Source: Candidatus Yanofskyibacteriota bacterium (lineage in GTDB: Bacteria; Patescibacteriota; Minisyncoccia; 2-02-FULL-40-12; GWA2-44-9). From it: DNA of 44,100 nucleotides. Shown here piece by piece: positions 1-44,100 of the stretch. A program made the translations under genes and the position numbers. Under the pieces are notes generated by a model. It was not told where the DNA came from. It worked only from the letters and a program-made list of their open reading frames with translations, and ran no database searches. Each line of letters opens with the position of its first letter. The stretch's first letter is position 1. The stretch is taken from positions 3,923-48,022 of the forward strand of contig JAHFKT010000001.1 in the NCBI GenBank assembly GCA_023245235.1, written 5' to 3'.

Positions 1-960
1 ATCGAGCTGGCTGGTTGACTCTTCCCGCGGCCAGACACCGATATTGGATGCCCGATACAGTTCAGGCAACTGTGAAACTTTCACGAACGGATGCACAATA
101 CATCCACGGCATGACCTGATCAGATCGACATAGGTATTATCTCCCTCGCCGATGAATAGTCCCCGATACGGCTTGCCGAGTTCTTGGAGGCGATCGATGG
201 CCCGGGCCAGGCAATGGGGATTTTTGCCGCCATTCAATCTGCCAGAATATACACAGACGATGTCATTCGGAGAAAAACCAAGTCGGTTTCTTATCTCTTG
301 AATTTTTTTGTTGTCATCTTCAGTGTGTAGAGGATGGAACATATCGGTATCTACGCCCAGCGACTGGGTCACGATCTTATGTTTTGGGATTCGATAGAAG
401 TCATGAGCGATCTCTGCTGCATCCGGTGCGATCGCATAGCATCGTTCGATGACATCATTTTCCAGTTTAAGCTTCCGGCTGATCATATTGCCGATCAGCT
501 GGGTCAGTCGTTTCCGCCGGAAACCCCAGCGGTTCTTTTTATACAAGACCGATGCGTGAATGTGGCACTCAGTGAATAGGGGACGATTATACTCTTTCGC
601 GTATTCGGCGGCTTCCATCGTGGTGGCAGTGGCATTCTCAAACGTCTGGATAATGTCGGGGTCCAGTTTTACCAGGTATTCCTTGAGCCCGGTTATGCCG
701 GGCATGCTCCACTTGCCGGTTTCCCAGAGCGGTAACCGATGCAGGGTATAGCCGTCAATTTTTTTGATGCCGGTTTCCACGATAGCCGGTCCCAGCGATT
801 TTTCGTAGGAGCGTTTATAGATACTCTGATTGAAATAAACCTGCGCGGTGGAAGTGACAACATGTACATCCGCACCAAGTTTAGCAAGGAACTTCGGCAG
901 GAGATTCTCGGAGTAGCCCATATTTTCCGAAAACCAGGATGTTAAGAGGACGATTTTCAT
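1..960 (-). CDS. Glycosyltransferase family 4 (GT-B), C-terminus cut by the window edge
   Basis: Hand translation of the minus strand from ATG at 960: MKIVLLTSWFSENMGYSENLLPKFLAKLGADVHVVTS...VCVYSGRLNGGKNPHCLARAIDRL; no stop before position 1, so it is absent from the ORF track. Confidence 0.85.
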   Translation of the reverse strand, partial: MKIVLLTSWFSENMGYSENLLPKFLAKLGADVHVVTSTAQVYFNQSIYKRSYEKSLGPAIVETGIKKIDGYTLHRLPLWETGKWSMPGITGLKEYLVKLDPDIIQTFENATATTMEAAEYAKEYNRPLFTECHIHASVLYKKNRWGFRRKRLTQLIGNMISRKLKLENDVIERCYAIAPDAAEIAHDFYRIPKHKIVTQSLGVDTDMFHPLHTEDDNKKIQEIRNRLGFSPNDIVCVYSGRLNGGKNPHCLARAIDRLQELGKPYRGLFIGEGDNTYVDLIRSCRGCIVHPFVKVSQLPELYRASNIGVWPREESTSQLD

Positions 961-963
961 GAT

Positions 964-2076
964 TTAAAATGCTTTAATGATATCCCGGACGATCCTCCGG
1001 GAAGCTTTTCCATCGAACAGCGGGATATTTTTGACGGATCTTCGGTGAAGCTTTTTTGCCCAACGAACCGCCCGGCTTACTTGAGCCGGACTCAGATCAG
1101 CGAGGAGATAGTTGGCTCCGCAATCGACCGTAGACGGCCGCTCGGTCGTGGTTCTCATGGTTATCGTCGGGATCTTCAAAAAAGCACATTCTTCCTGTAT
1201 CCCGCCCGAATCGGTCACCACCAGCGCTGATTCTTTCACCAGCTTCATGAAATCGGGATAGTCGAGCGGCCCGATCAATTTGAGGCCCCGGATACTTTCC
1301 AGTTGTTGCCATAACCCGAACTTCTTTACGTTATGCATAGTCCTGGGATGGATAGGGAAAATAGCCGGCAGACCAGACTGGTTGATGACGCGCTTGATGG
1401 TCTCCAGCAATGTGTTCAGTGATTCCTTGCCGTCCACGTTGGCCGGGCGATGAAACGTCAGGACCGAGTAGCGGCCGGATTCCAGACCGTATCGTTGCAT
1501 AATGTCCGACTTCTCGATCTTGGGCATGGTGTTGAGCAGGTTGTCTATCATGACATTTCCTACGAAGTATACCCGACCTTTTTCAACGCGCTCGTTCCTT
1601 AAGTTCACCAGTCCTGACTTTTCGGTGACGAATAGCATGTCTGACAAGTGGTCGGTGATAATGCGATTGACCTCCTCGGGCATGGTTCGGTCAAAGCTTC
1701 TTAGCCCCGCCTCAACATGGGCTACCGGGATACCCAGTTTATTTGCGGCAATAGCCGCGGCCAGCGTAGAGTTCACATCGCCGACCACCACTACAAGGTC
1801 AGGTTTTTCGGCCAGTATGACCGGCTCAAGATTTCGGATGACCGCCGCTATCAGTGTCGTGGGGCGACCGGCATGAGCCCGGAGGCGATAATCCGGTTTC
1901 GGAATTTCCAGAGACCGGAAGAAGGAGTCCGATAATGCGCCGGTATGCTGGTCGGTGTGCACGAGCAGGGCTTTAATATTTCGATGGCGCCGGTACTCCT
2001 TGAACAGGGGAGCGATCTTCATGAAATTCGGCCGGGCGCCGACGACGTTGAGTATCTTTAGTGTTTTGGTAGCCAT
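964..2076 (-). CDS. wecB: UDP-N-acetylglucosamine 2-epimerase (non-hydrolysing)
   Basis: NVVGARPNFMKIAPLFKE, HVEAGLRSFDRTMPEEVNRIITDHLSD, FPIHPRT, VTDSGGIQEECAFLKIPTITMRTTTERP are WecB-family motifs. Confidence 0.95.
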   Translation of the reverse strand: MATKTLKILNVVGARPNFMKIAPLFKEYRRHRNIKALLVHTDQHTGALSDSFFRSLEIPKPDYRLRAHAGRPTTLIAAVIRNLEPVILAEKPDLVVVVGDVNSTLAAAIAANKLGIPVAHVEAGLRSFDRTMPEEVNRIITDHLSDMLFVTEKSGLVNLRNERVEKGRVYFVGNVMIDNLLNTMPKIEKSDIMQRYGLESGRYSVLTFHRPANVDGKESLNTLLETIKRVINQSGLPAIFPIHPRTMHNVKKFGLWQQLESIRGLKLIGPLDYPDFMKLVKESALVVTDSGGIQEECAFLKIPTITMRTTTERPSTVDCGANYLLADLSPAQVSRAVRWAKKLHRRSVKNIPLFDGKASRRIVRDIIKAF

Positions 2077-2079
2077 TGT

Positions 2080-2919
2080 TTATATTTTTTCAAAAAGGTA
2101 CCCGCTCCAATCGACAATTTTTCCTCTGACCGTAAACCATTCCCTTTGGTCATGATTTATCTGCTCTACGAGCCGGTAATTTTGTTTGCGGAAGAATGAC
2201 ATGAATTTATCGATTCCAAACACCCAGCACGGGTAGCTCGCGTCATAAATACTGGGCGAAACTTTCTGGACCACCATATGGTCCTCATTGCTCGAGGCCA
2301 GGAAAGGTATTTTGTCGAAGATGACGTACTTCGGCTGAAGGCGCATGATCTCCTCCAGTACGGCATATGGTTTTTCTATGTATTGAAGCGAACTGGATAG
2401 GAGTACCGCGTCGGGCTTATTGCCGCGGGCATATTCCGCAATGTTCGGGTAAAATTTCAGGTGCTCGTCCTCAAAATATTCCTTTCCGTAATCAAAGAAT
2501 TTTTTCTGCTCCACGATATTCCAGCGGAGCTCTTTAAGATGGCCGAGAAAACTCCGGTTCTGGAAGTAGCTGGTACCTAAAGAGCCGCCGAAATCGAGCA
2601 GATTCAGGCGGTTTTCGTTCCGGGAAGCGACCCAGAGGAGGGATGCCAGAAGATGCCATGAATGCTTGATGTGGGTCAGGATGGTGCTGTCCCGCTCGTA
2701 TACTGCAGTGCCGTTCCGGACCTGTAGCGCCGCCTTAAAAACCTTTTCCGTAATGATGTCGCTGTCATAGCCGGTCGCGTGAGCCCGAGCTTCCTGCCAG
2801 GTTTTGTATTCTTTCATGAAGCCGAATTTTCTGTTCCGGATACTTCGTCTCCGATACCAATCCGTAATGACGGGAGGGGTCAGACTTACGATGAATCTCT
2901 TGATGGCTTTGATGGTCAT
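2080..2919 (-). CDS. Putative methyltransferase, TIGR04325-like
   Basis: FGFMKEYKTWQEARAHATGYDSDIITEKV N-terminal signature; NLLDFGGSLGTSYFQNR SAM-binding-like motif. Confidence 0.75.
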   Translation of the reverse strand: MTIKAIKRFIVSLTPPVITDWYRRRSIRNRKFGFMKEYKTWQEARAHATGYDSDIITEKVFKAALQVRNGTAVYERDSTILTHIKHSWHLLASLLWVASRNENRLNLLDFGGSLGTSYFQNRSFLGHLKELRWNIVEQKKFFDYGKEYFEDEHLKFYPNIAEYARGNKPDAVLLSSSLQYIEKPYAVLEEIMRLQPKYVIFDKIPFLASSNEDHMVVQKVSPSIYDASYPCWVFGIDKFMSFFRKQNYRLVEQINHDQREWFTVRGKIVDWSGYLFEKI

Positions 2920-2922
2920 GAG

Positions 2923-4524
2923 TTAGAACTTAAATCCGAACCGCTCTATCTCTTCTTTATATATCTCGGCAACGATCCTGCGGGACTCTTCATTATAATG
3001 CTCCCGGTAATGTCGATGCTCTGTCCGGTTCTCGTGAGGCAGAATTACCCGCTCCTTGCCGATCTTGTCGCAGATGCGATCGAAGTCATCTTGCAGATTC
3101 TCGTAGCGGCCGATAAAATCGATACCGAAATCCTTGCCCGTCTCCGGGTCTTTTATCCAGCGCATCTGCGAGTAGAATATCTCATGCATATCCTCTATCC
3201 ATGCGGGGCCGTATTTATCATAGAAATGCTTCAGGAACTTGTTGATGTCACCATCGGTATCCAACCACTCTTTTGGTTGCCGTTTTAAAATATCAACGCC
3301 TGCGGCATGATCCCGCATCCGCCTGTCCAGGTAAAGATATATCGAGAGCACTCTGTCCCATGTATTTCTGATGAATACGAATTTGTAGTACCGGCCCCAT
3401 TTCTCCCTGGCCCTCTTCTTGATAAGTTCGGTCGGCGGACTGTATGCCCCGTGCATATCCGGAAATTGAGGAAGCATTGATGTACTGGCGGTCTTGGGCA
3501 TGCGGATGAATATGCACCTGTATTTATCCGAAACAAAGAGTTCTTCGTTCTGAGGGGGCGACCACGTTTTCTTCAGTGCTTTTTTAATTCTCTTTTTTAT
3601 CACCCGACCCATTAAACTTCCGCTTTTTTTCATGATGTCGACCCAGATAGTACCATTAAATCGTGTTTCTTTGGTGCCCAGCATTTTTTTGATGAATCTG
3701 AAAAAATATTTCGGTCCGCGGGACAAGCTATGGGCGGCATTCTGGCCGAGCTCATCAGCCAGGATCGCAAATGCCGGTTGATAGAACTTCGGGTTTATTT
3801 TACTCAAGTCTTTGATTATCTTCAGGATACCCTCGAACATATAGTCATCGGAATACTCCCAGAACATCTCATTCTGATTGGTGTGGGCGACCAGCGGCTT
3901 TGCATAATAAAACGTCTTGCCTTTTAGGGCCGTCGAACCGATGGTATACAGATGCTGATACAGGGACTTGATATGCCGGCGATGGCCTTCGATATCGATA
4001 GCATCCCGCCGCCAGCACATCCGGGAAGAGGTGTGAAAATCGTCAAACAGTTTGGCAATACTTTTTACATCTTCTTTGGGAATAACGCGGGAGTCGTCAA
4101 ATGATTGTAAGAGGGAAATATGGCCGTCGCGCTCACCGTGGATCTCCAGGGTGCTGGCCAGGAACGTGCAATCGGAGTGCTCGGCGATGATCTTTTTCAG
4201 TTCCGTCAGTGCATCGGGCAAAAGCCAGTCATCATCCGTGAGGAAAAACACATATGCTCCTTCGGCATGTTCAATAAGGAAAACCTCATTTGCTCCTTCT
4301 CCGCCATTTTTTTCAGTCCGCCAGCAGCGGATGTTTGGGTACCGGGCGGAAAATTCGGCCATGATGGCAGCCGTCTCCTGCTCCGGCGAAGCGTCATCGC
4401 GGACCAGTACCTCAACCTGTTGATCAAAACCGTTCTGGTGGACGATGCTTTCAAGGGCCCGCCGCAAGTAGCGTGGGCGTTTATAGGTCGGGATACAGAT
4501 GCTGACAGTTGGTTTATTGTCCAT
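2923..4524 (-). CDS. Glycosyltransferase family 2 fused to a C-terminal sulfotransferase (Sulfotransfer_2-like)
   Basis: N-term VSICIPTYKRPRYLRRALESI...VRDDAS...FFLTDDDWLLPDAL (GT2). C-term CIFIRMPKTASTSM (5'-phosphosulfate-binding-like) and FVFIRNTWDRVLSIYLY (3'-phosphate-binding-like). Start taken at the internal Met (MDNKPTVSIC) rather than 4566. Confidence 0.85.
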   Translation of the reverse strand: MDNKPTVSICIPTYKRPRYLRRALESIVHQNGFDQQVEVLVRDDASPEQETAAIMAEFSARYPNIRCWRTEKNGGEGANEVFLIEHAEGAYVFFLTDDDWLLPDALTELKKIIAEHSDCTFLASTLEIHGERDGHISLLQSFDDSRVIPKEDVKSIAKLFDDFHTSSRMCWRRDAIDIEGHRRHIKSLYQHLYTIGSTALKGKTFYYAKPLVAHTNQNEMFWEYSDDYMFEGILKIIKDLSKINPKFYQPAFAILADELGQNAAHSLSRGPKYFFRFIKKMLGTKETRFNGTIWVDIMKKSGSLMGRVIKKRIKKALKKTWSPPQNEELFVSDKYRCIFIRMPKTASTSMLPQFPDMHGAYSPPTELIKKRAREKWGRYYKFVFIRNTWDRVLSIYLYLDRRMRDHAAGVDILKRQPKEWLDTDGDINKFLKHFYDKYGPAWIEDMHEIFYSQMRWIKDPETGKDFGIDFIGRYENLQDDFDRICDKIGKERVILPHENRTEHRHYREHYNEESRRIVAEIYKEEIERFGFKF

Positions 4525-4531
4525 GGTGATA

Positions 4532-4756
4532 TTAAGATTCTTCGTCCGGAGTGATATGAACCTCATGGCCGCGTTTTTTGATCCAGAACGCGTGAACTAC
4601 CGTCCTCACGCCGTTAGAAATACTCGTGATGCCGACCGACAGCACCAGCTTACGGGTGAGTAGAAAGACGACCGTGAAATCTATCATCACGGCTACGATG
4701 CGCCATTCGATCGCTCTCCGGAATGCCTGCCATATTGTGAGTTCTTTTATTGCCAT
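4532..4756 (-). CDS. DUF2061 small membrane protein
   Basis: RRAIEWRIVAVMIDFTVVFLLTRKLVLSVGITSISNGVRTVVHAFW; DUF2061 proteins are commonly found next to APS kinase/ATP sulfurylase genes. Confidence 0.75.
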   Translation of the reverse strand: MAIKELTIWQAFRRAIEWRIVAVMIDFTVVFLLTRKLVLSVGITSISNGVRTVVHAFWIKKRGHEVHITPDEES

Positions 4757-4760
4757 TGAG

Positions 4761-6436
4761 TTAGATCAGTTCGTTCTTTTTAAGGTGATCAACGATCTGT
4801 TCAACACACTCTTTGGCGGAATATTTATCGGTCCTTAGTTCGAGCTCCGGGTTCAGCGGCTTTTCATATGGATCGGAAACTCCGGTGAAGTTCGGCAGCT
4901 CTCCGGCCCGGGCTTTTTTGTAGAGTCCTTGATGTCCCGCTGTTCGCAGACGTTCAACGGCGTATTTACGAACACCTCTATATAGGTACCGTTTGAGCCG
5001 ATGAGCTGCCGGTTCGAGTCCCGGCTCTTTTGGTAGGGAGCCAGCGCCGCGCAGATGGCGATGCCGCCGTGTTTGGTGATCTCACCGGCCACAAAGCCGA
5101 TGCGCTCGATATTGGTATCCCGGTCCTCTTTACTGAAACCGAGCCCCTTGGACAGGTTCAAGCGGACGACATCGCCGTCCAGCAGGGTTATTCTCCGGTC
5201 TTGGACCTCCGCCAGCTTCGTGGACAGCATCCTCGCGATCGTGGACTTGCCGGATGAAGGCAGCCCGGTGAAAAAAATGGTTATGCCGCCGCTCTCTTTC
5301 TCAACGCCCTTTTTTAGCTCCCGGATGACTTCAGGGAAAGAGAACCAGGCCGGCACTTTTTTGTTGGTGCGGAGCATATCCCTGAATTCAGTGCCCGATA
5401 TGTTCTGGATGGTGTGGTTCTTTTTGACCTCGTTGACGAACATATGCTTTTTAACCTCTTTTACGTACACGACCTCCGGAGCGAAGTAGGGGACGATGCC
5501 GATCTCTTTGGTATGCTTGGCCACTAATGTCTGGGCATCGTAGGGACCGTAGAACGGCACTCCCTTGGCGTCTTTGCCCGGGCCGGCATGGTCGCGGCCG
5601 ATGATAAAGTGAGTGGCGCCGTAGTTCTTCCGTATTAGGGCGTGCCACAATGCTTCCCGGGGTCCGGCCATCCTCATGGCCAGGGGCAGCAAGCTTAGCT
5701 TGGCGATGTCTTTGAGATATTTTTCATGGAGCTGTTGATAGCATCTGATCCTTGTTATCGCATCGATGTCGCCCTCTTTGGTCAGGCCGACCGAAGGATG
5801 AATGAGCAGGTTGCCTCCGATCTCCCGGGCTGCCCGTGTTAGGAGCTCATAGTGGCCGCGATGGATGGGGTTCCGGGTTTGGAATGCGATGACCTTTTTC
5901 CAGCCCAGCCGGGCGAACTCGGCTTTGAGCTGCGCCGGAGTCAGCCGCAATTCATGGAAAGAGTCGGTATATTCTTCGTAAGGGAGGCCGAGAACTTTGC
6001 CCCCGATGTACGTATCGCCGGTTTTTTCCAGAAGGTATTTAACCCCGGGATGAGCGGTATCGGTCGTTCCGTAAACCAACCGGGCCTCTTTCAGTTTGTC
6101 GGGTGTATAGACGGAGGACACTTTCAGTATTGCCCGGGGAACTCCGAACTTGTCGCACAAGATGACCTCCTGTCCTATTTTCATATTTGAACTTTTCCCG
6201 GCATCCAGGACGATGGGGATGGGCCAGAGGTCGCCATTGGCCAGCCGCATCTTTTCGACAACGGACCGGTAATCTTTTTCATCCAAAAAACCCTTCAAAG
6301 GGGCAAAGGCGCCATTGAGAATAAGGCCCAGGTCGCAGAGCTGCCGGTCGGTCAAGACAAGACGCGGCAGCGTTATCAGCTTTTGGTCAACGGACCCGGC
6401 GTTACTTTTTATCTTGTGTTTCGTGGCTTTGGTCAT
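4761..6436 (-). CDS. Bifunctional sulfate adenylyltransferase / adenylylsulfate kinase (PAPS synthetase); C-terminal frame interrupted near 4926
   Basis: Sat motifs [14 protein letters not shown] and [13 protein letters not shown] kinase P-loop [14 protein letters not shown] and DGDVVR. The 0-frame ORF stops at 4853, but the -1 frame continues the family sequence [50 protein letters not shown] to TAA at 4761-4763. Confidence 0.9.
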
Positions 6437-6442
6437 GGTAAA

Positions 6443-8242
6443 TTATTCCGTCGCGCCGACGCCTGATGTGTGGGCGTGATAGGTTTTATAAAAATTCGAA
6501 TTTGTATCATTGAGCAGTTCCTGAGGCGAGCCCTCTTCGATGATGGTCCCGGCATCAAGTATGAGAATCTTGTCGGCGTTCATGATGGTCGACAGCCGGT
6601 GGGCGATGACGAATACCGTTACTTTCCCCTTCAGCTTCTTGAGCGATTCCTGAATAAGAGCCTCTGACTGGTTGTCCAGAGAGCTTGTGGCTTCGTCCAG
6701 AATAAGGATCTGGGGTTTGCGGGCAAGGATCCGGGCAAGTGCCACACGCTGGCGCTGTCCGCCGGATATCTTGACCCCGCGTTCGCCGATGACCGTATTC
6801 AATCCGTCGGGCAGCTCCTTTATGAATTCGAGTATATTGGCGGCTTCCGCGGCTTTCATAATATCTTCTTGGGACAGGCGGCTATCGTAAAATCTGATAT
6901 TGTTCTCAACAGTATCGTTGAGCAGGAACACTTCCTGGGTCATGTAGCCGATATTTTTCCTCCAATCGCGGACATCCGTTCCGTTTATATTTCTGCCGTC
7001 GACAGTTATCGAACCGCCGGTCGGGCCTACGAGACGAAGCAGCAGGTCGGCCATGGTTGTTTTGCCGGCCCCGGAAGGTCCGATGAGACCCACTGTCTGG
7101 CCTTTGGCTATTTTGAACCGGACGGACCGGAGGACCTCATTCCCGTGATAAGAGAACCGTACGTCGTTGAACTCTACGCTGTCGTTGAAACTGAACGTAT
7201 TTCCTGCCGCAACTTCCTGATTCTTGTCGACTGACCGTTCGTAATCGGTGATGGACTGGACGTAGGGGACATTGGCCATGATGCTCTGGGCGGAGTTTTG
7301 TCCCGTCTGTACGAATGAGAACATCTTCTGAACGAGGTAGAGAATGGCCGCGAACGAGGCAATATCAAATGCCGGCTTATTGTAGTAGAACAGAACCAGC
7401 CCGGCAATGAATGAAAAACTGATCGGCTCAAAAAGCGAACCGATCCACGCCTTATATATGGCGGAGCGAAGCTCGATATTTTTGAACGCATCGAAATGTT
7501 CTTTTGCCGTCGATGAGACGACATCTTCGGCCGCTGATGCCTTGATCATCTTTACTCCGAGGATGTGCTCGTTAATGTAGTGGGCCAGCATTTTCTCCGC
7601 ATCCCGCGTCTTCAGTGCAAGGGCCCGGATCCTTTCCAGTATCGGGTAGAACACGAAAAATAGGACCAGTCCGAACACTGACGATAGCAGCATGATGGGC
7701 GGCGATATTTTGAAAGCTACGAAGCCGTATGTCAGGAAGCTGGTGGCAAAAATGATCAGATTGCTTATCTGGATCACCAACCCGGAAACGGCACTGACAT
7801 CTCTCATGACAACTTTTTCCAGATATCCGATCTTCTGGTCGATGAGGAAGGGCCAGGAAGCGTCGAATGTTTTTTCGAACAGCGCCTTCCGTGTCGAATA
7901 CTCGTAATCAGCCGATGCCGCCTCATTGATGTAGCGGGCCAGGAACTGGATGACGGCCTTCACGATGAACAGAGCGGCCATCAGGATCAACAGCGACTGG
8001 AGAGTGAACGGAATGTGCAGGGTGGTAAGTATCGACCGGATGGTCCTTGTCACGAAATTATCACCGCTGATGCCTCCGGTGAGCAATGCGAAGAGGGGAA
8101 TGATGACTCCGATGCCCAACGCGCCCGAAAAACCCGAAAGGAATCCCATGGCGGCTATCAGCAGGAATTTCCAACGGTAGCGGCCGAAGGCCGCCAGCAA
8201 CAGAACTTTCGCCCGCCCTATTTTCCCCGTGTTGATATACAT
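6443..8242 (-). CDS. ABC transporter, permease/ATP-binding fusion (MsbA-like exporter)
   Basis: GLIGPSGAGKTTMADLLLRL Walker A, VKISGGQRQRVALARILARKPQILILDEATSSLDNQSE signature and Walker B; N-terminal transmembrane domain. Confidence 0.95.
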   Translation of the reverse strand: MYINTGKIGRAKVLLLAAFGRYRWKFLLIAAMGFLSGFSGALGIGVIIPLFALLTGGISGDNFVTRTIRSILTTLHIPFTLQSLLILMAALFIVKAVIQFLARYINEAASADYEYSTRKALFEKTFDASWPFLIDQKIGYLEKVVMRDVSAVSGLVIQISNLIIFATSFLTYGFVAFKISPPIMLLSSVFGLVLFFVFYPILERIRALALKTRDAEKMLAHYINEHILGVKMIKASAAEDVVSSTAKEHFDAFKNIELRSAIYKAWIGSLFEPISFSFIAGLVLFYYNKPAFDIASFAAILYLVQKMFSFVQTGQNSAQSIMANVPYVQSITDYERSVDKNQEVAAGNTFSFNDSVEFNDVRFSYHGNEVLRSVRFKIAKGQTVGLIGPSGAGKTTMADLLLRLVGPTGGSITVDGRNINGTDVRDWRKNIGYMTQEVFLLNDTVENNIRFYDSRLSQEDIMKAAEAANILEFIKELPDGLNTVIGERGVKISGGQRQRVALARILARKPQILILDEATSSLDNQSEALIQESLKKLKGKVTVFVIAHRLSTIMNADKILILDAGTIIEEGSPQELLNDTNSNFYKTYHAHTSGVGATE

Positions 8243-8247
8243 GATAG

Positions 8248-8514
8248 TTACCAGTTCTTCACCGTTGATTTCGCCTTGCGTTTTATCTTCTGGTAGACGT
8301 GCACGGCTTTCCGCTCCACCCCGGGGGATATGACCCGCAATATTTCTTTGCCCAAAATGCGGTACTGCCGGCCGATCTTATTGGCCCGGATAAGGCCCTT
8401 CTTCAGCATCCGTTTAATGGTGCTCGGGCTTATCCTTAATAGCTCGCGGGTTTCGTCTGTCGTATAGATGCCGTTGGGGTTGATCTCTTCCATAAATTTA
8501 ATGCTATATTCCAA
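8248..8514 (-). CDS. Small helix-turn-helix protein (excisionase/MerR-like)
   Basis: YTTDETRELLRISPSTIKRMLKKGLIRANKIGRQYRILGKEIL matches the HTH_17-type pattern. Confidence 0.75.
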   Translation of the reverse strand: MEYSIKFMEEINPNGIYTTDETRELLRISPSTIKRMLKKGLIRANKIGRQYRILGKEILRVISPGVERKAVHVYQKIKRKAKSTVKNW

Positions 8515-8565
8515 TAGTATCAGTAGGTGTCATAAGGTGTCAATCAATTTTCTGTGGATGAGGTC

Positions 8566-8592
8566 AAAAAAAGGCCCCGCGAAAGCGGGGCC
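8566..8592 (-). terminator. Rho-independent terminator for the epimerase gene
   Basis: Stem GGCCCCGC-ttTC-GCGGGGCC followed on the minus strand by seven T. Confidence 0.85.
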
Positions 8593-8598
8593 GGAGGC

Positions 8599-9588
<990 letters not shown>

Positions 9589-9655
9589 TCAGCTGAAAAT
9601 ATCCGGAGAACGTAGCGAGAGCTGGTTTTATGTATTATATTGATAAAGACCCCCT

Positions 9656-10813
9656 ATGAATATTATCTATATTTCCAGTACGAGATTGCCGACGGAGAAA
9701 GCCCGCGGCGTGCAGATCATGAAGGCATGCGAAGCATTTGTCCGGAGCGGAGCGAAGCTCAGGCTTATCGTTCCCGACGTTATTAATCCGGTGCCGGGGG
9801 ATCCTTTTACTTTTTACGGCGTGCCGCCGATATTTACCATCGAAAGAGCAATGGGCCTTGATACGCTGTCCAGAACCATCGCCCGGTTCTCCGATACGTT
9901 CGCATTCTATGTCCGCTCCGTGGCATTTGCGATATTTTCGGTTCTGCCGCTTTTGGGACTACGGCGAAAGGGACACACATTTTATTCCCGGGACTACCCG
10001 GTACTGCTATTGCTGGCCCTCTTCGGTTTTAAGCCGGTGGCCGAGATACACAACTTTCACTCCAGAAGGCCGCGATGGCATATGCGATACATTTTCGAAA
10101 ATTCAAAAAAGATCGTGGTCAATGCCGAAGGCACCAGGGATGAGATACTGAAATATTACCCGATACCGCCATCAAAGATACTGGTCGCCCAGAACGGCGT
10201 TGACGTGGAATTTTTTAATGTCAAAGAATCCCAAGAAGAAGCCCGCCGGCATCTTCTGGTGCCATTGCACAAAACCGTCATCAGCTATGTCGGCCGTCTT
10301 GAGACCATCGGCCAGGAGAAGGGGGTCGGCGACCTCGTCGAGGCATTCAAGCTAGTTCACAAAAACTATCCCGATTCAGTGCTTTATATCATCGGGGGAC
10401 CGGGCGATTACGTGGATAAATACCGTAAGCAGGCCGGCGGATATCCTGATATCGTGTTCACCGGGCAGGTCGAATACCGGCAGATACCGTATTACTTGAG
10501 GGCGGTCGATATCGTCGTGATACCGTTTCCCGACACCCAACAATACCGGACCGCATCGCCAATTAAGCTGTTCGAGTTTCTTGCCGCCGGTAAGGCGATA
10601 GTCAGTTCCGATATCGCCTCGCTTCGCGTACATCTCAATGGCGGCAATGCGTTATTCTATCGGGCGGGTGACGCCTCCGATCTCGCTGACAAGCTTCAGG
10701 ACATTCTGAAACAACCGGACCTCATGCGGCAATTATCGGCCCGGGCACTTCTTGATTCCAAACAGCACTCGTGGCTTAATAGAGCCGATACCATCATGAA
10801 ATTCATCCGATGA
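9656..10813 (+). CDS. Glycosyltransferase family 4
   Basis: Rossmann-type N-term; VAQNGVDVEFF, ISYVGRLETIGQEKGVGDLVEAF, PIKLFEFLAAGKAIVSSDI. Confidence 0.9.
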   Translation: MNIIYISSTRLPTEKARGVQIMKACEAFVRSGAKLRLIVPDVINPVPGDPFTFYGVPPIFTIERAMGLDTLSRTIARFSDTFAFYVRSVAFAIFSVLPLLGLRRKGHTFYSRDYPVLLLLALFGFKPVAEIHNFHSRRPRWHMRYIFENSKKIVVNAEGTRDEILKYYPIPPSKILVAQNGVDVEFFNVKESQEEARRHLLVPLHKTVISYVGRLETIGQEKGVGDLVEAFKLVHKNYPDSVLYIIGGPGDYVDKYRKQAGGYPDIVFTGQVEYRQIPYYLRAVDIVVIPFPDTQQYRTASPIKLFEFLAAGKAIVSSDIASLRVHLNGGNALFYRAGDASDLADKLQDILKQPDLMRQLSARALLDSKQHSWLNRADTIMKFIR

Positions 10814-12065
10814 ACGAGCTTCATAAAAAACCCGTCCTGGCATTTGTCGTCGACGCTTTTCCGGTAGTTTCCGAACCGTTCATCATCGAGCAGGTCGCCG
10901 GCTTGCTTGACCGGGGCTTTGATGTCCGCATTGTCGCTTTCAAGCGGGGCGTCACGCATGGAATATCGGATAAGTTTACTTCATATAGTATGGCCGGCCG
11001 GACGGTATACATTGACGTGCCGAAAGATATCGTAACCCGCGCCATCCGGGCGGTGCCCCGTGCCTTTTCGTTGGTCCGGAAAGACCCTCGCGGTCTCTTG
11101 AACGCCATCAACATTTTTAGATATGGGAGAGACGCGTTATCGCTCAACCTCCTTTACTGGGCCGATGCATTTGCCGGACAGACGTTCGAACTGGCTCACT
11201 GCCACTTCGGTTCGATAGGCAACAAGTTCGTCCGGATAAAGAATGTCCTCCGCTTGCCGCAAAAGTTCATCACCACGTTCTACGGATACGACATCAGCCG
11301 GGCGTTCAAGCAGTACGGCCCCCGGCTGTACGATGACCTCAAAGGAGAGTGCTCGTTATTTTTTGTCATGTCCGAAAATGCACGGAAACGGGTCATCGCC
11401 TATGGCTTTGACGCCGACAAGGTCGTAGTCCATCCCATCGGTATCAATGTTAATGACTATCCGTTCAGAGAGAGGATGGCGCCGGATAATCGTCCGGTCG
11501 GGATAATTTCCGTCGGCCGGCTGGTCGAGAAGAAAGGATTTGACGATCTGGTGAAAGCTCTGGCCATCGCCAGGGGAAAAACATCCAAGCCGTTCCGGTG
11601 CACCATCGTCGGTGATGGGCCGATGAAGCATCACATTACCGAAATGGTCCGCTCGCTGCACCTTGACCCGCTCGTTGATTTCAAAGGAAGCATGAAGATA
11701 GAGGATATCATCCCATTGTTGTCGAAGATGGATTTTTTTGTTCAACCCTCAAAAACCGCCGCTGACGGCAATATGGAATAACTATGAACGTTATCATCTC
11801 ACAAGCACTGGCGACCGGACTGCCGGTCATCACCACCCGCCACAGCGGACTGCCGGAGCAGGTCATTGACGGATACAACGGATTTTTAGTTCCCGAGGGC
11901 GATTTCAAGGCCCTGGCCGATGCCATCGTCAGAATAATAGAGCATCCCGAATTGTGGGCAGAGATGGGCAGGAACGGCCGGGAGCACGTGCTCAAGAACT
12001 ATAATTTTGAGACCGTTATTAATAAGCAGGCCGAGATATATTCCAAACTCCTTAACTCCAAGTAA
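10810..12065 (+). pseudogene. Glycosyltransferase family 4, split into two ORFs by a -1 nt frame disruption near 11780
   Basis: ORF 10810-11781 ends ...LLSKMDFFVQPSKTAADGNME*; ORF 11784-12065 continues MNVIISQALATGLPVITTRHSGLPEQVIDGYNGFLVPEGD, the normal GT4 continuation, in the +2-offset frame. Confidence 0.8.
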
Positions 12066-12075
12066 ACCGCGCTTA

Positions 12076-12519
12076 ATGTCCAAACCAAAGATAACCGTTA
12101 AAAATTCCGGAGTGGTCACATTGAACTTCTTCAAGGATTTTCCCGATGGGGACCTGTTCATCGCCGAAGCCCGGAAGAACATCCCTCACGACATCAAGAG
12201 GATATATTTCATCAATAATCTCGCCAATAAAAAAGCCGTCCGGGGCAAGCATGCCCATAAAAAACTTACCCAGGTCATCTTCTGCATCAACGGCTCGTTT
12301 CATTTGGGCCTCGATGATGGCTCGAAAAAACAGACCGTCGTTTTAGACGATCCCGGTTACGGCGTCATCCTCGGACCGAAGCTGTGGCATACCATGACCG
12401 GCTTTTCCGATGACTGCGTATTGCTCATCCTCGCCGGGGACTATTACCGGAAGGACGACTACCTGCGAAACTACGATGAATTTATGAGATACGTACACAA
12501 GGACCGGCGCCATGACTAA
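12076..12519 (+). CDS. Cupin-fold sugar 3,4-ketoisomerase-like protein (FdtA/WxcM-like)
   Basis: IKRIYFINNLANKKAVRGKHAHKKLTQVIFCINGSFHLGLDDG...GVILGPKLWHTMTGFS. Confidence 0.8.
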   Translation: MSKPKITVKNSGVVTLNFFKDFPDGDLFIAEARKNIPHDIKRIYFINNLANKKAVRGKHAHKKLTQVIFCINGSFHLGLDDGSKKQTVVLDDPGYGVILGPKLWHTMTGFSDDCVLLILAGDYYRKDDYLRNYDEFMRYVHKDRRHD

Positions 12520-13651
12520 AGACATTCTATTTTTTGATTTTAAGAGAAAGTACCGGCAGAACCGGAACGCCATACAAAGGGCGATCAGTTCGGTATTCGA
12601 GCGGGGATGGTTCATTCTGGGGCCGGAGCTGGAACGATTCGAACATAATTTCGCACAATACCTTAAAGTGCCGTATGCGGTCGGAGTGAACTCGGGGACC
12701 GATGCGCTCTATCTGGCTCTTCGGGCTTTAGGCGTCGGAAAGGGGGACGAAGTCATCACGGTATCGCACACGGCCACGCCCACCATAAGCGCCATCCGGT
12801 TAACGGGAGCCATTCCCGTTTTTGTCGATATTGATGCCGATACCTATAATATGGATGTCCGGAAGATAGAACCGAAGATCACATCTCGGACAAAAGTCAT
12901 ACTGCCGGTCCATCTGTACGGATATCCGGCCGACCCGGCGGCCATTATGAGAGTCGCAAAAAAGCACGGCCTGAAGGTCGTCGAAGACGCGGCCCAGGCG
13001 ACCGGAGCATATTACCGGGGCAAATTGGCCGGTACTATCGGCGATATCGGATGCTTCAGCTTTTATCCGACCAAGAATCTGGGGGCTTTCGGCGACGGCG
13101 GCGCGATCGCCACCCGCGACAAGAAGCTGGCCGATACCGTGCGGGCCTTGCGGAACTACGGCGAGGTCTCGAAGTTCAACAACCGGATCGAAGGCACTAA
13201 TAGCCGGCTTGATGAGCTTCAGGCGTCTTTATTGAGCTGGAGCCTGACGAAGCTGAAGGGCTGGAACAAAAAGCGGGAGCGTCTGGCCTCACTGTATCTG
13301 AAGGAGCTGCGCGGTCTGCCGCTCAAACTTCCGCCGGCAAAAGGTGCCGGGAAAGTGCCCGCCTGGCATCTTTTTGTCATCCGGACGGCCCGGCAGGAGG
13401 AATGCGACGCATTAAGGAAATTTCTTGCCGAACGGGGTGTCGGAACTATGGTCCACTATCCCACGCCGGTATTCGCCCAAAAAGCGTACTCATTCTTACA
13501 CTATACATCGAAGGACCTGCCCGTTACTTCTGCGGTAGCAACGACGATCGTCTCTCTGCCGCTCTATCCGGAACTTACCGTTATTGAGGTGAAGACAGTA
13601 TGCAGAAACATTAAGCTGTTCTATGATAGGCACTATGGAAGAAAACGGTAA
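12512..13651 (+). CDS. DegT/DnrJ/EryC1/StrS-family sugar aminotransferase
   Basis: VGVNSGTDALYLALRALGVGKGDEVITVSHTATPTISAI, EDAAQATGAYYRGKLAGTIGDIGCFSFYPTKNLGAFGDGGAI (PLP-Lys motif). Confidence 0.93.
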   Translation: MTKDILFFDFKRKYRQNRNAIQRAISSVFERGWFILGPELERFEHNFAQYLKVPYAVGVNSGTDALYLALRALGVGKGDEVITVSHTATPTISAIRLTGAIPVFVDIDADTYNMDVRKIEPKITSRTKVILPVHLYGYPADPAAIMRVAKKHGLKVVEDAAQATGAYYRGKLAGTIGDIGCFSFYPTKNLGAFGDGGAIATRDKKLADTVRALRNYGEVSKFNNRIEGTNSRLDELQASLLSWSLTKLKGWNKKRERLASLYLKELRGLPLKLPPAKGAGKVPAWHLFVIRTARQEECDALRKFLAERGVGTMVHYPTPVFAQKAYSFLHYTSKDLPVTSAVATTIVSLPLYPELTVIEVKTVCRNIKLFYDRHYGRKR

Positions 13652-14966
13652 CTCCTTCTTAAAAGAGAAATTCCTGTATTTCAGCCGGCATCGGTTCGTG
13701 AAGAATGTTGCTACGCTTCAAGCGGGCGAGTTCGCTTCGAGCGTGGTTCAGGGTTTGGCCGGTATCCTGATAGCCCGGCTGCTCCAGCCGCAACTGTTCG
13801 GCGTATACTCGCTTGCTTTCGGATTGGCAAGTCTGCTGGTCCTGATCGTAAGTTTGGGCGTACAGGATGCCGTCACGACCATTGTCGGCGAATCATATGC
13901 CCGCGAGGACCGCAAAGCCACCCATGACGCTCTGCTGTTCCTGGCGAAGATGACGGGCGTCATCGGCATATTATCCGTCGCGGCCGCGCTCGGCGCGCCG
14001 AAGTTGAGCGCGTTGCTCTACCACAACTCCGCCATCGGCTGGTACGCGGGCATTGTCGTCCTGGCCGCGTTCATATCAAATACGTTCTACACATTCTCGA
14101 CCATCGCGCTTCAGGTGGTCAACCGCATCAAAGCGATGTCGATACTCGGTCTGGTAGACCAGGTGATACGGAGCGGCTTTGCGCTTTTTTTTGTATTTAT
14201 CGGTTTCGGCCTGATGGGCGCGGTGACCGGCCACCTTATCGGCGCCGGCATTGTATTCGTGATATCGGCGGTCATTTGGGAACGTTTGCGGCGTGAATAT
14301 CCGATATTCCCGTCGTTGAGGCAGTTCACCCAGAAGGTGTGGGACGCGAATCTGAAGAAGTATTTTACCTTCAGCGCCTGGATAGCGCTCGATAAAAATA
14401 TCGCCAATCTGTACAATATTCTGCCGATCCTGATGGTCGGAGTCTACGTTTCTTCAGTTGAAGTAACTTATTTCAAGATATCGTTTGCCTATGTGAACCT
14501 GGCGCTGAGCCTGATGGGTCCGATATCAACTCTGCTCAATGTCGAGTTCCCGCGCATGCGGGCCGGAGAGCCCCGGCGCATGAAACACAATTTTCTTAAG
14601 GTGTCCTTATATTCACTTCTTCTGTCGCTGTTGCTGACCGCCGGCGCTCTCGCCGTATCGCCGATCGCCCTCAAGATCCTGTACGGCAAAGCATTTTTAC
14701 CGGGCCTGAAATACGTTCTCGGGCTCTTCGTCTACGGCGCTTTTCTGGGCATCGGGGTCGGCCTCGGTCCGATGTGGCGGGCCATCAATAAAGTGAAAAT
14801 ATCGATCGTCATCAATACCGTCACGCTCGGCATCGGTATTCCGGCCGGGCTCTATCTGATACGCCATTTCGGGGTTTGGGGCGCTATCATCATGGTTTCG
14901 ATCTGGTTCACCGTCTCTCATGCCATCTCGTTCTTCTATCTGCTGGCCCACCTGCAGAATGAGTAA
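13623..14966 (+). CDS. Polysaccharide flippase (Wzx/oligosaccharide flippase family)
   Basis: Many predicted TM helices; N-term VKNVATLQAGEFASSVVQGLAGILIARLLQPQLFGVYSLAFGLASLL typical of polysacc_synt proteins. Confidence 0.85.
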   Translation: MIGTMEENGNSFLKEKFLYFSRHRFVKNVATLQAGEFASSVVQGLAGILIARLLQPQLFGVYSLAFGLASLLVLIVSLGVQDAVTTIVGESYAREDRKATHDALLFLAKMTGVIGILSVAAALGAPKLSALLYHNSAIGWYAGIVVLAAFISNTFYTFSTIALQVVNRIKAMSILGLVDQVIRSGFALFFVFIGFGLMGAVTGHLIGAGIVFVISAVIWERLRREYPIFPSLRQFTQKVWDANLKKYFTFSAWIALDKNIANLYNILPILMVGVYVSSVEVTYFKISFAYVNLALSLMGPISTLLNVEFPRMRAGEPRRMKHNFLKVSLYSLLLSLLLTAGALAVSPIALKILYGKAFLPGLKYVLGLFVYGAFLGIGVGLGPMWRAINKVKISIVINTVTLGIGIPAGLYLIRHFGVWGAIIMVSIWFTVSHAISFFYLLAHLQNE

Positions 14967-15005
14967 CGTTGCAGATAGGCCTATTTTTACGTATCATATG
15001 ATGAT

Positions 15006-17219
15006 ATGAATCTCCGAGCCATTCTCAAGTACCTTATATATGCGGCGGCACTGACCCCGCTTATTATTTTCTCTCAGTTCGTGTCGCCGTTCCATTTCGG
15101 CAAGGTCGTCGTTTTCCGGAGCCTGATCGAGTTCATGGCAGTGCTCTACCTGCTGCTGGCGTGGCGCGAGCCGGCCTATCGTCCCCGGATCGACAGGTTC
15201 TTCTGGGTATTCCTGGCTTTTGCCCTGGCCTTCACGGTCACGACATTCACGAGCGTCAATGTCTATCAAAGTTTTTGGGGCACTCTTGAGCGTATGGGCG
15301 GGCTGTGGACCTTCTGGCATTATTTCGTTTTCTATATCATTCTGACCGCGATCTTGCGGACGAAAGAGGACTGGCGGACATTTCTGAAGATATCGGTCGT
15401 GGTCGGCGTCCTTTCTGCGCTCTACGGCTTCGGCCAGCGTACCGACATCTCGTTCTTCGTCGGTTCAGGCGGCCGGGACAGGATATTCGGAACGATCGGC
15501 AATCCGGCCCTGTTCGCGGGATATCAGATAGTCAATGTTTTTCTGGCGCTGATACTCGGGTTCGGCGCGGTCAAAAATAATGAGAGGAATTTCTTTTTTA
15601 TCTCGGCCATGGTGATGAGCATCGCCGTATTCATGACGGCGGTCAGAGGTTCATTGGTCGGCATAGTCGTGGGATTGGTGGTATTCGCATTTCTGTATTT
15701 CGCGCAAACTCACTCCAAGATTTCCCGGCAGATATTCATCTGGCTCATGACCCTGGTCATTGTTGTCGGCGGTCTGGCATTTTTGTTCAGAAGCAGCTCT
15801 CTGGTGCAAAACTCACCGTATTTGAGCCGGGTCACGGATCTTTCGCTTTCTAATAATACTGTTCAAACACGGATCTGGGCCTGGCAGGCCGGCCTGAAGG
15901 GTTGGAGCGAGGGTCCCCGAACGATGATCTTCGGCTGGGGACCGGAGAATTTCAATATCCCGTTCTCCAAATACTTCAACCCCCAGTTCTTCAAGGGGCC
16001 CGGTTCGGAAACGTTATTTGACCGCGCCCACAATATGTTCGTTGAGATATTAGTCACCATGGGCCTGCTCGGGGAGATCGCTTATATCGGGTTGTTCGTA
16101 GTCATTTTCCGGACCCTGTGGCGCTTGAAAGAAAAGCCCGAATCCCGTATCCCCGCTATCGGGCTTATTTCAATGACCCTGGCATATATGATCCACAATG
16201 CGTTCATATTCGATACTTCGGCGAACTTCATCATCTTTTTCAGCGCCCTGGGCTTCATGTCATTCCTCAATGCGGAACCCCGTACCCAAAAAGTCACGAT
16301 GCGACCGGTGTCTCCGGCTCTGTGGCGCGCGGCGGGGACCGTACTTTTTATCGCATGCGGAGTATTAGTGTATCAAACCAATGTTTTGATGACCGAAGCG
16401 AATTTTGCCAATACGCGCGCCATCATCGCCGGTTGGAACAACGACTTTCCCGGCGCGGTCGCCAAATTTCAAGAGGCCGTCGGATACGGCGTCGCCGGCA
16501 AATACGAATACCGGAACCAGTTCAGTCAGTATCTGATCAATTACGGTTCCGATAATCAGGTCACATCCGATACGGCCACGGTACTTCAGGATGCGATAGC
16601 GGAAGAAGAGAAAAATGAAGCCGAAAGTCCCCGCGATTATCTGCCCGATCTGTACCTTTCCCGCCTGAACATCCTCCTCGGCAAAAATGATCCGCACTCG
16701 CCGTATAATGATGAAGCGCTTAAGTATTCGCAGAAGGCGTTGAGCTATTCGCCGACATTCGTCAGGACATATTATGAGGTTGCCCAGGCCTATGTGAATA
16801 AACAGGATTCCGCCAAAGCCGAGGAAACATTCCAGAAGGCGATCGACCTCAATCCGACCGTCGGGTTGTCGTATTGGTATCTGGCGGCGGTCCAGATGCA
16901 GTCCGGCGATCTGGAGCAGGGCCTCAAGACGATCGATCAGGCCATCAGCCACGGATACGGACTGGGTGAGAACGACTATCTGAATCTGGCCGGTATCTAT
17001 ATCAAGCGGAGCGATTTTCAGCATCTGGCCGACATTTATGAAAAATTGATAAAGATAGTGCCCGATAATCCGCAATATCACGCATCTTTGGCCGTTGCAT
17101 ATTCGAGGATCGGGCGTGTTGATGATGCGATCGCTCAAGCGCGCGTGGCCGCTCAGTTTAATCCGGACTTTGAACCGGAAGCCCAGAAATTCGTCGAGAG
17201 TCTCGGCCGGCAGTGGTAA
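15006..17219 (+). CDS. O-antigen ligase/polymerase-like membrane protein with C-terminal TPR repeats
   Basis: Multiple TM helices, Wzy_C-like RIWAWQAGLKGWSEGPRTMIFGWGPENF...DRAHNMFVEILVTMGLLGEIAYIGLF; TPR-like YYEVAQAYVNKQDSAKAEETFQKAIDLNPTVGLSYWYLA. Confidence 0.85.
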   Translation: MNLRAILKYLIYAAALTPLIIFSQFVSPFHFGKVVVFRSLIEFMAVLYLLLAWREPAYRPRIDRFFWVFLAFALAFTVTTFTSVNVYQSFWGTLERMGGLWTFWHYFVFYIILTAILRTKEDWRTFLKISVVVGVLSALYGFGQRTDISFFVGSGGRDRIFGTIGNPALFAGYQIVNVFLALILGFGAVKNNERNFFFISAMVMSIAVFMTAVRGSLVGIVVGLVVFAFLYFAQTHSKISRQIFIWLMTLVIVVGGLAFLFRSSSLVQNSPYLSRVTDLSLSNNTVQTRIWAWQAGLKGWSEGPRTMIFGWGPENFNIPFSKYFNPQFFKGPGSETLFDRAHNMFVEILVTMGLLGEIAYIGLFVVIFRTLWRLKEKPESRIPAIGLISMTLAYMIHNAFIFDTSANFIIFFSALGFMSFLNAEPRTQKVTMRPVSPALWRAAGTVLFIACGVLVYQTNVLMTEANFANTRAIIAGWNNDFPGAVAKFQEAVGYGVAGKYEYRNQFSQYLINYGSDNQVTSDTATVLQDAIAEEEKNEAESPRDYLPDLYLSRLNILLGKNDPHSPYNDEALKYSQKALSYSPTFVRTYYEVAQAYVNKQDSAKAEETFQKAIDLNPTVGLSYWYLAAVQMQSGDLEQGLKTIDQAISHGYGLGENDYLNLAGIYIKRSDFQHLADIYEKLIKIVPDNPQYHASLAVAYSRIGRVDDAIAQARVAAQFNPDFEPEAQKFVESLGRQW

Positions 17220-17223
17220 CCGA

Positions 17224-17259
17224 AAACTAAAACGAGGGCGTCGGCCCTCGTTTTAGTTT
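17224..17259. terminator. Bidirectional rho-independent terminator between convergent genes
   Basis: AAACTAAAACGAGGGC-gtcg-GCCCTCGTTTTAGTTT near-perfect inverted repeat with A- and T-rich flanks. Confidence 0.85.
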
Positions 17260-17262
17260 CAG

Positions 17263-17805
17263 CTACTCGATAAGAATTGCGGCGGCTACGACGGTCGTCC
17301 ACAGACCGTCCTTGTTGCCGATGGCCGATTGCGTGTAATTAGTCGTTTTGAATATTTGCTCGGAGGCTTTAAAGAATTGTTCCCGTTCATCCCAGGCCAC
17401 ATCCGGATCAAACTCAATGCCCAGAGTCGTGGCAAGCATCTGCGCCGCCAGGTCCTCGGCGTAATCGCCGGCCTTTTCATCGGTCTCTCCGAATGGATGA
17501 TGTTCAGACAGATAACCATATTGATTGGAGTCTTGCGGTATCGCAACGCCGATGGAAGCGGATATCAAACGATTGGGCTCGTTAGTGGCATTGCGTGCGA
17601 TGACCGCGTGGACCACCGAACCGGCCGGCAAGAGCGCGATACCATCATCCCGGGTGACCTTTTTAACATTCGGCGGATAGATGCTCGAAACCGGAACCAG
17701 ATTGTATTGAGCGATCCCGGCTGAGCGGAGCGCAAGCTCGAATGATGCCAGATATTCTTTGTGAACGCCGGCGCCTTTTGTGAAAAATATTTTTGTCGGA
17801 AGCAT
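17263..17805 (-). CDS. Pyruvoyl-dependent arginine decarboxylase
   Basis: [43 protein letters not shown], with the Ser-Ser self-cleavage region, and the [10 protein letters not shown]...[29 protein letters not shown] signature. Confidence 0.9.
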
Positions 17806-17893
17806 GCTTGGAAATTAATTGATTATTTTTAGTATAGGGGCGAATGATCGGTTATCCAAATTTTTTTGTTGATAACTGCACTGATTTGGAGAA

Positions 17894-17924
17894 ATCTAAA
17901 ACCGCGCGATGCGCGGTTTTAGAT
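17894..17924. terminator. Rho-independent terminator
   Basis: ATCTAAAACCGCGC-gat-GCGCGGTTTTAGAT inverted repeat just past the sugar transferase stop. Confidence 0.75.
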
Positions 17925-17926
17925 CT

Positions 17927-19234
17927 TTATTTGCCGGATTGGGCGAGCGCGATCCTGATCGTCTTTAAAACGATACCGAGATCAAGAACAAGAGAGCGGT
18001 TCTTAATGTAGTAAAGATCATACTGTAATTTTTCGGCGGAATCATTGACCGACGAGCCGTATCGGAAATTGATCTGGGCCCAGCCCGAGAGACCCGGCTT
18101 GATGAGATAGCGTTCTTCGTAGAAGGGAACCTCCTTTTTCAGCATCTCATGAAATTCCGGCCTTTCAGCCCGCGGTCCGACCAGCGACATCTCTCCCCTG
18201 ATGATGTTCCACAGCTGGGGCAGCTCATCGAGCCGTGTTCTGCGGAGGAACCTGCCGACGCCGGTGATACGGTTGTCGTTCTCATTTGCCCACATGGCGC
18301 CGGTCTTGGCTTCGGCATCCGGGATCATGGTTCTGAATTTGATGATCCGGAACGGTGCGCCGAGCCGGCCGATCCGGGTCTGGGTGTAAAATAACGGACC
18401 CGGCGAGCTCAATTTGATCGCGCAGGCGATGAACGGATAGACGATAAGCGAGAGCAGCGCAAATACCACCCCGAACACCAGGTCGAAGATGTGCTTCGTG
18501 AATTCGTAGGCGCGCTTTGAACTCTCGCTGATGTTCTCCAGAAACCATACCTGATTGATGGCCCCGAGCGGTACCCGTCCGGTCAGGCGCTCATAGAAGG
18601 TCGAGAGGTTATAAAAAGTGATATTCCGGGCGAGCGCGTGATAAAATGCGTCGATGATCTCCGGCATCTGGTATGCTTCCGGCCCGATGACGATAACATC
18701 GATGTGGCGCCGGACAATGTCATCGAGGGTCCGGATAGTGCCGGGATCAATGACTTCTTTCAGCTCATAACCGAGCTGAGGATGACGTTTGATGAACTCG
18801 GCAACCTCTCTGGATTGATCGCTTGTACCGACGATGATGGTCCGCTTCCTGAATCGTGTTTCAACGATGCCGTTGAACAGCCACCGTCCCAAAATCTCAA
18901 GGCCGGTGAATATGATGATAAAAATGAACAGATTGGTTTTCGGCGTAATGCCGAGCGCGGGGATCAGATAAAAGAAGGTGATCGAGAAGACAGCGGAGAC
19001 GGCGACGGCCTGGAACAGTGCTGAATAAAAATGGATGGTATTTCTGAACGTCTGGGGATCGTACAGGTTCGCTATATAGAAAATAATGAACCAAAGGATA
19101 GCGATGATGCCGAAAGGTATGAGGTGGAGCTGATACTGTTGGGCGAACTCCATATCGTACCGGATTCTCAACATGGCCAGAAGAGAGGCGTAGAAGAGTC
19201 CGGTATCCATGAGGATGATGACGAACTTGCGCAT
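17927..19234 (-). CDS. Exopolysaccharide biosynthesis polyprenyl glycosylphosphotransferase (initiating sugar transferase)
   Basis: C-term KLSSPGPLFYTQTRIGRLGAPFRIIKFRTMIPDAE...RFLRRTRLDELPQLWNIIRGEMSLVGPRAERPEF. ORF track start is 19315; MRKFVIILMD at 19234 preferred. Confidence 0.93.
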   Translation of the reverse strand: MRKFVIILMDTGLFYASLLAMLRIRYDMEFAQQYQLHLIPFGIIAILWFIIFYIANLYDPQTFRNTIHFYSALFQAVAVSAVFSITFFYLIPALGITPKTNLFIFIIIFTGLEILGRWLFNGIVETRFRKRTIIVGTSDQSREVAEFIKRHPQLGYELKEVIDPGTIRTLDDIVRRHIDVIVIGPEAYQMPEIIDAFYHALARNITFYNLSTFYERLTGRVPLGAINQVWFLENISESSKRAYEFTKHIFDLVFGVVFALLSLIVYPFIACAIKLSSPGPLFYTQTRIGRLGAPFRIIKFRTMIPDAEAKTGAMWANENDNRITGVGRFLRRTRLDELPQLWNIIRGEMSLVGPRAERPEFHEMLKKEVPFYEERYLIKPGLSGWAQINFRYGSSVNDSAEKLQYDLYYIKNRSLVLDLGIVLKTIRIALAQSGK

Positions 19235-19501
19235 ATATATTTGGCGCAACGATAGCATATTTGTCAAAGCTTCACAATGTACGCACTGATGTCGAGCCGG
19301 ATAAATTTTTTGCATCAGATTTTTTCAGTTATCCACTTTTTTTGTATCAAAATTATTTTTTCTGTTCTAAAATTAAAACAGTTGAATTTGATTTTGTAGC
19401 GGTCGGTCGAACTGCTACGCTAAAAATAAAATAAGGAGGAATGGAGATGATGTGGTCATCGTCAACGATGAGCGTATCGTCTCCCAAACTATAAAAAGAA
19501 C

Positions 19502-19594
19502 ATGGCAAAGAAGAAAAAGGCCGCATCAAAGAAGAAGGCCAAGAAAGTTGTGAAGAGGAAAGCCAAGAAGGGCGGAAAGAAAAAGAGGCGCTAA
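19502..19594 (+). CDS. 30-aa Lys/Arg-rich peptide (histone-H1-tail-like composition)
   Basis: ATG at 19502: MAKKKKAASKKKAKKVVKRKAKKGGKKKRR*, directly followed by its own terminator. Below the ORF-track cutoff. Confidence 0.55.
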   Translation: MAKKKKAASKKKAKKVVKRKAKKGGKKKRR

Positions 19595-19601
19595 CCGGCT
19601 G

Positions 19602-19632
19602 AAAAGGCCCGCGACAGTCGCGGGCCTTTTAT
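19602..19632 (+). terminator. Rho-independent terminator
   Basis: AAAGGCCCGCGA-cag-TCGCGGGCCTTTT followed by ATTTTT. Confidence 0.85.
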
Positions 19633-19662
19633 TTTTCCGAATGATCGGTATATAATACAACC

Positions 19663-19989
19663 ATGCATATCGATATCGTCTGTAAGAACATTGCCCTTGA
19701 TGAGCCACTGAAGGTATTTGTGGAAAATAAGATCGGCGGCCTGGAACGGCTCATATCCGGCGGTTCAGTCGATGCCCGGGTTGAGATCGGTAAATTATCC
19801 CGTCATCACCGCTCCGGACCTGTTTTTTCAGCCCGGGTCAATCTCAATATCGCCGGCCTGCTCCTGCGCGCCGAAGCCACCGATAAAGATCTCCGGACCG
19901 CGATAGACCTGGCCCGCGACGAACTCCATCTCCAGATCAAAAGGTTCAAAGAGAAGCGGAAAGATCTCTCACGCACGGCCAAGAAATAG
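19663..19989 (+). CDS. hpf: Ribosome hibernation-promoting factor, short form
   Basis: MHIDIVCKNIALDEPLKVFVENKIGGLERL...DKDLRTAIDLARDELHLQIKRFKEKRKD. Confidence 0.85.
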   Translation: MHIDIVCKNIALDEPLKVFVENKIGGLERLISGGSVDARVEIGKLSRHHRSGPVFSARVNLNIAGLLLRAEATDKDLRTAIDLARDELHLQIKRFKEKRKDLSRTAKK

Positions 19990-20040
19990 TCTCTCCGGGC
20001 GCTTTATTTTTCATCACGTTCATGCTAAAATGCATGAACT

Positions 20041-22716
20041 ATGTCGTTTTTGGCTAACATATTCGGGAGCGCTAACCAGCGCTATGTCGATTCGCTGCGG
20101 CCGCTCATTGACCGCATCAACCAGCTCGAAAAGGAATTCGAGCTATTTTCTCTTGAGCAGCTGAAAGCTAAGACAGCGGAATTTAAGGTGCGCCTTGAAA
20201 AAGGAGAAACCCTCGATGATATATTGCCCGAAGCGTTTGCCGCAGTCCGCGAGGCATCGAGGCGGACGCTCGGCCAGCGGCATTACGACGTTCAGCTTAT
20301 CGGCGGTATCGTACTTCACCAGGGCAAGATCGCCGAGATGCGTACCGGAGAGGGCAAGACGCTCGTCGCCACACTGCCGGTATATTTGAATGCTCTTGAG
20401 GGAAAGGGCGTGCATGTGATCACCGTTAACGATTACCTTGCCCGCCGTGATGCGACCTGGATGGGCCAGGTCTATAACGCCCTCGGCGTGACCGTCGGCT
20501 GTATTAACCACGAGACCAGCTATGTTTACGACGAAACCCACACCGATAAGGCCGAAGACAAAGAACGCGATACGGAAGGCAGCTTCAAAGTGGTCCATGA
20601 ATTCCTGAAACCGGTCTCACGCCGTGACGCGTATCACGCCGATATCACCTACGGCACGAATAACGAGTACGGCTTCGACTATCTGCGGGATAATATGTCG
20701 TACCTGCCGATACAGATGTCCCAGCGTTCAGCGGACGAGGGCGGCCACCACTTTGCGATCGTCGACGAAGTCGATTCTATTCTGATCGACGAGGCCCGCA
20801 CTCCGCTTATCATCTCCGCTCCCGATGAGGATTCGGGAGAGCTGTATCAGACATTCTCCCGCATCGTTCCCAAACTGAAAGAGGACGAGGATTATAATGT
20901 CGACATCAAAGAGAAAACCGTCGCCATTACCGAGGCCGGTATCGAGAAAGTCGAGAAGATACTGGACATGAAGAATATCTATGACGAGGGCGGCATGCGC
21001 TATGTCCATCATCTTGAGCAGGCATTGAAGGCGAATGTCATCTTTCATCGCGACCGTGACTATGTGGTCAAAGACGGCGAGATCATTATCGTCGACGAAT
21101 TTACCGGCCGTCTGATGCCCGGCCGCCGGTGGTCCGAAGGTCTCCATCAGTCGGTCGAGGCCAAGGAAGGCGTTAAGGTCCAGAAAGAATCCCGCACACT
21201 GGCCACGGTCACGTTCCAGAACTATTTCCGTCTATACAAAAAGATCGGCGGCATGACCGGAACCGCCCAGACTTCGGCCGAAGAGTTCCATAAGGTCTAT
21301 ACGATCGATGTCGTTACGGTTCCCACCAATAAACCCGCCATCCGCAAAGACCTGCCCGACCGTATTTATAAGAACGAAGCCGGAAAATTCCGCGCCATCG
21401 TTAGAGAGATCAAAGAACGGCATGAAACAGGCCAGCCGGTCCTGGTCGGTACCGTCTCGATCGAGAAGAACGAGTATCTTTCAATGTTGCTTCAGCGCGA
21501 AGGGGTGCCGCATACGCTTTTGAATGCCAAGAACCACGAGAAGGAAGCCGAAATAATCGCCCAGGCCGGCCGGGCAAGCGGCGTGACGCTGGCGACCAAT
21601 ATCGCCGGCCGGGGCGTCGACATTATCCTGGGCGGCAATCCGCCCGAGCCGGCATCGCACGAGAAAGCCAAAGAATTCGGCGGATTGCACGTGCTCGGCA
21701 CAGAACGTCATGAAGCCCGGCGTATCGATGACCAGCTCCGGGGCCGCGCCGGACGTCAGGGCGATCCCGGCTCCTCTCAATTCTTTGTTTCGACCGAGGA
21801 CGAACTGGTCCGGCGCTTCGGCGGGGACAGCCTGAAGAACATCATGGAGCGGCTTGGCGTCGGCGAGGACGATGTCATCGAGAACCGGTTCGTGTCCAAT
21901 GCCATTCAGCAGGCCCAGGGCCGGATCGAAGGCCACAACTTTGATATCCGCAAATACGTTCTTGAATACGACGACGTCATGAACAAGCACCGGGAAGCGG
22001 TCTACGGCCTGCGCCGCCAGATCCTGTTCGCCGATTCCGCGAAGCCGATCATCGAGGAATATCTCAAGGAGTACGTCCGGAACCTCATCGCTTTTCATAC
22101 TTCGGGCCATGAATGGGACCTGAAAGAGATACAGCAGTCGCTTGAAGCTCTGGCCGGGCCGAACGGCGAGCTGGAATCGAAGTTGAAAGAGGGAAGGAGT
22201 CCCGAGGATATCATCGAGTACATTGACGGCTATCTGAACGAGCGCTATGCAAAGCGCGAACAGGAGATGGGCGAAGCCGAGATGCGCAAGCTTGAGAGAC
22301 TGGTCATGCTCCGCACCATCGACGAGCTGTGGGTTGACCATATTTCGGCCATGGAGTTCCTGCGCGATTCGGTCCGTTTGCGCGCATTCGGCCAGCGTGA
22401 TCCGCTGGCGGAATACAAAGTGGAGGGCCAGAAGATGTTCGGTCAGCTGATGCAGGCCATTAAGGCCCAGGTGGCCGACGTGATCTTCAAGGTAAATATG
22501 ATACACCAACCCCGGGCCGTGAACGTGAAAGAGGTCCGCCAGGATATCTCCGGTGAAAGTCCGATGGAGAGAGAATCAAATAACCGGCCTACGGTTGCAT
22601 CGGAGGAAGAAAAGATAGGGCGCAATGACCCGTGCCCGTGCGGTTCCGGCAAAAAATACAAAAAGTGCGGGCTCCTCAACACTCCCGAGCATCAGCGTCT
22701 CATGTCGGCCAGTTAA
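20041..22716 (+). CDS. secA: Preprotein translocase ATPase SecA
   Basis: AEMRTGEGKTLVATLPVYLNAL, HVITVNDYLARRDATWMG, VDEVDSILIDEARTPLIIS, GRAGRQGDPGSSQFFVS, C-terminal zinc motif CPCGSGKKYKKC. Confidence 0.99.
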   Translation: MSFLANIFGSANQRYVDSLRPLIDRINQLEKEFELFSLEQLKAKTAEFKVRLEKGETLDDILPEAFAAVREASRRTLGQRHYDVQLIGGIVLHQGKIAEMRTGEGKTLVATLPVYLNALEGKGVHVITVNDYLARRDATWMGQVYNALGVTVGCINHETSYVYDETHTDKAEDKERDTEGSFKVVHEFLKPVSRRDAYHADITYGTNNEYGFDYLRDNMSYLPIQMSQRSADEGGHHFAIVDEVDSILIDEARTPLIISAPDEDSGELYQTFSRIVPKLKEDEDYNVDIKEKTVAITEAGIEKVEKILDMKNIYDEGGMRYVHHLEQALKANVIFHRDRDYVVKDGEIIIVDEFTGRLMPGRRWSEGLHQSVEAKEGVKVQKESRTLATVTFQNYFRLYKKIGGMTGTAQTSAEEFHKVYTIDVVTVPTNKPAIRKDLPDRIYKNEAGKFRAIVREIKERHETGQPVLVGTVSIEKNEYLSMLLQREGVPHTLLNAKNHEKEAEIIAQAGRASGVTLATNIAGRGVDIILGGNPPEPASHEKAKEFGGLHVLGTERHEARRIDDQLRGRAGRQGDPGSSQFFVSTEDELVRRFGGDSLKNIMERLGVGEDDVIENRFVSNAIQQAQGRIEGHNFDIRKYVLEYDDVMNKHREAVYGLRRQILFADSAKPIIEEYLKEYVRNLIAFHTSGHEWDLKEIQQSLEALAGPNGELESKLKEGRSPEDIIEYIDGYLNERYAKREQEMGEAEMRKLERLVMLRTIDELWVDHISAMEFLRDSVRLRAFGQRDPLAEYKVEGQKMFGQLMQAIKAQVADVIFKVNMIHQPRAVNVKEVRQDISGESPMERESNNRPTVASEEEKIGRNDPCPCGSGKKYKKCGLLNTPEHQRLMSAS

Positions 22717-22729
22717 GAGTTACAGGATC

Positions 22730-23230
22730 ATGGGAAATAAAATCATAGATATAAAAGGCGAAGAACATCAAACAGAATGTATCGCTTGCTCAATTCGGCG
22801 CGGGGAGATCACTCTGCCCGTAGAGAGGATCATAGAGACGGAAAATTTTGTCGTAGAGCAAGATATCGAATATCCGATCGAGGGGTTCTGGGTCGTTGTC
22901 TCAAAAAGACATATTCATGCGATCGACGAACTCAGCGAAAAAGAAGTTGCTGAACTTACCGAGCTGCTCATCAGGACAAGAAAAATCTTAAGAAAGTTCT
23001 GGAGAATCTCTCGCATGTCGTTGATACAGGAAGAGCGAAGCGAATGCTCACATTTTCATATTTGGTTTTTCCCGTGGCACCCTTGGATGCTTGAAAAATG
23101 GAAGGGAAAACTCAACGAGATCAAGGAGATCATGAACTATTCAAAAAAGAATTTTTCCGATTCCGAAAACTTGGAGAATATAAGGTCTACGATCGAGAGA
23201 TTCCGAAAAGAAATAGAAAACCTGAAGTAA
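22730..23230 (+). CDS. HIT-superfamily-like protein with degenerate histidine triad
   Basis: CIACSIRRGEI...VVVSKRHIHAIDELSEKEVAELTELL...CSHFHIWFFPW, HIT-like with the third triad His replaced by Trp. Start ATG at 22730. Confidence 0.65.
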   Translation: MGNKIIDIKGEEHQTECIACSIRRGEITLPVERIIETENFVVEQDIEYPIEGFWVVVSKRHIHAIDELSEKEVAELTELLIRTRKILRKFWRISRMSLIQEERSECSHFHIWFFPWHPWMLEKWKGKLNEIKEIMNYSKKNFSDSENLENIRSTIERFRKEIENLK

Positions 23231-23244
23231 TCACATTTTCCATA

Positions 23245-24264
23245 ATGAAAAAGCAGTCACGCAAGAAAAAGGTCGTCGTTGTCTCCGGCGGATTCGATCC
23301 GATACATGTCGGTCATTTGCGGCTATTCCAGGAAGCCAGGAAATTGGGCGACAGATTGGTTGTCATCCTGAACAACGACAACTGGCTGAATAAGAAAAAG
23401 AAGCAGATATTCATGCCCCAGGATGAACGCCGGGAGGTTCTTCGTGCGATCTCATGCGTGGATGAGGTGGTACTTACGAGGCATAAGCCCGATCCGAAAG
23501 ATATGGGCGTATCCGGAGAATTGAGGCGATTGCGCCCGGCCATCTTTGCCAACGGCGGTGACCGGAACGTGAATAATATTCCGGAAGCGGCAACGTGCGA
23601 TGCCATCGGATGCGAAATGGTTTTCGGTATCGGCCGCGGAGGCAAGGTCCAATCCAGTTCGTGGCTTCTGACCAACTATGTCCGGAGTCTGAGCGTCAGC
23701 CGTTCATTGGACGTAGAAAACACTGTCGCGGTGATAGAAAAGAAACTGAAAAGGTCCAAAACGCCGGTATCGTTAAAATATAAGCTGATGCTGGCCCGGG
23801 TCATCCTGAACCTGATGAACCGGCGCAAGGGTTTCGGCCTGTTCGTGATCCTGGGGTGGCAAAACGCATGGCAGGGCTTCATTGACATACCCGACAGCGG
23901 CCAGGATATCTATACCAGGCACCATGTACACCTGGAGGACTTAGCCAAAGAAAGCAAACGCTACCGTATAGAATCTACGGAGGATTTCGACGGCGCGATC
24001 CTGATAGATAAGAACGGACAGATACTCCATTCGGGTATTATCATCGAAGGATTGCGGCCGAGAGTTATCGCCGACAAGATACGTCCGGGCACGTTCAAGG
24101 ATCTTTCCGAGCAGTTCGGGTTCACGACCAAGGTCCATGCCCGGCATCTTTCGGCCATCACCGCATCGTACATATTCAAAGGGACTACGGTGTTCACCGT
24201 TTCCGAAGAGAACGATTCCCTGCATATCTTTGAGAAGGGCAAGATCGCGTATCAGACTACATGA
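23245..24264 (+). CDS. Cytidylyltransferase-like nucleotidyltransferase fused to a C-terminal DisA_N/diadenylate-cyclase-like domain
   Basis: N-term VVVSGGFDPIHVGHLRLFQEARKLGDRLVVILNND (HxGH) and SSSWLL. C-term DFDGAILIDKNGQILHSGIII...KVHARHLSAITASYIFKGTTVFTVSEENDSLHIFEKGKI, matching DGA and RH(R) motifs of DAC domains. Confidence 0.75.
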   Translation: MKKQSRKKKVVVVSGGFDPIHVGHLRLFQEARKLGDRLVVILNNDNWLNKKKKQIFMPQDERREVLRAISCVDEVVLTRHKPDPKDMGVSGELRRLRPAIFANGGDRNVNNIPEAATCDAIGCEMVFGIGRGGKVQSSSWLLTNYVRSLSVSRSLDVENTVAVIEKKLKRSKTPVSLKYKLMLARVILNLMNRRKGFGLFVILGWQNAWQGFIDIPDSGQDIYTRHHVHLEDLAKESKRYRIESTEDFDGAILIDKNGQILHSGIIIEGLRPRVIADKIRPGTFKDLSEQFGFTTKVHARHLSAITASYIFKGTTVFTVSEENDSLHIFEKGKIAYQTT

Positions 24265-25843
24265 TCAAAGTCGAGCCGGTCATCTCTTTCGGCTTCTCGA
24301 CTCCCAAGAGATACAGCACCGATGGCGCAACATCCAGAAGCGTGCCCATCGGATTTTCGTTTACGAGCGATTCCAGGGTCTTGCCGCTGCCGGTCTGATC
24401 TTTAAACTGCTGAGCGGCAAATACGAGCGGTATTGTGTGAGTTGAATGCTGAGTATCTTCGGCGGCGGTCTGAGGGTCGATCAGTTCCTCCGCATTTCCA
24501 TGGTCGGCGGTGATGACCACTGCATACTCGGGATTCGCAATGATCGTTCCCACGGCCTTCTTCAGGGAATCATCGAGCACCCGCATGGCCTTGACGGCCG
24601 CCTCGATATTTCCGGTATGGGCGATAATGTCAGCATTAGCAAAATTGACCACGAACATTCTTTTATCATCGTCCATGCGTTTCAGAATCTCACTGACGAT
24701 CAGTCCGGCCGACATTTCAGGATGCGAAAGATAATCATCGCCGGTCATCTGCTTGGAGGAGACGATGATACGTTCTTCGCCCTCAAAAGGACTTATCCTG
24801 CCGCCATTGAAGAAATTAGTGACGTGAGCTTCTTTTTCTTTTTCGGCGATCCGGTACTGTTGCCAGCCCTGCTTACTGACCGTGTCTCCGAGGAGATTCT
24901 CCATCTTGAGCGGCTCATAGGCCACTTGGACATCCAGATCATCGGCATATCGGGTCATGGTTGTGACATACAGGCCGGCGGGGATCTTATTCCTCTTGAA
25001 CCCGGTGAAATTCGGCGATACGAACGGCGCCACCAGCTGTTTGATGCGGTCGTTCCGATAGTTAAAGAATATGATGCCGTCGTTATCTCCGATCGTAGCC
25101 ACCGGACCCATTGCGGTTCCGCTTGAGTCCATTACAACCGCCGGCTCTATCTCATGGTCAAAAACTTTTTTTGCGTACGATTCCCTGAGGTACGCCTCGG
25201 GATCGGTTATGGGGGTGCCCTCACCGTCAACCATGGTTTTCCAGGCACGTTCGGTCAGATGCCAGTTCAATAGGCGGTCCATTCCGTATGTCCGACCTAT
25301 GATCGAGGCCAGCTTACCCCCGGTCTCCCGGAGGACCTTGTTGAGCTTGCCCAAGCTGATGACGGCCTCTTCGGGCCCGGTATCCTGTCCGTCGGTGATC
25401 ATATGCACGAATACATTATTATAGTGGTGCTTGGCGGCCAAGCGCAGAAGCGCAAAGGCATGATCTTCGTAGGAGTGGATCCCGCCGGGACTTACGCCGC
25501 CGACCAGATGCAGCTTCGATTTGTTCTTGATGCAATGCTCAAGAGCGCCCTTCAGGGCGGGGTTCTCAAAAAACTGACCGGTAAGAATATCCTGATTGAT
25601 GCGGGCCCAATCCTGGACGATGATGCGTCCGGCCCCGATGGCCGAATGGCCGACCTCGCTATTACCGTACTTACCCCACGGAAGCCCGACCACTAACCCG
25701 GCTGACACGATCGAATAGGAGGGATAGTCGCGGAGAAGGCCGCTGAAGTAGTCCATCCCGGCGATCGTTATCGCATTGCCGGGGCCTGCCGGGGCCAGCC
25801 CGAATCCGTCCAGAATGATAAGAAAGACTTTTTTGAAACTCAT
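24257..25843 (-). CDS. gpmI: 2,3-bisphosphoglycerate-independent phosphoglycerate mutase
   Basis: LIILDGFGLAPAGPGNAI, GNSEVGHSAIGAGRII, HMITDGQDTGPEEA, VITADHGNAEELIDP. Confidence 0.97.
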   Translation of the reverse strand: MSFKKVFLIILDGFGLAPAGPGNAITIAGMDYFSGLLRDYPSYSIVSAGLVVGLPWGKYGNSEVGHSAIGAGRIIVQDWARINQDILTGQFFENPALKGALEHCIKNKSKLHLVGGVSPGGIHSYEDHAFALLRLAAKHHYNNVFVHMITDGQDTGPEEAVISLGKLNKVLRETGGKLASIIGRTYGMDRLLNWHLTERAWKTMVDGEGTPITDPEAYLRESYAKKVFDHEIEPAVVMDSSGTAMGPVATIGDNDGIIFFNYRNDRIKQLVAPFVSPNFTGFKRNKIPAGLYVTTMTRYADDLDVQVAYEPLKMENLLGDTVSKQGWQQYRIAEKEKEAHVTNFFNGGRISPFEGEERIIVSSKQMTGDDYLSHPEMSAGLIVSEILKRMDDDKRMFVVNFANADIIAHTGNIEAAVKAMRVLDDSLKKAVGTIIANPEYAVVITADHGNAEELIDPQTAAEDTQHSTHTIPLVFAAQQFKDQTGSGKTLESLVNENPMGTLLDVAPSVLYLLGVEKPKEMTGSTLIM

Positions 25844-25847
25844 GTTT

Positions 25848-26117
25848 AGAACCTATCTCAATAATATTTCCTGCCGCGATACTGGTAAATTTTGATTATA
25901 TCAAGAAGCAAGGATGAAGCATACCGGACGGTCTGTTGAGGACGAGCGACGCCGATATAGTCAAAATTTGCTCTATCCCGAAGGGTTCTCACTATTTTCC
26001 CGCTCCGCTTTGTTTCTCCTCGTCGGAGTACCAACCGGTACACCTCGCTCGTCGCGCCTTGCGGAGCGGAGAAAATACTAGAGAACGCGGCTCGGGACTA
26101 TTATCGAGATAGGTTCT
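25848..26117. repeat. Candidate MITE-like or structured element with 18-bp terminal inverted repeats and nested internal inverted repeats
   Basis: Ends AGAACCTATCTCAATAAT (25848-25865) and ATTATCGAGATAGGTTCT (26100-26117), 17/18 complementary; internal pairs 25887-25902/25954-25969 and about 25975-26008/26061-26095. Confidence 0.6.
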
Positions 26118-26224
26118 GCCAGTATACCATCAAAATCTCAATTCAGGCATGAGGTTGTTTATAAAGGATGAGCTGGCGCTACTCTTTTCATTTTTTATGA
26201 AATCCATATACTGGCCGGCATACT

Positions 26225-26809
26225 ATGAACCGGAAGTTTCTCATCATGGTGGGAGTTGCCGCAGCGGTCGGACTGGTTGCCGGCCGGATGTATATCATTG
26301 AACCGCCTGCACAGTTTGCGGCGGCGATCGACTATGACCGTTCAGTAAAGACCGAATACGGCGTGCCTATCAAGGTCGCCAAAGCCATTGATGGTGACAC
26401 GATCGAACTTATCAATGGCGACCGGGTGCGCTACAACGGGATCGATACGCCCGAAGAATTCGATAAACGAAAGCCGGTCCAGTGCTACGCCAAAGAAGCG
26501 GCTGAAAGGAATAAAGAGCTGGTCGAGGGCAAATCGGTAACGATATATAAAGACGTTTCCGACCGCGACAAATATAACCGCTGGGTCGGCTTCATATATT
26601 CGGCCGATGGTACATTGGTGAATAAAACATTGGTCGCCGAAGGATATGCGTTCGCATATCCGTACAAACCTGATATTTCAAAAGCACCTGAATTCAAAAA
26701 GGCGGAAACGCTCGCACATGCGCAGGGCCTCGGCTTGTGGTCGCATTGCAGTGTCCGTATACTTACGACGGGCCGCAAACAGACGAACGCGGTCGATCCA
26801 CAACCATGA
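26225..26809 (+). CDS. Thermonuclease-family (SNase-like) protein with N-terminal signal/anchor
   Basis: KVAKAIDGDTIELINGDRVRYNGIDTPEEF, CYAKEAAERNKELVEGKSVTIYKD, DKYNRWVGFIY. Confidence 0.92.
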   Translation: MNRKFLIMVGVAAAVGLVAGRMYIIEPPAQFAAAIDYDRSVKTEYGVPIKVAKAIDGDTIELINGDRVRYNGIDTPEEFDKRKPVQCYAKEAAERNKELVEGKSVTIYKDVSDRDKYNRWVGFIYSADGTLVNKTLVAEGYAFAYPYKPDISKAPEFKKAETLAHAQGLGLWSHCSVRILTTGRKQTNAVDPQP

Positions 26810-27147
26810 AGATATATACTCTCAGAATGCGGGCAGGTGACAGAGATATTTTTGATGCAATACGGTCCGGCACAAAAAAAGTCGAAACCCGCGCGGCCAC
26901 GGTCCGTAACAGGATGATGAAAGCGGGGGACGAGGTTATTTTCAGTTGCGGCGCTCAGAAGCTCAAAAAAACGATCGTAAAAGTCTCCGCATATAAAACG
27001 ATAAAGGCGATGCTGAAGGATTATCGTATCAGCGAGATCGCGCCGGGCCTCAAAACCGAGTCGGAACTGCGGGATATGTATTTCGCCTGGCCGGCCTACC
27101 GCAACAAGATCAAGAAGTTCGGCCTCATCGTATCGGAACTCAAATAA
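26806..27147 (+). CDS. ASCH-domain protein
   Basis: YTLRMRAGDRDIFDAIRSGTKKVETRAATVRNRMMKAGDEVIFSCGAQKLKKTIVKV; ATGA overlap with the upstream stop. Confidence 0.75.
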   Translation: MKIYTLRMRAGDRDIFDAIRSGTKKVETRAATVRNRMMKAGDEVIFSCGAQKLKKTIVKVSAYKTIKAMLKDYRISEIAPGLKTESELRDMYFAWPAYRNKIKKFGLIVSELK

Positions 27148-27161
27148 ACCCGCGCGACCCC

Positions 27162-27190
27162 TTGACATATGGGTATTTTTTGGTTATATT
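27162..27190 (+). promoter_or_regulatory. Sigma70-type promoter for the M14-like peptidase
   Basis: TTGACA (27162-27167), 17-nt spacer, TATATT (27185-27190). Confidence 0.75.
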
Positions 27191-27212
27191 CTTTCACGCG
27201 TTCTTTAAAGAA

Positions 27213-28046
27213 ATGGGTGATACGACGCTTTCCAAGGTGCGGTCATACCGCGAAGAGATCCTCGAGCCGTTGTTTGCTCTGGCCCGTAAGAATCTCAACT
27301 TTGCTCTTGAGTTCATGGGATTCGTTGAACACGGACTCATTACATACCCGTTGTTCTGTCTGTCCATCACCGGCGAACGGTTTACCGGCGGGAAAGATGT
27401 TTTCATCTCGGGCGGTATTCACGGAGAAGAACCGGCCGGCCCATACGCCGTAATGCGGTTCCTGGAGAACAACGTGGCCGGCTTTCTCAATTACCGGTTC
27501 CTCATCTTTCCCTGCGTCAATCCGTTCGGCTTTGAACACGGCTGCCGGTTCAACCCCGACGGTATCGATGTGAACCGCCAGTTCAAGCCGGATACCGACT
27601 GCCGGGAAGCGGCCAAGGTATTGAGGATGCTGTCGCGGTTCGGGAGGAAGTTCGTGTGCGGTATCGACCTGCACGAAACTGACCCGAACTGGGCCGACGA
27701 AGGCTTCACCGCGGCTGACAATCCGACCACCTTTTACATGTGGGAGACCTGTGCCGATAAACGCCTCAGGGTCGGGAACAGGGTGATGTATGCGGTCAAA
27801 AGGATCGCGCCCGTCTGCGATTGGCCCACGATCTACCGGGACACCAATCACGGCGGCGTCATCTGGTATCCGGAAGGATGCGCGAATCCGGTCTATGCCC
27901 AGGGCACGACCCTGGATGCATATCTGAACGCCAATTACACGCCCCAGTCATTCACTCTGGAGACACCATGCGGATGGGATATGGAAAAGAGGGTAGCCGT
28001 TCATCTGGCCGCCGTCCGGACCATCCTTGAATCGAAACGCGCCTAG
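27213..28046 (+). CDS. M14-like zinc carboxypeptidase / succinylglutamate desuccinylase-superfamily protein
   Basis: VFISGGIHGEEPAGPYAVMRFLENN, FPCVNPFGFEHGCRFNPDGIDVNRQF, CGIDLHETDP. Confidence 0.85.
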   Translation: MGDTTLSKVRSYREEILEPLFALARKNLNFALEFMGFVEHGLITYPLFCLSITGERFTGGKDVFISGGIHGEEPAGPYAVMRFLENNVAGFLNYRFLIFPCVNPFGFEHGCRFNPDGIDVNRQFKPDTDCREAAKVLRMLSRFGRKFVCGIDLHETDPNWADEGFTAADNPTTFYMWETCADKRLRVGNRVMYAVKRIAPVCDWPTIYRDTNHGGVIWYPEGCANPVYAQGTTLDAYLNANYTPQSFTLETPCGWDMEKRVAVHLAAVRTILESKRA

Positions 28047-28058
28047 GCGTGTTTTTTC

Positions 28059-28086
28059 TTGACTATTTATGGTTTTGTTGTATCTT
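28059..28086 (+). promoter_or_regulatory. Putative sigma70-type promoter for the M16-like peptidase
   Basis: TTGACT (28059-28064), 16-nt spacer, TATCTT (28081-28086). Confidence 0.55.
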
Positions 28087-28109
28087 TCTTTCACTGTATC
28101 TTCACAATC

Positions 28110-29393
28110 ATGCGCTTTGAAGCGATCAGCGCGGGTAAACCGGTAAGTTTCGGTACCCTGCCCAACGGCATGCGCTACTATGGTCGGTTCGACCAGGTCG
28201 CCAATGCCGCCGGCATCGGAGTGAAGCTGGGTTCAATGTGGGACCCTTCCGGAAAACGGGGCTTGGCACATCTTGTCGAGCATATGCTCTGCCGCTCAGC
28301 GCGGAAGTATACGGATGCCGAAGTGAATCTGACGCTGCGCCGGTATCTGGGCGGCTCTGATTCCGACATCAATGTCCGGATCGATAAGTACAGCACGTTC
28401 TACGGGCATCTGATGCTCCTGAAGCCGACCCACATGCGGACGTGCTTTGACCTGTTCGCCAATATGCTCAACGACCGGCAGCTTGACCAGCAGGGTCTCG
28501 ATGTCGAGAAGTCCAGGATCCAGAACGAATACCGACTGCGCGGCATCGACCTGATGGAAGAAGTTGCCTGGGATGCGCTCCATGAGATGGCATACACCAG
28601 GAATCCGGTGCGCAATCGTATTGACTGCATGCCGGAAGAACTGGCCACCATCAAGCTCGGAGACGTCCGGGCCTTCGTCCGGAAGTACTATGTGCCGCAG
28701 AACATGTTCATGATCGTTCTCGGTCCCCGGTTCAAAGTTGCCGAGCGGATGGCCCGGCAGTACTTCGAGAAGTTCGGGGAACAGGGTCAGGCCGGGCCTG
28801 ACTATGATGGCAGCGACGGATATGCGCCTCTGAAAGAGTCAGCTTTCCGCACTATCGACCGGCCCGGCATCAATCAGCATCACGTGATGCTCGGGTTCCC
28901 GATCGAAGAATTCGGCGGGAAAAATCACTATGCGCTCAATGTTCTGATGCATCTTGTGGAGCACCTGCTCTATGACCGGCTTCAGGAACAGGACCGCGGT
29001 GTGTATCGGAATCCCGTCCAGCTGTCGCGTTCAAAGTTCCACGGACTGTTCACGGTCCATTTTGCCTCGATGCACGATGACTTCGATGAATCCGGCGTCC
29101 AGGCCGTACTGTCGCTGTGCAAGCAGCTTCGGGAACAGCTGACCGATCCGGCCGCGTTCCAGGCCGCTCTGCACCGGACCTTCTACGAATGGGTCGGACC
29201 GTTCGTAAACGACGCCAACGAGCTCATTGAGCTCATCATCGATTCGGTCGCCAACGGCGACGAGGACCTGGTCCTCCTGCATGCTGGCCGGACCGAACTC
29301 GAAAAAGTCACCCGCGGAACCATCATGAATCTGGCCAATCAGTACCTGACGCCGGAATTCCTGAAAGTTCACATCAGACCCGCTCCCGGATAA
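28110..29393 (+). CDS. M16-family (insulinase-like) peptidase
   Basis: KRGLAHLVEHMLCRSARKYTDAEVN (HxxEH); overall M16 domain layout. Start at MRFEAIS rather than the TTG at 28059. Confidence 0.85.
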   Translation: MRFEAISAGKPVSFGTLPNGMRYYGRFDQVANAAGIGVKLGSMWDPSGKRGLAHLVEHMLCRSARKYTDAEVNLTLRRYLGGSDSDINVRIDKYSTFYGHLMLLKPTHMRTCFDLFANMLNDRQLDQQGLDVEKSRIQNEYRLRGIDLMEEVAWDALHEMAYTRNPVRNRIDCMPEELATIKLGDVRAFVRKYYVPQNMFMIVLGPRFKVAERMARQYFEKFGEQGQAGPDYDGSDGYAPLKESAFRTIDRPGINQHHVMLGFPIEEFGGKNHYALNVLMHLVEHLLYDRLQEQDRGVYRNPVQLSRSKFHGLFTVHFASMHDDFDESGVQAVLSLCKQLREQLTDPAAFQAALHRTFYEWVGPFVNDANELIELIIDSVANGDEDLVLLHAGRTELEKVTRGTIMNLANQYLTPEFLKVHIRPAPG

Positions 29394-29496
29394 GTTTCTT
29401 GGGTGGCGCACCGTAGGTGCCCGCTCTAAGAATCTCTGCGGCGGGTCTTTTCATTTGTACCGAAAAGTGTCATAATAACGATGCGCAAAAACGACA

Positions 29497-29976
29497 ATGT
29501 TCAAGCGCTTTGTACCTTTGATCATGATGGTTTTCGCTCTTCTTTTCGCCGGCCAGCCGCTATACGCCCAACATCGTGGGCAGCAGGGACGGGGCCGTGA
29601 AGGCCAAGGCCGCGCTGAACCGCGCCAAGCTCCACAACGGGGCGGACAGCGGGCAGATCCGCGCGACGACAGCCGGCATGCTCAGCCGCGCCAGCCTCAT
29701 GACGGAGAAATGCACGGGTACGCCGTGCCTCGCCGTCAGCCGTTGCCTCGGCCGCGCGAAGGATTCGGCGCTTACGGTCGCTTACAGTATCGGGGCCATA
29801 TCTTCTTCTGGCGGCCGTATCCGGTCATCTGGATCACGCCGAACACCTGCGTTCCCGGCTACTGGGACTGGGATCAGTGGTATGGCGGTTGGGTCTGGGT
29901 CCAGGGCTACTGCAATGTGCCGGGATTCCGCCCCTATGCCGGATTCTACTTCTGGTATGACGCTGCCCGTCCATAG
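29497..29976 (+). CDS. Secreted protein with Gln/Arg/Gly-rich linker and Trp/Tyr-rich C-terminal domain
   Basis: Signal peptide MFKRFVPLIMMVFALLFAGQPLYAQ; low-complexity GQQGRGREGQGRAEPRQAPQRGGQRADPRDDSRHAQPRQP; C-term FFWRPYPVIWITPNTCVPGYWDWDQWYGGWVWVQGYC. Confidence 0.65.
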   Translation: MFKRFVPLIMMVFALLFAGQPLYAQHRGQQGRGREGQGRAEPRQAPQRGGQRADPRDDSRHAQPRQPHDGEMHGYAVPRRQPLPRPREGFGAYGRLQYRGHIFFWRPYPVIWITPNTCVPGYWDWDQWYGGWVWVQGYCNVPGFRPYAGFYFWYDAARP

Positions 29977-29993
29977 TTCTTAGTTCTGACATC

Positions 29994-30013
29994 AGCCCAC
30001 TTCGTGGGCTTTT
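29994..30013 (+). terminator. Rho-independent terminator
   Basis: AGCCCAC-ttc-GTGGGCT followed by TTTC. Confidence 0.65.
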
Positions 30014-30047
30014 CAATTTCAAGTGAAAGCCATATCATATCGTCATC

Positions 30048-30803
30048 ATGCCCCCGAAATTCTCTTCGATAAAACTCTCGCGCTCAAGTTTAAAACTTTT
30101 TCAGGACTGCCCGCGTTGTTTTTGGCTCGACCTGCATCACAAGATCAAACGTCCGCCGTCATTCCCGTACACGCTGTCTTCGGCCGTGGATTTTCTGGTC
30201 AAACAGGAGTTCGACAAATATCGCCGAGAGGGGACGCTGCCGCCGGTACTGGCCCGCCACCGTGTTGATGCCAAACTGTTCAACGGGCCGGAGCTGCCGG
30301 TCTGGCGCGAGAATTTCAAAGGCGTCCAGTTCTTCGACGAGGACTTGAACGCGATGTTGTATGGGGCCGTTGATGACGTGCTGCAGTTCTCCGACGGCTC
30401 GCTGGCGGTCGTGGATTACAAATCATCCGGTTCGCGCGAGATCCGCATCTACGACGACTATCAGAGGCAGATGGATATCTATACCTGGCTCCTCGACCGC
30501 AACGGTTTTCAGACCCAGCCCGAGGCGTATTTCGTTTTCTACCAGGTAGACAAGTCCGGCGGGGGATTCCAGAACGCATTGCCCTTCATCGAGCAGCTGA
30601 AAAAAGTCAGGGTCGACAAATCATGGGTCGGCGACGTGTTCGAACAGGCGGTGATGGTGGCGCGGCGCGACACCCCGCCGGACATCGAAACGCCCTGCCA
30701 GCACTGCATCTACGTCCAGCAGGCCGGCCAATTCTTCAAACCCATCAAAAAGAAATCCACAAAATCTCCTCGCATAGTGACGGCTGATCTCGATACCGAA
30801 TAA
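30048..30803 (+). CDS. PD-(D/E)XK nuclease superfamily protein (RecB/Cas4-like)
   Basis: KLSRSSLKLFQDCPRCFWL, YGAVDDVLQFSDGSLAVVDYKSSG, YQRQMDIYTWLL, CQHCIYVQQAGQFF. Confidence 0.85.
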   Translation: MPPKFSSIKLSRSSLKLFQDCPRCFWLDLHHKIKRPPSFPYTLSSAVDFLVKQEFDKYRREGTLPPVLARHRVDAKLFNGPELPVWRENFKGVQFFDEDLNAMLYGAVDDVLQFSDGSLAVVDYKSSGSREIRIYDDYQRQMDIYTWLLDRNGFQTQPEAYFVFYQVDKSGGGFQNALPFIEQLKKVRVDKSWVGDVFEQAVMVARRDTPPDIETPCQHCIYVQQAGQFFKPIKKKSTKSPRIVTADLDTE

Positions 30804-31100
30804 CCGCTCCGCCCCATACCCCTCGACTCGACCGATAGTCGCCTCGCTCCTGCGGCTCGGCGCTCTCTAGACTGCTCGACATGCGACCAAGCTCCAAGCT
30901 CGCATGCCTGCGCAACTTCTCGCTGAGGGATATGGAGCTTCACTCAATAAATTCCAGCGAAGCTTGGGCCTAAGACGAACGTACGGAGACGGGTAGCCGA
31001 GCGCGAGCGCAAAATTCAGCAGAATTTTGACGCGTTGAGTCGTGGCCCAAGCGAGCGATGACTTTGCCTGACGACCCGTTTTCCGATATGATTACAGCAT

Positions 31101-32567
31101 ATGGCGACAGCTTCAAAGCAGCCGCAGCTCTACGGCGAATATTTCTATAAGTTCTTCCAGTGCCCGCATTGGATCTGGTACGACATCTACGGCGATGCCG
31201 CCAAAAAGCGGGAAGTCCCGCCGCTTTTGGACCTGATCTATAAGGGCAAGATGGTCAATGCCGACAAAGGCCTGCTTGGCCACAAGGAGTTCGAACAGCT
31301 GAAGCCGGAGAACTTCCGCGACCTGGACGAGGCGTTCCTGGCGACCGTCGAGCTTATGAAAAAGGGCAAGAACATCTATCACGGTGTTCTGATGTCCGAG
31401 GACTGGGTCGGTATTCCTGACCTATTGGAGGCCCGGCCCGGCAAATCATCGCTCGGGGATTTTTATTATGTCGTCTATGACGCCCAGAACTCGCTTGACC
31501 TCCGGGATGAGTACAAGTTCCAGCTTATTTTTTACTCGCTCATCCTGGAACGCATCCAGGGCGTCCGGCCCAAAGAGGCGTATGTCATTGATGCTCAGGG
31601 CAACGAGCGTTCGTTTGCCGTCGATGAGTACCTGGAGCAGTTCCATCTGACCCGCCTTCAGATCGAGAAGATACTGAACGGCGAGAAGCCGGCGCCGTTC
31701 CTGAAAGCCGGATGCAAGCGCACGCCGTGGTACTCGTTATGCCTGGAAGAGACCCAGGGCTGCAGCGACGTATCACTCATCTACCGTATCAGTCAGGCTG
31801 ACCAGCGCCGGCTCTATGATATCGGCATCAAGACCATTGATGACCTGGCCGCTGCCGATGTCAGCCATCTCCAGTCGGAACTTGAGGACTGGCAGTTCGA
31901 CAAGATCATCAGGTTCTCCAATCAGGCCAAGTCACTTATCACCAATAAGCCGATGATAGTCCGCAAACCGCTTTTTCCTGCGGTCCGCTACGAGATATAT
32001 TTCGATATCGAATCGGACCCGTTGCGGGACATCGATTACCTCCTTGGATTTTTGGTCAAAGACACACAAACCGCCACCGCTGAATACAAATACTTCCTGG
32101 CTAAAGACAAAGAGCATGAGCCGGAGGCCTGGCGCAAGTTCCTGGACTATCTGGCCGGCCTGGAAGATTTCGTCATTTATTACTACGCTTTCTTTGAACG
32201 GCAGGTCTTCGACCGCCTCGCACTTCGCTATGGCGCTCCGGCCTCGCTCGTCGAGAAGTTCAGGGAGAACACCATCGATCTCCACCTGAAACTGGTGGAC
32301 ACCGCCATCCTGCCCATCTATTTCTACAGTTTGAAAGATGTCGGCGCCTATTTCGGCTACAAATGGGATGACCCCCATGCCGGTGGTGCCGAATCGGTGC
32401 TTTGGTTCAATGAATGGCTTGAGAAGGGGGATAATGCGGTCATGAAGAAAATCCTCCGCTACAATGAGGACGACGTCCGGGCCACGATGATAATCAAGGA
32501 CTGGTTGGCCGCCCAAAAACCCTCAAAGGCCAAAGACGATAAACTCGACCTCGATTCTCTGCAGTAA
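31101..32567 (+). CDS. TM0106-like RecB-type nuclease with C-terminal RNase H-like domain
   Basis: YGEYFYKFFQCPHWIWYDIYGD, RKPLFPAVRYEIYFDIESDPLRDIDYLLGFLVKD, VIYYYAFFERQVFDRL, RYNEDDVRATMIIKDWL. Confidence 0.88.
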   Translation: MATASKQPQLYGEYFYKFFQCPHWIWYDIYGDAAKKREVPPLLDLIYKGKMVNADKGLLGHKEFEQLKPENFRDLDEAFLATVELMKKGKNIYHGVLMSEDWVGIPDLLEARPGKSSLGDFYYVVYDAQNSLDLRDEYKFQLIFYSLILERIQGVRPKEAYVIDAQGNERSFAVDEYLEQFHLTRLQIEKILNGEKPAPFLKAGCKRTPWYSLCLEETQGCSDVSLIYRISQADQRRLYDIGIKTIDDLAAADVSHLQSELEDWQFDKIIRFSNQAKSLITNKPMIVRKPLFPAVRYEIYFDIESDPLRDIDYLLGFLVKDTQTATAEYKYFLAKDKEHEPEAWRKFLDYLAGLEDFVIYYYAFFERQVFDRLALRYGAPASLVEKFRENTIDLHLKLVDTAILPIYFYSLKDVGAYFGYKWDDPHAGGAESVLWFNEWLEKGDNAVMKKILRYNEDDVRATMIIKDWLAAQKPSKAKDDKLDLDSLQ

Positions 32568-32660
32568 CCGCTCCGCTCAAGCGGGCGGGTATCAAAGTCG
32601 TTTCAGAGTGGGTGGTTGACGGAAAAATTTTGGTATGTTTAAATCCCTTCATACTATTTT

Positions 32661-34061
32661 ATGCGTCGGAACCTGTTTCTCATCTCTATTATAGTCGGGT
32701 CGCTGCTCCTTTTTGTTTTTGTGGCACCCGAGTACGTGAATAAGGGCATCAACAAGGTAAACTCGAAGTTCTCAAAACACATTCCGAATATTCCCGGCCA
32801 GCCATTCCGTTTGGGTCTCGACCTGCTCGGCGGCACCCACTTGGTGTATCAGGCCGATCTCTCAAAAGTGAATGGTTCCCAGAACGACGCCATGCAGGGC
32901 GTGCGCGATGTTGTGGAGCGCCGGGTCAATCTCTTCGGCGTATCCGAACCGGTGGTCCAGGTATCGGGCACCAATCAGCTTATCGTTGACCTGGCCGGCG
33001 TCAAAGACGTCAATCAGGCCATCAATCTGATCGGCCTGACCCCGTTCCTGGAGTTCAAGACCCAGCTGCCGCCAGCCCAGGGCGATGCCATTATCAAGCA
33101 GGCTCTCGGCGCACAGGCCGCCAAGGTGACCGCCGCGGCTCTCTGCTCGTCGGGCAATTCACAGACGTTCACGGCTTTTCTGCTTCAATTCCACGCCGAC
33201 CCGTGTTATCAGCCTTCTGGCCTGGACGGCTCGGGCCTGAAATCGGCCACGCTGACGTTCAGTAATCAGACCTATGAACCGCAGGTCAGCTTGCAGCTCA
33301 ATGACAAGGGCACGAAGCTGTTCGCCGACATCACTCAAAAGAATCTCGGCCGGATAGTCGCCATTTATCTTGACGGCATTCCCATCACCCAGCCGACGGT
33401 ACAAAGCGCCATTACCGACGGCAACGCCGTCATCACCGGCAGCTTCACGCCCGAAGAGGCCAAGACGCTCGTTGAGCGCATGAACTCCGGCGCTTTGCCC
33501 GTGCCTATTCAATTGATAAGCCAGCAGACCATCGGCGCATCATTAGGTTCAGAATCCCTGACCAAGAGTCTGACCGCCGGCATTTACGGCCTGATATTTG
33601 TCGCCCTGTTCATGGTCCTGTTCTACCGCCTGCCCGGCGTCATCTCGGTTGTCGCATTGGTTGTCTATGTGCTCATCGTCCTGGCCATCTATAAGGTCGT
33701 TCCGGTCACGCTGACCTTGGCCGGCATTGCCGGATTCATTCTGTCGCTCGGTATGGCCGTGGACGCTAATATTCTGATATTTGCCCGTATGAAAGAGGAG
33801 CTTGCCGCCGGCAAGAGCCTCAACGCCGCTATGCACGAGGGCTTTTCCCGCGCCTGGCTGTCGGTCCGGGACAGTCATGTCACGACCTTGATCGGCGCGC
33901 TGGTGCTGTATATAGCCACGACCTCGATCGTGAAAGGGTTCGCCTTGACGCTCGGCGTCGGCGTATTGACGAGTTTGTTCACCGCCACCATTGTGACCCG
34001 CAGTTTCCTGTATCTGGTCACCGGTCCGTGGTTCGAAAAACATAAACGGCTATTCAGATAA
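32661..34061 (+). CDS. secD: Protein translocase subunit SecD
   Basis: RLGLDLLGGTHLVYQADL, VERRVNLFGVSEPVVQVSGTNQLIVDLAGV, ILSLGMAVDANILIFARMKEEL. Confidence 0.97.
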   Translation: MRRNLFLISIIVGSLLLFVFVAPEYVNKGINKVNSKFSKHIPNIPGQPFRLGLDLLGGTHLVYQADLSKVNGSQNDAMQGVRDVVERRVNLFGVSEPVVQVSGTNQLIVDLAGVKDVNQAINLIGLTPFLEFKTQLPPAQGDAIIKQALGAQAAKVTAAALCSSGNSQTFTAFLLQFHADPCYQPSGLDGSGLKSATLTFSNQTYEPQVSLQLNDKGTKLFADITQKNLGRIVAIYLDGIPITQPTVQSAITDGNAVITGSFTPEEAKTLVERMNSGALPVPIQLISQQTIGASLGSESLTKSLTAGIYGLIFVALFMVLFYRLPGVISVVALVVYVLIVLAIYKVVPVTLTLAGIAGFILSLGMAVDANILIFARMKEELAAGKSLNAAMHEGFSRAWLSVRDSHVTTLIGALVLYIATTSIVKGFALTLGVGVLTSLFTATIVTRSFLYLVTGPWFEKHKRLFR

Positions 34062-34062
34062 T

Positions 34063-34953
34063 ATGTTACCCCGCGTATATAAAATAATGTTCTGGTTCTC
34101 GATCTCGCTGGTCGTCTTGTCCATGATCGCGGTCGCGGTTTTCGGACTGCGCTTGAGCGTTGACTTCCGCGGCGGCAGCGTCCTTGAGCTTGATTTCAAA
34201 TCCCGGCCGGCTATAGCCGATGTCCAGAAAGCCATGGGCGCCAAAGCGGCGGACCTGGAAATGAGCGTCGTCGGCAACACCGGACTCATCATCCGCACCA
34301 ACGAACTGACCGAGCCCCAGCATCAGGCGTTGCTTACCGAGTTCAGTACCGCATTCCCGTCAGCGGGATTGACCGAACGCCAGTTCAGCTCAGTCGGTCC
34401 GGTCATCGGCAGTGAATTGAGGCAGCGAAGCGTCACCGCCATCATCATCGTTCTGCTCAGCGTCATCGTTTACATCGCATTCGTGTTCCGAAAACTGGGC
34501 CGGACGACCTCGCCATGGGCGATGGGCCTGGCCGCCATCGTGGCATTGGTCCATGACGTGACTATTCCGTTCGGCGTGTTCGCGGTTTTGGGCCATTATT
34601 ACGGCATTGAGATAACCGGCGTGTTCGTGGCGGCGGCCCTGACCATTCTCGGCTATTCGGTATCCGATACCGTGGTCATTTTTGACCGGGTCCGGGAGAA
34701 TATCATCCGGGGCGGACATAAAGGGGAGTTCGGTCAGGTGGTCCACCACAGCGTCATGCAGACCCTGGCCCGTTCATTGAACACGGTATTTACCGTGCTT
34801 TTATCGCTGTTTGCCATCTATTTCTTCGGCGGCGAGAGCATTAAGTACTTCTCACTGGCCCTGATCATCGGAATTTTCCTGGGAGCGTATTCGTCCATCT
34901 TCGTGGCATCGCCATTGCTGGTCTGGTGGACCCGTAAGAAGCTCAGGAGTTGA
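34063..34953 (+). CDS. secF: Protein translocase subunit SecF
   Basis: LRLSVDFRGGSVLELDF, ALTILGYSVSDTVVIFDRVRENI, RSLNTVFTVLLSLFAIYFFGGESIKYFSLALIIG. Confidence 0.97.
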   Translation: MLPRVYKIMFWFSISLVVLSMIAVAVFGLRLSVDFRGGSVLELDFKSRPAIADVQKAMGAKAADLEMSVVGNTGLIIRTNELTEPQHQALLTEFSTAFPSAGLTERQFSSVGPVIGSELRQRSVTAIIIVLLSVIVYIAFVFRKLGRTTSPWAMGLAAIVALVHDVTIPFGVFAVLGHYYGIEITGVFVAAALTILGYSVSDTVVIFDRVRENIIRGGHKGEFGQVVHHSVMQTLARSLNTVFTVLLSLFAIYFFGGESIKYFSLALIIGIFLGAYSSIFVASPLLVWWTRKKLRS

Positions 34954-35016
34954 CCTTTTAATGTTAATATCGTATAATCCTTCTATCAATTAAGAGGGGA
35001 TAGAAGACCCGCCCAC

Positions 35017-36081
35017 ATGGCAAACAACAATTCAAACAGTATCAAGAAAACGGTTGCGGAACTGCTCAAGAACATCTCTGCCCGCAATAAAGACATCGTT
35101 TCCCGCCGTTTTGGCCTTAAAACGGGCAAAAAAGAGACTCTCGAATCGATCGGCTCCTCATACCGCATAACCCGTGAACGGGTGCGCCAGATCGAAGAAT
35201 CAACCCTCGGACAGCTTCGCCAGGCCGTATCGGGCAATACCGATGTGACCCAGTACATCCGGCTCGCCAAAGACATCCTTGGCGAGAAGGGCGGTGTCGC
35301 CAAAGAACGCGACCTTTTCAGATCATTCAGCGGCCAGGAAGCCGACAACGTCATCAACGCTTCGCTGGTTTTCGTACTGACCCTTTCCAATGAGCTTACC
35401 CGGTTGCAGGAGAACGAGGACTTCAATTCATTCTGGGCGGTCAATGCCCAGACGGCGGGCGCGTTCAAAGCGACCACGGCGTCATTGATGAAGATACTCG
35501 AAAAGTCGGGCCGCGTCGTATCGCCGGAAGATTTTTCATACCTTGCTCAGAAGAGTAGCGTGGCCGGTTTTTCCGGTTCGGGCAAGCCCTTGTCGAACGA
35601 TGAGGTCAGTCTCTGCATGGGAGTTTCAAAGAACCTTGACCGTAATATTTTCAATGAGGTCGGCCTGGCATCGTGGTCCGAGATCAAACCAAAGGGTGTC
35701 CGCGACAAAGCCTATTTGGTCCTGAAAAAGGCCTCGAAGCCGCGCCACTTCAGTGAGATAGCCAAACTGATAAATGTCGCCGGTTTCAATAATAAGAAAG
35801 CCAATACCCAGACGGTCCATAACGAACTGATAAAGGATGACCGGTTCGTCCTGGTCGGCCGCGGCATGTATGCGTTGTCGGAGTGGGGCTACAAGGCCGG
35901 CACCGTCAAAGATGTGCTGGTGGACATTCTCCGCAACTCCGAAAAATCTTTGCCCAAAGCCACACTCATGGCAAAGGTCCGCGATGCCCGCATGGTCAAA
36001 GAGAATACTATTCTTCTTAATCTTCAGGATTCCAAGACGTTCAGAAAAAATGACGACGGAACCTACGCGCTCAAGGCATAA
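35017..36081 (+). CDS. Sigma-70 region-4 domain protein with C-terminal HARE-HTH-like domain
   Basis: RNKDIVSRRFGLKTGKKETLESIGSSYRITRERVRQIEESTLGQLR (sigma4); KPRHFSEIAKLINVAGFNNKKANTQTVHNELIKDDRFVLVGRGMYALSEWGY (HARE-HTH/RpoE-delta-like). No sigma region 2. Confidence 0.85.
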   Translation: MANNNSNSIKKTVAELLKNISARNKDIVSRRFGLKTGKKETLESIGSSYRITRERVRQIEESTLGQLRQAVSGNTDVTQYIRLAKDILGEKGGVAKERDLFRSFSGQEADNVINASLVFVLTLSNELTRLQENEDFNSFWAVNAQTAGAFKATTASLMKILEKSGRVVSPEDFSYLAQKSSVAGFSGSGKPLSNDEVSLCMGVSKNLDRNIFNEVGLASWSEIKPKGVRDKAYLVLKKASKPRHFSEIAKLINVAGFNNKKANTQTVHNELIKDDRFVLVGRGMYALSEWGYKAGTVKDVLVDILRNSEKSLPKATLMAKVRDARMVKENTILLNLQDSKTFRKNDDGTYALKA

Positions 36082-36116
36082 ATCAAAAGGCCGCCCGAAT
36101 GGGCGGCCTTTTGATT
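36081..36116. terminator. Rho-independent terminator, near-symmetric
   Basis: AATCAAAAGGCCGCCC-gaat-GGGCGGCCTTTTGATT. Confidence 0.9.
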
Positions 36117-36147
36117 TTCAGCCCCAAAAGTTCTATACTGACAGGGA

Positions 36148-37425
36148 ATGGATCAACTATTTCTCACACTGACCTCTGCGCAGACAGCTTTCTCGGTACT
36201 TGCCGATTACTGGTGGATTTGGCTTCCGCTGGTGCTGGTGATCGCATGCTGGGAAGCTTTTGTTCATTATAACCGGCTGGTGCATCTGGCCGGGTTAAAG
36301 TGGGTCCTGTTGGAGATAAGAGTTCCCCAGGAAGCCCATAAGAGCCTGAATGCCATGGAGCAGATCTTCACCTCTCTGCACTCTATCCCCATGCCATGGC
36401 CGCCCAGAGACCTGGAAGATTATTATAACCGCTGGAAGAGCACATACATCCAGGGCAAAATACCGGAATGGCTGTCATTGGAGATCGTCAGCATCAGCGG
36501 CGAGATCCATTTTTACGTCAGAGTATTGGAAGAATCAAGGCATGTTGTCGAGGCCCAGATATATGCGCATTACCCCGACTGCGAAATAACCCCGGTCGCC
36601 GATTATACGGCTCAGTTGCCGCCGTTCCTGCCTACTGCCGATATCGACATGAGCGCGCTCGAACTGGCGCTTATCAAAGAAGAAATATTCCCCCTGAAAA
36701 CTTATCCTGAATTCGAAGAGCAGGGAGCGGGTAAAGAAGACGTAAAACGCATCGATCCGCTGGCGCCGCTTGCCGAATCGATGAGCTCGCTCGCATTCGG
36801 TGAATACTTGGGGGTTCAGATCCTCATCCGGCCGACCGGAGACGGCTGGATCAAAAAAGGTCAGCCCGTACTCGACAAGCTGATGGGCAAAAAACCCAAG
36901 GAACAGAAAGATTGGCTCGAGAAAGGATTTACCGCCATCGACAGCGCTTTGATGGGCGCCGGGCCGGTCGATGAGAAAAAGGACGACAAAGACAAACCGT
37001 TCAATACGCTGAACCCGGGCCTGCAGGATACCATCAAACTGATCGAGCGGGGATTGTCCAAACTTGCGTTTGAAACCGGTATCCGCATTCTTTATGTCGC
37101 GCCCCGGGACCGCTACAATAAGAGCCGTATCCGATCGGTCGCCGCCGCTTTCAAGCAATTTTCAAGTCAGGCTCTGAACGGCTTTAGGCCGGGCTTCGGG
37201 GCGGAAGTATACAAGGGCTTCAACAAAGAAACCCGGACGCTCTACAATAAAGGGCTGCTGTACAAACGCTATCGGCTCCGCGAGTTTCCGAAAAATCCGT
37301 TCGTATTGAATACCGAAGAACTGACCACGGTATTTCACTTCCCCGATATCGGCGTGAAGACCCCGGCTCTGCCGCGCATCGAAGCCAAGAAAGGCGAGCC
37401 GCCCTCGGGTTTGCCGATCGTTTAA
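36148..37425 (+). CDS. Conserved membrane-anchored protein (DUF8128-like) paired with the downstream ATPase
   Basis: Single N-terminal TM (YWWIWLPLVLVIACWEAFVHY) then large soluble domain VLLEIRVPQEAHKSLNAMEQIFTSLHS...GVQILIRPTGDGW; 3-nt gap to the ATPase gene. Confidence 0.65.
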   Translation: MDQLFLTLTSAQTAFSVLADYWWIWLPLVLVIACWEAFVHYNRLVHLAGLKWVLLEIRVPQEAHKSLNAMEQIFTSLHSIPMPWPPRDLEDYYNRWKSTYIQGKIPEWLSLEIVSISGEIHFYVRVLEESRHVVEAQIYAHYPDCEITPVADYTAQLPPFLPTADIDMSALELALIKEEIFPLKTYPEFEEQGAGKEDVKRIDPLAPLAESMSSLAFGEYLGVQILIRPTGDGWIKKGQPVLDKLMGKKPKEQKDWLEKGFTAIDSALMGAGPVDEKKDDKDKPFNTLNPGLQDTIKLIERGLSKLAFETGIRILYVAPRDRYNKSRIRSVAAAFKQFSSQALNGFRPGFGAEVYKGFNKETRTLYNKGLLYKRYRLREFPKNPFVLNTEELTTVFHFPDIGVKTPALPRIEAKKGEPPSGLPIV

Positions 37426-37428
37426 TAT

Positions 37429-39111
37429 ATGGCGTTACCAGAAGACAAACAAATTCTTATACTCGGGGAAACCAACTTTAGAAATCATAAAGAGCGTTTT
37501 GGTATCAGAGCCGATGACCGCCGCCGCCATATGTATGTGGTCGGTTCGACCGGTATGGGCAAATCAGAATTTTTGAAGAACATGGCCATTCAGGATATCG
37601 AGGAGGGCCGCGGGATCGCATTCCTTGATCCTCACGGTGATCCGTCGAGCGATCTCATCGACCACATCCCGGCCCACCGGATCAAGGACGTTATTTATCT
37701 GGACCCGAGCGATCTTTCCTTTCCCATCGCCTTTAATGTCATGGACAAGGTTGATTATGAATACCGGCACTTGGTCGCCTCAGGTCTCCTGGGCGTGTTC
37801 AAGAAGATATGGGTTGATGCCTGGTCGGGCCGCATGGAATACATTCTGAACAATACCATCCTGGCGCTCCTTGAAACGAAAGACTCGACCCTCCTGGCCA
37901 TCAATCGCATGCTGGCCGATAAGACCTACCGCAAAGAAGTCGTGGCCCAGATAAAGGACCCGATCGTGAAGGCATTCTGGGTTGAGGAATTCGCCAAGTA
38001 TGCCGACAAGTTCGCGACCGAGGCCACTGCCGCTATTCAGAACAAGGTCGGCCAGTTCGCTTCCAATAATCTGATCCGCAATATCATCGGCCAGAAAGAA
38101 CTGAAGCTCGATATCCGCAAGATAATGGACGAGGGCAAGATACTCATCGTAAACCTGTCCAAAGGCGCCATCGGCGACGATGCTTCCCGGCTCATCGGAG
38201 CACTCTTGGTCACCAAGATCCAATTGGCGGCGATGTCGCGCGTCGATACTCCCGAGAACGATCGCCGCGATTTTTATCTGTATGTCGATGAATTCCAAAA
38301 TTTCGCGACCGAATCGTTCGCCAGCATCTTATCCGAAGCCCGTAAGTTCCACTTGAGCCTGGTCGTAGCGCACCAATACATCAAACAGATGGAAGAAACG
38401 GTGGCTGACGCCGTATTCGGCAACGTCGGCAGTTTGGTGGCTTTCCGCGTCGGCGCCGAGGATGCCGAATTTCTGGAAAAGTGGTTCGCACCTGACTTCA
38501 TGGCTACCGACCTGGTCAATCTGGGCAAATACAGTATTTACATAAAACTGATGGTCAACGGCATTACGTCGAAAGGGTTCTCGGCCCATACCATTCCGCC
38601 ATTGCCCAAAATGGAGGAGTCGCATCGCGATGAGGTCGTTGCATATTCACGCTCTCAGTACGGCACGCCGCGAGGCGATGTCGAGAAAAGTATTGCCGAT
38701 TGGGCCGCTCCATCCGCAACCGCAATACCCGAAGGGGAGGGCTACCGCGAACCCCGCGAGCGAAGGCCCGCAGGCAACCCGTATGGCGGTCCCTATGGCA
38801 GTAGCAGTAGCTATCCTCCCAGAAGTCCGGATAGCCGTCCTCGTCCGTCCCGCAGAGATGATTCCAGGCCGGCCTCTCGTCCGCCCGAAGCCGGCCGTCC
38901 GCCGCGACGCGATGGGCCGCCATCGCGGCCCCGACCCAGCCAGTTCCAGGAGTCGAAACCGCCGGTTTCCCTGAGCACGCTTCAGGGCGGCGCCGTCGAT
39001 TTTAAAGGCCGCAAAGTTGAAGAGCGTCCTGACCGCGGCCCGAAAGACCCGAAAAAAGAAGTAGATTCAAGTGAACTGAAAAAAATACTCGAAGAAGCTT
39101 TAAAGAAGTAA
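37429..39111 (+). CDS. VirD4/TraD-like or HerA-like ATPase with Arg/Pro-rich disordered C-terminal tail
   Basis: RRHMYVVGSTGMGKSEFLKNMAIQDI (Walker A), GIAFLDPHGDPSSDLID, DFYLYVDEFQNFATESFASILSEARKFHLSLVVAHQYIKQ (Walker B and Q motif). Confidence 0.88.
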   Translation: MALPEDKQILILGETNFRNHKERFGIRADDRRRHMYVVGSTGMGKSEFLKNMAIQDIEEGRGIAFLDPHGDPSSDLIDHIPAHRIKDVIYLDPSDLSFPIAFNVMDKVDYEYRHLVASGLLGVFKKIWVDAWSGRMEYILNNTILALLETKDSTLLAINRMLADKTYRKEVVAQIKDPIVKAFWVEEFAKYADKFATEATAAIQNKVGQFASNNLIRNIIGQKELKLDIRKIMDEGKILIVNLSKGAIGDDASRLIGALLVTKIQLAAMSRVDTPENDRRDFYLYVDEFQNFATESFASILSEARKFHLSLVVAHQYIKQMEETVADAVFGNVGSLVAFRVGAEDAEFLEKWFAPDFMATDLVNLGKYSIYIKLMVNGITSKGFSAHTIPPLPKMEESHRDEVVAYSRSQYGTPRGDVEKSIADWAAPSATAIPEGEGYREPRERRPAGNPYGGPYGSSSSYPPRSPDSRPRPSRRDDSRPASRPPEAGRPPRRDGPPSRPRPSQFQESKPPVSLSTLQGGAVDFKGRKVEERPDRGPKDPKKEVDSSELKKILEEALKK

Positions 39112-39141
39112 GACCGCCCCATCATGAGCGGTCTTTATTTA
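39110..39141 (+). terminator. Rho-independent terminator overlapping the called start of the next ORF
   Basis: AAGACCGC-cccatcatga-GCGGTCTT followed by TATTTAAA; starts at the TAA of the ATPase gene. Confidence 0.7.
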
Positions 39142-39168
39142 AAAAACCAGTATGGTAGCGTTTACATA

Positions 39169-40455
39169 ATGCCGGGCCAATACTACAAAAAATACATCCG
39201 TATCCCGCCGGGGGAGTCCATCGATATCCGCCGGATCATGCCCATTATTAACCATCCGCTGTTCCAGCGTCTTTTGCACATATCCCAGCTGGGTACGACA
39301 CTGACTGTATTTCCGGGTGCGAGTCATAACCGTTTTGAGCATGCCCTCGGAGTCTATGCTAAAACAGCCCGGTTCTGCAGAAAAATGGTTGAAGGAGGAC
39401 TCATGACCTCGTTTGAAGCCCTTAATATATCGCTCTTCGGCCTGCTCCATGATATCGGCCACGGACCGTTCTCGCATGTTATCGAGGAGCTGACTCCGCT
39501 CTCCGGCGACGAGAACGAGAACGGCTTGGTCGTTCTGAAGTTCATGAAGCCGGAGATCAAAAAAGCCGGCGGGGATTTCGAGTTCATCCGCAGTCTGTTC
39601 AGGCATAAAAAACCGTTTTACCGGATCGTAATGGATAAGAATGTCGGTATGGATAAGCTTGATTATCTGGACCGGGACACCTACCACACCGGTTTCGGCC
39701 AGCGGCCCGACATTGAAAGCCTGTTCAATTATCTGATATTTCTGAAAGGCAATTTGGTCATTGATGAGAAATCACTGGAGGCGGCCAAGCAGATGCAGCG
39801 CCTCTACGTCTATATGTACAAAGAGGTGTATCTGCATAAATCGGCGCTTATCAGCCAGCGTTTTCTGCAGAAGATGTTCATGATGTGGGTCGTTCTTGAA
39901 GGGGTCGACCCCAATACCCTGTGGCGCATGAACGATAAAGAACTTATGGCCAGGATCTATACCCATTCCGACAAGAGGCTGCAGTTCCTGTACAACGCCT
40001 ATATGAGCAGGACCTTACCCCACACCGGACTGGTGATACGCCTGAAGACGAGGGAGTTCAAAGAACGCATCGCCGGCAAGCAGATCAAGGTCATCGGCGA
40101 GAATCTCGATTTCTTCAAGAAATTCATGGAGCACGCCAAGCCGCAGGATCTTGAAGATCAGGAATCACTGATAGCCCGTATGCTGAAGGTGCCGGCGCAT
40201 CGCGTCATGATCGTGCCGACCCTGACGCCTCACCGGTTCGTGCCCCAGGATATCCTGTACCACGATGACGGTAAGATACTGTCGCTGAAGGCTACCCAGA
40301 AGCCGTACTTTGACGCACTTATAGCCGAGCTGAATGACTATATGGCCATCAGGGTCTGTATCATCGGAGACAGGCGGCTTATCTACAAGCAGGCGCCGAA
40401 GATCGCCGCATTGATAAAAAAGTATATTTCGAAGGACCATGCCAAGCATAAATAA
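39169..40455 (+). CDS. HD-superfamily phosphohydrolase
   Basis: HPLFQRLLHISQLGTTLTVFPGASHNRFEHALGVY, LFGLLHDIGHGPFSHVIEEL, MDKLDYLDRDTYHTGFG. Start moved to MPGQYYKKYIRIPPGE. Confidence 0.9.
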   Translation: MPGQYYKKYIRIPPGESIDIRRIMPIINHPLFQRLLHISQLGTTLTVFPGASHNRFEHALGVYAKTARFCRKMVEGGLMTSFEALNISLFGLLHDIGHGPFSHVIEELTPLSGDENENGLVVLKFMKPEIKKAGGDFEFIRSLFRHKKPFYRIVMDKNVGMDKLDYLDRDTYHTGFGQRPDIESLFNYLIFLKGNLVIDEKSLEAAKQMQRLYVYMYKEVYLHKSALISQRFLQKMFMMWVVLEGVDPNTLWRMNDKELMARIYTHSDKRLQFLYNAYMSRTLPHTGLVIRLKTREFKERIAGKQIKVIGENLDFFKKFMEHAKPQDLEDQESLIARMLKVPAHRVMIVPTLTPHRFVPQDILYHDDGKILSLKATQKPYFDALIAELNDYMAIRVCIIGDRRLIYKQAPKIAALIKKYISKDHAKHK

Positions 40456-40459
40456 AAAT

Positions 40460-40484
40460 CGGACCAGCAGGTCCGGTTTTTATT
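40460..40484 (+). terminator. Rho-independent terminator
   Basis: CGGACC-agca-GGTCCG followed by TTTTTATTT. Confidence 0.85.
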
Positions 40485-40491
40485 TATGATG

Positions 40492-40564
40492 TGCGCCCAG
40501 CAGGATTCGAACCTGCGACCATCTCCTTAAAAGGGAGCTGCTCTACCAACTGAGCTATGGGCGC
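40492..40564 (-). tRNA. tRNA-Lys (anticodon TTT)
   Basis: Minus strand GCGCCCATAGCTCAGTTGGTAGAGCAGCTCCCTTTTAAGGAGATGGTCGCAGGTTCGAATCCTGCTGGGCGCA; 7-bp acceptor stem, anticodon loop CTTTTAA, T-arm GGTTCGAATCC; CCA not encoded. Confidence 0.93.
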
Positions 40565-40613
40565 GAAATACAGCTATAATATATCATTAAAACAGCATCC
40601 TAGCAATTATCGA

Positions 40614-40641
40614 TTGACATATTCTATAAATAAGATATAGT
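40614..40641 (+). promoter_or_regulatory. Sigma70-type promoter
   Basis: TTGACA (40614-40619), 16-nt spacer, TATAGT (40636-40641). Confidence 0.6.
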
Positions 40642-40661
40642 TCTTTGGCGTTATTTTGCAA

Positions 40662-41042
40662 ATGAGAAATGTTGTTCTTTTCGTCGGTATCGCATTGAAC
40701 TTGATGGCCGCATCCGCGGCCGCCCAGACGGCCACCCTCCAGGGGATCGGTCAGGTCACCCGGACAGATCAGCGGTCCAATTCGGTCACCGTTGCATTTC
40801 CGGAGTCATTGGCGGTTTTCACGCTGGCACCCGTAAAGGGTACGCTTGCCCAGCTGCTCACCGACCAATGGGGCAGACAGGATGCCCTCGGGACGTATGT
40901 GAACCTCCGGTTCCAGTGCACCGCCAAGGACAACAAAACTCCCGGCATTCCGGACTGCGATTTTTCAAAGCCGGTCAAAGTTTCTCTCGGCCGTCGGCCG
41001 GTGAAACTGGTCCACGCCGCATTGTGCCTCCCTACGCGATAG
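40662..41042 (+). CDS. Secreted hypothetical protein
   Basis: Signal peptide MRNVVLFVGIALNLMAASAAAQT; own promoter and terminator; family not recognised. Confidence 0.6.
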   Translation: MRNVVLFVGIALNLMAASAAAQTATLQGIGQVTRTDQRSNSVTVAFPESLAVFTLAPVKGTLAQLLTDQWGRQDALGTYVNLRFQCTAKDNKTPGIPDCDFSKPVKVSLGRRPVKLVHAALCLPTR

Positions 41043-41064
41043 GGCCCGTCGACGGGCCTTTTTG
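41043..41064 (+). terminator. Rho-independent terminator
   Basis: GGCCCGTCGACGGGCC followed by TTTTT. Confidence 0.7.
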
Positions 41065-41079
41065 ATCGGAACTCTAAAC

Positions 41080-41109
41080 TTGATTTTTCTTAATTTCTGT
41101 GCTATAATA
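41080..41109 (+). promoter_or_regulatory. Putative sigma70-type promoter
   Basis: TTGATT, 18-nt spacer, TATAAT (41104-41109). Confidence 0.55.
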
Positions 41110-41188
41110 ATAACATTCGACAGTTCTGTTCTTTAATGTACGGCAGCTCGCTGCCGGAATGATACGCCTCCGGGCGCCGGGAAGCATT

Positions 41189-41692
41189 ATGACCATTGAT
41201 GTGATCCTGGCTCCGGCATTCGGGACCCAGGGATCAAAAAGCAATGCCGCGATCGGTTCGTGGCTTGCCGCCCATCATGACCGGTTCACCTACGTGCTCG
41301 TTCAGCACGAGGTCGGATCGGTTATGGCCCGCTGTGGTGCCGTGCCGGACTTTCAAGTCGATCGGCATCGCCGCGGCACGTACCTGGACACGCCCGAGGT
41401 CATCAGTCAGATGCTGGCCTGGCTTCCGGTATACCGGCTGAACGGTATCAGGGTCCGGGTCTGGGTGGCATGCCACAAGACCCAATGGAAGGCCTGCCGG
41501 TACTTTCTCCGGAAGTGGTACGGTATCCATGCCCGTCGGGTTGCGCTCGACGTGCCCTATGATCGTCATTCCGGACAGTGGCAGACACGCGGCCCGCTGG
41601 GCGCGTTCTTCTACAAGCCGGTCGCCATCTTCCGGTATCTCCGGAACGGTGACCTCCAGCTGTTCCATCGCTCACCGACCAAGGTCGGGTAA
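41189..41692 (+). CDS. Hypothetical protein
   Basis: ORF MTIDVILAPAFGTQGSKSNAAIGSWLAAHHDRFTYVLVQHEVG...; flanked by a promoter-like sequence and a terminator. Alternative start at 41159. Confidence 0.55.
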   Translation: MTIDVILAPAFGTQGSKSNAAIGSWLAAHHDRFTYVLVQHEVGSVMARCGAVPDFQVDRHRRGTYLDTPEVISQMLAWLPVYRLNGIRVRVWVACHKTQWKACRYFLRKWYGIHARRVALDVPYDRHSGQWQTRGPLGAFFYKPVAIFRYLRNGDLQLFHRSPTKVG

Positions 41693-41717
41693 AGGGCCGC
41701 ATCCGCGGCCCTTTTCG
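41692..41717 (+). terminator. Rho-independent terminator
   Basis: AAGGGCCGC-atcc-GCGGCCCTT followed by TTCG. Confidence 0.7.
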
Positions 41718-41733
41718 TTTACGGCGGGTTCCA

Positions 41734-41994
41734 TTAAAAAATACCGCTGGTGCGGTATGTAATAAGTATCCGGTTCATCAGTTCTCCGATGATGATCTGG
41801 TCTTCGCGGATAGGATCGTATGCCCGGTGAGTGAACTCTTTCGATACGATAGCCTCTACAATGCTTTCAATGAGACCAAGCAATGGGACCGGTATGACAG
41901 AGCGATATAAAAGAGCATAGCGGGAAGGGATGCCTCCGGTCACGTAGTAGATCGGTTCGGACTCAGGAACGGTCAACCGTATGGTTCTGAGCAC
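41734..41994 (-). CDS. Small hypothetical protein (GTG start)
   Basis: 86-aa ORF in an otherwise empty minus-strand gap: MLRTIRLTVPESEPIYYVTGGIPSRYALLYRSVIPVPLLGLIESIVEAIVSKEF...; no family recognised. Confidence 0.35.
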   Translation of the reverse strand: MLRTIRLTVPESEPIYYVTGGIPSRYALLYRSVIPVPLLGLIESIVEAIVSKEFTHRAYDPIREDQIIIGELMNRILITYRTSGIF

Positions 41995-42108
41995 GTTTCA
42001 TAACCCGTATCTATACTGATTGTAGGTCCGCTCGCATTGCAACACAATCGGAATGGTTGATAACATTTTACGCCTTGTTTCCTCAAGTTTCTGTGATAAG
42101 ATAACTGC

Positions 42109-43497
42109 ATGCAGCGAACTCATATCGGCGATATCAAAGATCTGGTCGGCCAGTCAGTCGACCTGTACGGCTGGGTCCATACCCGCCGAGATCACGGTAA
42201 ACTTATTTTTATCGATATCCGGGACCGGAGCGGCATCGCTCAGGTCGTCTTTACGCCGAAAACACCCGGCTACGAGTCCGCCAGCCAGTTGCGCAGCGAA
42301 TGGGTCATCCGTCTCAAAGGAAAAGTGAATGCCCGGCCCGAAAAGATGATCAACCCGGATATTCCGACCGGCAAAGTCGAAATTGAACCGCTGGAACTCG
42401 AAATTCTCAACAAAGCTGAAACTCCTCCTTTTCCGATAGATACTGACGGCAAAGAGATCGGCGAGGAACACCGGATGAAGTACCGGTACCTTGACCTGCG
42501 CCGTGAACGGATGGCCCGCAACATGATGATGCGGCACCGGCTCGTTAAATTTATCCGCGATCATCTTGACGGACAGGGGTTCCTTGAGATCGAAACGCCG
42601 ATCCTGACCAAATCCACGCCCGAAGGAGCCCGCGATTACGTGGTACCGTCCCGGCTGTATAACGGTAAGTTCTTCGCGCTTCCGCAATCGCCCCAGCAAT
42701 ACAAGCAATTGCTCATGGTCGCCGGTATGGAAAAATATTTCCAGATCGCCCGGTGTTTCCGTGACGAGGATACGAGAGGCGACCGTCAGCCGGAATTCAC
42801 ACAGCTGGATCTTGAGATGAGCTTTGTGGAGCGGGAAGACGTCATGCGCCTCAATGAAGAATTATTGATCTCCATCGTAAAGACACTCGCACCGGAGAAG
42901 AAGATACAGGAAGTTCCATTCCCGAGACTCTCGTACAAAGAAGCGATGGAGAAATACGGCACTGACCGGCCGGACCTGCGGAAGGACAAGGACGATCAGA
43001 ACCTGCTCGCATTCTGCTGGGTCATCGATTTCCCCTTCTTTGAAAAGACCGATGGCGGCGGGTGGACGTTCACCCATAATCCCTTCTCGGCGCCGAAGCC
43101 GGAGTTTATGCAGGACCTTCTGAACGGTACCAATGTCGGCCAGATCATCACCAGTCAATATGACGTCGCATTGAACGGCTCTGAGATCGGCGGCGGCAGC
43201 ATCCGTAACCACACTCCCGAAGGATTACGGGCGGTATTCCGCATTATGGGTTTTGATGATGAGCGGATCGAACGTAATTTCGGCCATATGCTTCAGGCAT
43301 TCTCTTTCGGCGCTCCGCCGCACGGGGGTATTGCATGGGGCCTGGACCGGCTGATGACGTTGCTGACCGATGAGCCGAATATCCGGGAAGTCATCGCATT
43401 TCCCAAGACGGGGGATGCCCGGGACCTCCTGATGGAATCACCATCGGAGCTTGAAGGGAAGCAACTCAAAGAGCTGCATTTGAAGATTGAAAAATAA
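42109..43497 (+). CDS. aspS: Aspartyl-tRNA synthetase, bacterial-type sequence lacking the GAD insertion domain
   Basis: GWVHTRRDHGKLIFIDIRDRSGIAQVVF, RYLDLRRERMARNMMMRHR, FLEIETPILTKSTPEGARDYVVPSR, FRDEDTRGDRQPEFTQLDLEMSFV, GIAWGLDRLMTLL. Confidence 0.96.
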   Translation: MQRTHIGDIKDLVGQSVDLYGWVHTRRDHGKLIFIDIRDRSGIAQVVFTPKTPGYESASQLRSEWVIRLKGKVNARPEKMINPDIPTGKVEIEPLELEILNKAETPPFPIDTDGKEIGEEHRMKYRYLDLRRERMARNMMMRHRLVKFIRDHLDGQGFLEIETPILTKSTPEGARDYVVPSRLYNGKFFALPQSPQQYKQLLMVAGMEKYFQIARCFRDEDTRGDRQPEFTQLDLEMSFVEREDVMRLNEELLISIVKTLAPEKKIQEVPFPRLSYKEAMEKYGTDRPDLRKDKDDQNLLAFCWVIDFPFFEKTDGGGWTFTHNPFSAPKPEFMQDLLNGTNVGQIITSQYDVALNGSEIGGGSIRNHTPEGLRAVFRIMGFDDERIERNFGHMLQAFSFGAPPHGGIAWGLDRLMTLLTDEPNIREVIAFPKTGDARDLLMESPSELEGKQLKELHLKIEK

Positions 43498-44100
43498 TGG
43501 CACGGAAAATCACGATACTATCGATCATTATAGCGGTTTTATTTTCGGTCAACGTTTATTTTTTGGTTACAAGCGCCGGGATCAAAGATCAGGATGCCGG
43601 TCCCGTTTTTAATACGGCCCAGGTCTATGTGATGCCGGTCACTCAGGCCGATTTCCTTCCGATCCTTGATGCCTCGACCGGAAACATAGCTCTCGATGCA
43701 CGCTCGGCGATCGTATATGATATAAAATCGAACCGGGCTTTATTCAGCAAGGACAGCAGGCAAAAACTTCCGATCGCTTCGCTGACGAAGATCCTGACCG
43801 CGATAGTCGTATGGGAGAATATGAGCCCCAATGATATCGTGACCGTGCAGCCCGATGCGGTCAAAGTTGACGGCGAGCGGCAGGACTTGTATACCGGCGA
43901 AACCATGAGCGTCACTAATCTCATGCAGCTGATGCTGGTGGAGTCATCGAATGATGCCGCCTATGCTCTGCGGGATCATGTCGCCACGAAGAATCTCGAC
44001 TTGGTTGCCATGATGAACGCAAAAGCCGCCGCACTCGATATGAACAGCACTCATGCCGTTGATCCTGCCGGATTGGACGACCGCGGATACTCGACGGCCG
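43497..44100 (+). CDS. Serine-type D-Ala-D-Ala carboxypeptidase (peptidase S11), C-terminus cut by the window edge
   Basis: Hand translation MARKITILSIIIAVLFSVNVYFLV...AIVYDIKSNRALFSKDSRQKLPIASLTKILTAIVVWE (SxxK) and VESSNDAAYAL (SxN). Confidence 0.9.
   Translation, partial: MARKITILSIIIAVLFSVNVYFLVTSAGIKDQDAGPVFNTAQVYVMPVTQADFLPILDASTGNIALDARSAIVYDIKSNRALFSKDSRQKLPIASLTKILTAIVVWENMSPNDIVTVQPDAVKVDGERQDLYTGETMSVTNLMQLMLVESSNDAAYALRDHVATKNLDLVAMMNAKAAALDMNSTHAVDPAGLDDRGYSTA

Follow-up and report, generated by a model that had tools for sequence, protein, structure and literature searches.

The histone H1-like bacterial nucleoproteins, namely Hc1/HC2 of the chlamydiae and the Lys-rich tails of HU-like proteins, are low-complexity polycations rich in lysine, alanine and arginine, and the product of the gene described here has the same character. 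It differs from them in being only 10–43 residues long, in having no globular part and no significant profile match, and its gene is equipped with a DnaA-box-like promoter and a hairpin leader of its own. The small ribosomal proteins bTHX, bS22, bL37 and bL38 resemble it in size, in charge, in the ease with which annotation misses them and in the tie to HPF-bound ribosomes (PMC10618245), whereas the Lys-rich product has no match in solved structures, is much looser in length and is encoded by a gene that also occurs outside translation operons. The role of DnaA as a transcription factor is established, and the consensus of its box is TTATCCACA (PMC8203912). Promoters under its control, that of dnaA itself and others, carry this box beside the promoter (PMC8203912), as the Lys-rich gene does; here a single oriented box, a predicted DnaA site whose last base is T in the window's order, precedes a gene for a polycation. 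A split ribosome-binding site is proven in phage T4 genes 25 and 38, where an RNA hairpin lies between the start codon and a distant Shine-Dalgarno sequence (PMC3014915), and the leader of the Lys-rich gene is arranged in a similar way.

The locus lies immediately upstream of hpf in the window (the whole stretch of DNA that was analysed, 44,100 nucleotides). From its conservation across the class we read it, with a probability of about 0.7, as an unannotated gene that is transcribed independently, whose product, a polycationic microprotein, very probably binds nucleic acid, and which is controlled both at transcription and at the level of the RNA. The gene is new to Pfam, NCBIfam and Rfam, in which no model matched. 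ORFs of 10–43 codons with such a compositional bias fall below annotation limits, so that a class-conserved gene can go unlisted. Almost nothing is known of gene regulation in these bacteria, and the module offers a clear and testable connection of a DnaA-type box and a new RNA hairpin with a polycation.

Anatomy of the locus and the Lys/Arg-rich microprotein

The first-pass annotation had described a self-contained unit, a Lys/Arg-rich micro-ORF with a structured leader 5′ of hpf. This is supported, and the microprotein is conserved; hairpin 1, the AAGGAGG, hairpin 2, the 30-codon ORF and the terminator are all present where they had been placed (Table 1). The extent given for the unit, 19366–19632, holds for these elements and fails at its 5′ limit, since the box at 19329–19337 extends the unit upstream of 19366. 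This box and the GGTC(G/A) of the hairpin-1 loop are the two conserved elements that the first-pass annotation had missed. As their conservation indicates, the elements of the locus are far beyond chance. The full Shine-Dalgarno stretch is AAGGAGGA (19433–19440). Transcription probably starts near 19380; the −10 was called from its consensus, the promoter scanner having found no sigma-70 pair at the locus. The divergent neighbour of the unit is a sugar transferase gene, and the hpf–secA order is found again in relatives.

Table 1. Features of the Lys-rich locus and its surroundings (positions in the window)
Feature	Position	Strand	Remarks
DnaA-box-like element TTATCCACT	19329-19337	+	30 bp 5′ of the −10; TTATCCACA in most of the class
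−10-like TAAAAT	19368-19373	+	consensus only; placement after the box recurs in relatives
Hairpin 1, GTAGCGGT...ACTGCTAC	19396-19418	+	heptaloop CGGUCGA; GGTCG at 19405-19409
Shine-Dalgarno AAGGAGG	19433-19439	+	5′ of hairpin 2; 62 nt from the ATG of the Lys-rich ORF
Hairpin 2	19443-19484	+	18 pairs; separates Shine-Dalgarno and start codon; covers most of the supposed mini-ORF
Supposed mini-ORF, MMWSSSTMSVSSPKL and stop	19447-19494	+	judged not a gene; frame not kept in relatives
Lys/Arg-rich microprotein ORF, 30 aa, MAKKKKAASKKKAKKVVKRKAKKGGKKKRR and stop	19502-19594	+	class-wide family, 10-43 aa
Intrinsic terminator	19602-19638	+	13 bp stem 19602-19630, then T-rich tail
hpf, ribosome hibernation factor, PF02482	19663-19989	+	downstream neighbour
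secA	20041-22716	+	downstream neighbour

A strict ORF test (ATG start, 10–45 aa, K+R of 50% or more, no more than one acidic residue) was applied to the regions upstream of hpf in 93 genomes of the class. It finds a Lys/Arg ORF on the hpf strand in 27 of the 93, in many families, and on the opposite strand in 0 of the 93; the ORFs are of the MAKK...KKRR type, with 10 to 43 residues. About two thirds of the hpf upstream regions in the class have neither box nor ORF, and in those genomes the gene may sit elsewhere.

The 943 residues of 42 members comprise 482 K, 115 R and 164 A, with one D and no E; 25 members start with MAKK, and the last residue is K or R in 36. Arginine is encoded by CGN at 48 of its 115 positions, in a tract that is purine elsewhere. 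Compared across the class, the Lys-rich composition, the near-absence of acidic residues, the MAKK starts, the basic ends and the CGN codons together show that the ORF is selected as a protein. Rapid divergence of the frame is not seen: the length varies, but the start, the composition and the basic C-terminus are kept class-wide. Terminators follow 23 of the 42 members by a strict script, and more by eye.

The module is also found away from hpf (G022–G024, G045 and several places of the box-led search described below), which makes it a unit of its own. In genus g13 (L004, L006 and L007; G022–G024) the gene has been relocated from hpf with the box, hairpin 1, the Shine-Dalgarno sequence, hairpin 2 and the terminator all retained, so that the module moves as one piece. 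Outside the class, the pattern GGTCG...MAKK gave no clear family member among 30 places inspected, with some RRM genes instead.

Low-complexity proteins defeat profile searches. The best Pfam lead is HC2 (PF07382), reached by one 43-aa member (E = 0.14, 12.6 bits against a cut-off of 40); the protein of the window has no match to this model. Four members gave 0 families in NCBIfam, and two members compared with the ribosomal chains of solved structures gave 0 matches at E up to 10, a test that low-complexity sequence limits. At the gathering score no Rfam model falls on the leader element in the window or in 16 related loci. Our literature search found no paper on the Lys-rich micro-gene or on DnaA boxes in these bacteria.

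The DnaA-box-like element

At the promoter the box has the form TTATCCAC(A/T) in the class. The forward strand carries TTATNCAC within 300 nt upstream of 33 of the 42 Lys-rich genes, where about one would be expected, and the reverse strand carries it once; the −10 follows the box at about 22–24, 28–30 or 41 nt. Upstream of hpf, the box is present in 22 of the 27 genomes that have the ORF and in 2 of the 66 that do not (P = 1.6e-14; this and the other P values ignore shared ancestry and are inflated by genome relatedness). Within the 107-kb contig of the window, GTTATCCACT occurs a single time, at the Lys-rich locus.

Searching 238 genomes for the box followed at 125–185 nt by a MAK(K/R) start, with hpf, ORF length and hairpin all left free, returns 24 distinct places; the reversed pattern returns 2. 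Lys-rich micro-ORFs are found at 21 of the 24, and in 20 of these 21 a GGTC[GA] lies between box and start, though it was absent from the query; several of the places are new and do not adjoin hpf. At the level of sequence, the box, the GGTC hairpin leader and the Lys/Arg ORF are shown to form one module, beside hpf or elsewhere.

In the window's order the box reads TTATCCACT, with the last base, T, off the DnaA consensus. The DNA-binding domain IV of DnaA (PF08299) is encoded in all 14 genomes tested, among them G000. The features of a DnaA-regulated promoter that we find are a box at the promoter and its conservation with the gene; binding itself is predicted. A protein reading TTATCCACA would set transcription of the gene, and the cell's own DnaA would be the obvious candidate. 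At the dnaA locus of G025 (L265), TTATACACA and TTATCCACT lie 11 bp apart beside dnaA (positions 337 and 348); this hints that the family of that genome accepts TTATCCACT as a variant of the DnaA box.

An origin of replication at the Lys-rich locus was considered and rejected. There is a single box, the locus lies 0.3–0.4 genome from dnaA in single-contig genomes [dnaA at 551 kb and the Lys-rich locus at 182 kb of 837 kb in G099; dnaA at 485 and hpf at 851 of 923 kb in G155], and the GC skew is flat. Because the dnaA locus is elsewhere and the skew is flat, the box is not simply oriC. Outside the window, a stretch of G000:C2 at about 78000–84000 (L198, L199) has a GC content of 0.38–0.43 against 0.53 and a positive skew, and may be foreign DNA.

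Role of the product

The first-pass annotation had proposed a nucleoid- or ribosome-binding peptide controlled by a leader peptide. Nucleic-acid binding remains the most natural reading of the product, and the control part does not hold (see below). The product would act as a free polycation, neutralising the charge of DNA or of rRNA. Adjacency to hpf points to a role at the ribosome, whereas the DnaA-type box and a composition like that of H1 point to one in the nucleoid, and we lean slightly towards the nucleoid, with a role like that of a histone H1 tail coupled to replication through DnaA. A more specific proposal, in which a DnaA-responsive micro-gene with a new RNA leader makes, class-wide, a histone-tail-like polycation linking the replication state to nucleoid compaction (or to ribosome silencing), is tentative and rather doubtful. 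Replacement of HU, a known nucleoid protein, by the Lys-rich product was rejected; HU (PF00216) is found both in genomes that have the gene and in genomes that lack it, and the two show no correlation.

The alternative that survives best is a ribosomal or ribosome-associated peptide specific to the lineage, of the kind of bTHX, bS22, bL37 and bL38, placed by hpf for a part in hibernation or assembly and with a leader that serves as an autoregulatory or a shared element of translational control. Tiny basic ribosomal proteins missed by annotation are known, and bS22 and bL38 came to light only through cryo-EM of a hibernating ribosome that contained HPF (PMC10618245). The hpf neighbourhood is seen in many families, but the Lys-rich gene also stands away from hpf with a promoter and terminator of its own, and it carries a DnaA-box-like element, which translation genes usually lack. 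In its favour, RRM RNA-binding genes of these genomes also have leaders in which a similar GGTC precedes the 3′ stem; against it, 10 to 43 residues is a very loose length for a ribosomal protein and the solved ribosomal chains have no sequence match. We regard a ribosomal peptide as a real possibility, at odds clearly below even.

Hairpins of the leader and a candidate split ribosome-binding site

Hairpin 1 folds with −10.8 kcal/mol (z −2.3) and carries GGTC(G/A) on the 3′ side of the loop; in 37 of the 42 members this motif precedes the ATG by 28–140 nt. Stems formed from a member's own arms reach 7.6 bp, those from swapped arms 5.3 bp (P = 1e-6), and 34 different 3′ strands are represented; by this comparison the pairing is kept class-wide while the stem sequence changes. 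In G000 the covariance model of hairpin 1 (R1) finds only the Lys-rich locus, bar a weak match on the opposite strand. That other genes share hairpin 1 was rejected, the second-best R1 matches in relatives looking like chance or another gene. The GGUCG hairpin may be bound by a protein or an RNA, which would tune stability or translation.

In the same genomes RRM RNA-binding genes have a conserved structured leader of their own, GTAGGt-TTCTCg...gaGAnAGGTCgtCCTAC, in which GGTC directly precedes the 3′ strand (L134, at G000:C24 near 27012, and L131–L160; also L302, L304 and L315 in other genomes); eight of its loci were scanned with no Rfam match. Like the Lys-rich leader it is long and structured, and in both a hairpin has GGTC(G) directly ahead of its 3′ strand. 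It is unlike that leader in its stem (GTAGG...CCTAC with TTCTC/GAGA), in the gene it precedes and in the variants GGTCT and GGTCA, which occur at the place of the Lys-rich GGTCG; one or the other is the form of the RRM motif in families f3 and f4. The RRM leader and the Lys-rich gene may share a trans-acting partner. The RRM gene L315 (G210), the only one returned by the box search, combines TTATCCACA with a GGTCA leader.

Hairpin 2, GGAGATGATGTG-g-TCATCG-TCAA-CGATGA-g-CGTATCGTCTCC, folds with −25.7 kcal/mol (z = −6.4), and 0 of 200 shuffles are as stable. It had been noted at first as TCATCG-tcaa-CGATGA, which is present but is the core of a larger structure of 18 pairs spanning 19443–19484. 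In loci gathered by hpf synteny and by pattern, the same leader anatomy is found in families f1, f3 and f4 of the order, with hairpin 1, an A/T-rich stretch, (A)AGGAGG, hairpin 2, ATGGCAAAGA... and the terminator. The arms of hairpin 2 co-vary (GGAGA/TCTCC, GCGAT/ATCGC, GTGAT/ATCAC, CGAGA/TCTCG), and own arms score 22.3 against 14.9 for arms swapped between genomes (P = 3.5e-4). Outside the window's order hairpin 2 is absent and the ORF stays.

Stable, covarying hairpins followed by a terminator, in a short transcript framed by promoter and terminator, would also suit a regulatory RNA of ~250 nt in which the Lys-rich ORF is secondary, or a purine tract acting at the RNA level. We consider this improbable: the ATG-(Ala/Val/Lys/Pro)-basic start, the in-frame stop directly after the basic C-terminus, the CGN arginine codons and the near-absence of acidic residues in the 42 members need selection at the protein level, and the ORF persists outside the order where hairpin 2 is lost. 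The purely non-coding small RNA that had been suggested is likewise unlikely, since the arginine positions use CGN codons in an otherwise purine tract.

The frame of the supposed mini-ORF has 15 codons in G000 and a stop after 2 codons in G023; in G005, G008 and G025 the ATG after the Shine-Dalgarno sequence runs in frame into the Lys-rich ORF, and G022 and family f3 have no ATG there. Because the frame is not conserved and the pairing of the arms is, the stretch is better read as a hairpin than as a leader peptide. Control of the Lys-rich ORF by translation of MMWSSSTMSVSSPKL, switching it on or off, would suit the good Shine-Dalgarno spacing to the ATG at 19447 and, in the window, the stop 7 nt before the next ATG, but with arms constrained by pairing and a frame that in relatives is fused or lacks a start it is very improbable.

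The leader of the microprotein gene instead has the features of a split ribosome-binding site of the T4 gene 25 type, a distant Shine-Dalgarno sequence and a conserved hairpin between it and the start, as predicted from sequence. Shine-Dalgarno and AUG are 52–71 nt apart in the linear RNA and about 14–20 nt once hairpin 2 is folded (62 and about 20 nt in the window), against 22–27 and 5–11 nt in T4; the folded spacing exceeds the usual optimum, which counts against this reading. In the window's order the upstream AAGGAGG would be the loading site of ribosomes, and folding of hairpin 2 would take out 42 nt and bring the Shine-Dalgarno sequence closer to the AUG. To our knowledge, split ribosome-binding sites are otherwise known mainly from T4, and the Lys-rich leader would offer a cellular, comparative case. 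One related locus, L039 (G016), is without a Shine-Dalgarno sequence and has a long helix, CCCGTTAGAAATTT/AAATTTCTAACGGG, that ends right at the ATG.
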